From Labia minor (lineage: Eukaryota; Arthropoda; Insecta; Dermaptera; Spongiphoridae): DNA of 64,000 bases. The position numbers were made by a program, and so were the translations under genes. The notes below the pieces were generated by a model. It saw only the letters and a program-made list of their open reading frames with translations, made no database searches and was not told the origin of the DNA. How positions within the stretch are numbered: position 1 is the first letter of the stretch; each line of letters begins with the position of its first letter. Of the stretch, positions 1 to 64,000 are shown piece after piece. The stretch covers positions 59,743,461-59,807,460 of the forward strand of contig OY720348.1 in assembly GCA_963082975.1 (NCBI GenBank), in the 5' to 3' direction.

Positions 1-488
1 TCATGTTTTATCTCTCTAGGAGAGCCGGACGGTCGCGTGATTTCGGCGAATTCCAGGAGGATAGGATGGAGTGGGGATTTCTCTTCAATAGAATTGATGA
101 GGGGTGCTGGGGTGGCCTCTTGCCGGACGCCTCTTGTTGTGAAGTCCGGGTCTATTAAACGCCTTCTCCTGCAGTCCACCATGAGGTTGTAGGACGAGAG
201 GAAGTCCATCCCGATGATGGGCACGTCGACGTTTGCCAGGATAAATTTCCAGGGGAACAGCCGTCCGTATCCCAGGTCCAGTCTTATATTCACATATCCG
301 TAAGTGTGGATCGGTGTGCCGTTCACTGCCGAGAGCATGTAACTCGACGGTTGTCCTTTCCCTCGAGTAAATTTTCGAGGAAAAATCGAGACGTCGGATC
401 CCGTATCGACGAGGAAGCTCTTCCCCGTAGTCCTATCTCTGCTGAAGAATCGCGGCGGCTTTGTGGGGCAACCTGTACCGCCGATTAC
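1..488 (-). pseudogene. Ty3/Gypsy-type retropepsin (pol) fragment
   Basis: Read on the minus strand, this stretch is open to the window edge and encodes part of an LTR-retrotransposon polyprotein. The aspartic protease active site appears as FLVDTGSDVSIFP, with the catalytic Asp codon at 405-407. The flap and the second conserved block follow as VPIIGMDFLSSYNLMVDC. This order (LVDTG, then IIG.DFL about 60 residues on) is that of Ty3/Gypsy retropepsins, which cleave Gag-Pol in the particle. The frame meets a stop at 522-524, just upstream of where homology ends, so the 5' side is broken. The element continues beyond base 1. The region is far more GC-rich than its surroundings, which fits a relatively young insert. 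Class is confident; autonomy cannot be judged here. Confidence 0.8.
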
Positions 489-489
489 G

Positions 490-558
490 GGGGAACAGCC
501 GTCCGTATCCCAGGTCCAGTCTTATATTCATATGGCCGTATGTGTGGATCGGTGTGCC
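490..558. repeat. 69-bp direct duplication of retropepsin sequence
   Basis: This stretch repeats bases about 252-320 with only a few differences, in the same orientation. It therefore duplicates a slice of the protease coding region upstream of the protease itself and ends where the jockey sequence begins. It looks like a rearrangement scar and not coding sequence, because the duplicated part carries the in-frame stop at 522-524. Confidence 0.75.
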
Positions 559-619
559 TAAATTTTCTCAATATACTTAAATTAGATATTGTTGGACCTT
601 TGATATCATTTGGAATTAG

Positions 620-1751
620 ATTTCGAATTGAATTTTCCTTGATAAAGTCAGTCACGAGGGCCTACTATATAAGATCATTAAGAAATTACCAGAAAAATTC
701 ACAAGTATCTTAAAATCATACCTCTTTGATAGATAATTTCTGGTAAAATATGGTGATGCCTGCTCTAGTCTAATGGAAATAAAAGCTGGAGTCCCACAGG
801 GCCAGCATTCTAGGACCGGCTCTCTTCCTTTTATATATGGCTGACATTCCGACTTCCCCTTTTACAAATATAGCTTCCTTCGCTGACGATACTGCAATTC
901 TGGCATCTCATGCAAACTGCGAAGTGATCACTAGCAGAATACAAGACCACCTAAATCAACTCGAAAAGTGGTTTTTGAAATGGGGCCTGACGGTTAACTC
1001 AAACAAATCCTCCTGCGTTACCTTCACACTAAAAAGACCAACATGTCCCCCTCTACGGTTAAATAACTCCACTATACCACAATGCGACCATGCCAAGTAC
1101 CTGGGCATTCATCTGGACAGGCGTCTTACTTGGGCAAATCACATAGCTGCCAAAAAAGCCCAAGTCGAACTTGAGTATAGGAAACTCTACTGGCTGATGG
1201 GTCGACGCTCCAGTCTAAACTTAAACAACAAACTACTCATTTACACCAGCATTTTAAAACCCAAGTGGAGCTATGGCATTGAGTTATGGGGCACAGCCAG
1301 TAAATCAAATATGATGAAGATCCAAAGGCTACAAAATAAAATTCTCAGGCGACATTACTTGTGCTCCTGGTACGTCGCAAACGCCTTGATTCACAAGGAT
1401 TTGAAAATAAAATCGGTCATTGATGAATGCTCTTCAAAAAGTGCTAAGTACCTTGAAAGATTGAACAGGCACCCTAACCAACTAATCAATAATCTTCTCC
1501 AGGAATCCAGGCCCTGTCGTCTTAAGCGAATGGACCCCTTTGACTTACACTCAAGAAACGCTTTGTAAAAACACCTAATTAAAATGCATTCTTTAAAATA
1601 AATGTGGCAGCCTCTGGGCGGGCCCTTTTTTGTTTTATTTCTATCACACCTGTAAATAATTGTACGCAAAATGTATATTAATTTTACTTATTGTCCCTCT
1701 GGGACAGATTGTAAAAATAAAATGAGTTAATAAAAAAAAAAAAAAAAAAAA
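620..1751 (+). mobile_element. 5'-truncated jockey-clade non-LTR retrotransposon
   Basis: The element holds the second half of a jockey-type reverse transcriptase, a short 3' UTR and a terminal A run (about 1731-1750), the usual 3' end of a LINE. The 5' end lies somewhere near 560-620 next to the Gypsy fragment; 5' truncation is typical of target-primed reverse transcription. I could not find convincing target-site duplications. An AATAAA-like signal stands just before the A run. Confidence 0.85.
641..1568 (+). pseudogene. jockey reverse transcriptase, C-terminal half, broken
   Basis: RT motif A is visible as DKVSHEGLLYK (Asp at 641-643), followed by the GVPQG block (788-802) and the catalytic FADD box (879-890). 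After these come YLGIHLDRRLTW and the thumb-like ILKPKWSYGIELWG segment, in the order of jockey-clade RTs. Two lesions break the gene: an in-frame TAA at 734-736, between motif A and GVPQG, and a one-base insertion near 803 that shifts the frame between GVPQG and FADD. From 804 the frame is open for about 255 codons to the TAA at 1566-1568. The ATG at 837 is internal and not a true start. The protein would reverse-transcribe the element's own RNA. Identity is confident; it is non-functional. Confidence 0.88.
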
Positions 1752-1999
1752 TTTACCCAATATAGGCTATCTATTAATAATATTATCTATTTTTTTATTG
1801 AAATTGAAACATTATATATTCATTTGTTCATATTTTAATGCATTAATTATTATGATGAGGCCTCCAATGAATATAAATAAAATAGCATAAATTCATTCAA
1901 ATCAGAAATAGATCAAAGAAATCATTATGTTAAATTATTGAAATTGTCTCAATGAGATATTTAATATTGAAAGATAAACTAAAAATTAGTATACTAATG
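1752..1999. other. A+T-rich spacer, nothing recognised
   Basis: Low-complexity A+T sequence after the jockey A tail. I see no coding frame or repeat. It ends with the target-site copy of the next hAT MITE. Confidence 0.6.
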
Positions 2000-2217
2000 C
2001 AGTGTTTCTCAACCTTTTAGTATTCACGGTCCAATTTTCAATGATAATTTTCATCGCGCCCTTTTTTTTGTTTTTAAGAACCATATTGAAAAAAATTGAT
2101 AAATAATCGAAAATGTTCAAAAGTTTGCCCACAAAATCATCTTAGCTTTTTTTTTATTGAAAAAAGTCGGGAATTTTGGATATGCATCGCGCACCACAGG
2201 TTGAGTACAGGTCACTG
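2000..2217. mobile_element. hAT-superfamily MITE (218 bp)
   Basis: The ends are imperfect inverted repeats (CAGTGTTTCTCAACCTTTT on the left; the right end complements to CAGTGACCTGTACTCAACC). The element is flanked by a perfect 8-bp target duplication, TACTAATG, at 1992-1999 and 2218-2225. CAGNG termini and 8-bp duplications define hAT elements. The interior is non-coding and carries the AACCATATTGAAAAAA segment also seen in other hAT MITEs of this window. Confidence 0.9.
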
Positions 2218-2225
2218 TACTAATG

Positions 2226-2929
2226 GATAATATCACCCCACCACGGTGTACATACGTATATAATTATCATTATTATTATTTGGTGATTGAGCACTTCAGC
2301 AATAAGGGCCATTTGTGTTATATCTCAATATATATATCTATATACATATAGTATTATATTTTTTTAAATTGAAGAGGATTTTCCATATTCCAAGCTATCA
2401 TATTCTAATTGGATTCTTTTCTTTTCGTTTTCGGTTCAAATTTCCAGATAATTGTTCTCCGGTTATAAATTATATAGCACATAAAATTAAAGCTATATTC
2501 GAGAAGCTTTGGTGTGTAAAGAAATTGAATAAATTTTAATTCAATATGAATACGATCATATCACATTTTGCAATAAATATATTTTTATAATTATTTTAAT
2601 AGATGAAATTCTATTTTTTTAAATAGTTAATATAGTGAACTCTCTTTGTAAGCAACCTCAATACAAGCAACTTTTTTTTAGTTCAACTGTTCTATATAAG
2701 CAAGTTATTTTTTAAAAGCTAAATATTTAACAGCTGTTCATAACAACATAACCTCAATTTGTAAAAATATCTGTTATTGGAATATGTTTGTGTTTTATGC
2801 TTCCTGTATTGAAGTTAATTTATGTTAATTAGAATAGTTATTTATATTTATTCTGTGACACAGTTTAGTTATTAAAAGAAATAAGGAAAAATATTTTCCA
2901 GGCGGTAAGTATTTTTTATATTTCTTTTT

Positions 2930-2984
<55 letters not shown>

Positions 2985-3235
2985 CAACTTTCCCAATAAG
3001 AAACTTTTTTATTGAAATTGGTTCAAATGAGTTGCTTATATAGATCGTTCACTGTAATTACAAAATCAAAGTAAATTGTTTGTAAATTAAAAGAACATTA
3101 CCGATTGTTTGATTGGTTCAGGTTTTCAATTAAGTTGAAGTATCGATATCACCTATGAATCATATATAAATCATGTTTTTTGCTTTTTCAAAGTGTTGGT
3201 CAAAATGAGAAGACGGGTGTTGACGATACATTGAC

Positions 3236-3238
<3 letters not shown>
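2226..3238. other. A+T-rich spacer with (TA)n microsatellite
   Basis: Low-complexity sequence with a TA dinucleotide run at about 2936-2983. An ATG frame at 2315-2539 is A+T noise with no protein-like composition. No gene is supported. Confidence 0.6.
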
Positions 3239-3267
<29 letters not shown>

Positions 3268-3269
<2 letters not shown>

Positions 3270-3541
3270 GGCGCCATAGGGTGGGAGGTAGCGTCGCTGC
3301 CTCATATTCTCGTGGTCCCGGGCCTGGTAAAGAATTTCTCTAGCTGTGGTCTATGGGACGGAGTCAACCCAGCCTCCGGGATCAATATTGGGAAGCTACT
3401 TGATAAAAAGTAGCGCCTCCGATCAAAAAAATCAAGCTAAAGGTTGATAGGACCCGTTCTACTGATCATAGGACACCTCATTGATATAACCGACTTGATA
3501 GGCGTTGTCCTTGCGTAGGACGTACAAAAGTCGGAGGTTTA
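3268..3541 (+). mobile_element. tRNA-derived SINE-like element, copy 1
   Basis: The head resembles a tRNA: a D-arm-like stretch (GGGAGGTAGCGTCGCTG) and, about 30 bases on, a T-arm-like GTGGTCCCGGG. The body contains a short hairpin (GCTACTTGATAAAAAGTAGC) and ends in ACAAAAGTCGGAGGTTT before A+T sequence. A second, similar full-length copy lies at 25095-25348 and a 3' piece at 4359-4512. Pol III promoter function is inferred from the tRNA resemblance. The 5' flank is a (TA)n run (3239-3267), so the target duplication cannot be read. Confidence 0.6.
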
Positions 3542-4358
3542 TATATATAATACCGAATTATGAAGTTTATTATTTTTATATGTACAACAATAATAACGGA
3601 TGTTGGTTTTAGTGAATTAACTAATTTTATTTTATTTAATCACAACGAAATCTATTTATTTTACCACTCATTTGAGTTTTTTTCGTAAAAAAAAACATTA
3701 TAATATTTAATATTTTTTAAAATCTATTTATTTCTATCTCTATGAGAGAGACAGAGACAGAGAGATCAACTAAATTATCTTTCTAATCGGAATAAATGAA
3801 TAAAATTCTGTTTACATCACTTGAAAAAAAATGCTTATTTCGATTTTTCTCATTCAATCTAGAGTTGTTTAACTTATCAATAAATCATATTTCTGACAGC
3901 AAACAACATTAAGGTCCCCTTCTCCAGCCACCTCCCTCTCTCTCAAAAATAAAAATAAAAATATAAAATATTTTATTAGATACTTAAATTATATATTTTT
4001 AAGTTAAAGAAACAAATCCGAGATCGCACAAATATCTCTTGATAGGAAATTATTCCTACCCTCCACCATTTTTCGAGGAAAAGCTAAAATCAATCAAATC
4101 ACGATAAAAATGTTAAAATGAGTTAACGACTAGGTAACGAACGATCATGCGTATTAATATTTATAAGTATATGAAATAACAACAAGTCTATAATGGAAAT
4201 TAACGAGATATGGAATTTAATTAAAATTCTTTAGTTATATATACCTACACAGTACTAGGGAATTAAGTGGAGTAAGTCAACAATCATCTACTTTCTATTG
4301 TCATCAAAAATATAGTGAAATATTTATTAAATAATCCCTTTTAATTATTTTCCAATTG
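3542..4358. other. A+T-rich spacer, nothing recognised
   Basis: Mostly A/T runs with a short (AG)n stretch near 3740-3765. I see no coding frame or terminal inverted repeat. Confidence 0.5.
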
Positions 4359-4512
4359 AGAAGCTACTTGATAAAAAGTAGCGCCTCCGATCAAGATAAT
4401 CAAGATAAAGGAAGAGAGAACCCGTTCTGATCATAGGACGCCTTAAACCTCTTAAGCAGCTATTGTCTTGATAGGCACTGTCGTTGTGTAGGATATATAC
4501 AAAAGCAAAAAG
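4359..4512 (+). repeat. 3' fragment of the SINE-like element
   Basis: Begins with the shared hairpin segment (GAAGCTACTTGATAAAAAGT) and follows the body of the copies at 3268 and 25095, with several indels, to ACAAAAGCAAAAAG. The tRNA-like head is missing. It is the most diverged of the three copies. Confidence 0.65.
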
Positions 4513-4530
4513 TTTTTGTTTTATTATCTT

Positions 4531-4678
4531 TCAATATTGACGAAAATCATATGAAAAGTTCACAAGAATTTTCATCCCTAAATCTACAGTTAGGATCTGC
4601 TATGTTATTTCATCTGAGATGCTTAGTTTCTTAGCAATTTCAGAGAACTTTTCAATAAACTCTCCCAAAATAAAGTTG
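4531..4678 (-). pseudogene. possible copia-type gag fragment
   Basis: On the minus strand one frame reads LGEFIEKFSEIAKKLSISDE, then a TAG, then about 20 more protein-like residues. The pattern (an amphipathic FIEKFSEIAKKL helix followed by SDE and a hydrophobic QILT stretch) resembles the central part of Copia gag proteins. It is short and interrupted, and I base the call on pattern alone. It could also be part of an unrelated coding relic. Confidence 0.3.
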
Positions 4679-4679
4679 T

Positions 4680-5280
4680 ATTATAACAATTGAATTGATT
4701 ACAATAATATTTTAATTTTAATCATTATATGAATGTTTTAAATCAAATTTCTGATTTTAATCTCGATAAAAATAATTATTATTTTAAACTTTTTATCTAA
4801 ACATTTATTCACTGCTTTTTTATTTTTAAATGATCTATTTTAAGATTAAACAAAAACTTCTTTTCAACGTAACTATACAAGTTATTCTCTAGCAGAAATT
4901 ATGAAATTCAATGATCAAAATATATAAATTTTTATTTTAATTTTATATTAATGAAATATGTAATTTATTTAATTTATACTAAAAAAGTTATAAATTTAAT
5001 TAAATAAATTATAAAATTATTATTTCATATTTATTAAATATTATAGTTATCATCTACATGAAAATCAACATGAAAATCAATTAAATAAATTAGTTTTATT
5101 TTAAAACACAAATATTTAATATATTTTGATTTTATGAACCTGTTCAATTAATAAAAAAATAAAAATTATTTTTCCTATAAATAAGTCTTATCCAATTTTA
5201 TTAACCTCAATAACCCCCTAATGCATGAATATGATCAAAATCTTTTGGCTGAAATTAAGAAATACATAAACTAATATGTA
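4680..5280. other. A+T-rich spacer, nothing recognised
   Basis: Long A/T tracts with no coding frame or repeat recognised. It ends at the terminal repeat of the mariner fragment. Confidence 0.5.
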
Positions 5281-5473
5281 TACGAGGTCTGTTCAAAAAA
5301 AGGTGAATTTTGAATTTTCGCGGGCTGTGTACATTCTATTATCGAATTATTTTTTTGTTATGTTGGTACACATATGTTTCTCATATGTTGACATTATCAG
5401 CCATTTTGGATTAGTAGTTTGTTTTAGACAACTGAAAAAGTTAGTCACGTTTTTGTCTGTTCTTCGATTTTTG
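5281..5473 (+). mobile_element. mariner 5' end fragment (TIR plus 5' UTR)
   Basis: Starts with the terminal repeat TACGAGGTCTGTTCAAAA and continues for about 190 bases, matching the 5' end of the minus-strand mariner at 19966-20808 (including GACAACTGAAAAAGTTAGTC). It stops before the transposase start. The frame at 5276-5584 reads through this UTR and is not a gene. Confidence 0.75.
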
Positions 5474-6091
5474 TTATTTATTTTATTATTTTTGTATACA
5501 AATATATTTTTACTAGTAGTTAGATTAAATTTGAATAAATATTTCTATATTAAAACATTTTATTGCAATAGAAATAGATATTAAATTAAAATAAAAAAAG
5601 TTGTGATAAAAAAAAATTGGAAAAATCAATTAATATTCCAGCTACATAGTAAGGAGTTCCCAAACTTATTTGAACTTCCCTTTTTTCAGAAATACTATTA
5701 TACTACCCTTTAATTTAATTTTTTAAATAAATTTTAATAACATTTCAACAGAAATATAGAATTATGTATATTTATAAAATATAGTAAAAAAAGGTGTAAA
5801 TTAGAAATGTTGTTGTTTGAAATTAAGAAACTATCTATTGAACTCACAATAGAATGATAATACAATTTTCCTCAAATGCACTTGTGGCTATCACCGTTCC
5901 CCTGGAATTCTGAAGCACTCACATGAAGGCAGAAGCACCCACTATAGGAATCAGAGAACAAAAACATCACGATCTAGATAAATAGATGTGGATCTCGTAG
6001 TAAACTACTAATCGGAAATTTAGAAATTTCGGATTTTTTACAAACAATATTAGTGTTTTATATAAACCGAGACATTCTTATGATGATAATG
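5474..6091. other. spacer with one higher-complexity patch
   Basis: Mostly A+T. Bases about 5878-5990 are clearly more complex and GC-richer but have no clear frame, and I do not recognise them. Confidence 0.4.
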
Positions 6092-6099
6092 ATTTACAG

Positions 6100-6273
6100 C
6101 AGGGGTGTCTAAACTAAGCAAAAAAAAAAAAATATCCTGGGCTGCACATAAATATCATTTTACCTTTATTTTTTAAAACCATATTGAAAAAATTTTAATA
6201 TTTTCATAATTCAACTCAACTCAAAGGGTTTTGGGCCGCATGTGGCCCGGGGGCCGCACTTTAGACAAGCCTG
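6100..6273. mobile_element. hAT-superfamily MITE (174 bp)
   Basis: Terminal inverted repeats CAGGGGTGTCTAAACT (left) and CAGGCTTGTCTAAAGT (complement of the right end) are flanked by a perfect 8-bp duplication ATTTACAG at 6092-6099 and 6274-6281. The interior carries GGCCGCATGTGGCCCGGGGG, the GC-rich subterminal motif common in this type of hAT MITE, and the shared AACCATATTGAAAAAA block. It is non-coding. Confidence 0.92.
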
Positions 6274-6281
6274 ATTTACAG

Positions 6282-7189
6282 TATGATTTGAAAAGTAACT
6301 GATAATTTATTAATATTGAGTATAAACATAATATAATCCATAACGATATATTTAAATTTACATAAAATAATATCAACAATGACAAAAGTAAAATATTATA
6401 TTTGGTTAAAGTTAAAAAGAAATAATAATTAAAAAATTACATATTGATAATATATTTGATATTTATGGTGTATGTATAATATTCAATTTAGTAATTTTAC
6501 AATGATCAGCGATCAGCCTAATTACTAATTAATTCTACGTAAATAGTAAAAATATTAAAAGATATGAAATATTACATTAAACATTGAATATTTGAAAAAG
6601 AAAATAAAAAGTTAAAAATAATCGCGATATTCAATTATTTTTTTAAATTATAAATTAAATAAAAAAAAAAACAATTGAATATTTAATAGGGCCTCCTCCT
6701 TCCCCATAAATAAGCCCTTCCAAGCCTCGCCTTACGGAATTTGGTAAAAGAAATGAAAAATAAAGTTCGCCTTATTACAAAAATAATAATAAGGCGTTCG
6801 GTCTGTAAGTCTCTTTGAATTAGCTGAGAGAGTCTTGAATTTTTTGGAATTCGGAATTCCCATTTGGAGCAACATGGAAGAGAACCTACCTACCAACCCT
6901 TTCAATACGATTTTTTTTTTTTTAACAATTCATGTAATATTTAAAGCACAAAATATTTATTTCTAATTTAGTTTAGCGGGAAAAATATCATATTATTATT
7001 TATATTTATTGATTATTGTAAAATAATAATTGGAACATATTGTTCCAATAGTATTGGTGAGAGTGGGTCGTATGTGTCCCAACAGTATTTTATGATAGGA
7101 AAATAGTGGAGCATATAAAATTTTTGTTGAACGAAAAAGAAAATAAAATAAATAAAAAACATCATGGTATTATCTAGTCATTATATTTA
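6282..7189. other. A+T-rich spacer; unassigned complex patch 6690-6900
   Basis: Mainly A+T. The patch at 6690-6900 has ordinary complexity, a GGAATTCGGAATTCC palindrome near 6848 and no convincing frame. Nothing else recognised. Confidence 0.4.
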
Positions 7190-7474
7190 GTTTACACGGG
7201 CTTAGTTCTTGTCATTAGTTCAGGAGTGGGCAAATACTTTTAATCGCGGGCCTTTTGAACGCCCGCCGGCCCGTTGAAAAAGTTGGCTCTTATTTTCATT
7301 TTTTGTTCAATATGTCTCTAAAAAAAAAAAAGAAAAAAAAGATAAATTTTTTTATTAAGGTTTTGGAAATATGGTCCTCCGGCCCGGAAGACATTTTTAA
7401 AATTTCATTTTGGCCCGCGCTTAAAAGTATTTGCTCACCCCTGCACTAATGACAAGAACTAAGCCCGTGTAAAC
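7190..7474. mobile_element. palindromic TIR element with hAT-like inner termini (285 bp)
   Basis: The two ends are inverted copies over about 63 bp with roughly four mismatches; the outer 30 bp (from GTTTACACGGGCTTAG) are perfect. TA dinucleotides flank both sides (7188-7189, 7475-7476), suggesting a Tc1/mariner-type TA insertion. Immediately inside, the repeats continue as CAGGAGTGGGCAAATACTTT, which by itself looks like a hAT terminus, but no 8-bp duplication separates inner and outer parts. The ORF that crosses it (7255-7449) is not protein-like. Confidence 0.75.
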
Positions 7475-7502
7475 TAGGCTTAAGAGGTTGCATGATCTCC
7501 AA

Positions 7503-7721
7503 CAGGGGTGGGCAAAATCCGGCCCGCGGGCTGGATCTGGCCCTTTTGCTTATTTTATCCGGCCCCGTTGAAAAGTTTGGCTCTTATTTTGATCTTTCAT
7601 TCAATTTCGTTCAATATGGCTCTTTTTTTTACGAATGTCCCGGTTTGGTGTTTCGAAATATGATCCTCCGGCCCGGCAGACATTTTGCAAATTTCATTTT
7701 AAAAGTATTTGCCCACCTCTG
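7503..7721. mobile_element. hAT-superfamily MITE (219 bp)
   Basis: Left end CAGGGGTGGGCAAAATCCGG with GGCCCGCGGGC subterminal; the right end complements to CAGAGGTGGGCAAATACTTT. The presumed 8-bp duplication is ATCTCCAA / ATCACCAC (6 of 8 match), so the copy is somewhat decayed. It is related to the inner part of the neighbouring palindromic element. Frames through it are shadows. Confidence 0.8.
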
Positions 7722-7729
7722 ATCACCAC

Positions 7730-8682
7730 CAATCTGGGTGGATCGCTCATGCTAATCGAAAAGACCCTATGCTCCAAAGATAAACAACAATTGTTCCTAT
7801 TCAGGGTATTCTCATTTGGGAACTGTGCTAAATTACCCTCCTGAAAGCCCGTTCATTCGATCCACTTCAACTACCCTCTCAGCAATTCAAAAAGGCAGAA
7901 TTCAGACAAGGCATGCAATTCATGGAACCCTACCTTTTTATATATTGGTATGGTACTTGTTTCAACTCCCCTCACTTTTTATTTATTAATTTTTATTTAA
8001 TCTATTTATTAGGAGGATGGAAGTAGGAGTCAACCTTTTAAAAATCCCTTACAACAAAATCTTTATACCAAAAAATAAGCCCCCCTTCCAGAATAACCTT
8101 TCGTTCTATTTCCTCTTTTATCATTGATTCTTCTTGAAAGATATACTCTGAAATTTCATGATCTCTCTAAATTCTATAATATAATTAAATATATTTCTCT
8201 ATAAGCCCCAAATGAATATTAACAAAACAAAAAGTTTAATGTAAATTGTAAATTCAATCATAATTATACATTCAAATATATATGATAAAATTTTCTTTAA
8301 ATATTACATTTAGATTTTGAAATTAATAAAATTTATACCTCTTTGTAAATGTGCTATATTTTTAAAAAAAAAAATTATTTTCTTAGTCTCCAATGAATAT
8401 TATAACTACAAGTGAGCACATCCACAGCTTTTCATTCTATTTCACCCAATTTCAACCAAATTTGATATTTAAATATTAAACCTCATTCTCTCTCTATCAT
8501 ACTTCACAATTCCGAAAACATTATCTTAGGCATATTATAAGTATAAGTAAATATTAATGTTTTATATATACAGAGTTTCATTAGTCTATATGATTTAGCA
8601 TAAATAATAGAAAATAAATACTAAGAAATAGACTTTTGATTTTGAACTGTAATTCTAATCCTCTTCTTTTTAGTTTACATTT
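7730..8682. other. spacer; unassigned complex patch 7730-7940
   Basis: Bases 7730-7940 have gene-like complexity but only interrupted frames on either strand; I cannot identify them. The rest is A+T-rich. Confidence 0.35.
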
Positions 8683-8690
8683 ATTTATTT

Positions 8691-10104
8691 CATGGGTCGC
8701 CAAAGTAGTCTATATCGGGGATGGCGAACCTTTTTCAATGTCCGTGCCACAAAATTATAAAAAATCTTTTTGAAGTTACAAAATTGTAATAATTTTTTTT
8801 CTCCACCATCTGTACCCTTTTTAGCTTGAATCTATAATTGAATATTTTTGTATAACTTCTAACTATCCTGTGTTATAATTTTAAATATTAAACTTTATAC
8901 CAAAAAAATAAAATGATTATTAAAATATTTGGAATTTATTTGTGGTAAAAATATATTTTTTCTAAAAATTGTCTATTTTTTTTTTTTTTTTTATTGTATG
9001 GAAATTCTTTAATTGTTTTTAGTTTGTAGTTTTTAGTTGTAGATAATAACCATAAAGTAAAATTTATATCTACATATAACACTTTTTGTCTTGACAATGT
9101 TAAGTTAAATTCTAGAAAGTTTGCGATCCTGGCACTATTCTCCAACCGTCCAATTAACCAAGTAAAGCTTTGTTAAGCTTGATATAAATTTTAAAAAATT
9201 AATATTTCTTTTTTTTTAATAAATATTTATAAAATATACAGCATATATTAAAATATGAGAATATAAGAATATTCTGGTAATATTTCATAGCCCCAATCAA
9301 TTTTGAGTTTATAACTTCACAATTTCCGAAACAAACAGACAAATGGCAGACAAGAAAAATACAAAATTCATATCTGGGTTCTTCAGGCCATGAAGAGTGA
9401 AGATTTGCAAAATATTTTAAATTCTTAACAATGCGATTTATACGGCAACAACACGCAATGACATGAATAGAAGTCCAAATGGTATACACTGTATTTATCA
9501 TGAATGTTTTTTACTGCGAGGGAATTCAAGAGATATTTCAGTAATAAAATATACAATCCATAATTTGTCTATTTTTTTATGTGGCGGTAGATAGATAAAT
9601 AAATATTCAATACTTCAAATTTCATAAATTGTAATTTTAGTAATAATTATTAAAAAAATAATTTTTTCTTTAGGCATGCCATGAAATTTTTCAAATATGC
9701 CACAGGTTCGCCATTCCTGGTCTATATAGACCCCCAAGTGTCTATTTAACAACAGTAGGGGTCGATCTGACACAAGGTATCGAATGGGGGTCGATTGGAA
9801 ATCGAAAGGAAAAACAATTTTTAACACTCAAATAACTGCGTATGTAAAATTTTAAATTTTTTTATAATTGACTTAATAGCATTTTCTTTATAGAAAATAA
9901 AATAATAAACGTAGATATATTTATTCGGGTGAAGAGAAGTAAAAAAATATGTAGCTACTTTTTAATTATTGTTTCTAATTTATTAAATATTTAGGCTAAT
10001 AGATAGTTTTATTTTAATTATCTGAAAATTACCTTTATGAGGGTCAATGGAGATTTCGAAAAATTATATATAGGTCGGTCATCAAAAAAGTTTGGCGTCC
10101 ATTG
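8691..10104. mobile_element. outer hAT-like element, split by a nested hAT
   Basis: Its termini are CATGGGTCGCCAAA on the left and, complemented, CAATGGACGCCAAA on the right, flanked by near-identical 8-bp duplications ATTTATTT (8683-8690) and ATTTATAT (10105-10112). The body is interrupted by the 1004-bp hAT at 8716-9719, only 25 bp inside the left end. What remains of the interior (9728-10090) is non-coding. Confidence 0.7.
8716..9719. mobile_element. nested hAT element (1004 bp)
   Basis: Terminal repeats CGGGGATGGCGAACCTTTTT and, complemented, CAGGAATGGCGAACCTGTGG are flanked by a perfect 8-bp duplication GTCTATAT (8708-8715 and 9720-9727). The length allows for degenerate internal sequence. 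A minus-strand frame at 9199-9501 (100 codons, Cys- and Ile-rich) does not resemble a hAT transposase as far as I can tell, so I treat the element as non-autonomous. Confidence 0.88.
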
Positions 10105-10120
10105 ATTTATATATATATAT

Positions 10121-10665
10121 ACTAGCTGCTCAGAGCGCCTTCGGCGCTCTTCACACCAAGACGGGGGCTCCGCCTCCTGTACCCCCGAGTGGTACATAGT
10201 ATTTGGTTGAAAGTAGTAAAAGGTTTATTATAACAATAATAATAAAATTAATAATAATTTAATAAAATATTAAAATAATAAAAATTAATAAATTTGTAAA
10301 AAAAATATATAATATTTAAAAAAAAAATGTGCCTTTGCGAGTTTCCAACTGAGGAAGCAAAGTCATAAGAAAACGCCTTAGCACGCTCACCCACGAATGA
10401 TTCTTCTTTTCGAATATCCTATTAGGATATATATAGAGGTCAAATTATCGCCAGCAGTGCCTGTATGATCTAGCATTGTAACTAAACTAGTTTTAGGTAA
10501 ATACCACCCCCTGGGCACACCTTACCAATTAGCGGTTTGATAATAAAAAAACAACCTTCTTTGAGGCTTACTGAATATGCATACAAAATTTCATAGGAAT
10601 CGGTCCAGCCGTTTTGGAGGAGTAGGATTTCAAAGTTTTGTGACACGAGAATTTTATATATAAGA
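10121..10665 (+). repeat. dispersed arthropod-type repeat (ACTAGCTGCTC start)
   Basis: Starts with ACTAGCTGCTC and a strong hairpin (AGAGCGCC TTC GGCGCTCT). It contains AATCGGTCCAGCCGTTTTGG near 10600 and ends in TATATATAAGAT. Repeats with this GGTCCAGCCGTTTTGGAG core are widespread in insects. I cannot assign a class, and it appears once here. Confidence 0.5.
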
Positions 10666-11299
10666 TATATATATGTTTAATTATAAATAATAATTATATA
10701 TATATGTTTAATTATAAATAATAATTATAAATTAATTTTAAAAAATAAATTAAACATGAAATGAACTGATTTTGATACTCAAAGTAAGACAGCAGAGATC
10801 AGATCATCAGTGCAGTCAAATAAAACATAAAAAAATGCGTGCATATTAAAATGAATATATTAATATATCTATTAATTTCAATAAAGTAATGATTGTAATA
10901 TAATAAAGGTTAATAAAAAAATAACACATAAAGGAAAACAAATCCCTATATAAATATCTATAATGAATTATAATTATACACCGAATTGTAATAAATAATC
11001 AAAACTTATTTTGTGTAGTTATTTATATGTATATGATTTAATAGAATTAATAAAAATGAAATATAAAAATTCTAAAGTATATACTTATAGAAGTAATGAT
11101 TTCTATTTTTCATTACTATCCAAAAAAAATCCTATCCTTAAATATTTTTTTTTCACTAATACAATTATAATTTTAGTAAAATAATATACAAAGTTTGAAT
11201 AAAATAAGCATACCCTACAGATATAAAATAAATTAAAATAATGTGAGTTTGGTATATATAAGATTTAACTATAAAATACATAAATATAACTTAAAAAAT
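10666..11299. other. A+T-rich spacer, nothing recognised
   Basis: Low-complexity A+T sequence, no coding frame seen. Confidence 0.5.
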
Positions 11300-11874
11300 C
11301 TGGAGTGTCTCCACTCGACGCATATTTGAATTGGATTAATTAACATATATATTATATTTAAATTAAATTTAATTGATTAAATTATAAATTAAAATTAATA
11401 AATATATATTAAACCAGCGCGTGTTTGGCTCTTTGTTGATGGCTCCTCGTCACGTGCTGGCGCGTGATTGCAGTCGTGTTATAAAATTAATTCCGGTAAT
11501 TTCAGCGATTCAATCAAGCTAAATTTCTATATATAGCAGTTTTATACAATTTTTAATCAAAGGAAAAACTATCAAACATATATCTTAATTTTTATGCTCA
11601 CTTTAGAGGAAAAAAAAACGTTATAAAAATGAAAACGTGGTAGGTAATGACCCTCTTCCGGTTGAGCTACATTGCTCAAAAGTTGATAAAAAAAATACGA
11701 ATTTTGAATAATGCCCCTATATAAATTTCATTATTCTAGCTCAAACCGTTTTTGCGTAAGATATTTTTCTCAACCTTAGTGAAAATGACTCAGGGACATT
11801 CAAAACATATAAAAACATCAAAATCACGACATCGAAAATGTTCGTGATTGCAATACTATCTCTGGCGAGATAGT
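11300..11874 (-). mobile_element. Fam-A repeat, copy 1 (full length)
   Basis: Ends are CTGGAGTGTCTCCACTCG on one side and the hairpin ACTATCTCTGGCGAGATAGT on the other. The body shares with the other nine copies the blocks GCGTGTTTGGCTCTTTGTTG, CACGTGCTGGCGCGTGAT, CTATATATAGCAGTTTTATA and CTCAAACCGTTTTTGCGTAA. It is non-coding, and no target duplication is evident. Confidence 0.85.
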
Positions 11875-12108
11875 AAAATTAAAAGTTACCATCAACGATA
11901 AAATTAGATATTAAAAAAATAATTAATAAAAATTAAAGATGATAATTTAATTCCAATTCAATTTAAAATTTTCATTATAGAAATTAAAATAATTATAAAT
12001 AAATAGAACTAAATATTTATTTAAAATTAATTTTTTTTCAATTGAAGTTAGAATTGAAATATTTAGACATGATACCTCCTCATAACAGGTGAGATTGAAT
12101 AAGTAATT
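11875..12108. other. A+T-rich spacer
   Basis: No feature recognised. Confidence 0.5.
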
Positions 12109-12117
12109 AAGACAAAA

Positions 12118-12626
12118 GTAATTGTTGACAAAGCGGGAAACTTTGACAGTAGATTTTTTTTTTTAATTCCAAAGAAACTTTTCTTATTCAATATTTATCA
12201 GTCTCTTCAAGTTTACGAGATAAAAATTATTAAAATTTGCCTATAAATCCAGTGACATTCGGTATAACCACCATGTTTTATTCATTTGGCTAGCAAAGGG
12301 CTTCACTAATTTTCTGGGTTTTTTTCTGTTCGGTTTAGATATACGAATAATTAAAAAAAATAATTAATTAAATAATTAATAATAGAAATTTAGTGAAGCG
12401 TAATTAAAAAAAATAAATAATTTTCTTATATCCAAACCGAATTAATGAATTAATGAATAAAACACTACTAAATGGCTGCTCATTCAAAATTTAATAATTT
12501 TTATCTTGTAAACTAGAAGAGACCGAGAAATATTGCATAAGAAAAGTTTCTTTGAAATTAAATATGGAATCCATTGGCAAAGTTTCATCCACATATCTGA
12601 AACTTCCCGGTTCGTAAACAATTACC
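12118..12626. mobile_element. Mutator-like long-TIR MITE, copy 1 (509 bp)
   Basis: Long inverted repeats run from both ends for well over 100 bp (left GTAATTGTTGAC, right end complementing to GGTAATTGTTTACG; shared inner CAAAGAAACTTTTCTTAT and CTCTTC.AGTTTAC.AGATAA). A 9-bp duplication flanks it: AAGACAAAA (12109-12117) and AAGACGAAA (12627-12635), 8 of 9 matching. Long TIRs plus a 9-bp duplication fit a Mutator-like element. The interior is non-coding and can fold on itself. Confidence 0.85.
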
Positions 12627-12635
12627 AAGACGAAA

Positions 12636-13406
12636 TATTATTTTATGTGGGTGGAAATAAGTTTTAATTAGTTTTCACTTTTCTATTATAAAATTAAACA
12701 AAGATCAATGTGCTATTCAATTTGTTGTTAGTAGATGTCCAGCTACCTTTTCTATTGAGTTTATCCATTGATGATGTTTTGAACGTAGACCCGAATGTTG
12801 TTTCTGCCTTGGCATTCCAATTCAAACTGACTTTATGAAACCTCATTCAATTGGAATTCGAAAAAATAATCTATTTTCATTCTTATCCGATTATCTTTTT
12901 TCTTCAATTCTAGAATTATTTCTTTATTAAATTGCATTATCTTTTTTTTTTAATAATAGGACTTAAATAGTGAAAAAAATTTGTAGGTCTTATCGTTTTT
13001 TTTTTAAAATTTATTGATTATTTCTATTTATAGTTGATATTTATTTTATTATTAAATATTTAGTAATTATATATTATAAATTATTATTTTTTTTCAACAA
13101 GATTAATTAATAAATTATAATATTTTAAAATAAAAATGAGAGGGAAAAGAAAATAAGAAACACACACACACACACAAAGGTAGATTAATTACGTAGATAA
13201 ATTAATTTTAAAATTTAATTTTATATACCTATTCACAAGTTTATATTCACTAAGGTAAACAAAATTTTGTTTTATCTTAACTTTTGAATTTGAGAAGGTT
13301 CAAAATGTCCCTAAATTAATATGAAACAAGAAAGAAGAAGTGGAACCAACAATGGAATGGAAAGAAATGGTCTTCTTTTATATATTCATTTATTTATTGA
13401 TTATAG
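12636..13406. other. spacer; (AC)n run
   Basis: A+T-rich, with an ACACAC run near 13161-13177. Bases about 12700-12850 are more complex but show no frame I can support. Confidence 0.4.
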
Positions 13407-13620
13407 CAGTGATTTCCAACCTGTGGGGCGCCCCCCCCCCCTGGGAGACGCGAAACTGTTGTAAAGAGGACGCGAATGCATTAAAACCAATTTTTTTTCT
13501 AAAATCTATAATAGGGATCGGTAACCTGGTGCCAGCGAAGTCATTTTTTCAATATGGTTCTAAAAAAAAATAAGGTAAAATGTTTTTGCGATAAGGCTTT
13601 TAAACATTGACGATTTTTTT
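13407..13620. repeat. hAT-type terminal sequence cluster
   Basis: CAGTGATTTCCAACCTGTGG with a C-run is a hAT left terminus. About 100 bp later, AGGGATCGGTAACCTGGTGC and TTTCAATATGGTTCTAAAAA form a second hAT-like end. The part 13540-13615 is homologous, in reverse orientation, to the 79-bp unit tandemly repeated at 55021-55262. Matching opposite ends are not seen, so these are fragments. Confidence 0.55.
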
Positions 13621-13995
13621 CAATCTATTATGTGAATATTTATTTTTGAGAATTGATTGCAAGGATAATAAATAACAACAAATTATTTTTATTATTTTCT
13701 TTTTTTGAAGCAAAATTGGTGTTAATTTTTCATTTTTTATATCTAATACAATAAAATTCATTCGGGCGAATGAATAATATAAATTAGATTAAAATGAATG
13801 AGATTCAGGAAAATATTTAATAATGTTGTGTTATGAAGGAATTATTATAGAATCAAGAAAATGGAGTAAATGAAATATTCCTGTTGTTTTGTTTAATTCT
13901 GAGTTCCATTTTGATGCATAAGTCCAAGATCTTGTCATTTATTAGGTGCATTGTAATAAAATGTAAAATGATGTAGTATGTAAATACAATTAAAA
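13621..13995. other. A+T-rich spacer
   Basis: No feature recognised. Confidence 0.5.
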
Positions 13996-14052
13996 AAAAT
14001 GAGCTGTTGCCGCACAGATCCGTCCGACGATTTGAAATAAATTAATTTCCAA
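13996..14052 (-). repeat. Fam-S conserved short repeat
   Basis: Minus-strand sequence GAAATTAATTTATTTCAAAT followed by a CGTCGGACGGATCTGTG block and CAACAGCTCAT. The same pattern recurs at 41605-41661, 48375-48440 and 58008-58075. The GGTTCGG-like core resembles a tRNA T-arm, so it may be the conserved part of a SINE. Confidence 0.5.
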
Positions 14053-14239
14053 ACAACATTATATATATAATATATATATAAATATAAAACATATATTTTT
14101 TTAAAACTTGAATTAAAAAAATGACTTAATTATATTATCTTAGTTTTAATTTTTAGTTTAATTATCAATTATTTATCACTACTTTATTGTATATTTTAAG
14201 TGAAATATTTTCCGACAATGAATATAAAATTAATCCTTT

Positions 14240-14512
14240 GTCAACTACCACTTCGGATTTCCGGATATACATCAAAAGTTGCTGAATTTATGCTACTGAT
14301 ATAGCAAATTTTATCAAAATCCGTTGAGCCGTTCAAGCTACACGTCTATATGGACACACAATGGACAGACGGACAGACATTATGCTAAAATTACTTTTTT
14401 TCTGTTAACAAAATGAATGATTCATGGAGATATGTAAAAATCTCAACATGTGAATTTTGGTGTGGAAATAATACACCTTCCCTTCTTATCGTCGATCGGT
14501 AAAAATTGATTA
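14240..14512 (+). repeat. Fam-L dispersed repeat
   Basis: Carries TCAAAATCCGTTGAGCCGTT, a GGACAGACGGACAGACAT stretch and GGAGATATGTAAAAATCTC, ending CTTATCGTCGATCGGTAAAA. Related copies are at 41880-42265 (plus) and 57500-57748 (minus). Repeats with the CCGTTGAGCCGTTC plus GGACAGACGGAC signature are common in insect genomes. Class is undetermined. Confidence 0.6.
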
Positions 14513-14880
14513 CAAAAAAAACCCATAAAAAAAATAATTCTTGATTTTGTAAATCTTTACGTTACATAATCAATCAATATCTTGTCAAATTTATTAAAAT
14601 ATATAAATTCGTATATTTATTTCTAATAAATGATCCAATCTCAGTGATAGATCAAGTGAATCTAAAGAGATTTCATTAAATAAAGATTAATATTAATTAT
14701 ACAATTGGAGTATAAACATTTAGTCAGGGCTACTTATTATATTTGTACTTAAAATGTTTCGAAATCTTTTTTCCATTTTTTTATCTTTCATGTCATTTAG
14801 ATAAGCTCACATGAACAAGATATCAGCAACTGTAGAAAATAACTGATAAGAAAATCTCTTTCTTAGTTAACGTAATTCAA
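14513..14880. other. A+T-rich spacer
   Basis: No feature recognised. Confidence 0.5.
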
Positions 14881-14989
14881 CCACCTAGGATAAGGTAGCA
14901 AATCCTAGATACGGAGAGCAATCGTCCTTTTTCAATGGGATGAGAGGGAAGGGTTATAGACGGGCGGTAATATCTCAATCAGAAGTGTG

Positions 14990-15465
14990 TTAAATAAGAT
15001 AGCGAATTTCCGAACGGCGTTTCCCAGTTGAGGGTGGGTGGAAAATAAAAATAAATTTCTATGTTGATGAGGTGGTCTCGTGCGTGAGGAATCCGTGTGT
15101 GGTTGTGGGGTGGCTAATTTACTGCCTTGGTTCCGAGGAAGCGTGAGGGCCCCTGGCCGTGGTGACCTGTGCCGGCGTTAAGTCGAGGGTGTCTGATATG
15201 GCGGCCAGGAGTTCCTGCCGGCGCAGTCTCCGGGGGTGGAGGTTGGTTCTAGGAGGGTGTAGGGAGACGCGCCCGATGCGCGCCAGTCTCGTCCCGAGCG
15301 CCGACCCAAACGGGTCTCCACTCCAACCACTGACACACGATACTCCGGTACAATCGAATGTGTGCGTTCATGCTAAACGATGTAGACGATCGTGTCAACA
15401 CGACAGTGGTATCCAGTGCGAAATGTTGTTGAACCAGTGCCAGTGAAAAGACATCACGGATTGAA
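14990..15465 (+). other. GC-rich block upstream of a short secreted-type ORF
   Basis: This is the most GC- and CpG-rich non-transposon stretch in the window. Several overlapping frames are open on both strands: plus 15159-15446, and minus-strand frames, one including RRLRRQELLAAISDTLDL. No frame is clearly real. It may be a 5' untranslated exon or promoter of the ORF at 15466, or a relic of an unrecognised element. I favour the first because of the adjoining ORF, but only weakly. Confidence 0.3.
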
Positions 15466-15666
15466 ATGGCCCATCCTTTCATCATGTTGTCACTACTGAC
15501 GTTTGTGGCCTACTCTACTTCTGGTCAGTTGTCTCAGCAGAATACCCATTCGCCTAAGATCATACCACCATGCAATACAATATGTATTCAACTTCCGGGA
15601 AAACGACATTTTCGTTCCAACACTTGTCTTCACTTTCATATCAACAACAAAATAATAAATAAATAA
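15466..15666 (+). CDS. short ORF with signal peptide; possible first exon of a secreted protein
   Basis: The ATG has a good Kozak-like context (GAAATGG). It is followed by a classic signal peptide: MAHPFIMLSLLTFVAYSTSG, a hydrophobic core with a likely cleavage at the small residues before QLSQQ. The rest of the 66-residue frame contains three cysteines (near residues 42, 46 and 60) and ends at a TAA inside an AATAAATAAA run. It may be a small secreted peptide. Alternatively the reading frame may leave by a splice donor such as GTCAGT at about residue 20, so only the signal peptide would be coding here. The composition is much richer in GC than the background. I recognise no family. Confidence 0.4.
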   Translation: MAHPFIMLSLLTFVAYSTSGQLSQQNTHSPKIIPPCNTICIQLPGKRHFRSNTCLHFHINNKIINK

Positions 15667-16479
15667 ATAAATTGAAAGAATTTTTTTTTTTTAATTAAAC
15701 ACTTCTAAATATTTTTGGTCAACTTTGATTTTTTCAAAAAAAAAAAAAAAATGATCCAATCCTTTCCCTACACTGTAAAATATAATGTAAAGGAACAGTG
15801 AAAAACCTTTCTTCCTCCCTCCACCTATAAAATGGGATTAGAATGATCTGAGAATAGAACAAAATATGTAGATATTGTAATATCTCGATAATTATTTTCC
15901 TTAAAATGAAATTGAAATTCAACTTTAATGGGCCACTCTATCCATTCAATTATCAAAAGAGCCACCGCTAATTCTCTTACATTGATAATTGTTAATGGGT
16001 TTTTAATTTAATTTCTACCCTTGAAGAACGTAGTTCTCATTCATCGACACCTCGGAGACAAATGGCAACAATTTAGCATTGAATTGTTACTTAACATCAA
16101 AACATGAAAAGCTTTGTCACGATTTGCGCTTCCCAACAACAACAATTCATTTGTTCCAATAAATAATGTTTGCGTTGTTGTTGTTGTTTTCTATTTTTTT
16201 ATTTATTGGACGTTCTCCAAACGAGACATTCTACCAAACTGAAATGTTTCCATTTGGCAGGTGAGGGTGGAGTTGTTATTATTATTTTTTTTTTTTTGTC
16301 TCTTGATCATTTCCTTCTCGCTCATCCAATATGTTTCAAGTGGAATGTCTCTTTACATTTGTTGTTCACGAATTCTATTTACTTAACCCGAAGAGGATCG
16401 ATTTAATGATAAAGTACTTAGAACAATGTCTAGCTCTACACAATTTATTTTGTAATTTCTCTTTATGTGGATAATCTTT
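15667..16479. other. non-coding, partly complex sequence
   Basis: Includes poly-T and poly-A tracts near 15680-15750, then about 500 bp of ordinary complexity without a supported frame, and a TTGTTGTTG run near 16175. It could be 3' flank or intron of the preceding ORF; nothing proves it. Confidence 0.4.
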
Positions 16480-17130
16480 ACTCAAATATCTTTCAAATAT
16501 ATCCTTAACAACATTCCCTCTTCCATCCTTTAAATAATATACTATAGTAGATTTTATTCAACACTATTTTATCTCTTGCTTAATTTCAAAATATTGTCCC
16601 AAGTGCGAATATTTCACCGTTTTTTTGAGAACATTCACATCAAAGTTTACAAAGAATCATTCCAATGATTACCAATCTTGGATAATGAAATCCTTATAAA
16701 CTTGAACTTATCATTTGATCTTTACTCAAATACCTTTGAGATACCTAGTAGATTTTATTCAACACTATTTCATCTCTTGGTTAATTTCAAAATATTGTCC
16801 CAGGTGCGAATATTTCACCGGTTTTTTTAGAAACATCCACATTAAAGTTTACAAAGAATCATCCAATGATTACCAATGTTGGATAACGAAATTCTTATGA
16901 ACTTGAACTATTATTTGATCTTTACTCAAATACCTTTCAAATATCCTTAACACAATTCTTCCATCTTTCTTGTAATGTACTATAGTATATTATTTCATCT
17001 CTTGGTTAATTTCAAAATATTGCCCCAAGTGCGAATATTTCACCGGTTTTTTTGGAAGCATCCACATTAAAGTTTACAAAGAATCATCCAATGATTACCA
17101 ATGTTGGATAACGAAATTCTTATGAACTTG
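16480..17130 (+). repeat. ~210-bp direct repeat, three tandem copies
   Basis: Three consecutive copies share TTACTCAAATACCTTTCAAA, TTTCAAAATATTG.CCCA, TGCGAATATTTCACCG and AAAGTTTACAAAGAATCAT. The last block recurs at about 16644, 16846 and 17071 (spacings about 202 and 225). A fourth copy lies at 17487-17850. Frames inside are short and not conserved between copies, so this is a non-coding tandem repeat. Confidence 0.8.
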
Positions 17131-17242
17131 AACTTATCTTTTGGTAATAAATGTATTTATTCCTCAATCGACCATTTCTGAAATATAAATAGATAATTAC
17201 TATTGTTTATATTGTACGTTATTTCAGTATATATATATATAT

Positions 17243-17464
17243 ACAGGGTGTCTTAAAATAAACGTATATTTTATTTTATTTTATTATTTATTTATTATTT
17301 ATGAGCAGTCAAAGGTTTAGCACATTTTTTGCAAACATGATTTTTTTTATTCTTTAAAATTAGATCTTTTTTCTGTAATTCAAGCCTTTAAACATGTCTT
17401 TATATTCATAAATAATGTTTTTATAGTCATTTAAAGTGTTAGTACATTTTTTTTGACATCCTGT
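17243..17464. mobile_element. TA-flanked MITE with ACAGGGTGTC ends (222 bp)
   Basis: Left end ACAGGGTGTCTTAAAAT and right end complementing to ACAGGATGTCAAAAAAAAT, inside TA-rich flanks. Elements ending in TACAGGGTGTC are common in arthropods. Here it separates copies 3 and 4 of the ~210-bp repeat, so it inserted after the tandem array formed. Confidence 0.7.
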
Positions 17465-17486
17465 ATATATATTTATATACTTATGT

Positions 17487-17850
17487 GGATGATATTTACT
17501 CAAATACCTTTCACAAATCCTTAACCAAATTCCCTCTTCCATCCTTCATTGAAATGTACTATAGTATATTTTATTCAGCCCTATTTCAGCTCTTGGTTAA
17601 TTTCAAAATTTTATCCCAGGTGCGAATATTTCACCGTTGTTTTGAAAACATCCCCATCAAAGTTTACAAAGAATCATTCCAATGATTACCAATGTTGGAT
17701 AACGAAATCCTTATCAATTGTTTATATCAATATTGAACTTATCTTTTGGTAGAAAATTTATTTATTCCTCAATGAACCATTTCTCAAATATAAATGGATA
17801 ATTACTATTGTTTATATTGTATGTTATTTCAGTATTTATATATATATATA
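17487..17850 (+). repeat. ~210-bp repeat, fourth copy
   Basis: Shows the same order of blocks as the array at 16480-17130, including AAAGTTTACAAAGAATCAT at about 17661. It continues through the shared ATAATTACTATTGTTTATAT tail that also follows copy 3. Confidence 0.75.
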
Positions 17851-17885
17851 TATTTATATATTTAGAAAAGATAGTTATCTCCGGT

Positions 17886-18025
17886 CTATGACATTAATAT
17901 ATTATTGGGAAAACCAAGGATGGGGATATTTGTTTCCATTTGATAATTTAGTGAATATCCTTCCGGCGTTGCTTTGAATGTATTACCAGAGTAAAATTCA
18001 GTCCAATTGACGAAAGTCACAGAAC
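17886..18025 (-). CDS. candidate terminal exon of an unidentified gene
   Basis: The minus strand has a frame with ordinary protein composition in an otherwise A+T desert: it begins SVTFVNWTEFYSGNTFKATP and ends NIPILGFPNNILMS before a TAG at 17886-17888. The frame reaches an upstream TGA at 18042-18044. A possible splice acceptor, CCACAG, lies at 18026-18031, giving 46 full codons plus a split first codon. The upstream tract is purine-rich, so the acceptor is weak. There is no ATG, so it would be a last exon or a retro-fragment. I do not recognise the family. Confidence 0.4.
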
Positions 18026-18203
18026 CTGTGGCATGTTCTTTTCACTATTATCATATTGTCTCGATAACAAATGTGATTCGATTGTTGATTTCTCAAAAGA
18101 CCCCATTCTATTTAAATAATCAAAAAAAAAAAAAAAAAAAATTAAACAGATCATTCTAATCAAACGATGGCCAATCCTTTCTTTCACACTGGAAAATATT
18201 TAT

Positions 18204-18741
18204 ATAATTATTCAGGTAAGCTTTGGTATATGGATTTTATAAAACTTTACCAGTTGGTTCCTTTTGATATTCCAAATAAACTTTTCTTATGAAATTTTTT
18301 TTCGGGTCTCTTCTAGTTTTCAAGATAAAAATTATTAAAATTTGCATATATTGATATTCTATTTAGATAACAAGTTTTATCAATTGACCACCAGAGGGCG
18401 CACTAATTTTCGGTTTTTTATAAGTTCGATTTGGATTGATGAAAATTAAAAAAAATAATGAATTAAATAATTTTCATATATCCAAATCGAACTTATAAAA
18501 ACCTAAAATTAGTGAATAAGTAGTGAAATAGCCAATAAAACATTATTTAATGGCACATTTCGACGTTCATAATACTAATCTGTCAAACTTAAAAAATCTT
18601 TATTTTAATAATTTTTAACTCGTAAACTAGAAGATGCCGGGAAAAATTTCATAAGAAAAGTTTATTTGATATTGCAAAAGGAATCCACTGTTTAAGTTTT
18701 ATCTAAATCCATGTACCAAAGCTTACCTGAATATAATTCCC
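18204..18741. mobile_element. Mutator-like long-TIR MITE, copy 2 (538 bp)
   Basis: Same family as 12118-12626. The TIRs contain TTCAGGTAAGCTTTGGTA and ATAAAACTTTACCAGT on the left; the right end is their inverted copy. The flanking 9-bp duplication is AATATTTAT / AATATTTAA (18195-18203, 18742-18750), 8 of 9 matching. The interior centres on an inverted repeat (ATATCCAAATCGAACTTATA) and carries a CTCF-like core at 18388-18401. Confidence 0.82.
18388..18401 (+). promoter_or_regulatory. CTCF-like core motif inside a MITE
   Basis: CCACCAGAGGGCGC matches all 14 positions of the usual CTCF core consensus CCASYAGRKGGCRS. The related MITE at 26377 has CCAGCAGAGGGCTC at the same place (13 of 14). Binding is inferred from the motif only. 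Confidence 0.45.
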
Positions 18742-18750
18742 AATATTTAA

Positions 18751-19543
18751 CATTGAACACCAAATTTTTAAACTAATATAACTTTTAAAATTAATGTGCC
18801 AAGCTATTATTATTATTATTATTTTTAATATTAAATAGGAGGATAAATAAATTATAATGAGAAAAGTTTTTTTTAAGTTGTAAATAAATAATATAAAGAG
18901 TATATAAAATCTTTTACTTTATAATGAATTTTAAAAACTAGAATGTCGTATAACTTTTTAGAGAGAATTTTCTTATAATGAAAATATCGAAATGTAATGC
19001 TAAGAGATTTGATCTACAAGAAAAAAAAATGTTTTTTTTTTAATATTAATAAATTAAAATTTTTTTTTTAATACTCTTTTTTTCTTAAATACATTGTTAA
19101 CACTTTTTGAAAAAGAATATAGAAAACTTTTTATGTCTCCCATTACTCTAAAAATTAAATAATTCTTTTCATATAATATGTTAATTAAATCAGAATAGGA
19201 TAAATACATATAAGAAGATAATCTAAAACAAACAATTTATATAACAATACACCTAATAATTTAATTATGCATTCATTGTTTCGGCGGACAACATAACAAT
19301 AAAAGAGCTGCCAACCCAATGAAAACTATATTTGTTGAGATATATCATATATGTATAGTCTATATTTTAAATAACATATTATATTACCTTAACATATTAA
19401 ATATTTTTAAATATTACAAATGTTGGTTAATAATTTAGTTTATGTTAAAAATTTTTTTTTTTTTTTTTTTTTTTGATCATTTTATAAAAAATAGATATTT
19501 TATTTTTCTATGAACATTTTTTTAATGCAATTTAAACGTATTA
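18751..19543. other. A+T-rich spacer with poly-T tract
   Basis: Low complexity, with a ~23-base T run near 19452-19474. TTTATT at 19499-19504 is an AATAAA signal on the minus strand, about 40 bases beyond the stop of the exon candidate upstream. Confidence 0.5.
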
Positions 19544-19680
19544 TTAAAATTTATTTAAATTCTCAATCGCGTCATTAATCTGTGCTTGCGAACGGGCTTT
19601 AGTTAATTCTGGTGGTGTTTTATCACCCGACGGACGCGTTATTCCACATTTTCGTTTGCCGATAAAATTCATTTCGATAT
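19544..19680 (-). CDS. candidate terminal exon of an unidentified gene
   Basis: On the minus strand the frame reads IEMNFIGKRKCGITRPSGDK and continues through TPPELTKARSQAQINDAIEN to LNKF and a TAA at 19544-19546. The codons include several CpG-bearing ones (ACG, CCG, TCG, GCG) that stand out in this A+T background. A splice acceptor TTTAAG sits immediately upstream (19681-19686) after a TATATA-rich stretch, and an AATAAA lies 40 bases past the stop. This is the pattern of a last exon. The mixture of charged and polar residues suggests a helical tail. I recognise no family. An internal ATG (19672-19670) would also allow a 43-residue peptide. Confidence 0.45.
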
Positions 19681-19686
19681 CTTAAA

Positions 19687-19965
19687 TATATATATAACAT
19701 TTTTAGAAAAAAATGCACCATATTCTAAAATTAAAAATACCAAAAAAGTTTATTTAATTAAAAAGTGAAGAAAAGGTAACTGATTAGAACAGATAAAGAG
19801 AAAGAGAGAGACAGAAAACTGTACTAAAAGATCCATAAATAATTATTTAATTTCTATAAATAAATTCTGAGATTATTATTATGCTTTTCCTAAATATATT
19901 GTTATATATCCTTATTTAATAATACACTATAGAATGTATCAATATACACTATATATATATGTGTA
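19687..19965. other. A+T-rich spacer
   Basis: Contains a short (AGAG)n run near 19796-19815; nothing else recognised. Confidence 0.5.
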
Positions 19966-20808
19966 TATGAAGTTTGTTTAAAAGAAAATGTGAATTTTGA
20001 AAAGTATTTATTTATTAATCAATATCCATTTTGTCCTTTTCAAGACTTCTTCCAATCGTCGTTCTTTGATTTCGACTTTATCAATTGTGGCAAAACGCTT
20101 TCCTTTCATTTGTCTCTTCAGTTTTGGGAATAAGAAAAAGACGCAGGGAGCAAAATCTGATGAATACGGTGGTTGAGGCATGAATACGGTGTTATTTTTG
20201 GCCAAAAAATCACAAACAAGCAATCCTCCATGGATTTTATAAATTTTTTCCTTAAACTGAAATTATATTTAAACACTTGTTGGTGTATATTCGTGATGCA
20301 GAAACCATGATTTGTTTTTATACAATTCCGATCGTTTGAGCCGTATTGCTTCACGCAAATGTTACATAGCTTCCTTGTAGTCTTCCTTATTAACAGTACG
20401 ACTTGTTGGCAAGAACTTATGATGCACCACGCCATTATAATCGAAGAAATCAGTGAGCAAAACCTTCACATTTGATCGAACTTAGCGTGTTTTTTTCGGT
20501 CTTGGCTCTTCTTTTTTTGAGACAAAGTAGACTAACGGAATGCCACAGTTAACATTTTAAGTTCGTTGGAGCATTCCATTTTTAACGCAAAATTTAATAT
20601 AGATTCTTTGACTCATTTTTTGTAAGTAAAATATCGAAGAACACACAAAAACGTGACTAACCTTTTCAGTTGTCAAAAACAAACTACTAATTCAAAATGG
20701 CTTTAATGTCAACATATGTGTACCAACATAACAAAAAAATAAAATAATCAAATGTACACAGCCCACAAATATTAAAAAAATCACATTTTCTTTTCAACAG
20801 ACCTCGTA
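19966..20808 (-). mobile_element. mariner element, internally deleted
   Basis: The right terminus complements to TACGAGGTCTGTTGAAAA; the left terminus (TATGAAGTTTGTTTAAAA) is a diverged inverted copy. The 843-bp length is shorter than a full mariner (about 1.3 kb), because the helix-turn-helix part of the transposase is largely gone. It is related to the 5' fragment at 5281-5473. Confidence 0.8.
20008..20616 (-). pseudogene. mariner transposase (DD34D) relic
   Basis: Read on the minus strand, the pieces appear in transposase order across shifting frames: MSQRIYIKFCVKNGM at the start, then EEPRPKK, VLLTDFFDYNGVVHHKFLP and RTVNKEDYKEAM. These lead to LVCDFLAKNNTVFMPQPPYS, SDFAPCVFFLFPKLKRQMKG and KRFATIDKVEIKE. 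These are hallmarks of mariner transposases (the first Asp in the DFFDYNG region, the last in PPYSSDFAP). The HHDNAPAH block with the second catalytic Asp has decayed. Multiple frameshifts and stops make it inactive. Confidence 0.85.
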
Positions 20809-21804
20809 TGTATACATTAGTATATATTTAGAGAGAGAGAGAGGGATTGTATCAATATATATTTAAATCATAAAATAATTTTTGGTAGAAAATACATAAG
20901 GAATTTTTTAAACATTCAAGTGTATCCTCCAAGGATTATAACAATTATTTACATATGACTCATATTTTTCCCTTAAACTGAAATTAAATTAAAATACTTT
21001 CTTTACGTTACTGAATGTTAGAATGTTTCACATAAATGTTAAAAAATTAAGCTATCATTTTTAGAAAACGTCCAAATTCTATAATAATATAATGCTTTAA
21101 TTATTTATTTTACAATTGATACTTAAATAATACTTTTTCTTTTTATTATTAAATTAGTAAAGGCATGTCGATATCAATTTTACCGTATAAATTCCAATTT
21201 TTACTTAAATATTTGAAATTAATTAAAAAACTTTTTTTTAAATTTTCTAAAATTTCATAGAAATTTTTGAATATCATTGTTATATTTGAAAAAGTTTTTT
21301 TAAGTCTAATTAAATTGAATGTCATGAATTGATTACGAAAGGGACAAAGATTTATAAAGGATTCATCGAATTAAAATTTGATTTTTTTTTTTTTTGATTT
21401 TTTTGAATTGCTTTATCAGCAATTTCAAAGTTTTTAAACAAAATCTATTCTTCAACTTTGAAATAAACAATTACAGTTTATGGAAGAACTTTCGACAAAA
21501 AAATAATTAAATATATTACTTATTTGTATTATAGAATTAAATAAATACTATTCGATGTTTTTTTTCCCCAATTCCTATTATATATTCAATATTTATTTCT
21601 CTTGTTCAAATTTTCAATCGTTTTTTTTTTATTCATCCACTCAAGTCCAAATATATTTTTTAAAACTTGAAAAGGATGATACTTGATAATAATACACTTT
21701 GTTTAAAATATAAATTATTTAATTAAATTTAATTAATTAATTTTAGTTTTATAATAATAAAAATTATTCTCTTTTATAATATTTAAAGTTATAAATTTCT
21801 CTTG
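20809..21804. other. A+T-rich spacer, nothing recognised
   Basis: Contains an (AG)n run near 20831-20843. No protein-like frame or repeat. Confidence 0.5.
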
Positions 21805-21868
21805 TAATGACTGCAGTTGGTAAAGCATGGACTTAAAAATTATATGCATTCGGATCGAATCTTGTCTA
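21805..21868 (+). repeat. tRNA-like SINE head
   Basis: CTGCAGTTGGTAAAGCATGG resembles a tRNA D-arm with A box, ACTTAAAAATTATATGC the anticodon arm, and GGATCGAATCTTGTC the T-arm with B box, at tRNA-like spacing. An (AAATA)n-like tail follows. It resembles a lysine-type tRNA but is too diverged to be a tRNA gene. A tRNA pseudogene or SINE head is likely. Confidence 0.5.
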
Positions 21869-21926
21869 AATAAATAAATAATAAATATTTTTAATTATTT
21901 TTTTATACTTTAAATAGAGTTATAGC

Positions 21927-22193
21927 CAGTGGTGTATTGGTAGGGGAACGCGGGGGAACGACGTTCCCTTACCTTTTTCAGAACCGGAACGCGTTCCAGT
22001 CCTTTTTCATGTCCCGACAACTCCCACTTAAATCTACTGTTAGAATTTCTTTTTTTGTGTTCGTAAATATTTTGTATAGTAAGAAATAAGAAAAAATAAA
22101 AACTTATATGGAAAAAAATAGTTTGCTGAAAATAGGACTTTTTTTGCTTCCATTATGCGTTCCCTTACTTCTTATTTTACCAATACATCACTG
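21927..22193. mobile_element. hAT-superfamily MITE (267 bp)
   Basis: Inverted ends CAGTGGTGTATTGGTAGGGG and, complemented, CAGTGATGTATTGGTAAAAT with GGGAACGC just inside. They are flanked by 8-bp duplications GTTATAGC (21919-21926) and TTTATAGC (22194-22201), 7 of 8 matching. Non-coding. Confidence 0.88.
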
Positions 22194-22255
22194 TTTATAG
22201 CAGTTTTGAGTAGAAATTGATATAGAAGAAAATAATGTAATAAATTTAAATTTGG

Positions 22256-22380
22256 AAAATATAAAATTGATATTTTTAGCGCTACTCGAAGGTACTTGTG
22301 CGCAACAACTACATTCCTACATCTATCCCTATCCTCCACTATCTACATTAAATTCTAATTTTCTCCTTATTTCTTTCTAA
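22256..22380 (-). pseudogene. LINE 3'-end relic
   Basis: On the minus strand the residues RDRCRNVVVAHKYLRVAL echo the better-preserved LINE C-terminus at 22590-22800. It is a short, decayed 3' end of the same family. Confidence 0.45.
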
Positions 22381-22536
22381 ATATATTAGGAATTAATCTA
22401 ACCAAGTGTTAACTGTTAAAGATCTGACAGTTTTGTAATATTCCCTTCAAATTTTTATTTTCATGTTAAAATTTATAAAATGGAAGTTAAGTAAAGGTTA
22501 CTTATAATAAATATTAATCAATCTTTCAAATATAAA

Positions 22537-22568
<32 letters not shown>

Positions 22569-22589
22569 GATAAAATATATAATATTTTT

Positions 22590-22800
22590 ATTATGATTCT
22601 ATCTATCTATCTATCGCTGGGCTCTATGGAACTCGAAAGTTCTTGGCCGCAGCAACCACATTTCTCCAAATATCCCTATCCTGAGCCACAACCATCCACC
22701 CCTACCCTCTCCCATTTCTCTCACGTCCCTTTCTACATTGTCCATCCCCAAGGGGCCATTTTCCCACAAATATAATTTCCGCTCTGACCATCCCTACTTT
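22590..22800 (-). pseudogene. LINE 3' end (RTE-like C-terminus plus GATA tail)
   Basis: Minus-strand frames encode DNVERDVREMGE, then after a frameshift VAQDRDIWRNVVAAAKNFRV and a stop, ending in a (GATA)n tail at about 22597-22613. This is the extreme C-terminus found after the RLQ..GHVARM segment in the plus-strand relative at 43362-43640. LINEs with such (GATA)n-like 3' tails insert by target-primed reverse transcription. The plus-strand frame at 22593-22775 is a shadow. Confidence 0.65.
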
Positions 22801-23063
22801 CTCGATTTTATGTATGGATTCTACGTATGGGATGCAATTCATCGTTATTTAGTTTCTGCTATTCCCCGGTGACCTTATCTTTCTTTGGTTTATAAATGAT
22901 GAAAAGAAACCTATTTTATTAATTAATTTGAAATGTAATTATGTAGAAAATTGATTCCTTCGTAATTGTAAACTTCTTCTCTTTGAAGAATATATATTGT
23001 GTTATATTATACTTATAATTAACTGAAATTTATAATTTAATTGAGAAAATCGAATGATTTTTT
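22801..23063. other. A+T-rich spacer
   Basis: No feature recognised. Confidence 0.4.
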
Positions 23064-23667
23064 ACTATCTCGCCAGAGATAGTATTGCAATCACGAAAAT
23101 TTTCGATGTTGAGATTTTGATGTTTTTATACGTTTTGAAGGTTCCTGAATCATTTTCACTAAGGTTGAGAAAAATGTCTGTGTGTGTGTGTGTGTGTGTA
23201 TGTATGTAGACAAGATTACGCAAAAACGGTTTGAGCTAGAATGATGAAATTTGGTTCATGAGCATTATTCAAAATTCGTAGTTTTCTATCAACTTTTGAG
23301 AAATGTAGCTCAACCGGAAGAGGGTCATTACCTACAACGTTTTGATTTTTTTTCCTCTAAAGTGACCGTAAAAAGAAAGATATATGTTTGATAATTTTTC
23401 ACATGATTAATAATTGTATAAAACTGCTATATATAGAATTTCAGCTTGATTGATTCGCTGAAATTACCAGAATTAATTTTTTAACACTGCAAATCTCACG
23501 CGCCAACACGTGACGTGGTGCCATCAACAAAAAGCCAAACATGCGCTGGTTTAATATTTATTATTTATTATTTATTATTTATAATTAATTAAATTTAATT
23601 TAAATATAATATATTATGTTATTTAATCCAATTCAAATTGCGAGATAGTCGAGTGGAGACACTCCAG
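23064..23667 (+). mobile_element. Fam-A repeat, copy 2 (full length)
   Basis: Starts with the terminal hairpin ACTATCTCGCCAGAGATAGT and ends GAGTGGAGACACTCCAG. A (GT)n run occupies the usual place (about 23175-23203). It is most similar to copy 7 at 48842-49371, sharing the same TTTAATATTTATTATTTA segment. Confidence 0.88.
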
Positions 23668-23959
23668 CTAATTTTAATTTTGTAATAATATTGTATATAT
23701 AAGTTCTTACCTACATGCATTTTTAGTTGTTGAATCAGAAACAAAGTTAATTTTTTTTTATTGGATTGTATCAAATTACCAAACTTGTAGGCTTTCTAAT
23801 AAAATTGTAAACAGTATCCATTTAAAAAATAATCATTAAGTAGAATTGTTTGTAAACAAGTGGTCATGATTTTTCTTAATATATTATTATTTTAAATTGC
23901 CTTTGTCTTTCAAGTGGTCTTCTTTGATTTCACCTGCTCTACCATTTCTTTTTGGCAAG

Positions 23960-24206
23960 TGAAGGCGACACCCGCTCGAAAGACACGATTTCATTATAAA
24001 ACCAAACGATTAGAAAAAAAAAAAACAATGAATAAAATGTCATCGTATTCGGACAGAAAAAAATTTCAATTAGAAGAGAGCAAAGCTAAAGTCAACAAAA
24101 AAAAAAAAAAAAAAAGAATAAGAAGGCTCAAGTCTCGCTTAATGGAGATCCGTAAAGAAGATAACCTATTAAAAGTGGTGTCTGAAGTGAAAAGGTTAGA
24201 AACAGA
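23960..24206 (+). CDS. candidate internal exon encoding a lysine-rich helical segment
   Basis: A frame open on both sides begins after a pyrimidine tract and AG (TTTCTTTTTGGCAAG) and reads KATPARKTRFHYKTKRLEKK. It then reads MNKMSSYSDRKKFQLEESKA and, past a lysine run, RLMEIRKEDNLLKVVSEVKR. It ends just before GTAAGT at 24207-24212, a perfect intron-side donor. The content is strongly basic and coiled-coil-like. The lysine run rests on a 19-A tract, which could slip. An alternative start is the ATG at 23914. It could instead be a coding relic; no family recognised. Confidence 0.35.
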
Positions 24207-24212
24207 GTAAGT

Positions 24213-24499
24213 TAAAGACGTTCCAAGTGAAATTGTACGATTCATAAAAAAGTAATTATATTTAAAAAAAAAAAAAAACAAAATAAAAAATAAAATAAAA
24301 TTATAAAACAAGTTATTTCTCAATTAAAATAAATACAAAATTCTAATGAAAAACATCTTTTTTTTCTGATGCTGTTATAAACCTAATATAAATATATAGA
24401 AATGAAAATTTTAATTTGAATATTATACCAACAGGATTATCTGGTTCTTTTTTAATAAATACTAAACGCAATAAAATCAGAATACAAATATAACTTTTT
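24213..24499. other. A+T-rich spacer
   Basis: A-rich; nothing recognised. Confidence 0.4.
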
Positions 24500-24610
24500 A
24501 CTATCTCGCCAGAGATTTTATTACGATAACGAAAATTTTCGATTTCGAGATTTTGATGTTTTTATACGTTTTGAAGGTTCCTGAATTATTTTCACTAAGG
24601 TTGAGAAAAA

Positions 24611-24654
<44 letters not shown>

Positions 24655-25397
24655 GACAAGATTACGCAAAAACGGTTTGAACTAGAATAATGAAATTTGG
24701 TACACGGGCATTATTCAAAATTCGTACTTTTCTCTCAACTTTTGAGAAATGTAGCTCATCTGGAAGTGGGTCATTACCTTCTACGCGTTTTCATTTTTTT
24801 TCCTCTAAACTGACCGTAAAAATATAAATAATAAAAAATAATTTTTCACATGATTAAAAATTGTAAAAAAAAACTGTTATATATAGAATTTCAGCTTGAT
24901 TGAATCGCTGAAAGTACCGGAATTATTTTTTTAACACGTTGACTGGTAATCACGCGCCAGCACGTGACGTGGTGCCATCAACAAAGAGTCAAACACGCCC
25001 TCGTTTAATAAATATTATTTATTAATTTTAATTTATAATTTATAATTAATTAAACTTAATTTAAATATAATATAGGTATGTTAATAAATCCAATAAGGCT
25101 CCACAGGGTGTGATGGCTAGCGTCGCTGACTCACATTCTCGTGGTCCAGGGTTCTATGGGACGAAGTCAATCCAGCCTCCGAGATCAACATTTGGAAGCT
25201 ACTTGATAAAAAGTAGCGCCTCCGATCAAGAAAATCAAGATAAAGGTTTATAGGACCCGCTCTACTGATCATAGGACACCTCATTGATATAACCGACTTG
25301 ATAGGCGTTGTCCTTGAGCAGGACGTACAAAAGCCGGAGGTTTTTTTTAACACCAATTTTTTCAAATTTGCGAGATAGTCGAGTGGAGACACTCCAG
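24500..25397 (+). mobile_element. Fam-A repeat, copy 3, split by a SINE
   Basis: Starts ACTATCTCGCCAGAGAT and ends GAGTGGAGACACTCCAG. The (GT)n run is at about 24615-24642. The body is interrupted at 25095-25348 by the tRNA-derived SINE-like element, after which the Fam-A sequence resumes. Confidence 0.85.
25095..25348 (+). mobile_element. tRNA-derived SINE-like element, copy 2 (inside Fam-A)
   Basis: The head reads like a tRNA: CACAGGGTGTGATGGCTAGC (A-box region), then CTGACTCACATTCTCG (anticodon-like arm) and GTGGTCCAGGGTTC (T arm). This resembles a glutamate-type tRNA layout. The body matches copy 1 at 3268-3541 and ends in a T run. Imperfect target duplications AATCCAAT (25087-25094) and AACACCAAT (25349-25357) flank it. 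The minus-strand frame at 25117-25416 is a shadow. Confidence 0.65.
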
Positions 25398-25439
25398 ATT
25401 TTTTTTTTATTAACATTCTTACTAAATAGTTATTTCCAT

Positions 25440-25970
25440 TGAAATAATTTTTAATCAGCTATTTTTTCACTCATTCAAGTCATTTGTATCATTTTTATAG
25501 AATTCATCATCATTTTCGCATTCTTATTTATATATTTCAATAATCCCTCTCGAATCTTTTTTTCATTTATATCAACCGTCTTTTTCTTGTAATTTATAAT
25601 ATACTTAAGTAATTTTTTTCTAATTTTCTTGCCCATTCAATCTCTACTTTTTAATTTCCATAATAATTATAATTTATTTAAATTTATTTTTATTAGATTA
25701 TTTGTATCAATCTTCCTTATCCTTCACTTAATTTAATTTACCGTTTACTATCCTTTCTTTACCATTTCAAACCACATTTCCCATCTATTCTTACTTTATT
25801 ATATTATCTTTAAACATCATATAATCAGTCAGCATTTATTAAATAAATATTTAAAAATATATTATTTACCAAAATATTGGATAATATGAATTATTCCTTA
25901 TATATACCAACATGTACTATAATGTTCAACTCAATAAGTTTAACTCGATTTATTTATTTAATTTTAAACC
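25440..25970 (+). repeat. Fam-P repeat, uninterrupted copy
   Basis: Contains ATCCTTTCTTTACCA, CCATCTATTCTTACTTTATT and AATATTGGATAATATGAATT in the same order as sequence at 32600-32690 and 35155-35360. In that second locus the 2.46-kb composite unit interrupts the series, so this copy represents the empty site. Confidence 0.6.
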
Positions 25971-26367
25971 GTTGCAACTTTGATCAATTATCGTTTTTTT
26001 TCTATTTGAAGAGAAATAAAAAAAAAGAGAGAAAATTGTTTTCCGATTTGAGAAACGAGTTTTCTATTGCTCTTTTCTAAGACGGCTACAATTCTTATCT
26101 CGCATTTCAATAAGATTTATTTAAGTCCCATTGCTCTTCTTAAAAAATTATTAAAGTAAACATTATTTAAGTGAAATATACTTATTCGGCATTTCTAATA
26201 ATTCCATTTATTAATTAACTTATTGATATACGTATAATCAAAAAATTTTAATTTTCATATAATATATATTATTTTATTATATAAGTACAAATTGAATTTT
26301 TGTGATTATTTATTTTCTTTGATATTATTTAATAAACTATTTAAAAAAGAATTATAAGTTTTGTATA
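25971..26367. other. A+T-rich spacer
   Basis: Nothing recognised; short frames here are noise. Confidence 0.4.
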
Positions 26368-26376
26368 TATACCATA

Positions 26377-26909
26377 GGTAATTGTTCAGATTAGTTGTCA
26401 TGTCATGGATTTGGATAAAACTTTACCAGTGAATTCTTTGTTAATTACAAAGAAACTTTCTTTATGCAATTTTTCCGGGCCGCTTCTAGTTTACTGGATA
26501 AGAATTATTAAAATTTGCATATAAATCCAATGATATTCTCTTTAGCTACCATGTTTTATTAATTCGACCAGCAGAGGGCTCCACCATTTTTTTTGCAGTT
26601 AGGATTGGGGATAGAAAAATTAAAAAATTAATTAATTAAATAATTTCCTTATATCCAAACCGAACCGACAAAACCGAAAATTATTGAATAAATAGTGAAT
26701 TAGTCAATAAAACATTACTTAATGGCTGCACATTTCGATGTTCATCATCAGCTAATGTGTCAAATTTAAAAAAAATCTTTATTTATCTCGTAAACTAGAA
26801 GAGACCGAGAAATATTACATAAGGAAAGTTTTTTTTGAAGATAAAAAAGGAATCCACTGGTAAAGTTTTATCCAAATCCATGACATGGCAACTAATCTGA
26901 ACAATTATC
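26377..26909. mobile_element. Mutator-like long-TIR MITE, copy 3 (533 bp)
   Basis: TIRs start GGTAATTGTTCAGATTAGTT and, complemented, GATAATTGTTCAGATTAGTT; the inverted match runs on for more than 100 bp. It is flanked by a perfect 9-bp duplication TATACCATA (26368-26376 and 26910-26918), the clearest of the three. A CTCF-like site CCAGCAGAGGGCTC is at 26568-26581. Confidence 0.9.
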
Positions 26910-26918
26910 TATACCATA

Positions 26919-27491
26919 TTATGTATACCAAAGCCATTATTAATTAAGTATTATTAATTATAACACTATTTTGATTTCTTTCATATTAAGTGAAACATAA
27001 ATTAATGAAAAAACAAAAAATTAAGAAAAAAGCAAAACTATAATATAATTAAATTATTTTTTTACAAAAAACAAATCGTATACCCATCTTTTTTAACAGA
27101 TTCATAATATTCTTGCTAATATTTAAATTGAATGTAAATAAATCTTAATAAGTTTTAAAATGATTTCATGATTTTTAGAAATAATGTTTCGATTTCATTT
27201 AATAAATAATTTTTTTTTCTTCAATTTGCAAATCAACGGGATCAAGATTATTTCATCTTTTCAAAAATTGAAAATAGAATTCTCTAGTGAATGGCGAAGA
27301 TATTTTATCAAGGATATTGTCTTTTTTTTTAAATCATATACAAAATCATTGGCGTCTCAAAGAAGAAGACTTTTCGAATCTTCGATAAAATATTTATTTT
27401 CTTAGTGACACCAGGTGAGACAATCTCATCGCTCAAGCGAATAGGCTCGTAACTTGGGATTGTCAAATTAACTTAGAATTTTTTTTTTCTA
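26919..27491. other. A+T-rich spacer with a frame of uncertain status
   Basis: A plus-strand frame at 27184-27405 is mostly A+T-driven, although its end (SYTKSLASQRRRLFESSIKY) is more protein-like and a CCAG|GTGAGA donor-like site follows at 27417. I cannot support an exon. Confidence 0.3.
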
Positions 27492-27584
27492 CTAATTCTT
27501 TGGGTTGAATTCGATTCTATTATCCATTGGACTCGATTCCATTACGGGACAGGGAGTCGAGAAGGGTGGCGATCGCCCCGTCAT
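27492..27584 (-). CDS. short coding-like ORF, unidentified
   Basis: On the minus strand an ATG at 27584-27582 opens a 30-residue frame beginning MTGRSPPFSTPCPVMESSPM and ending NRIEFNPKN. Its codons are GC-rich (ACG, CGA, TCG, CCC) compared with the surroundings. It could be a first or single small exon. Length is too short for certainty. Confidence 0.25.
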   Translation of the reverse strand: MTGRSPPFSTPCPVMESSPMDNRIEFNPKN

Positions 27585-27599
27585 GTTTACTTAATAATG

Positions 27600-28085
27600 A
27601 AATTAATAAAAAAGAGGTACTGAACGGGCCATTGGAATCGATTGTTCATTAATAAAGGATTTGCATAGGAGAGGATAACAAAAACATACAATCCGTTCAA
27701 CAAATCCTATAATGTCTACTAAATATCGAACAATTTGAAAAAAAAAATCCCTAGAAATCCTATTACGCATAATTAAATAATGAAGTACCGATTATTGTGA
27801 ATTCATCTCTCTTACCTTACTTATATACCTACACTACTATACATAAAGTAAATATTATCAATTCATACCTATATATATGATAGATGATATGTACATATGC
27901 TAAGGGGTCTGAAATTTTATATTTTTTCTTCTAATTCAATATATGTTCAAAAAATCTACATATTAATTTATATTAGACAATAAATAAAATAAATAAATAA
28001 ATTGTAATGTAATAATAAATATTTCTAATAAGTTAATCGATTAATAGTCACTTTTCAATAAACAATGAAAAACAATCACTTAATC
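27600..28085. other. A+T-rich spacer
   Basis: Nothing recognised. Confidence 0.4.
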
Positions 28086-28325
28086 CAGCGAATTTCAATC
28101 TGTGGGGCGCGGCTTACTAGGAGGGCGCAAGAATATTCAATTGAAAACATTGTTAAAAAAAATTATTAACTGACTGAAAGGAAAATACAAATACACATTC
28201 TCTATTAAATATTCGGAATATACATGATTGTTGTTTATATTTTATTGTAAGCGGGTGGGGGGGGGGCGCAATTAAAATTATGATTGAAAACTGGACCGCA
28301 AATACGGAAAGGTTGAGAAACATTG
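28086..28325. mobile_element. decayed hAT MITE with G-run
   Basis: Left end C.AGCGAATTTCAATCTGTGG is an imperfect inverted partner of the right end, which complements to CAATGTTTCTCAACCTTTCC. An uninterrupted G run (GGGTGGGGGGGGGG, near 28255) lies inside. The flanking 8-mers do not match well, so the target duplication has decayed. Confidence 0.55.
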
Positions 28326-28452
28326 ATTTTAGCAAAAAAAAAAAAAAAAAAATCACGAATCCGTTTTTGAAAAAGTTTCAACGCTACAATCGATTTAAAT
28401 CTAATATTTATTAATTTATTATTACTTATATCTCAAAAGTTTAAAAATAAAT

Positions 28453-28923
28453 CTGGAGTCTCTCCACTCGACAATCTCGGAATTTGAATTGGATAAAATA
28501 AAACATATATTATATTTAAATTAAATTTAATTAATTATAAATTATAAATTATAAATTAATAAATAATTAAACCAGCGCGACTTTGGCTCTTTGTTGATGG
28601 CACCACGTCACGTGCTGGCGCGTGATTTGCAATGTTAAAAAATCAATTCCGGTACTTTCAGACATTCAATCAAGCTGAAATTCTATATGTAGCAGTTTTA
28701 TACAATTTTCAATCATGTGAAAAACATATATCTTTATTTTGACGGTCAGTTTAGAGGAAAAAAATCGAAATGTGGTAGATAATGACCCTCCTCCGAAAGA
28801 GCTACATTACTCAAAAGTTGATAGAAAACTACGAATTTTGAATAATGCCCGTATACCAAATTTCCTCATTCTAGATAAAACCGTTTTTGGGTAATCTTGT
28901 CTACACACACACACACACACACA
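28453..28923 (-). mobile_element. Fam-A repeat, copy 4 (truncated)
   Basis: Begins CTGGAGTCTCTCCACTCG and follows the family body, but stops at the (AC)n microsatellite (28905-28923). It lacks the terminal hairpin end. Confidence 0.82.
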
Positions 28924-30551
28924 TAGAATAATTAATTATATTTATTTTTAATAGTAAAATTCAAATAAAATTCAATCTTTATTTAAAATGTTTTTTATCA
29001 TTTATTATTAAATCATCTCCAAACGTTAGTAAAATTAGGAATATTCATTTTCCCCCAAAAAATTTAATACTTCAATTTTTAATATCTTTTTCTAATGTAC
29101 AAAGACTAAAAGTTTTTTTTTTGTTTTTTTTTATAAAAAGAAAAATAAATAAATAAATGAAAAAATAATCCCTTTCTCAAAACGAGTGTTGTTACGATTC
29201 TTGTAAAAATTCAAGCTAAATTTGATGAAAGATAATAAATGTTGATAAACAAAAAAAAAAAAAATAAAATAAAATAATTCCCCTCTCTCCTCTTTATTTT
29301 AAGCAAAAATCTTTGTCTCTACGATTTAATGACAAACATGTAATCAGCTAAAATCGCTTAAAATGGTTGCTTTTAGTGGGTATGAATTTGATTACTTTTC
29401 TTTCCCCCACTCCAACTATCTCATTTTTTTTTTACTCCTTATTTCTCTCTCTCCGAATAACAGTCACTAAAATAAATTGAAATTGAATTATTTGTCTAAA
29501 CCTTAAGATGATCGATTGTCGATTTCTTTAAAAATCGCAGTAAGAAAAACGAGGAATCCTATTCCGATTTACAGCCCGGCGGAGGCCCTAAAAAAAAAAA
29601 AAAAAAAAAAACACGAACACGGCGACCTGTTTCTTGCAAACTCCTCTGCATAAGAAACATACAAAATTTATAGATAGCCGAGCTTCATTTGTAACTTCCG
29701 AGTGGCCAAATGCCTTCGACTATAAACTCAAAAATAAAATAAATATTCCGCGAAACGGTTGTTTCTCCTCGTTCAAATGGCCTTCTTTTTGATTTATTTC
29801 CAAAACCCAGCCCCCCACCCCCATCACCCTTCCACCCTTTCACCCCTCATTTACTATTCAATGAAATCGTAATCAATAAATTCTAATAAAAAGAACCACG
29901 ATAATTAACTCTTTTGGCATATTCGATTTTTTTTTTCTTCTTTTCTTGTTCAAAGAATTCAAAAAGAATGTAAACTGAGAACGATTCATTTTTTGATAAA
30001 AAAACAAAAAAAAAACAAAAAAATAAAAACATGGAATGAGAGATCAATTTGGTGGATAATGTCAATGTTTATGATGTTTTAATTACGATGCTGATCTTAA
30101 TTGCGATGGAATCAATAGCCAGGCAGTTCCATTTGAATTTCCAATTAAAACGATCAATGAATAAAACACACGCCAAGCTCTTGAACTGTTTTTGAGGGAA
30201 AACAAAAAAAAAAATGAGTAAATAAAATAGAAGAAACAAGTCGTCATGTTCAAAATGATCTGAATGGTAAAGCCGATAAAAATATCTTGTGGATTAGAGA
30301 GTCCCACTTCAAATGGACCTTTATTTGGATTCCTCTTCACGTAAAGAGAGAAATTATCAAGTAATCATACTCGTCCAAGTGAACTTAACTCTCACCCGTC
30401 CCCCGTCCCCGATTCATTTTCCATTTTTTTCCCTTAGTTTCCTTCATTTTTTTTAACTTGGTATGTGTGTATGTATATACCTATGAATGTGTTTTGTTGC
30501 CTAATAAAATCAGATTTGTTTCATTTACTTATAATTTAATACACTTCTCCT
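28924..30551. other. long stretch with few recognisable repeats
   Basis: This is the longest part of the window in which I recognise no transposon. Bases 29480-29830 and 30083-30360 have ordinary complexity, a C-rich run near 29810-29850 and an A run near 29590. Frames at 29883-30065 and 30083-30340 are not convincingly protein-like. Conserved non-coding sequence is possible but cannot be shown from one genome. Confidence 0.35.
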
Positions 30552-31533
30552 TTTATTATACTAGCAAAAATTGTATGTATATATATGTGTATGTATATAT
30601 AGGAGTATATATATATATATATATTGTATATTGTTGGCTTATTTTATTAATTAACAGCTAGAAGGAATTTTTTGAAATTTACACCATAGATAATATTTAT
30701 AAATACAAATCGATCTTTATTAGTTTCAGCCTGGAGAAAAATCATATTCATTAGTTTTTTCTTAATTTAAATTTATATATGGATGACGTCACAAGTAACA
30801 TCCATATTGAATTTTGTCTCTTGCCAATTTTGTTTTTTTTTTAATTGATATTGTATTGATATTTTTTTTTGTATTTAAAATATTTTAAAATGTATTATTT
30901 AATTTCGAAATAAAATTAAAAATATTTGTTTTAATAAAATATATTTATTAATCTCTCATAAAAATAAACAAAGACGGCTTGGTTATTGTCTTGCAAACCT
31001 TTAAGTATTGTTATTTTTATTCTCTAAAATATTTGAGAGTAAGCCGCGGGGTTAAAGCAAAGTAAAGCCGACTCGAGTTCGAGGGATCGAAGCTCGCCGA
31101 GTTCATCGATATTTAAAAATAATAAAAAATGATAAAATGAAGATATATTCCAAAAAAAGGCAAATTTTTTAATATGTTTTGTAGTTAAATTTTTGGTTAA
31201 TTCTTATAAATTTTTATTAGTTAATTTTATTTTATGTTATTTTTTTAATCTATTTCCGTGTTTATTTTTTAATAAATTATTAATTTATATTTATTTATTC
31301 ATTGTTCTTTTATTAATTAATTTTTAGATAGTTTTATAATTTTTAATATTTTTTCACTAAAATATTATTTAATATTTATTAATATTATTATTTATTATTA
31401 TTGAGGACCCCAAATATCATTCATTTAATCAGATTAATGCAATGATGTAAGATTTTATAATTGTAATAAATAATTAAAAAATTGTATATCAATATTGATT
31501 AAAGGGTCGAGCGATAGCTCGGTGTTCCAGGTA
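30552..31533 (+). repeat. Fam-Q repeat, copy 1 (~980 bp)
   Basis: Starts TTATTATACTAGCAAAAATT and ends with the hairpin CGAGCGATAGCTCG followed by GTGTTCCAGGTA. It contains a perfect CRE palindrome (30784-30791), GTTTCAGCCTGGAGAAAAAT, and a tRNA-like patch at about 31040-31105 with GTTCGAGGGATCGAAGCTCG. Other copies are at 32691, 34907, 45476, 47692, 51958 and 60440. Confidence 0.6.
30784..30791. promoter_or_regulatory. CRE palindrome TGACGTCA in Fam-Q
   Basis: A perfect 8-bp CREB/ATF-type palindrome. Fam-Q relics elsewhere carry the same site (41810-41817, 41830-41837, 60649-60656). Function is inferred from the motif only. Confidence 0.4.
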
Positions 31534-32299
31534 AATAGAAATTTAAATATTATATTATATAAACAATCTTTCTATGGAAATTTAATTTTATATTCATTGT
31601 CCGAAATGGATCAATAAGGCGCTGAATGACAACATTTAGTACATATATCTAAAATTTTAAAAAATTAATTTCTGCGGTTATTGAATAGATATTGATATAA
31701 TATATAGTGTATATTCAAATAGAGGTATGTAAGAATATTGTCATGTAACTTCATAGATCGGTTATAGATAGAATTCTCTATTTTATATAAAAATGAAAAA
31801 TATACCTCAAATATTTAACATTTAAAACATTTTCTTTTTTTTTTTTTTTTGGTATGTATACTTATAACAAATTTAATTCTTTTAAAATAATTTACATTAA
31901 AATATGCAATTGAAAATCTTTATTAAAGAATAATTCAATGAAGATTTTTATATCTTGTTATAAGTATTTATTTATTAAAAATAAAATAAATTAGTAATTA
32001 TCGAGTTTATTCATATTTCTTGAAAGTAAGCTCATTTGCACTCAATCAAATAACAATAGAATATTTTTTTTTATTAATTATTTATTAATTATTCATTTTA
32101 TTTATTCAAATAATATCTCTTCCCCTTTCTCTCTCTCTCTCTCTCTCCCTCTCTTTATTTACGATCAATGGGACTGTGGCGTTAATGACATGAAAGCTAC
32201 GTTCTTAATTATAATGATTATAATAATTTAATTATTAATAATACTAATGCTCTTTTACTGGATTATTAATTGATTCCTACTTTAGGATATATTTCTCTG
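31534..32299. other. A+T-rich spacer with (CT)n run
   Basis: Includes a CT microsatellite near 32130-32156. Nothing coding is recognised. Confidence 0.4.
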
Positions 32300-32420
32300 T
32301 TACTATGGCGCTAGTAAATGCAAAAATTTATATTTTTAACACATTTCTCCAATCGTCCAAATCCTCTCTCTAAGCCACTTTGATTCAAATTCTACATTCT
32401 TTTTATTACTTCAAAGGTAA
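32300..32420 (-). pseudogene. LINE 3'-end relic
   Basis: Resembles, with heavy decay, the minus-strand LINE 3' end at 22590-22800 (TACTATGGC...ACATTTCTCCAA...TCTAAGCCAC in plus orientation). Too decayed to translate. Confidence 0.35.
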
Positions 32421-32459
32421 CTTTAAATGCTGAGTCCACTTTGACTTTTTCATTTACTA

Positions 32460-32690
32460 ATAGATTTTCCTGTAAACTTATCAATTAAATCAGTCATATT
32501 TGAGGATGTATAGAGATCATGTGAACCCACTATGATTTCAAATTTTTTCAGTTTTTAAATTGACTGCAATTTTTTTTTTATTTTATAAAATAATAATAAA
32601 TTCAATAAATAATTCAATTTATCGTTCGTCATCCTTTCTTTACCACTTCAATCCACATGTCCAGTCTATTCTTAATTCATTATATATTAT
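32460..32690 (+). repeat. Fam-P repeat, 5' part, interrupted
   Basis: Carries CATCCTTTCTTTACCACTTC and CAGTCTATTCTTAATTCATT, matching the uninterrupted copy at 25440-25970. The match breaks off at 32691 and resumes at 35155, the span of the 2.46-kb unit. A second overlapping piece (GAGGATGTATAGAGATCATG) occurs both at about 32500 and 35310. Confidence 0.6.
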
Positions 32691-33107
32691 ATCTTATCTT
32701 ATTATGCTAGCTAAAATTGTATATATCTATCTATCTATATATCATGGTTCTCAAAAACCGCTCTAACGATTTTTTTCAAATTCACACTAGATATAGTATT
32801 TATAAAGAAAAATTAAGTTTTATTGATGATATCTCTTGAAACATTCAGCTTCATTATTAATTTCTTAATTGAAAATTATATATGGAAAACGTCAAAATTG
32901 GCCTCCATTTTTATTTGTATTAATATTTTTTTTTATTTAAAATATTTTAAAATTTATTATTTAATTTCGAAATAAAATTAAAAATATTTATTTTTAATAA
33001 AATATATATAGATATTTATTAATCTCTCTCAAAAAAAAAAAATAAAATAAAAAACATCAAATCTGCCTGCTAAGACAGTAAAAAAATGACAATTTTTTAT
33101 CTAAATA

Positions 33108-33178
33108 TATATAGTCCAGCGGTTGGACTGATGTTTTAACGATTGGATTTCGTCGGTTCGAAACTCTCCGGGTGAATC
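33108..33178 (+). repeat. tRNA-like patch within Fam-Q
   Basis: TCCAGCGGTTGGACTGATG (A-box-like) and CGGTTCGAAACTCTCCGGG (B-box-like) stand about 30 bases apart, the layout of an internal Pol III promoter. The corresponding position in copy 30552-31533 has a diverged version. It suggests a SINE component in Fam-Q. Confidence 0.5.
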
Positions 33179-34271
33179 GTTATTTAAAAATGAAAATAAT
33201 GAATTTGTTATTTTTTTTCTTTTTATCTATTGTTTACATTTTAATAAATTACTATTTTATATTTATTTATTCATTGTTCTTTTATTAAATTTAATATTTA
33301 TTAATATTATTTATTATTAATTTATATATTGATGACATCACAAATGACATTTATATTGAAATTTGACTCCCGCCTTTTTTTAAAGAATATTTTATTAATA
33401 TTTATTTTATATTTAAAATATTTTAAAATTTTTTATTTAATTTCGAAATAAAATTAAAAATATATATTTTTTTTATATTTAAAATATTTTAAAATTTTTT
33501 ATTTAATTTCGAAATAAAATTAAAAATATATATTTTAATAATATTTTATAATTATAAATTACGATATATATTTATCAATAATAATGAATTTTTTTTTTTA
33601 ACTTAATTACAGAGCCGAGGCTCGGGGTCCCGGTATGATCTTAATATATTGTGAGAATTAGATAAATAATGTAGAGAGAAAAAAATATTTAAAAATAGAT
33701 ATTTATTTAAATGAAATAAAATTATTTAATTTACAGAATGAAAATGTCTATAATAATGTCTAAACATTTTTTCTTTATAATTTTACATTATATATAATAC
33801 TAATTACAGTAGTTATAATATATGGGGAATTTTCAACTTTGACTGCCGATTTGACCATGTTCCCAAACGAATTTTAAAAAAACCAAGACCACTTTACATT
33901 TACACATTTTAAGCTCTAATCGAATCCAAAATCAAAATTTAAAAAATCGAAAAACAAACTCACAGATATATAGATTTTATAAATGAACATTTATACAATT
34001 TATTTTAATTAATTTGAAACATTTTAGGAAACAAATTTTTAATGGGTCATTTTTAGAAATCCCATTTAACAATTATAATAAATAATTAAAAAATTGTAAA
34101 ATTTTTAAAGTATATAAAAATAAATTGTATAAATTGGTTAAAGGGTCGAGTGATAGTTCGGTGTCCCAGGTATATATTTTATATTAACACGCCTACTTTT
34201 CTATATAATAAAGATATAAAGAATCATATTTTAATTTTTATATAACCAAGAAATCATTTTTTCACTTAAAA

Positions 34272-34383
34272 TATAGTTGTAAAGCCCAAATCTCCGATCC
34301 ATATAACATCATCGACTGGGCCGCTACCAAAAGGAGTCTTCTCTTGCTCTGACTAGGGCCACCGGTATTTGCCATTAGTCTCG
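34272..34383 (-). pseudogene. LINE (R1-like) RT fragment inside the composite unit
   Basis: On the minus strand the frame reads RLMANTGGPSQSKRRLLLVA then AQSMMLYGSEIWALQL. The NTGGP...RRLL...LYGSEIW pattern is that of the segment just after the RT core in R1/Loa-type LINEs. Only about 37 codons remain. The second composite unit carries the same fragment. Confidence 0.65.
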
Positions 34384-35154
34384 AAAAAATAATATTAAAT
34401 TTTATATAAATTTATAAATTAGAATATTTGAATTTGTTTAAATTTTAACACATGTAATCAATCATATGCATAAAGAATAGAAAATTTTGAAAATCAACTT
34501 GGTATTAAATTCAGAAAAAAAAAATACTCATATATAGAATATATAGACTATTCGAATATAATTGAAACTCTTTCTCTCCCTCTATTTTAAATTTGAAAAA
34601 ACGGAGTGTTAAGAAATTAAGATTCCTTATACAACATGGATGGTTAAATGAATTGGGCTCCCTACCTCCCTGAGAAATTCACATTAAAAATGTTTATAAT
34701 ATTTTAGTTTATTAAATCAAACTATTATTTTTTTATTTCAATATTTTTAATGTTAATACAATAATTTTTATTTTATAATCTATAAAATAATTTAATTATT
34801 TTTAAAAACAACGGTCTTCAATTACAATTTTTTTACTCTCTACTGACTGTTCATTTCATAACTGAAAATAGTGTCGAATAGAAATAGACGATATTACTTG
34901 GATTAATCTTATTATGCTAGCTAAAATTGTTTGTTTGTATTATTGAGGACCCCAGTTCAATTCATTTTAATCAGATTGATGCAATGATGCAACATTTAAT
35001 AATTGTAATAAATAATTAATTGTAGATTAATATTTTTTAAAGGGTCGAGCGACAGCTCGGTGTCCCAGGTATTAATATTACCAGCCAAACCCAATAATAA
35101 TGAATCATTTTTTTTTAACTTAAGTACCGAGCCGAGGCTCGGGGTCCCGGTACT

Positions 35155-35360
35155 TATATTTAAACCTCATACAATCCGTTCACATTTATTAAATATATTA
35201 TTTTCAAAAATATTGGATAATATGAATTATTGCTTATATATACCAACTACATGTACTATAATGTTCAATTCAATGAGTTAAAGTAGATTTATTTATTTAA
35301 TTTTATTTGAGGATGTATAGAGATCATGCGATTCCACTATGATTTCAATTTTTCCAGTCT
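35155..35360 (+). repeat. Fam-P repeat, 3' part
   Basis: Resumes Fam-P with AATATTGGATAATATGAATT and CATGTACTATAATGTTCAA, as in 25860-25940, directly after the composite unit. Confidence 0.6.
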
Positions 35361-35931
35361 TTGAAATTTACTGCAATTGTTTTAATTTTATTAAATAATA
35401 TCACTTAAATAAAATAAATAAAATTTAATATCTGTTAATCAAACATTTGAAGTTTATAGAATATTTATTTTTCAACACATTTATAAACATGTGTAATTAA
35501 TAATTTATTAATAATTAGAAAGTTTAAAACAATTTATATTTTTTTTTTTAATTTACCTCATTAATAATGATTTAACTTATTAGAATTTATTTATTATATC
35601 TGGTTCAAAATATAGTATAACGAGAAAATAATTATATATGTAAATAGATGGATTCTTTTATTTTTTTATTTTCATATTTTTGAAAAATTTCAATTTATAT
35701 TGATATGCTCAGTTTGTCATTGAAAAAGTTTTTAACCTCTTCGATAAGCATCATATAAATCATCCTTTAAAAGTTATTTGAATTCCAAATTTCATTATAA
35801 TGTGTCTTTTTGGAGAGAATATTTTATCATTTTATAAATAGGGTGACGGTTTCATTCTTCTTTCAAAGTCCTACTTTAGAAAATAACGTCACTGGACTCA
35901 CGTGAGTTCACGATTTCTCCAACTACTCATT
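35361..35931. other. A+T-rich spacer
   Basis: Nothing recognised. Confidence 0.4.
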
Positions 35932-36870
35932 ACTATCTCGTCAGAGATAGAATTGCGATCACGAAAATTTTCGAAGTTGAGATTTTGATGTTTTTATACG
36001 TTTTGAAGGTCCCTGAGTAATTTTTATTAAGGTTGAGAAAAATGTCTGTGTGTGTGTATATATATGTATGTGTGTGTGTATGTAGCCAAGATTACTAAAA
36101 AACGGTTTGAGCTAGAATAATGAAATTTGGTACATAGGCCTTATTCAAAATTCGTAGTTTTCTATTAACTTTGGAGAAATGTAGTTCATTCGGAATAATA
36201 AATAATAATGATAATAATAATAAATAATAATAAATATTATTTATTAATTTTAATTTATAATTGAATTAATTAAATTTAATTTAAATATATAGGATCTTAA
36301 AAAATGAAATTTATTTTATTATTTTCTCATGAAGATGTTCTCCGAGCGACTAAGCAAATTCAAGTTGCGCTGGGACATGTATTTAAAATATCTTAGAAGC
36401 CTACGATTGGCAATAATAAGCGATCCATCCATTGGGTCTTCGTTCAGTGCCTCACACGCGATTGGTCGTCGAGAGCCCCCACCACTCTGCTTAGATGTCA
36501 CCAGCAGGGTATAAAAAGCCGTGAAGCAGGCCAGTATCGGCAGTTGAGCAGTTGCCAGTAGCAGTTGTGATTCAAGACGTTAAGAAGAACATATCCGAAG
36601 AACGACGAAAATATTCGAAGAACGAAGAACCGAAGATTTCCAAGACGTTTATTTTTCCGGTGTATATATTTTTGCTATATTTCTAAACAAAAACGATATA
36701 TTTTTTGCTACACTTTTCAATAAAAACGATATATTTTTTGCTAATACTTTTCAACAAAACGATATTTTTTAATACATCTGCTTCACTATCGAAGCCACCA
36801 ACCCTACAAATATAATATATGTTATTTAATCCAATTCAAATTGCGAGATAGTCGAGTGGAGACACTCCAG
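35932..36870 (+). mobile_element. Fam-A repeat, copy 5, split by an LTR-like insert
   Basis: Starts ACTATCTCGTCAGAGATAG and ends GAGTGGAGACACTCCAG. Its (GT)n position is at 36045-36080. Between about 36190 and 36290 the body is shortened (the AGGGTCATTACC to CACGTGACG part is missing), and at about 36290-36808 an LTR-like sequence is inserted, after which the 3' end resumes. Confidence 0.82.
36290..36808 (+). mobile_element. solo-LTR-like insertion with core promoter
   Basis: The insert has CCAAT-type boxes (GATTGGC, CATTGGG, CGATTGGTCG, seen as ATTGG), a TATA box (TATAAAA, 36510-36516) and, about 30 bp downstream, an arthropod initiator-like GGCAGTTGAGCAGTTGCC. The 3' part has three tandem ~35-bp units around AAAACGATATATTTTTTGCT with an AATAAA signal. 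The flanks share A+T bases (AAATATA), compatible with a short target duplication. This is how a solo LTR of a retrotransposon looks. No protein is encoded; the two frames here are mutual shadows. Confidence 0.6.
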
Positions 36871-37734
36871 CTTTTAAGAAGCTATGAAGAAATTTTGTTT
36901 ATTATTTCAATTGTTTACTAATTCTTAATGATTGGATAAATATACATTTTTTTTATTGAAATTATCGATTCCCATTGGTTAATTACTAATGGTTTAAAGT
37001 ATCCAACCGATCAATAAATGATTGATTGATGGTGAGAAGTAAGCTTTCCTCTCATTTTTCTCCTTTTTTTTCTCTAATAAATATTTTATATTAATATATC
37101 GAAATAAAAATGAAGATCCCTTATTAATAAAATGAAAAATACACTTATTATAGTGATTATTAATAATTATTACATAAATAATATAATATTGATCACATAC
37201 AGAACAAATACTACTTTCTAATTTTATATTCCAAACGCCCATTTAAAATTCCATTAGACCACTGGCAACAAAGTACTCTTTTTTTTACAACACGGAATAA
37301 TGAATTGAACATCAATTATCTCCCCTGGTGAATCATATTAATGCCTTTAGAAAATTACAATTGATTTGGATAATGCATTTACTTGACATTGAATACCAAT
37401 TAATTATTTATTATAGATTCGGGCATGGAATGAGATTTTCAAAAGTGAAATAGGCTGGTTTGTTCGGACACTTATTCATCTGTCCTGTATCATCAATCTT
37501 CATAGAAGAGAATTCAACTACAAATAATATAATTTGATCAATCTATAATATAAACCATTCAAATGCACAAACATTAATTACAAACTGTTGGCTTTTTATG
37601 ACGAATTTAAATATGAAAATGTTTTAATTTAATATTAAATAATATATATTAATAAAAGATAAATTCATATACCAAATTTCTTTGAGTTTGATGTTATATG
37701 CAAACCTTTTTAATTCACTGGTTGCATTATATCT
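36871..37734. other. A+T-rich spacer
   Basis: Frames present are A+T noise. Nothing recognised. Confidence 0.4.
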
Positions 37735-38030
37735 GTCAGGAAGATCAGTCAAGATCGGTAGCACAATTCATACCGGTGGCCACACTGGAAGCAGCAAAAG
37801 TGCCGCGCCTCATAAGATTGGACCTTCTTCTAACTAGTACAGTTGGGTACTTATAAGACTTCTAACTCTTATCAGGAAATTGGAAAGGTTTTCGCATAGA
37901 TAAGAAGTGGGGTAAGGACATGGTTCCTACAGAAAGGTAGAATATCATGAGCGAGGTTCCCAATCCCTCAAGGAGGTCTATTCTTGACCAAAATATCGTG
38001 TAGAAATTCCCACCAACAACCCAAATTTAT
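37735..38030 (-). other. unassigned higher-complexity patch
   Basis: About 300 bp of ordinary complexity just outside the mariner pair. The minus strand is open in long pieces (for example VGGNFYTIFWSRIDLLEG) with one or two stops, and another frame holds RHFCCFQCGHRYELC, a Cys-pair pattern reminiscent of a zinc finger but too short to call. It may be a gene or transposon relic. Confidence 0.25.
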
Positions 38031-38091
38031 ATATAACAGTTGGGCTGAAAAGTCCAAAACACATTTTTTTTTTGGTGAAAATAAATTTTTT

Positions 38092-38700
38092 TTATTTAAT
38101 ATAGTTGTCGTCAATACAACGATTATAGCGATCATGCAATTTTTCTAAACCATTTTTATAGTATGATTTCTTTTTAGCCTCAAAATAGATTTCAGTCTTG
38201 ACGATTACCTCTTCATCAGCGCTGATTTTTTTTTCCAGCGGGCATTCTTTGAGATCTGCAAACAGGAAAAATTCTAGAAGCAACTCAAAGTCCAATTTAT
38301 ACAACTTTTCCATCGTTTTTATTGATTTGTGACAGGGCGCATTGTCTTGATGAAATAACACTTTTCTTTTCCAAATGAGATCTTTTTTTTCGTGATTTCA
38401 TCTTTAAAACGCCCCAACAACACTATGTAACATTCACTGTTGATAGTCAGGTCCCTATTAAATATAATCCCAGAATATTGCTGTGATAACCTTGATAGTC
38501 TACTGTTACACCTTTCCGCGCTTTGACTTTGGTTTTTTCAACCCACTTAGTGGCTGTCGATTGGACTTTGGAGTAAAGTGTATTTAGGATTCAATCATTG
38601 TAATATATCGACAAAAAATTTGGGTTTATTACAGTTAAATATTTCTAGAAACTGTTCTAAATCCTCACAACGTTATTGTTTTTGATCGATGTGAGCATAC
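38092..38700 (-). pseudogene. mariner transposase, catalytic part (relic)
   Basis: In order on the minus strand: LRKLC.RWLPRMLT, RCEDLEQFLEIFNCNKPKFF, VITAIFWD with the first catalytic Asp, TINSECYIVLLGRFKDEITK, then MLFHQDNAPCHKSIKTMEKL with the second Asp. It ends AKKKSYYKNGLEKLHDRYNR. The PHPPYSPDLAPSD-type segment with the third Asp is missing: FELL runs straight into EFFLFADLKECP, so a small in-frame deletion removes the last residue of the DD34D triad. Several stops and frameshifts are also present. The identity as a mariner is secure. Confidence 0.85.
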
Positions 38701-38751
38701 GCGGCAGCCATCTTGCACACAGCTTTCGCAGGTAAAAATATTCTCGTATTA

Positions 38752-39300
38752 TTAGGTTGGCAACTAAGTCATTGCCGTTTTTTTTAATAAAATCAAGGAC
38801 AATCATGGAACTAAATAACTTTATTCTGTAATGTATTGCCCATTTTGATCAATGACCTTTTGCCATCTTTCAGGCAGCATTTCGATTATTTCTTTGATTA
38901 GGTCGTCATCAACTTCAACTGGACTACCAGAGTGTTTTTCATCTTTGAGTGAAAAATCCTCAGAACGAAATTTGGCAAACCAATTTTGACACTGCTGTTC
39001 CTTTAAGGTTTCGTCGCCATAAACAACATATAACTTTTTATGAGCTTGCGATGCGTTTTTCCCTTTGCGGAAATAAAAAAGCAAAATATGACGAAAATGT
39101 TCCTTTTGATCTTCCATTTTTCAACAAACGTCAAACGAAAACTACGGAACCGATCAAAAAACTTTTTTTACTGATTGACAGCTGAATTGCCAACTATCAA
39201 ATACCAAAATGTGTTTTACATTTGGACTATGTCGGTAAACCTAAAAATTCAACTGAAGTCATCTATGAATGAAATCGGCAATGACTTAGTTGCCAACCCA
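38752..39300 (-). mobile_element. deletion-derivative mariner (549 bp) nested in the older one
   Basis: Ends are TTAGGTTGGCAACTAAGTCA (left) and, complemented, TGGGTTGGCAACTAAGTCAT (right), with TA at both flanks (38750-38751 and 39301-39302). It keeps both transposase ends and has lost the middle, the usual origin of a MITE from a full mariner. The TIRs are nearly intact, so it is younger than its host. Confidence 0.88.
38821..39117 (-). CDS. mini-transposase: mariner N-terminus fused to its C-terminus
   Basis: A 98-codon open frame begins MEDQKEHFRHILLFYFRKGK and continues through the helix-turn-helix region to DDLIKEIIE. It then passes directly to LPERWQKVIDQNGQYITE, the normal C-terminus of the mellifera-type mariner. 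The deletion kept the frame, so the product would hold the DNA-binding N-terminal domain without any catalytic Asp. If expressed it could bind TIRs and act as a repressor; that role is inference. Full mariner transposases are about 340-350 residues. The overlapping plus-strand frame is a shadow. Confidence 0.75.
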   Translation of the reverse strand: MEDQKEHFRHILLFYFRKGKNASQAHKKLYVVYGDETLKEQQCQNWFAKFRSEDFSLKDEKHSGSPVEVDDDLIKEIIEMLPERWQKVIDQNGQYITE

Positions 39301-39339
39301 TATATATTATAAACATTCCTTTGATATTTTTGGAGTCTC

Positions 39340-39600
39340 AGCTAACTAAATCAACTTTACTTTACGGTCATTCAACATTTTTTTTTTTATTATTTTGATA
39401 TTTTCGTCATTAACATCCTCTTTCGTCCGTCTGCTGGGTGTATCATCTTCGATGCTCATTTTGCCTCCTTTAAACTTGTAAGCCATCTTTTAATGGTTAA
39501 TTCTCCTAGTAGGGAGCGCGAATTATATTTATCAAGCCAAACCATGACTTCAAAAGTATTTTTTCAATAAAAAGGAATGTTTTCTATCCATATCTTTTTG
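39340..39600 (-). pseudogene. mariner transposase, N-terminal part of the older relic
   Basis: On the minus strand YKFKGGKMSIEDDTPSRRTK, EDVNDENIKIIKKKMLNDRK and LAETPKISK follow each other, the segment between the two helix-turn-helix units of mariner transposases. It joins logically to LRKLC.RWLP on the other side of the nested element. It contains a stop and a frameshift. Confidence 0.75.
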
Positions 39601-39999
39601 AAAATAACAAAACCTGCGTTACTCAAAATGCTCTATCTCACAAACCATCTACTCGAAAAAGCTGAGAAATTTATATATATATATACTAATAAATAAGCAG
39701 ATGTATTTAATCCTAGTAATGGAATATTTGTGTAAGACTATGAACTTTTCTGTCCAACTTTTATATCATTTAAATAAACAAATACATAATTTTATAGTTA
39801 AAAAAAATAAATAAAAATTTATAGTTTTTTAATTTTGAAATTTTAATTTCAATATTAACTTAAATTATTCATAGTTATTTAAAATCAGTGAACAAAATAT
39901 ATCATTGATAGGATTATAAACCAAATTCAAATAAAAAAATATACAAGACCTTGTCTATCATGATAATTAATAAACAGAAATTCCACCATATGAATTAAT
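39601..39999. other. A+T-rich spacer
   Basis: Nothing recognised. Confidence 0.4.
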
Positions 40000-40414
40000 A
40001 AATTTGTTACACGGGCATTATTCAAAATGCGTAGTTTGCTATCAACTTTTGAGAAATGTAGCTCATTCGGAAGAGGACCATTACCTATCACGTTTTGATT
40101 TTTTGACTCTAAACTGACCGTAAAAATAAAGATATATGTATGATAGCTTTTGATATGATTAAAAATTGTATAAAATTGCTATATATAGAATTTCAGCTTG
40201 ATTGAATACTGAAATTAATTTTTTAATTTTTTAACACGTTGACTGCCAATCACGCGCCAGCACGTGATGTCATCAACAAAAAGCCAAACACGCGCTGGAT
40301 TAATAAATATTTATTAATTTTAATTAATAATTTAATTAATTAATTGAATTGAAATATAATATTTGTTAATTAATCCAATTCAAATTGCGAGATAGTCGAG
40401 TGGAGTAACTCCAG
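40000..40414 (+). mobile_element. Fam-A repeat, copy 6 (5'-truncated)
   Basis: Begins inside the family at ACACGGGCATTATTCAAAAT and runs to the end GATAGTCGAGTGGAG..CTCCAG (40414). The hairpin end and the (GT)n part are missing. Confidence 0.82.
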
Positions 40415-40729
40415 ATTTTTTTATATATAGAAATAAAATGAAATTTTCTATTTTCCAAAAGAATTATCAAGCTATATTTGAAATGTTACAAAAAAATATT
40501 CCAATAAATAGACAATGTTTTCTTGGAATTATTCGAATTTTGTTGGTGAGAGAGAGAGAGAGAGAGAGAGTATAGAAAAACATTCGCTATTTTTTTCTTT
40601 CATTTTCTACCCTTACGCCTTCTCATCTCTTCTCTCTACTTTTCGTTCTATTTATTAAATAATCTCCAAAAAAAAAAGTTTTCCTTTGAACATATTCTTC
40701 TTATTAATCAATTCTAAATAAAATTATAC
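40415..40729. other. A+T-rich spacer with (GA)n
   Basis: GA microsatellite at about 40551-40570; nothing else recognised. Confidence 0.5.
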
Positions 40730-40820
40730 CAATTATTCAAAGGGAGATTCCCTCCATCGAAAAGTTTTTTAACAAAGTGTGCGGTGGTGGTTTTTTTTTT
40801 TTTCATGAAGTTGGTTCCTG

Positions 40821-41078
40821 ATGATATCGGATTCAGGCAAAGAAAACGTCCGACTTCCCTTCATCCCTCTGATCCCTGAAGTTTCTCTCATTTATCATCA
40901 GGCTCCGTTTATTTTATCAACGCCCTTTCGATTGGATTGGATTTCTCGTGGGACTCGATGCATTTGTAATCTCTGCCACCTCTTTCTTAAGAGGCCAATT
41001 TTCACATTTTATTCACTTCGTGGGAGAAAATTCAACCCTATTTATAATTCCAGTCAATTAAGATTAGTATACAATTAA
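40821..41078 (+). CDS. ORF of uncertain reality, unidentified
   Basis: An 85-residue frame starts MISDSGKENVRLPFIPLIPE, in a patch (about 40730-41040) that is more complex and GC-richer than its surroundings. It holds a few Cys and a basic stretch near the C-terminus but no motif I recognise. No splice sites or start context single it out. It may be a chance frame in conserved non-coding sequence. Confidence 0.2.
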   Translation: MISDSGKENVRLPFIPLIPEVSLIYHQAPFILSTPFRLDWISRGTRCICNLCHLFLKRPIFTFYSLRGRKFNPIYNSSQLRLVYN

Positions 41079-41604
41079 TTAATTGAATAATACAATTCAA
41101 ATGACAATTGTTTACTATGAATCTATCTTATATGTTCATCTTATTATCCTATATACTATTATTTCCTCCGATGTATATATATATATATATTTAAAAATCA
41201 TTTGGCAATAATCATTTTTTAAATAAAACTTTTAATATAATGATTTATGTAAAGATCTAGGCTCTTCATCGGTTCAATGAACTAATCGACTAAGAATACA
41301 TAAAATATTAATTACTCTTAGATATAATTTTATTAAATTAAATAATTATATATAAGTTTTTTTTGTATTTTAAATATTTAAAATATCATTCTTATTTAAA
41401 TTGTATAATTTATTTTAAGAAGCTAACAAAAAAAAAATTATCCTATAACTGTATTGCATTTATAATTGTGATTATTTATGGCACATTTATATTTCGGCGC
41501 ATTGATCGTCCGGCGCCTGGTGCTGAAGCAACAACAACAATGATTGCAATGTTTTATTTTTTTATACTTTGACACCTCTTAATAATGATTCAATGAGAAA
41601 AATA
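41079..41604. other. A+T-rich spacer
   Basis: Nothing recognised apart from a small GC patch near 41490-41530 without a frame. Confidence 0.4.
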
Positions 41605-41661
41605 AGTTGACCTGTGGCCAGGTCCGAACCGACCGAGGGTTTGAAATAAATTAATTTCTAG
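41605..41661 (-). repeat. Fam-S conserved short repeat
   Basis: Complements to GAAATTAATTTATTTCAAAC, CCTCGGTCGGTTCGGACCTG and GCCACAGGTCAAC. The GGTTCGGACC part resembles a Pol III B box. Confidence 0.5.
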
Positions 41662-41762
41662 CTACAGAAACAATTTCAAATAATTTTAATATATCTATTA
41701 ATGTAATAAAAAACAGATATGGATAGAACATAAATATTTTTAATTTTATTTTATTTATAATA

Positions 41763-41900
41763 TATATCTGAAGTAGCCGGCGTTGCCCGTGATCATAATA
41801 CGGAGGCTGTGACGTCATGAAGGGCTGGGTGACGTCATATAATTTTAAATTAAGAAAAACATAATGAAGATGATTTTTCCCGAGGATAAAACCAATACAT
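41763..41900 (-). repeat. Fam-Q relic with two CRE palindromes
   Basis: On the minus strand it matches the Fam-Q segment GGAAAAATCATCTT...TTAATTTAAAATT and ends at CGGGCAACGCCGGC. It carries two perfect TGACGTCA sites (41810-41817, 41830-41837) 20 bp apart. Confidence 0.55.
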
Positions 41901-42265
41901 TCGTGGTGATATGTAAAAAATCTCCTCATGTGAAATTTGGTGTGAAAATAACCCTTCCCTTCCTATCGTCGATCGCTAATACTACCACTTCCGGTTTCCG
42001 GATTTGCACCAAAAGTTGATCAATTCATCCCACTGATGCATTAAGTAAATATACCAAATTTCATCAAAATCCGTTGAGCCGTTCAGGCTGTACATATCTA
42101 TACGGACGGACAGACGGACGGACGGACGGACAGACATCATGCTAAAAATACTTTTTTCTGTTAAGAAAGTGCATGATTCGTGGAGATATGTAAAAATCTC
42201 GACATGTGAAATTTTGTGTGAAAACAATACCTCCCTTACTATCGTCGGTCGGTAAAAAAACAATT
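41880..42265 (+). repeat. Fam-L repeat, partial plus full copy in tandem
   Basis: The 3' part of one copy (GTGATATGTAAAAAATCTCC to CCTATCGTCGATCGCTAA) is followed head-to-tail by a fuller copy with TCAAAATCCGTTGAGCCGTT, a (GGAC)n run at about 42104-42133, and the same end. The minus-strand frame at 41982-42263 is a shadow. Confidence 0.6.
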
Positions 42266-43361
42266 AATAATAATAATATATAAATTCATAAATTTCAGTT
42301 CAAGGGTCTCTTAATGTGTGAATTCCATCAAAATAATTTCATCCATTTTCAAGATCTGAAAGATACATATACAATATACAAGTATATAGTATGTTATATA
42401 TGATTTAGCTATATTAGCATAATAAAATTCGATATATACATTTTAGTCTTGGATATTGATCCGATAAATAATTTTTATTATTTTCTATCTGGGAATTTAG
42501 AATCTAATATGTACTAACTTTGATAATCAACAGCTGGTTAAGTAATTAATTAAATCGAAAGATTCTTCAATTTTGCATTTTATTATATTTAAATTATCAT
42601 TTTAATTGGAACGTTTCTAGAATTATTTTTTATAATTTTTCTTTCTTTTTTTTACTAACTACAGGTGAAAAGTTTACAATAGACTATTTTTTCAACTGTA
42701 AACTTGATAAACTTTGATTGAATATCAGTCGGTCGCTTCATTCCTCGGATGGCGCGGGCGCTCTTCTACAAGCGTCTTAAATGACCCGTTAATAATGGGC
42801 AAACCAACTTATCTTTGTTAAAAATACTTTCCGTGGCTACATATAAAATAAAATCCACCATAAATATTTGAAAACAAATTCATTTGCAATTCTGTTCCAT
42901 TCTATTGAAATTATTTTATGAACATAAGTAAAATGTAATGCTAATCATATTCTAAATTCTCGCTTGTAATATTTTCAATTTAAATCAGAATAAAATTAAA
43001 AAGGATTAAATTTAGTTTTTAGTTGTTGATATTCGATTTGGTATTTTTTTTATTTTTGTGAAATGACAAAATACAACAATTTCCGAATCAATTTTACCAA
43101 AAATTTTAATAGAACATGTCTTAGTAAATTTTTTTTTTTACTATTATTTGAAAGAAGCAAAAGAACTAACAATAATTCAATTATTAAGAATAAATTTAAA
43201 TTATTAACAGGTATATACAAAATTTTATATCATTTAAATTATATTCTCTATTTTTCTTGAAGAGAATTTCAAAAATTTGTTTAATCAATGCTATATTATT
43301 TTTTTATTTGATTATTAATTATTTAACTGGATATATATAAATAGTTTATTATTATTTATTA
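42266..43361. other. A+T-rich spacer; GC-rich patch 42715-42805
   Basis: The patch at 42715-42805 is open on both strands: plus SVASFLGWRGRSSTSVLNDP, minus PIINGSFKTLVEERPRHPRN. Neither can be chosen, and I recognise no family. The rest is A+T noise. Confidence 0.3.
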
Positions 43362-43640
43362 TTGAGGTCACCTGGGAATGGCGGAGGCAACTCCAGACTA
43401 GTTAGGATTATAAAATCGAGAAGGCTGCAAAGGGAAGGGCACGTGGCTAGAATGGGAGAAGAAAGAATGGCTAAAAATATATTGGTCGGGAGACCGATTG
43501 GGAAACGTCCGCTTGGAAGACCAAGGAAAATGAGGGTAGGGGTAGGATGATTGTAGCTCAGGATAGTGACACTTGGAGAAATGGGGGTGCTGCGGCCAAG
43601 AACTTTCGATTTCCGTAGAGCCACAGCGATAGATAGATTA
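43362..43640 (+). pseudogene. LINE RT C-terminus (RTE-like) and 3' tail
   Basis: The frame reads GNGGGNSRLVRIIKSRRLQR, EGHVARMGEERMAKNILVGR and PIGKRPLGRPRKM, the signature that follows the RT in RTE/R4-type LINEs (RRL...GHV.RM...GRP.GRRP.GRPRK). After a frameshift it continues MIVAQDSDTWRNGGAAAKNF and stops, then a (GATA)n-like tail at 43627-43638. It is the best-preserved member of the LINE 3' relics in this window. Confidence 0.75.
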
Positions 43641-44139
43641 TTATTTATTATATTTAATTATTAATAATCACATGCTCTATGAAAATTTTTCTGACTTCCG
43701 ACTTGGGATAACCAAAGCTTATTGATTATAAAAGTTATTGAGTTTTTCCTATGATGGTAATAAAAAAATCCAAGCTAAATGGAATTAGTCCAAATTCAGT
43801 TAACTCCTGTGCCCCGTCGAAGAAGGCTCTAGATTATTTGTTTTGATCTCATGATTGATTAACATTAATGACTTTGCTATGTGTTAATGAAAAATCATAT
43901 GGATAATCTAAATGAATATATATATATATATATATAATTGATAAATTAAATAATATACACTTTATATTTATATTAAATATTGTATTGTTTTATTAATAAT
44001 CGAATTATTAAATCTTTAAACATATGAATTATGATAAAATTTTTAAAAATCTTTTTTTCCGTACCTCTTTTAATATATCTAATAATAATTTTGTATGCGA
44101 TAAAATTGAAAAGGAAATGTGTCAAAGAATTTGTACGAT
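43641..44139. other. A+T-rich spacer with (AT)n
   Basis: AT run at about 43917-43937. No gene supported. Confidence 0.4.
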
Positions 44140-44230
44140 TGGGTATTGTGCTGATCTCCAAATGGGTTCCCTGGCACTGGCATAAATATCCGGCTCAAAT
44201 CCCGCATTGCGGACGCAGAGGCAACACACA
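44140..44230 (+). repeat. possible tRNA-derived SINE fragment
   Basis: CGGCTCAAATCCCGCATTGC resembles a tRNA T-arm with B box, and ATTGGGTATTGTGCTGATCT lies about 45 bases upstream, where an A box would be. The fit is loose. The frame across it (44031-44267) is not protein-like. Confidence 0.25.
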
Positions 44231-44867
44231 AACGAATTTACTTTTTCTAATCATTGTATTTTTCTAATTTCTATTTTTTTTTTTATATATTACCAAAATA
44301 TATATAAATAATCAATCATTATTTATTTATATATTAAATGAATAAATTTAAATCTAATCTTTTTTTTTTTAACTGAACTAGAAAGGTGAATTATGTTTTT
44401 TGTAAGAAAATCCAAACCTTGACACTTGTTGCAAAATTGAATACATTACATTATTGTAGGATTTGAAAATTACCTAACATTAAACATTATATAATAACAA
44501 TAAATAAGTAAATAAATAAATAAATAAATTCTTTCTTTTTTTTTTTTTCATTGATATCGAATGAGGTGGGTTTGATAGAAGCCAAATTTCAATTGACACT
44601 CCAATGAATGACATTTTCTTAATAATGTTAATAAAAATTATATTCCAAAGAGATTTTTTATATATATATATATAATGTTCTTACGTCACTTTTTCTTTTA
44701 TATTTAAAATTAAATAATTTGATTGAAAAAATATACATATAGGGTCTTTTTCTCTCTGACTGTAAGAATTCCACTTCCCTACACAGGACACTTTAACATA
44801 CACAATACGCTCAAAGAAATCGAAGTGAGATAATTTATTTTATTTTTTTTTTAGATGAATTAGAGAC

Positions 44868-44925
44868 ATATGGTTGCTGTGGCCAAGAAATTTCAAGTTC
44901 ATTGGCGCCGCAGCGATGTAGAATA
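44868..44925 (+). pseudogene. LINE 3'-end relic (short)
   Basis: GGTTGCTGTGGCCAAGAAAT and TTCAAGTTCATTGG match the end of the LINE family seen at 22590-22800 and 43362-43640. Confidence 0.5.
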
Positions 44926-45022
44926 AATCAATAAATGTTCATAAAAATCAACAGAATTTCTTAAAAACATATTTTGAATCATTTAAGAATTTTAATTTAT
45001 ATTTTATTTGATAAATGTATTT

Positions 45023-45062
45023 AAATTATTATACTAGCAAAAATTGTATATATATATATATA
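45023..45062 (+). repeat. Fam-Q start fragment with (TA)n
   Basis: ATTATACTAGCAAAAATTGT followed by TA repeats: only the first bases of Fam-Q, directly upstream of the palindromic element. Confidence 0.5.
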
Positions 45063-45077
45063 TATATTATTATCATA

Positions 45078-45470
45078 TTTATCAGGGATATAATCATTTT
45101 TTCGAAGATTTTTTTTCTCGACGTTTCGGCACCCATTTTGGCGCCAAATTCAAGGTGGGAATATTTTTAGGATTCTGGGTCTTAGTCTGGACAACAGCCC
45201 CAGGCGGCCTCGGGCTGTTGTACAGTGCGGACGTGTGCCAGTCTCAGAATTGCCCTGGATTCTTCGGAGCTCTGCAGCAACGCAGTGACTAAAAAACCAC
45301 CCAACCTATCAATCTATAATCCCGATATTAACCCTTGGTCACACAGACTAAGACCCAGAATTCCAAAAATATTCCCACATAAATAATCTTTTAAAAATGG
45401 CGCCAAAATGGGTGCCGAGACGTCGAGAAAACAATCTCACAAAAATACGTGATTATATCCCTGATAAATC
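45078..45470. mobile_element. palindromic Penelope-like element
   Basis: The two ends are inverted copies over more than 100 bp (TTTATCAGGGATATAATCA outermost, then CTCGACGTTTCGGCACCCAT, TTTTGGCGCCA, GGTGGGAATATTTTTAG and TTCTGGGTCTTAGTCTG). The arms, read outward, contain GGCGCCAAAATGGGTGCC followed by GAAACGTCGAG, a sequence type known from the terminal repeats of Penelope-like elements, which carry hammerhead ribozymes. The unique centre (about 45185-45320) encodes a GC-rich frame ending CQSQNCPGFFGALQQRSD and a 10-bp-stem hairpin. The class assignment is inference. Confidence 0.5.
45194..45224. repeat. perfect hairpin, 10-bp stem
   Basis: ACAACAGCCC and GGGCTGTTGT flank an 11-base GC-rich loop. 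It sits in the centre of the palindromic element. Confidence 0.7.
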
Positions 45471-45475
45471 TCATA

Positions 45476-47939
45476 ATCTTATCTTATTATGCTAGCTAAA
45501 ATTGTATATATCTATCTATCTATATATCATGGTTCTCAAAAACCGCTCTAACGATTTTTTTCAAATTCACACTAGATATAGTATTTATAAAGAAAAATTA
45601 AGTTTTATTGATGATATCTCTTGAAACATTCAGCTTCATTATTAATTTCTTAATTGAAAATTATATATGGAAAACGTCAAAATTGGCCTCCATTTTTATT
45701 TGTATTAATATTTTTTTTTATTTAAAATATTTTAAAATTTATTATTTAATTTCGAAATAAAATTAAAAATATTTATTTTTAATAAAATATATATAGATAT
45801 TTATTAATCTCTCTCAAAAAAAAAAAAATAAAATAAAAAACATCAAATCTGCCTGCTAAGACAGTAAAAAAATGACAATTTTTTATCTAAATACATATAG
45901 TCCAGCGGTTGGACTGATGTTTTAACGATTGGATTTCGTCGGTTCGAAACTCTCCGGGTGAATCGTTATTTAAAAATGAAAATAATGAATTTGTTATTTT
46001 TTTTCTTTTTATCTATTGTTTACATTTTAATAAATTACTATTTTAAATTTATTTATTCATTGTTCTTTTATTAAATTTAATATTTATTAATATTATTTAT
46101 TATTAATTTATATATTGATGACATCACAAATGACATTTATATTGAAATTTGACTCCCGCCTTTTTTTAAAGAATATTGTATTAATATTTTTTTTATATTT
46201 AAAATATTTTAAAATTTTTTATTTAATTTCGAAATAAAATTAAAAATATATATTTTTTTTATATTTAAAATATTTTAAAATTTTTTATTTAATTTCGAAA
46301 TAAAATTAAAAATATATATTTTAATAATATTTTATAATTATAAATTACGATATATATTTATCAATAATAATGAATTTTTTTTTTTTAACTTAATTACAGA
46401 GCCGAGGCTCGGGGTCCCGGTATGATCTTAATATATTGTGAGAATTAGATAAATAATGTAGAGAGAAAAAAATATTTAAAAATAGATATTTATTTAAATG
46501 AAATAAAATTATTTAATTTACAGAATGAAAATGTCTATAATAATGTCTAAACATTTTTTCTTTATAATTTTACATTATAATAATACTAATTACAGTAGTT
46601 ATAATATATGGGGAATTTTCAACTTTGACTGCCGATTTGACCATGTTCCCAAACGAATTTTAAAAAAACCAAGACCACTTTACATTTACACATTTTAAGC
46701 TCTAATCGAATCCAAAATCAAAATTTAAAAAATCGAAAAACAAACTCACAGATATATAGATTTTATAAATGAACATTTATACAATTTATTTTAATTAATT
46801 TGAAACATTTTAGGAAACAAATTTTTAATGGGTCATTTTTAGAAATCCCATTTAACAATTATAATAAATAATTAAAAAATTGTAAAATTTTTAAAGTATA
46901 TAAAAATAAATTGTATAAATTGGTTAAAGGGTCGAGTGATAGTTCGGTGTCCCAGGTATATATTTTATATTAACACGCCTACTTTTCTGTATAATAAAGA
47001 TATAAAGAATCATATTTTAATTTTTATATAACCAAGAAATCATTTTTTCACTTAAAATATAGTTGTAAAGCCCAAATCTCCGATCCATATAACATCATCG
47101 ACTGGGCCGCTACCAAAAGGAGTCTTCTCTTGCTCTGACTAGGGCCACCGGTATTTGCCATTAGTCTCGAAAAAATAATATTAAATTTTATATAAATTTA
47201 TAAATTAGAATATTTGAATTTGTTTAAATTTTAACACATGTAATCAATCATATGCATAAAGAATAGAAAATTTTGAAAATCAACTTGGTATTAAATTCAG
47301 AAAAAAAAAATACTCATATATAGAATATATAGACTAATCGAATATAATTGAAACTCTTTCTCTCCCTCTATTTTAAATTTGAAAAAACGGAGTGTTAAGA
47401 AATTAAGATTCCTTATACAACATGGATGGTTAAATGAATTGGGCTCCCTACCTCCCTGAGAAATTCACATTAAAAATGTTTATAATATTTTAGTTTATTA
47501 AATCAAACTATTATTTTTTTATTTCAATATTTTTAATGTTAATACAATAATTTTTATTTTATAATCTATAAAATAATTTAATTATTTTTAAAAACAACGG
47601 TCTTCAATTACAATTTTTTTACTCTCTACTGACTGTTCATTTCATAACTGAAAATAGTGTCGAATAGAAATAGACGATATTACTTGGATTAATCTTATTA
47701 TGCTAGCTAAAATTGTTTGTTTGTATTATTGAGGACCCCAGTTCAATTCATTTTAATTAGATTGATGCAATGATGCAACATTTAATAATTGTAATAAATA
47801 ATTAATTGTAGATTAATATTTTTTAAAGGGTCGAGCGACAGCTCGGTGTCCCAGGTATTAATATTACCAGCCAAACCCAATAATAATGAATCATTTTTTT
47901 TAACTTAAGTACCGAGCCGAGGCTCGGGGTCCCGGTACT
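45476..47939 (+). mobile_element. 2.46-kb composite repeat unit, copy 2
   Basis: Matches 32691-35154 at a constant offset of about 12785 bases, with only around a dozen substitutions and small indels seen by eye (for example TATATATAG versus TACATATAG). Boundaries are the same in both copies and the flanks differ: here a palindromic element on the left and (AAT)n plus (AT)n on the right. It contains the same internal Fam-Q copies (45476-46425, 47692-47939), tRNA-like patch and LINE RT fragment. Confidence 0.8.
47057..47169 (-). pseudogene. LINE (R1-like) RT fragment, second copy
   Basis: Same frame as at 34272-34383 (TGGPSQSKRRLLLVAAQSMM, LYGSEIW), carried along in the duplicated unit. Confidence 0.65.
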
Positions 47940-47987
47940 AATAATAATAATAACATTCACGGAAATCTAAACTAATGTATATATACC

Positions 47988-48018
<31 letters not shown>

Positions 48019-48039
48019 GTATATACATATGTATATATA

Positions 48040-48230
48040 TTTGTAATTTTGATATATTAAACCGCTCTAAGGATTTTTTGAAATTTTTATAAAGAAAAAT
48101 AGATCTGTATTGGTTTCAGCCTTGGGAAAAATCATCTTTGTTAGTTTTTTCTTCAGTTAAAATAGGAATTTTAATAATAAAAAAATGGCACCGGGCAACG
48201 CTGGACAGGGCTTCCTTAAATACAAAATAT
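48040..48230 (+). repeat. Fam-Q partial copy
   Basis: Has TTAAACCGCTCTAAGGATTT, GTTTCAGCCTTGGGAAAAAT and GGCACCGGGCAACGCTGGAC. An AT microsatellite (about 47990-48040) precedes it. Confidence 0.55.
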
Positions 48231-48841
48231 AAGAAATAATGCCTTTAAGTATTATTCTGAAATTTGTTATGAATTTTAGAATAGAAAAATCAATCTTAAT
48301 ACATATGTTTTATTTTTTATTTTTTTTTTTAGTTTTGTTTTCATTATTCAAAAAATATCAAATACAATATATATATATAATGTTGTTTGATAATTAATTT
48401 ATTTCAAATGGTCGATAGGTCTCATTTTTTTTTACAACTTGGTAACCAATAGAACAAGTAAGTTATACTTGATATAATTACTTCGATCCTGCCTTAAAAT
48501 TTCCAAACTCTTCATGTAAAAATTCATAAAGAGAAAAAACAATTGACAAGCAATTCGTCAGAAGTAATTTTTTTTAAAATATCAGACAAGTTTAAGATAA
48601 TTTAAATAAACAATGATTAAAAAAATGAAATCAGACAGAAGAAGTTCTTAATTATGTTAAATTATTTACAAAATGTTTCGTTAGTGTTTAATAATAGCAT
48701 ATTATACTAACAAAAATCTTATTAACTATAGCTCAGTTTGAAAATGGTTTCGGGTATTATACTGAAATTTATTAGAAATTGGAGAGTTTTAAAATTGAAT
48801 ATATATAAAATCGATCTTAATAAGTTATATTTTTTACTATC
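48231..48841 (+). other. A+T-rich spacer; Fam-S copy at 48375-48440
   Basis: Contains ATTAATTTATTTCAAATGGT followed by CGATAGGTCTCATTT (Fam-S, diverged). Nothing else recognised. Confidence 0.4.
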
Positions 48842-48860
48842 TGTGTGTGTGTGTATGTGT

Positions 48861-48918
<58 letters not shown>

Positions 48919-49371
48919 AGTCAAGATTACGCAAAAACGGTTTGAGCTAGAATGATGAAATTTGGTACATGGACATTATTCAAAATTCATAGTTTTCTAT
49001 CAACTTTTGAGAAATGTAGCTCAACCGGAAGAGGGTCATTACTTACAACGTTTTGATTTTTTTTCCTCTAAAGTGACCGTAAAAATAAAGATATATGTTT
49101 GATAATTTTTCACATGATTAATAATTATATAAAACTGCTATATATAGAATTTCAGCTTGATTGATTCGCTGAAATTACCAGAATTAATTTTTTAACACTG
49201 CAAATCTCACGCGCCAACACGTGACGTGGTGCCATCAACAAAAAGCCAAACATGCGCTGGTTTAATATTTATTATTTATAATTTATAATTAATTAAATTT
49301 AAATTAAATATAATATATTATGTTATTTAATCCAATTCAAATTGCGAGATAGTCGAGTGGAGACACTCCAG
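48842..49371 (+). mobile_element. Fam-A repeat, copy 7 (starts at the GT run)
   Basis: Starts in a long (GT)n run (48842-48916) and continues GTAGTCAAGATTACGCAAAA to the end GAGTGGAGACACTCCAG. The terminal hairpin is missing. Nearly the same as copy 2 from the GT run on. Frames through the GT run on both strands are artefacts. Confidence 0.85.
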
Positions 49372-50322
49372 CTAATTTTATTTTAGTTTCTTGTTCAATA
49401 TTGAAAGAATATCAAATACAAATCATTTGTAATTCACGTTTTAATAAAGTAATTGAAGTATATAAATTATTTATATAACTATACATGTGTTTATGAATAT
49501 GAAAAATGTTATTATAATCAGGATTAATAAATATATTCATAGGGAAAGTTTATTAAACGAATAACTATGATTAATTAATATTTATAATTAAAAATGGATT
49601 ATTAGTGGATATAAAGAATAGAATAGTTGTTAATTACCTATTAGAAAGATCACGAAGCCATCCATGTTGGCGTCTTTTTCGATTCACTGTTCAATGTATA
49701 CTAAAAATTAAATTATTTGAATGTATTTTATTTTATTTATAATATTTTAATATTATTTTTCAAAGAATTGGCCGAGTTGCTTATCGCTATTCAATGAAAT
49801 AATATAAACAATCGAATTATTGTGGCTGGGCCCGTTTTCCTCCACAGCACATTTATAAAATATATACTAGATATTATTTATTTTTTTATTTATTAATAAT
49901 TAAATTGATAAAGAAAATAATTTAAGGAACTTTGTTCTCTTCGAAAAAGATATAATTTATATATTTATATATCTAATTTATAAATATATAAATATTTTCT
50001 TTTTACAATTAAATTAAAAACAATTTTTTTTTTAATATTATTTTGTTTTTTATATTTTATATTATGATATTTTATATAAGTCTCAGTTTTTAATTATATA
50101 TATTTAATTTAATTAATTATATATATATGTGGCAAAGTCATGACGGCCTCGGACCCTCACCGTATTTATATATTCATATATATTTTTAATGGTAATCCAA
50201 TGACAATTAAATTAATTTTAGTTTGTTCTGAGATATGAGGGTCCGAATCTATTAAAAGATTTTCTTTCTCAATGCAATAACTTATTATGGAGCCCCCTAG
50301 AAACTTAAAATTAAAGGCTTTT
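49372..50322. other. A+T-rich spacer with one short inverted pair
   Basis: TCGGACCCTCA (about 50148) and TGAGGGTCCGA (about 50236) form an 11-bp inverted pair about 80 bases apart, perhaps a small MITE remnant. Otherwise nothing recognised. Confidence 0.35.
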
Positions 50323-51105
50323 CTAACTTGGGACCATCCTCTCTTTTGAAAAGTTAATAAGATTGATTTTTTCCAATCTGCCCATAAATGTAAATTTTTT
50401 TTTTAGATTTAATTCATACCAATTTTTAGCAATGTCTGCCAAAAAATATTTTAATGCTTGAATTTTTATTGTTTCATTTTGTAGATCGAACCTCAAACAT
50501 TCTTTTTTAAATTTTTCAATCCATACATCGACATCTTGGTTTTTGCCTAAAAATATTTCTAAATTGAATTTTTTTTTCAATATCCTTTAATACGTGGATT
50601 AATTATTTATATCAATGGTGTTATCCATGTTAGTTAAATTAATAGAATCATTTAATTGTTCTTCAAGCAATTCGCCTTTAAAAATGAAATTATCATCATT
50701 GTCTAAATATAATTTCCTTATATCTTCATCTAGAGCAGCCACCTTTGGGTTTCTGAAACTCCCGACCCTTGTCATACCTTTACAGGCTGCCTGAATAACG
50801 CTTAATTTCATCAGCTTAGGGTGATGAGATTCGTGACGGTACTTTACAGGAAATAAGTAAGTCAGGGAAGAGCCCTGGAAACTGATAGCGTGGAAAGAAC
50901 TCACCATAGCGCCATCAACTTGCTCCTTGACCATATGTATTATAACCTTCGCTGCCATCTCGGAAGAAGCTTGTTTAATAAGTGAGGGATTTATTTGGAG
51001 ATAAAAGAAGTGAGATGTAGTTTCTGAAATGTATAAAGAAACAAATCTCAAGTCTCTTGGTAGTGTAACTTGGTTAAATTTATAAGGTGAAAAAATATAT
51101 AACAA
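50323..51105 (-). pseudogene. retrotransposon gag-like pseudogene
   Basis: Two minus-strand frames lie end to end. The first (51105-50599, 168 codons) has an ordinary, partly acidic composition, with SSEMAAKVIIHMVKEQVDGA early and AALDEDIRKLYLDNDDNFIF near its end. After a frameshift near 50590 the second (50580-50323, 85 codons) reads FLGKNQDVDVWIEKFKKECL and continues through IQALKYFLADIAKNWYELNL. The F.G...DV..WI.KF...C followed by K.FL...A..WY pattern is that of retrotransposon Gag capsid domains. The upstream frame is unidentified and could be the Gag N-terminus. No LTR or primer site was found with confidence. Confidence 0.5.
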
Positions 51106-51255
51106 AATAATAGTGGATAGGTGTTTCTATGATGAATGCTTGTTTCTTTCTATTCGTGTCTGGCTCTGTTCAATCCAACGCCCTCCCGTGGCCAAACCCG
51201 AACTTACATATATATATATATATGAATATATATATAATATATATTATATATAGAT
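51106..51255. other. short spacer
   Basis: Contains TTTGGCCACGGGAGGGCG on the minus strand, which could be a weak primer-binding-like TGG start for the gag-like relic, and a TA-rich run. Not supported further. Confidence 0.25.
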
Positions 51256-51922
51256 TACACCTAATTCTGTTTATACACGGTAGATTGGTTTCAGAAAAAA
51301 CCGTGTAAAAAAGACATGGATCTTATGCAAAAATTGGTGATTGGTTCCTTATCTCTAAAACCTATTAAATTTAGAGAAAAATAAGGATTTTTTAAAAATA
51401 TGTATTCAGGCTTATTTTATTAAATGACAAATATAATGTGTATTTAAACATAATTATTAAAGAGGTTTACCTTTATCTATCTAAGTGCGTTACAATTAAA
51501 TTTTATGTAACGTTGGAAAAACAAACTTGCGTTTAAAAAATGTCTTTACTAAACAGGTGTGTTTCCATTGTAAGTTCCAAAAATACTAAAACGTTTCTAA
51601 ATATTGCAAAAAGACAATTCCTTTATATTTTTGCCATTTAGAATTTCTCTGACCAAAAAATTTGCTTGAATGTATGTACGTAATGTATACACAAAAAAAA
51701 ACGAAAGAGAAACAAATACATACATATAATCTTTATGCTCTTTCTATTTTTCGTATGGATTCTAGCTATTTGTGAGCTGTGTGTGTTTTTATTTATGTGT
51801 GATGTGATAGTTTGAACCGTGATAAATCGAATAAAATCGTGTAAAAAATTTTAAAATTCTTGATTTTCAAACCGTGTTAAATCCAATTTGTGTAAAAAAA
51901 GACCGTGTAAAAATAGAATTGG

Positions 51923-51927
<5 letters not shown>
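51256..51927. mobile_element. TIR element with ACACGGT repeats (672 bp)
   Basis: Inverted ends TACACCTAATTCTGTTTATA and, complemented, TACACCCAATTCTATTTTTA, each followed by CACGGT, in TA-rich flanks. ACCGTGTAAA recurs just inside both ends. Ends of this kind suggest a pogo/Tigger-type or other TA-inserting DNA transposon; that is inference. The interior is non-coding. Confidence 0.7.
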
Positions 51928-51957
<30 letters not shown>

Positions 51958-51961
<4 letters not shown>

Positions 51962-52425
51962 TTTTTGAAATATTAAATTGCTCTAAGGATTTTTTTGAAA
52001 TTCACACCATATATAATTTTTATAAAGAAGAATCAATCTGAATTCAGCCTCGGGAAAAATCATCTTTGTTACTTTTTTCTTAATTTAAAATAGGAATTTT
52101 AATAATAAATAAATTACACCGGGTAACGTCGTACAATGCTTCCTTAAATACAAAATATTATAAATAAAATAAAATTATAAATATTTATTTTAATAATATT
52201 TTTTAATTAAATTACATAATATATATTATGTTATATCCACAGGCCATACTTTTCTGTCTTCCGGTGCATTAATACGTAAGTTTAAGGGCTGTAAATTTTA
52301 TGACTATTTTTTTTTAATTATTTGAACGGCGGTAAACCAGGTAATAATATTACCAGTTAAACCCGATAATAAGGAATATTTTTCTTTAATCACCGAGCGG
52401 CTGCTATGTGAATCAGGTAATGTAT
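51958..52425 (+). repeat. Fam-Q copy, diverged
   Basis: Has TTGAAATATTAAATTGCTCT, CAGCCTCGGGAAAAATCATC and ACACCGGGTAACGTCGTACA. It ends in two variants of the family end (CGGTAAACCAGGTAATAATA, then CACCGAGCGGCTGC...AATCAGGTA). An (AT)n run of about 37 bases precedes it. Confidence 0.5.
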
Positions 52426-52464
52426 TTAAAAACTGTAATTTGTTTCAATAACTTATGCTATATA

Positions 52465-52508
<44 letters not shown>

Positions 52509-52809
52509 TATAATATTGATCTTCAGAATAAAAAAAAAAAATAAAACAAAATAAAAATAAAAACAAAACAAAATAATCGGTTATTCATGCATTCAATATG
52601 TGATATGTTTAATGATGATAAAATCCTACAACAAACATAGAAAAGCAATAAAATAATAGACTAGAAAAGTTGGAAAGAAAATTATAGTTGCGAGATCTGA
52701 ACCAATGGAATGGAATCTTAAATCGGATAGCTTAAGAATATACATTTCAATTTTTTACAGCTTTAATAAATAACTAAAATTTTCTTTAAAAAACAAAAAA
52801 AAAAAAAAT
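52426..52809. other. microsatellites and possible tRNA-like stretch
   Basis: (AT)n at about 52467-52505 and (AAAAC)n-like sequence at 52530-52575. The minus strand of 52690-52745 has TTGGTTCAGATCTCGCAAC, similar to a tRNA T-arm, but no matching A box is clear. Confidence 0.35.
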
Positions 52810-53127
52810 AAAATAAAAAGACAAATCTATTGGAGGTTGGCTTGGGATGCCTTGACCAATTCTGGCTGACAGCTTTGCCATGAACTCAATTTCACCAAAC
52901 ACATGGTTTCCCATGAATCAGCTGTCCATTACGCTCCAACAGTCAAAACACCAATCATTTGTTATGATTGTATACAGCTTATTTCGCTTACCATCGGATT
53001 CATTAATATATTTTTTTTTCTCTCGTCTACTATCCATCAGTGTATTTATAAAACCATGCTTACTAATTAATTTAATCAACTTCATTAATTGCAATATATA
53101 TATATTAAAGATAGCAAAGATTTCCAT
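52810..53127 (-). pseudogene. coding-like fragment, unidentified
   Basis: One minus-strand frame runs from about 53127 (with MDSRREKKKYINESDGKRNK) through NKLYTIITNDWCFDCWSVMD, then, past a single TGA, FMGNHVFGEIEFMAKLSARI and GQGIPSQPP. The 3' half (52850-52975) is GC-richer with protein-like codons. The opposite strand is also partly open. I do not recognise the protein; a decayed transposon is likely. Confidence 0.3.
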
Positions 53128-53504
53128 TCCAATTAAAAATAATTTACAAAATTAACGTTTAGAAAAAAAAAAAAAAATTTAATGAACGTGTTCAAAATAT
53201 AAATATTTTCGACCAGGGAAACGTTAATGGAGTGTGCCACTTGTCCAATAGGATTAGTTCAAATTTATAAACTAAAATTTTTAATGTTTCACCTGTTTTT
53301 TTTTTTTTTTTTTATTAAAAAAAATGGATAATCTATCTCGATTATTTGTTTTATTATATTTATGAAATAATATATAAAGAGATTATCTTGTGCACTCTAT
53401 ACTTACTTTTATACCTACTACATTTTTATAATTATTAAAGGGATTTTTATTTTAAGACCACATTATGGTATTTGTAAATATTATGTATTAAATTAAAATA
53501 ATAA
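53128..53504. other. A+T-rich spacer
   Basis: Poly-A and poly-T tracts near 53164 and 53298. Nothing recognised. Confidence 0.4.
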
Positions 53505-53575
53505 TTGTACAACGTTTCGATTGCATATTCTGCAAACGTTCTCAAGTACTGTGCTCTTGCCCCGACTCAAGCGAA
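53505..53575 (-). repeat. Penelope-like terminal fragment
   Basis: Complements to ACTTGAGAACGTTTGCAGAA, TATGCAATCGAAACGTTGTA. A short stem (TTGCA / TGCAA) followed by CGAAACGTTG mirrors the arrangement in the palindromic element at 45078-45470. Possibly a decayed hammerhead-bearing terminus. Confidence 0.4.
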
Positions 53576-53596
53576 TTCAAAAATAATAAAAATAAG

Positions 53597-54194
53597 CTGG
53601 AGTGTCTCCACTCGACTATCTCGCAATTTGAATTGGATTAAATAACATAATATATTATATTTAAATTAAATTTAATTAATTATAAATTATAAATAATAAA
53701 TATTAAACCAGCGCATGTTTGGCCTTTTGTTGATGGCACAACGTCACGTCTTGGGGCGTGATTTGCAGTCAAAGTGTTAAAAAATTAAAAAATTAATTTC
53801 GGTATTTTCAGCTATTCAATCAAGCTGAAATTCTATATATAGCAGTTATATACAATTTTTAATCATATGAAAAACTATCAAACATATATTTTTTTATTTT
53901 TATGGTCAGTTTAGAGGAAAAGAAATTAAAATGTGGTAGGTCCTCTTCCGAAAGAGCTACATTTCTCAAAAGAAAACTACGAATTTTGAATAATGCCCTT
54001 ATGCCGAATTTCATTATTCTAGCTCAAACGGTTTTTGAGTAATCTTGTCTACATACACACAGACCCCCCCCCCCACACACACAGACATTTTTCTCAACCT
54101 TAGTGAAAATGACCCAGGAATCTTCAAAACGTATAAAAACATCAAAATCTCAACAAGGAAAATTTTCCTGATCGCAATACTATCTCTACTATAT
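53597..54194 (-). mobile_element. Fam-A repeat, copy 8
   Basis: Starts CTGGAGTGTCTCCACTCGAC and runs the whole body; the hairpin end is decayed (ACTATCTCTACTATATC). At the (AC)n position there is a run of ten C (about 54064-54074). A minus-strand frame at 54014-54211 is a shadow. Confidence 0.82.
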
Positions 54195-54445
54195 CTACTT
54201 TGATAATTCATAATAATATGCAGATTAAGTAAAAGTAATAAATCTCTATGAATTTCTGTTTTTGTTAAAATTCAATAATTAAATCAACAGAATGAAAATT
54301 TACACTTTTCGTTTGATCTGTGATGGAAAGTTACATTTTCTCAACTCTCCAAATAATCTAAAATCCTATTCCTATTATTATTAATATTATACTAAATAGA
54401 ACAATCAATGGTTCGAATGTTGTATTTATTTTCTAACCAAGCTGC

Positions 54446-54604
54446 ATGTTGGTATCCATATCTTATCAGTTCAAAATGAATAACTGCTTATCACTGTCAG
54501 CAACAATCAATGATGTAGAAATAATGGAAATCGAAAACAGGAAACACAGGTTCATTTACTCCATAAATATTAAGTGGCTAGTTAAAACAAAACATTACGA
54601 ATAA
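54446..54604 (+). CDS. small coding-like ORF (52 aa), unidentified
   Basis: The frame from ATG 54446 begins MLVSISYQFKMNNCLSLSAT and continues INDVEIMEIENRKHRFIYSI before TAA at 54602. Residue use is more even than in neighbouring noise frames. No signal peptide or motif is recognised. A chance frame is possible. Confidence 0.2.
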   Translation: MLVSISYQFKMNNCLSLSATINDVEIMEIENRKHRFIYSINIKWLVKTKHYE

Positions 54605-55020
54605 TTATACAATCGCTTGTTGTGTTCTACAATGAATTAATTCACGTAATAATCCTAATGAAATTAGAATACAAAAACAGTTTGCAACAACGTAGATTCC
54701 ACTCCACTTGGCCCCGACTAACGATCAATTGACATTATCACTAAATCGCTTATTTAGAGGGGCAGAGATAGCAGAAGATGAATCTCCTTGTTTAAGCCAA
54801 AAGTTTTGCTTTAACAAACCACTCTTAATTTAGTTACGTTTAATGAAGCCATTAAGTATACGAATTCCAATATTCTTTGGAAGAAGACAAATATTCATAA
54901 TTAGAAAATTAAAAGGCGTATGATAAATTTCACCCATTTCTGTCAGAAATATTCTGATAAAGGCTCCAATAAGTTTTCCGAAACGTATAATCAATGTTTA
55001 CGTTTGCTATCCTTAAAAAG
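54605..55020. other. spacer of moderate complexity
   Basis: No supported frame; not recognised. Confidence 0.35.
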
Positions 55021-55262
55021 AGAAATGTTTAAGAGCCTAGCCGAAAACGTTTTACCTTCTTTTTTAGAACCAAATTGAAAAAATTTAGAAAAAAAGGCGG
55101 AAATGTTTAAGAGCCTAGTCCAAAAACGTTTTACCTTTTTTTAGAACCAAATTGAAAAAATTTAGAAAAAAAGGCGGAAATGTTTAAGAGCCTAGTCCGA
55201 AAACGTTTTACCTTTTTTTAGAAACCAAATTGAAAAAATTTAGAAAAAAAAGTCGGAAATGT
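55021..55262 (+). repeat. 79-bp tandem repeat, three units
   Basis: Each unit carries GAAATGTTTAAGAGCCTAG, GAAAACGTTTTACCTT and AGAACCAAATTGAAAAAATT. The unit is the hAT subterminal module seen in reverse at 13540-13615, so the array is an expansion inside a hAT-like end. Confidence 0.85.
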
Positions 55263-55331
55263 CTTAAATGTTTGATGAGCACCTAAAAACGGGACAAACC
55301 CGGAAAACCGGGACGTTTGGTCACCCTAATT
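55263..55331. mobile_element. transposon terminus (GGGTGACCAAACGTCCCGG)
   Basis: After the last tandem unit the sequence ends GGGACAAACCCGGAAAACCG then GGGACGTTTGGTCACCC. Its complement starts GGGTGACCAAACGTCCCGG, the form of a DNA-transposon (hAT-type) end. The opposite end was not found. Confidence 0.5.
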
Positions 55332-55559
55332 TTATGTCATTTTCATACAATAATTATTCAACAATTCGAACTAATATACCATTAAATAGTAGAACTAAAA
55401 AAAAATAACAATTAAAAATATATGAAAACTACAAATCTGCTTATAACCACGCTTTGTTTGAGCTGTTGAATGGTTGGTTAACATTGCTGGATTGCATGAT
55501 TCCTATAATAATAATAATATATTAATAGCAATGCAAACTTTAAAATTTATAATATAACA
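55332..55559. other. A+T-rich spacer
   Basis: Nothing recognised. Confidence 0.4.
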
Positions 55560-55680
55560 TCTATTTATCTCTATGGCGTTTTTGAATTCGAACTTTTTTT
55601 GGCACATCACACACCTTTTCAACCAACGCCTTTATTTTGAGCCACTGTCATTCATTTCATATCTTTTCACAATTCCCTTG
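55560..55680 (-). pseudogene. LINE 3'-end relic
   Basis: Diverged copy of the LINE 3' end: ATCTCTATGGCGTTTTTGAA, TTCGAACTTTTTTTGGCAC and TTTTGAGCCACTG parallel the sequence at 22615-22700. No readable frame. Confidence 0.4.
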
Positions 55681-55839
55681 AATTTTCACAAACCCAAACT
55701 AATTAATAAATTTATATTCAGCGTTTTTTAAATGAATAAAATATTTTTATATATGTCCATATAAAATGGAATTATTCATTCATTTCATTTGTACTTTAAT
55801 GAACTCTCCTATATACCTACATTTTGTTTCATAAAAATT

Positions 55840-56540
55840 CTACATCAAATATTTTCAAAAATTTATATACTCATAAACACAATCCGTTATAAACATGATT
55901 CACTACAGGTTTCAGCCAAATCATTACTTTGAAAAGTAAAAATGATTTTCTACAATTCTACATCGAATATTTTCACAAATATACTCATAGACAAAATAAG
56001 TTATAAGCATGATTCACTACAGATTCCATCCAAATCATTAACTTAAAAAATTAAAATGATTTTCTACAATTCTACAACGAATATTTTCATAAATTTTTAT
56101 ACTCATAGACACAATCAGTTATAAACATGATTCACTACAGGTTTCATCCAAATCATTACTTTGAAAAGTAAAAATGATTTTCTACAATTCTACATAGAAT
56201 ATTTTCACAAATTTATATACTCATAGACAAAATAAGTTATAAGCATGATTCACTACAGATTCCATCCAAATCATTAACTTAAAAAAATAAAATGATTTTC
56301 TACAATACTACAACGAATATTTTCATAAATTTTTATACTCATAGACACAATCCGTTATAAGCATGATTCACTACAGGTTTCATCCAAATCATTACTTTGA
56401 AAAGTAAAAATGATTTTCTACAATTCTACATCGAATATTTTCATAAATTTTTATACTCCATAGACACAATCAGTTATAAACATGATTCACTACAGGTTCC
56501 ATCCAAATCACTAACTTGAAAAGTAAAAATGATTTTATCT
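55840..56540 (+). repeat. 118-bp satellite with alternating unit types
   Basis: GATTCACTACAG recurs at about 55897, 56011, 56129, 56247, 56365 and 56484 (spacing 114-119). Units alternate between a type with ACAGGTTTCATCC/ACTTTGAAAAGTAAAA and a type with ACAGATTCCATCC/AACTTAAAAAATTAAA, giving a ~236-bp higher-order period in the middle of the array. Non-coding. Confidence 0.88.
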
Positions 56541-56699
56541 ATTATTATATGTTCTAACTATATATATATATAATACTTTTAGCATATTTTATTATAATTT
56601 TTATACCGTTAAGCAATTTGACATTATTTCTATCAATTCTAAATAAGTACTTGTAATAAGTATTGTAAACGTTTGTTTATCCTATGAATGAATGTATAC
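56541..56699. other. A+T-rich spacer
   Basis: Nothing recognised. Confidence 0.4.
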
Positions 56700-57470
56700 T
56701 TAACTGCACCGTGTAAAGGCATGTTTTCTACCCATTCTAATCTGCGTCCATAGACTTTTTATAGCAAATGTCATTTCTTCCAGCAGATAACCCTTTTGGG
56801 ATGGAGTTACGTTCAAGAACCAACCCGCTCCTCTGACAGAGTCTTTGAGGAACTGCTTTGAGTTATATCTAAAACCTCTTGGCTTAGTGAATTTATAAAA
56901 GTTTAGCAAATTACCCCTATTCAAAACTTGATGGTTGTTACTTGCGATAAAATCAAATAAGAATTCACCTCGTTTGTTTATATCACTACAATCCATATTG
57001 TTTGATGATAAGAGATTTATATATTCATCTTCAGTAATCCAATATATTCCATTATTTTTTGTCTCCGGCATATTTATTGAGGCAATAACATTCTTTTTTT
57101 ATACTTCCCTGTTTTGTAAACTTAGCTATAATTGTTGCTATATCTGTCTCTAGTAATTATGGAATAGCTATATGTATACAGTAAACTCAAATCCCAATGC
57201 TTACTTGGCCACGAAGTACCTACCTCAACAACGTCTTAAAGGGGTTGCTGAGGTGACTCATCGGCTTTAACAGTATTCATCATACTGAGAGCTATTTTGT
57301 TACATAAGGTTAGAAAACTCATTTGTGGGAATTATATCCTGCTCAGTCACAATTTCCTCCAAGACCATGTATTCATCAGTTTGTGATTTTTTCAGTAAGA
57401 CATATTTTTCAAAAATTGATTATTGGAATTGTTGATTCTTAAAGAGTAAGTTGTAGTCAACGAAATTTTT
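56700..57470 (-). pseudogene. LINE coding relic (endonuclease region)
   Basis: The open minus-strand frame 57071-56700 contains CSDINKRGEFLFDFIASNNH then QVLNRGNLLNF. This matches the SSDINKRGE.L.DF...N...LNRGN block of the apurinic-type endonuclease domain in LINE ORF2. Downstream residues (about 56990-56700) no longer follow the domain. Upstream, 57470-57200 holds interrupted protein-like stretches (FEKYVLLKKSQTDEYMVLEE, IVTEQDIIPTNEFSNLM). I take all of it as one decayed element, though the upstream part is not identified. Confidence 0.5.
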
Positions 57471-57499
57471 TATTGCATGTATACTATAGTTTATTTTTT

Positions 57500-57748
57500 G
57501 GTTCTCTTTTTTGTAAGCCTAAAGTTGCCGTTTTTACCGACAGTCGATAGAAAGAGAAGGTATTGTTTTCACACCAAATTTCACATGTGGAGATTTTTAC
57601 ATATATCCACGATTCATGCATCTTATTATGAAAAAAAAGTATTTTTATCATAATATATGTCCGTAGGTCTGACTTTTCATTATGTGCCCGTAAAGACGTG
57701 TACAACTTGAAGGGCTGAACAGATTTTAATAAAATTTGGTTTACACCC
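57500..57748 (-). repeat. Fam-L repeat, minus orientation
   Basis: Complement matches 14240-14512: GGTATT...CACACCAAATTTCACATGT, ATGTCCGTAGGTCTGAC, and AGGGCTGAACAGATTTTAAT in place of the GAGCCGTT core. The frame at 57484-57753 is therefore not a gene. Confidence 0.6.
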
Positions 57749-57993
57749 TCCATTCCAAAAGAAACCGAACTTTTAAAAAAAAATAGTTGTAATATTTTAC
57801 CCGTAGATGGCTTAGTACCCTATTGACAACTGGTATACATTTCATGACATTTGGATGCATACAACAAAAGTTATTGCGTTTCAAATGTCAATGAGTTTTG
57901 TACATCGGTCGGAAAATTAGTTTCAGACAAAGAGCTGCAATTGATTTTTGTGTTAAACTTGTTAAAACTGTTACTGAAACGCCCCAAATGCTT
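57749..57993 (+). mobile_element. mariner 5' end fragment
   Basis: Starts near CCATTCCAAAAGAAACCGAA, a mariner-type terminus. About 170 bases on it opens the transposase N-terminus: QRAAIDFCVKLVKTVTETPQ, the (E)QRA.IKFC.KLGK..TET..ML segment. It breaks off into an AT run at 57993. It belongs to a different mariner subfamily from those at 19966 and 38041. Confidence 0.65.
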
Positions 57994-58007
57994 TATATAT
58001 ATATATA

Positions 58008-58075
58008 AGATGTTGTTTGAAAATTAATTTATTTCAAATCGTCGATCGGTGCTGTACCTAGCCACAGCTCATTTT
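58008..58075 (+). repeat. Fam-S conserved short repeat
   Basis: AAAATTAATTTATTTCAAAT, CGTCGATCGGTGCTGTACCT and AGCCACAGCTCAT, matching the copies at 13996 and 41605. Confidence 0.5.
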
Positions 58076-59235
58076 TAGTTTTACTCTCAATAATGAATTT
58101 TTTTTAGATGTTAGAAAAAATTGCATTTCTTTAAGTTAGTAAAAAAATTTTTGAACCGACTGTATAGTGTATATATTTTTTTCAAATTTTTATTCATTTC
58201 ATATTTTTGAGTATATAGGATCAGTTCAAGAAAATATGTAATATATAAATTGAACATTACGTATTCAAATCAGATACAGAAACATACATTAGAAGCATTT
58301 TTTCCTTCTTCTTTCTATACTTTTTTTTATGTTCTTAAATATAAAACAGCAACAGGTAGGAAAGAAGTAGATTACGTCTACCCAGACAACATGCTCCATT
58401 TTAAATAAAAATTACACCTTATGATAACTTTAAATTTTATACTTGGTATATAAGTTAAAATATTATTACATCATTGAAATATTTTGGTCTTTTAGCCAAG
58501 TCCTACTCTTATCTTTTCTATTTATGAAATTTATTTATTATTTATTTTATTCTATAATCCATCAAAATTTACACAGTTCCAAATCAAATAGCTACGTCAC
58601 ACGGTTTCATGAAATCTACTAAAATCCGGTATTTATGAAATTATATTAAAATTTATACAAATATAAATAATAATTAGGATGAAAATTGTAAATTAATTCA
58701 TGAGAATCAGTGTTCTTACCCAATCAGCTTTAATGCAATTCATATTCATATATATATATATAAATACATATTATCTGTCATCTATAATCTGTAGTAGAAA
58801 GCCACAGGCAAATCGCATTAAAATTGACTAAAGTCATCTCTCTATAAGCATAGAACTTTGTCAGGTGTAATATTGATGTTTATTAGCTTATTCAATTGCT
58901 ATCTTAAATTATAGTAAGTAGAACGAGTAGTATTTAATGATATTAATAGAAATGATTAACCTTCATTAAGCGTATTATTAGCCATTGAATAGAAATAAGT
59001 TGAACTTTAAATGTACAGTGGGTTGCAGTACCGATAGGGGTAACTTTTAAAGAATTTTCAAATTTACGAAATTCATTCTTTAATTTAATTTGATTTTAAT
59101 ATGAAATATTCTATTATATATAATAATTTATTTCTTTTTATTTATTGTATTTTTTTTTAAATTATAGTAATTTTCAAATATATTAAGTATTTAAGTATAA
59201 TATAAACATATAATCTGAAATCAGGTCTTATATTT
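58076..59235. other. A+T-rich spacer
   Basis: Over 1.1 kb without a recognisable gene or repeat. An (AT)n run near 58749. Confidence 0.45.
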
Positions 59236-59817
59236 ACTATCTCGCCAGAGGTAGTATTGCGATCACGAAAATTTTTGATGTTGAGATTTTGATGTTTTTA
59301 TACGTTTTGAAGGTTCCTTAATCATTTTCACGAAGGTTGAGAAAAATGTCTGTCTGTGTGTGTAGATTACGCAAAAACGGTTTAAGCTAGAATCATGAAA
59401 TTTGGTATATGGGCATTATTCAAAATTTGTAGTTTTCTACCAACTTTTGAGAAATGTAGCTCATCCGGAAGAGGGTCATTACCTACGACGTTTTCATTTT
59501 TTTTTCCTCTAAAGTCACCGTAAAAATAAAGATATACTTTTGTTAGTTTTTCACATGATTAAAAATTGTATAAAACTGCTATATATATAATTTCAGCTAG
59601 ATTGAATCGCTGAAAGTACCTGAATTATATTTTTAATATTGCAAATCACGCGCCAGCACGTGATGTGGTGCCATCAACAAAGAGCCTAACATGCGCTGTT
59701 TTAATAAATATTATTTATTAATTTTAATTTATAATTTAATTAATTAAATTTAATTTAATTATAATATGTTATTTAATCGAATTCAAATTGCGGGATAGTC
59801 TAGTGGAGACACTCCAG
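59236..59817 (+). mobile_element. Fam-A repeat, copy 9 (full length, short GT run)
   Basis: Starts ACTATCTCGCCAGAGGTAGT and ends TCTAGTGGAGACACTCCAG. The GT run is only a few repeats. The flanks TCTTATATTT and CTTATTTTT are weakly similar, the only copy hinting at a target duplication. Confidence 0.88.
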
Positions 59818-59929
59818 CTTATTTTTTTTTATTTTACTATTATCATAAATAATTTTCAAATTAATAAATTCTATGGATTAATTCTCCAAATCTTTAATGT
59901 ATATTAAACAAACAGTATGAATTCATGTT

Positions 59930-60140
59930 CGAATATTAGAAATTCTCGAATATGATATTGTTTTCTTAAAGAAATTTTCTCTAACGGATCCAATTATTGC
60001 AAATTCTTTTAGCGGTCGTCCAGAAAGAAAAGGCCAATGTCTTTTCGACGTCGTTGTCCTCGAGTTCACGGCCGCACATCTCCTGATTCTTTGCAAACGT
60101 GGTTTCTTTTATTTTTCACAAAGTTTATAAATTTGTTATA
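59930..60140. other. CpG-rich coding-like patch, strand unresolved
   Basis: Bases about 59940-60125 are open on both strands. Plus: FLKKFSLTDPIIANSFSGRP, ERKGQCLFDVVVLEFTAAHL, ending LLILCKRGFFYFSQSL and TAA. Minus: RLQRIRRCAAVNSRTTTSKR and HWPFLSGRPLKEFAIIGSVR. CpG density is far above the surroundings. It may be an exon, but neither frame has an ATG or clear splice sites, and I recognise no family. Confidence 0.3.
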
Positions 60141-60439
60141 AGGGTAGAATGCTAAATGTTGACGTTCATGTATTATTAACATCTTTCTTAGTATTATTTA
60201 TCCATCAAATCAAAGTAAGTGTTAGATTCATTCTATTTTAAAGAAAATAATCATTTTTTTATTGCAATATACAAGCGGACTTGGAGTCTGGCAGATAATT
60301 GAATTCGAGAAATGTGGATTCAAAATTACATATTAAGGCTATCAACTGGAATTTAATAAAAAAAAATAAGATTTTTACTTGAATCCTGAGAAATTAAAAA
60401 TTCAAATAGTACTTTCTATTCTTTCTCATATAGATTCCT

Positions 60440-60840
60440 AGTACCTGGTTCACCGAGCCGCCATCCAAATAATTTAAACGAACATAAATTAAAAAAAATA
60501 GTCATAAAACATACAACTCTTAAACGTACTTATTAATGCACTGAAAGAGAGATAAGTATGTCCTGTTGATATAACATAATATATATTTCGTAATATGATT
60601 TAATATAATATATTTTGTATTTACGGAAGCGCTGTCTGACGTAGTTAATGACGTCATTTAAATTTAATATTTTATATTTTAAATTAAGAAAAAAAACTAA
60701 TGAAGTTGATTTTTCCCCAGGCTGAAACTAATACAGATCGATTTTTCTTTATTAAAATTATCTAAAAAAATTTTAGAACGGTTTAATATTTCAAAAATAG
60801 AAATATATATACAATTTTTGCTATAATAATAAGATAAGAT
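60440..60840 (-). repeat. Fam-Q copy, minus orientation
   Basis: Complement starts ATCTTATCTTATTATTATAG then CAAAAATTGTATATAT. It includes ATTAGTTTCAGCCTGGGGAA, a CRE palindrome (60649-60656), and ends CGGCTCGGTGAACCAGGTAC. The start shared with the composite unit (ATCTTATCTTATTAT) supports that as the true family start. Confidence 0.65.
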
Positions 60841-61620
60841 ACATATTTAAGAGTAAATATCAAACAATTCTTCTAATGTACCAGTGTAGTTTGTTTGCAA
60901 ATAATTATTTTTATTTAAAGAATTTTTGCAAAAATCAAATGGGAAATGGAGTTTTCATTAAACGTTGACTATTTCTCATTCCACGTTATCTAAATAATAA
61001 TCCAATTCTTGATGGATGGTTCAATTTAGTCGATTATATTTATGATACGAATTTCTATAGAAATATAAGTTATCTAAATAAATAAATGTGATTCCTATTT
61101 GAATGTTTTTTTTTTCAACTTATTATAAAATTTTAATAGAAATTGTAATTCATAATCATATTAATAATAATCTATAAATTTTGAGATAAATAATCTATCT
61201 TTCAATCTGCACCACTGAATTTTGCAAACTCTGTTAGCCTAAAATCAAGGATCATTCCAAATTTCCATATAATTTAACCGACAAAACAATAATTTTATAG
61301 ATTTTCATTTGGTTATACTTTGACAATAATTTAGTTGATATGATTTCCTTTACAGCATAATAACTGGCGCCACCTGGTTCCAACTTTCTTTCATGATTAT
61401 AGAACTAATGATAATAATAATTATAATAAAAGGTTTAAAGAAGAAATTGAATTTTTTCAAATGTATTCTGTAACAAGTCAAATAATAATAATTATTATTA
61501 TTATTCAGAATATTATCTAGTTGTAGGTTACAATTTAATTGTATACAGGGTGTGCTAAAAATGTTGTCGAAAACTTATTGATAAGATAGATTTGGAAAAA
61601 TAATAAGGTTTTCATTTTTA
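60841..61620. other. spacer; single ACAGGGTGTG terminus at 61546
   Basis: TATACAGGGTGTGCTAAAAA near 61544 resembles one end of the MITE type seen at 17243, with no partner found. GGCGCCACCTGGTTCC near 61369 is a weak CTCF-like match (12 of 14, reverse). Otherwise A+T noise. Confidence 0.4.
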
Positions 61621-62199
61621 CTGGCGAGATAGTATTGCGATCACGAAAATTTTTGATGTTGAGATTTTGATGTTTTTATACGTTTTAAAGGTTCCTTAAT
61701 CATTTTCACGAAGGTTGAGAAAAATGTCTGCCTGTGTGTGTAGATTACGCAAAAACGGTTTGAGCTAGAATCATGAAATTTGGTATACGGGCATTATTCA
61801 AAATTTGTAGTTTTCTATCAACTTGTCAGAAATGTAGCTCAACCGGAAGAGGGTCATTACCTACAACGTTTTAATTTGGTTTCCTCTAAACTGACCGTAA
61901 AAATAAACATATATTTTTGATAGTTTTCACATGATTAAAAATTGTATAAAACTGCTATATATATATTTTCAGTTTCGTGGAATCGCTGAAAGTACCGGAA
62001 TTAATTTTTTAACACTGCAAATCTCACGCGCCAACACGTGACGTGGTGCCATCATCAAAGAGCCAAACATGCGCTGGTTTAATAAATATTATTTATTAAT
62101 TTTAATTTATAATTTATAATTAATTAAATTTAATTTAAATATAATATATGTTATTTAATCCAATTCAAATTGCGAGATAGTCGAGTGGAGACACTCCAG
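61621..62199 (+). mobile_element. Fam-A repeat, copy 10
   Basis: Starts CTGGCGAGATAGTATTGCG, so the outer arm of the terminal hairpin is missing, and ends TCGAGTGGAGACACTCCAG. The body is complete. Confidence 0.87.
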
Positions 62200-62907
62200 C
62201 TAATTTATATAGATAATCATCAATTATCAGAGCTATATACATTTAAATGATAATTTCCCCCGATTTAAATATTATTAATTGGACTTTTAATTCTATTTTT
62301 TATATACTAAATTTTATCAAGAAAAACATCAAATGTTTGAAATTAAATTCGAATTTAATTTCCACAAATAAAATAATGGAGAAGAAATAAATAAAAAAAT
62401 ATAGAACCTATTTTATTATGCCTTTAATCATTTATGTATAAAATGTTTCTAAAACATTTATCCAAAAACTTTTCTAAACTTGATAATTGAATTTGTTATA
62501 ATTTCCTAATTCATTAAAAACGGAAATATATAATTAGTCAAATTATACCAGAGGAAAATATAAAAAAAGGAAAGTTCAAATTCCAGGGTATTCCAATTTG
62601 TTCTGTTCATAGTTGATTGGTGAAAAATAATACGATATTCTTATGATGATATGATGATGATGATTTATTTATTTTTATATCAATTTTTAACTTTTTTCAA
62701 ATTAGAACTATCAACCAACTGAACTCGGCAATAAAAATGAATTATCAATGCACACTTTTGAAAAATATTCGATTTGGAGGAGAGGGAGTTAACGGAGCAG
62801 TGAAGGCACATGAAGAAATATACAATTGGGCTGGCAGATACGATATAGTCATAAGTGAAAACAAATTTATAAATTCCTAAAACAATACCTGTCGTCTTTA
62901 ATTGCCA
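62200..62907. other. A+T-rich spacer
   Basis: Nothing recognised. A (TTC)n run follows at about 62911-62935. Confidence 0.4.
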
Positions 62908-62933
62908 AATTCTTCTTCTTCTTCTTCTTCTTC

Positions 62934-63035
62934 TTAGAATTTGTCCCTTGCGAGGTCTGCTTCTTTGGACAGCATCCACATCTGTGATGTGAACTCGAAG
63001 AATACCTTCAGCCGACTTTTCACGGAGAGATCCAC
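62934..63035 (-). CDS. candidate terminal exon of an unidentified gene
   Basis: On the minus strand, directly after the acceptor ATTGTTCCCCAG (AG at 63037-63036), the frame reads VDLSVKSRLKVFFEFTSQMW and MLSKEADLARDKF, then TAA (62936-62934). The third codon positions are strikingly rich in G/C (GTG GAT CTC TCC, CTG AAG, TTC TTC GAG TTC), unlike the A+T neighbourhood and unlike the transposons here. The length is exactly 34 codons from the splice site if phase 0. A (GAA)n run follows the stop, and ATTAAA occurs about 35 bases on. I do not recognise the protein. A second frame (REKSAEGILRVHITDVD) is open but has poorer codon use. Confidence 0.42.
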   Translation of the reverse strand: MDLSVKSRLKVFFEFTSQMWMLSKEADLARDKF

Positions 63036-63100
63036 CTGGGGAACAATTTTTATTTAAAAATTTTTCTCTTGTTGGTCTTAAACACTAGACTCTTGCTATA

Positions 63101-63326
63101 GTCGGGGAGGTAAGAGTTGGTGCATGTGCGATGGGGATCAGGAGGGGGTTTTAAATTACTAATACAAAAAACAACACAGATTTAAAACTAACTAGCACGA
63201 CCCACCAAACAGAAAAACAAACAATAAAGTAGCGTGGTGTGGTTTTGTACGAATGTTAGGGGCAAGCGCGGGAACTGCTTGACCGAGGGTGGGGGTCGAC
63301 CGTGCACCAACTCTTACCTCCTCGAC
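63101..63326. mobile_element. TIR element, 226 bp (GTCGRGGAGGTAAGAG ends)
   Basis: Left GTCGGGGAGGTAAGAGTTGG and the complement of the right GTCGAGGAGGTAAGAGTTGG match over about 26 bp. Flanks: TCTTGCTATA on the left, TCTTGTTGGA on the right (7 of 10), and CTCTTGTTGG occurs both at 63066 and at 63326. The exact target duplication is therefore uncertain. Non-coding, GC-richer than the surroundings. Confidence 0.65.
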
Positions 63327-64000
63327 TCTTGTTGGATGCACTACCTGTTAAACAATCCTGCTCTCCCTTTAATTAACAATTTGGATCAATTAAATTTATC
63401 TAATTATTATATAATGTTTACATTTAATTAATTTATTGTAGTAAAATTTAAACAATTAAAAAAAAATTTCATTTTTGTATGTACAAAAAAATTCAATATT
63501 CTTAGAGATATTTGATTTGATAAGCAAAAAATAAATAAAATAAATTGGTGGACTCAATGTTCGATTATAATATACAAAACCTAAAAGATATATATATATA
63601 TATATATAGCTCAGATTAAACATTATATATAGACTATGTCAATATAACATCATATTATATTTAAAAATGAATATTGGTATAAAAGTATTACAGGATAAAA
63701 GATAGAATAGAGTAGCGCTTCTATTGTTTAAATATTATAGATTTTAATTAACATTGCTATATAATTAATTTTACAATTAAGTCTTTTTAAATAAAACATT
63801 TGTATTATTAAATAAAAATAGATCTATTTATTTAACCTGCAATGATAGATATTTTCAAATGTTATCATTATCATGACATGAATTAATTATTATTTATAAT
63901 GACAGTTTCATATTTTTTTTGTTTTATTTTGAGTACAAATTTCAAAAGCTCTAAATATAATTTGGAATTTATTAACAAATAATATAATTTGACTTAATAT
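63327..64000. other. A+T-rich window end
   Basis: (TA)n run at about 63590-63608. No gene or repeat recognised; the frame at 63234-63431 begins in the TIR element and is not protein-like. Confidence 0.45.

Follow-up and report, generated by a model that had tools for sequence, protein, structure and literature searches.

A composite Helitron variant present in roughly 700 copies in the Labia minor genome

How does a 2.46-kb stretch of DNA with similar ends come to stand at two places between different neighbours, and what moved it? Two such copies lie in the window, the stretch of 64,000 nucleotides analysed here (C10:59743461–59807460; the genome has 604 Mb in 71 contigs). The copies at 32691–35158 and 45476–47943 are identical at 2458 of 2470 aligned positions (~99.5%, with 4 gap positions), are spaced 12.8 kb apart and have flanks unlike each other, in agreement with the first-pass annotation, which had described two ~99% identical copies in different surroundings. 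Boundaries read off 30 genome copies (see below) are refined by one base. Copy 1 (TC...GGTAC) spans 32692–35153 (+ strand, 2462 bp) between a host A at 32691 and a host T at 35154, and copy 2 spans 45477–47938 (+) between a host A at 45476 and a host T at 47939.

The unit is a composite in which cargo of 1.27 kb separates a first element (Q1; 0.94 kb) from a second one (Q2; 0.25 kb). Q1 (32692–33635, +) carries the outer 5′ end, a 66-bp minisatellite (33398–33536) and a 3′ terminus of its own (33603–33635, +). The hairpin of this inner terminus is partly kept and its outer stem is broken; cargo, with no host flank, comes next. Q2 (34907–35153, +, 247 bp) has an A before its TC start and a double terminus at its 3′ side. 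Hairpin A (type A) lies at 35047–35071 (+), and hairpin B, set in an AGTACC/GGTAC(T) stem, lies ~80 bp beyond it at the element end (outer 3′ terminus, 35120–35153, +), the final T of the stem being the host base. The double terminus is not peculiar to the composite: an older relative in the window (E3) and a 3′ region of the candidate partner described below (L065) share the layout. The first-pass annotation had placed a copy of one repeat at each end of the unit. The ends are indeed common to both, but 34907–35153 is not a full second copy of 32692–33635.

The cargo (33636–34906, +) is either captured DNA or the interior of an older member, and an older 3′ terminus of type A from this family lies within it (34148–34172, +). 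It also contains a 49-codon open stretch (34262–34411, −), which we take, by eye, to resemble an R1 LINE. The proposal that this is an R1-like reverse-transcriptase fragment finds no backing: the piece has no Pfam match, a single irrelevant PDB match (E 0.9) and no genuine similarity to the reverse-transcriptase frame found elsewhere in the window, a LINE remnant at 783–1568 (PF00078, E 1.3e-10). No tRNA genes are found in the window by ARAGORN, and Rfam gives no match over the whole window at the gathering threshold. At E ≤ 10, two microRNA models match an AT repeat in the region 30500–35300, within another older relative (E1), by chance. Between the two 3′ hairpins lies TAATATTAC, the geminivirus nick-site nonamer, at window positions 35073, 47859 and 52345, and it is present in L065 too. 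Its recurrence looks like descent, since three occurrences in the window are not many for AT-rich DNA, and we read no function into it.

The unit is far more abundant than the two copies of the first-pass annotation suggest. The best 40 of 3885 candidates in a DNA search are all essentially full length (query 1 to 2462–2468) and lie on seven contigs. We fetched 30 of these 40 for comparison of ends, flanks and folds. Lengths are ~2.47 kb in 23 and ~2.41 kb in seven, and the ~63 bp that separate the two classes are consistent with a single repeat of the Q1 minisatellite. Substitution divergence from window copy 1 is 0 (L007) to 0.77%, indicating recent movement. Exact motifs, counted on both strands with reversed-pattern controls that gave 0 in every case, occur at 717 places (352 + 365) for the Q1/cargo junction, 684 (340 + 344) for a cargo 30-mer, 989 (470 + 519) for the cargo/Q2 junction, 7158 (3483 + 3675) for the 5′ motif, 5824 (2884 + 2940) for the 3′ motif and 3669 (1819 + 1850) for the outer terminus with the following T; these are lower bounds, because only exact motifs count. 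The composite family thus has roughly 700 copies, judging by the Q1/cargo junction.

The spacing of the motifs reveals the make-up of the wider family. In the first 73.4 Mb of C1, a Q1/cargo junction lies 686–699 bp upstream of 77 of 86 cargo matches on the same strand and is missing from nine, and 23 of 100 Q1/cargo junctions there lack the exact cargo 30-mer. The first 5.6 Mb of C1 contain 100 5′ motifs and 79 3′ motifs, many of them solitary, together with 12 plain 5′/3′ pairs 1553–1569 bp apart and eight clusters ordered 5′-3′-5′-3′. In these clusters the last pair is 217–228 bp apart, and the inner 3′ motif lies 1292–1315 bp from the second 5′ motif in seven and 2308 bp in one. Since the cargo/Q2 junction is commoner than the Q1/cargo junction, a different upstream part seems to precede cargo and Q2 in some members. 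Pattern scans of viral and genome contig collections returned no member of the family; three GC-rich contigs from one scan share nothing past the short motif. The family was not recognised in the open-licence papers searched.

Could a single locus simply have been duplicated, as a segment or in the assembly? The proximity of the two window copies and their 99.5% identity would fit, and some local duplication does occur, since copies L006 and L008 have a 114-bp left flank in common. Against it, the full-length candidates (40 of 40 scored) share both boundaries and are spread over seven contigs, and homology halts at those boundaries in 30 of 30 fetched copies, so the family does not represent a segmental duplication. 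Within 150 bp on each side of the 30 copies, only L006/L008 share most of the left flank and only L020/L023 share the right flank, where both enter another family member; L006/L023 have a 44-bp left-flank stretch in common at a different offset, and the other pairs show no flank match. At the level of the whole family, duplication is thereby refuted, and we give it practically no weight. L006 and L008 (C6:8302562 and C6:8326165) lie 23.6 kb apart, with the left flank in common and the right flank not.

All 30 fetched copies have an A before the TC start and a T after the 3′ end, which reads GGTAC in 28 and GGTA in two (L020 and L024). No other flanking position is fixed among them. By base composition, the chance of A and T at 30 of 30 copies is ~5e-27, if the copies are independent. 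When the flanks of each copy were joined and used as queries, 8 of 30 gave matches spanning the join. For window copy 1 (L004), the joined flanks align to the 25750–25860 area of an uninterrupted relative of its Fam-P target (25440–25970, +). The join itself is gap-free, although a gap of 7 bases opens seven bases to the left of it, where the sequence is AT-rich, and the proposal that copy 1 was inserted into a Fam-P repeat is thus borne out. L019, compared with two relatives, has no gap at the join either and is the cleanest empty site; its host is one of many copies of a 600-bp interspersed repeat that also recurs in the window (e.g., 23060–23705). Extra bases appear in the alignments of L009 (5) and L010 (2), and that of L007 is too heavily gapped to read. 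The remaining three are uninformative: L020 and L027 match only themselves, and L023 matches itself and family sequence. The element inserts between A and T, without target duplication at the clean sites. A TTAT duplication considered for copy 1 is unneeded once the true ends are known.

Retrotransposition of a SINE, LINE or Penelope-type element with repeated ends has in its favour the repetition of end-like sequence within the unit and a tRNA-like stretch near 33115–33180, seen by eye only. The constant 5′ start, the constant 3′ end without a tail, the A|T sites unduplicated at clean empty sites and a Rep/helicase partner (see below) largely refute this explanation, and we regard it as highly improbable.

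Instead, the element is a Helitron variant by its mode of insertion and its enzyme, with a non-canonical 3′ tetranucleotide. Helitrons, as portrayed in parts of PMC4778049 and PMC6544945, start with TC, insert between A and T without duplication and have a hairpin near the 3′ end. The 5′ TC is found in 30 of 30 composites and in 40 of 40 partner segments scored, and the A|T site is found at 30 of 30 insertions. The 3′ hairpin, typically about 10–12 nt before the end, is present at 11–13 nt, depending on the fold. A partner with the same ends encodes Rep and a PIF1-type helicase. The 3′ CTRR is missing; its place is taken by GTAC in 28 of 30 copies and GGTA in two. The lack of terminal inverted repeats and target duplication is accounted for by the Helitron-like nature of the element. 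The first-pass view of the unit was correct in that it is non-autonomous, mobile, carries along DNA from its neighbourhood and lacks both features.

Helentrons and HINEs (Helitron2) form a rolling-circle class that inserts at TT, has 11–15 bp subterminal inverted repeats and relies on an endonuclease-bearing partner. According to portions of PMC4067079, they, including DINE-1, resemble the present family in their 3′ hairpin or palindrome, microsatellites or other internal tandem repeats in the body, tandem copies and abundant non-autonomous copies. Their own hallmarks are absent here: the target is A|T, not TT, in 30 of 30 copies; the best inverted match is 6–8 bp, equalled by 36–162 of 200 shuffles; and none of the eight Pfam families in the 1652-aa partner frame is an endonuclease. 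A reading as Helentron/HINE, suggested by the window alone, did not survive the inverted-repeat test and the finding of A|T sites. This assignment is largely refuted, and we consider it very unlikely.

Three older relatives of the family lie elsewhere in the window. E1 (30552–31533, +) has a 5′ end and a type-A 3′ terminus, E2 (60441–60839, −) is a 399-bp solo relative of the form A|TC...GGTAC|T, and E3 (51926–52420, +) has the double 3′ terminus and a decayed 5′ end. The 5′ end of a further older relative (45025–45066, +) lies upstream of copy 2, and its remainder resumes at 47975–48239. A 410-bp fold-back element (45067–45477) with imperfect inverted arms (45069–45189 and 45344–45477) adjoins copy 2, and both seem to lie inside this relative. 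The window also contains tandem repeats at 55836–56536, 55022–55267 and 16536–16949, with units of 118, 77 and 201 bp, respectively.

A likely mobilising partner, intact-looking in sequence, is present in the same genome, and it supplies the autonomous relative that the first-pass annotation suggested looking for. The Helitron_like_N domain (PF14214) has 104 matches in the genome. Seven loci (L040–L046) are 99.9–100% identical over 3.56 kb and have an open frame of 1651–1652 aa in six and 1537 aa in one. The 1652-aa frame contains PF14214, PIF1, Pif1_2B, a weak match to a G2P-type Rep and STPR repeats. No termini are seen at 30 PF14214 loci with ~1.5-kb flanks, and we compared four 3′ regions farther out. 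L065 and L068 show 99.9% identity as far as GGTAC, where their sequences diverge, with T next in each, and the last 137 bp of the composite match the 3′ end of L065 at 95.7%. The L070 stretch ends short of the terminus, and L069, the expected end of the C10 copy, has no match to L065. On the other side, all 37 matches of at least 865 bases to the upstream region start at query base 1 (best 40 of 3800 candidates). A 579-bp 5′ segment that starts A|TCTTATCTTATTATG, first met beside composite L030, matches at 100% from the A before TC in 40 of 40 (best 40 of 1029 candidates). It adjoins the upstream region at C9:45501514, C10:14921033 and C5:81093072, and the frame follows at each. Both ends are present at C9:45501515–45511118, giving an element of ~9.6 kb by contiguous coordinates rather than base by base. 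This Rep/helicase element has the same 5′ and 3′ ends as the composite, and therefore it is the likely partner.

Two further observations concern the Rep/helicase frame. Its STPR repeats (L065:514–5469; PF21107, E 1.4e-18) are of a kind known from the silkworm factor FMBP-1, and a search of open-licence papers for Helitron and STPR together found none. Decayed PF14214 matches at C5:46739897–46792979, spaced ~9.8 and 5.7 kb, resemble a Rep/helicase tandem array.

The inner and outer terminators differ in their predicted folds (DNA parameters). In 28 of 30 copies, the hairpin of the outer terminus sits within the AGTACC/GGTAC(T) stem (−7.5 to −9.6 kcal/mol); in L020 and L024 it forms without that stem (−6.4 kcal/mol). 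All 30 copies carry an identical inner terminus; its outer stem is lost, and its fold has an energy of −2.9 kcal/mol. This inner terminus occurs at 298 + 317 exact places in the genome; it leads straight into cargo in 80 of 80 cases where both lists are complete, and none is seen as an element end. Because the 30 copies share one founder, this indicates an inert terminator, not repeated loss. In addition, L020 and L024 end at GGTA without the stem in their present form, so the outer stem is not plainly indispensable. For Helraiser, PMC4778049 reports that ~11.7% of events carried downstream DNA with the hairpin present and at least 36% did so after its deletion.

The composite is most probably a non-autonomous Helitron that is driven by the partner, bypasses the damaged Q1 terminator and stops at Q2 (probability about 0.83, tempered by L020, L024 and L069). 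The transposase of the related 9.6-kb Helitron would nick the start of Q1 at A|TC, and one strand would be peeled off and copied from there. With its outer stem broken, the Q1 terminator would be bypassed, and copying would cross the 1.27 kb of neighbouring DNA and halt at the intact Q2 terminator (GGTAC|T). The product, at times circular or head-to-tail, would insert between A and T and leave the target unduplicated. We infer mobilisation by this particular partner from the common ends; the broken stem may be what causes the bypass, and the founding locus would have gone through these events in the sequence given here.

Head-to-tail joints fit such a rolling-circle route through Q1 to Q2. An exact pattern that allows up to 6 bases from GGTA to TCTTATTATG matches 131 joints (59 + 72; control, 0), and joints with intervening host bases fall outside this count. 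Among 100 joints listed, 87 show letters, of which 76 have GGTAC joined to TCT..., 10 read GGTA|TCTTAT and one reads GGTACTTAATCT. The GGTAC–TCT joints would not be expected from insertion beside an existing element, because the host A is absent at the joint; A|T insertion beside an existing element could be the origin of the GGTA|TCTTAT joints. Helraiser circles carry the same type of exact joint, as parts of PMC5876387 describe. Neighbouring joints lie 852, 1592 (twice), 2438 and 6097–6098 bp apart, as in tandem arrays. Three joints at C6:22507075–22519305, 6097–6098 bp apart, mark a tandem array of a 6.1-kb member, and no PF14214 match is listed near this array.

The main rival concerns the origin of the cargo and could in part go together with the movement described above. 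Q2 may first have inserted inside a longer, older Helitron of its own kind, whose interior became the cargo, so that little or no host DNA was captured. The old family terminus within the cargo (34148–34172) and the excess of cargo/Q2 over Q1/cargo junctions (989 vs 717) favour this origin, and parts of PMC5148889 provide a precedent in FoHeli, for which nested composites are proposed. Against it, the cargo starts right after a Q1 terminus reaching GGTA, the expected place of the host flank, and does so exactly at 717 places. We consider a nested origin less likely than not, and retain end bypass into neighbouring DNA as the preferred reading.

End bypass and circles have already been published, as parts of PMC4778049 and PMC5876387 document. 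Helraiser/Helibat resembles the present family in its TC start, A|T target, lack of duplication, 3′ hairpin and Rep/PIF1-helicase partner, as well as in its exact head-to-tail joints and an end bypass that carries downstream DNA. The present family differs in GTAC instead of CTRR, in two 3′ hairpins ~80 bp apart and in a fixed composite of ~700 copies. FoHeli of Fusarium oxysporum (PMC5148889) likewise has several same-family termini in one mobile unit, but it is Helitron2-like and combines several 5′ termini with one 3′ terminus. Unlike FoHeli, the composite here has two 5′ ends, four 3′ termini and A|T sites. End bypass and composite Helitrons are known. A good new case is provided by a composite that has become fixed in hundreds of copies, with its likely partner in the same genome.

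One-ended composite transposition is a feature of IS91/ISCR-like elements. We tentatively suggest, at somewhat less than even odds, that the composite is a eukaryotic counterpart of this process, a stable cargo cassette that arose through a single lesion. Once the upstream Helitron terminator had lost its outer stem, chance end bypass may have become obligatory, so that two Helitrons with fixed cargo came to act as one element and reached ~700 copies, with the double hairpin serving as a two-stage stop.

How Helitrons capture and fix foreign DNA is still argued, with end bypass, filler DNA and nesting as the contenders. Here, one genome contains a terminator that was passed, a terminator that stops, hundreds of near-identical products, the joints and a candidate partner. 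Therefore, the end-bypass model becomes testable on natural terminators that differ at few stem positions.
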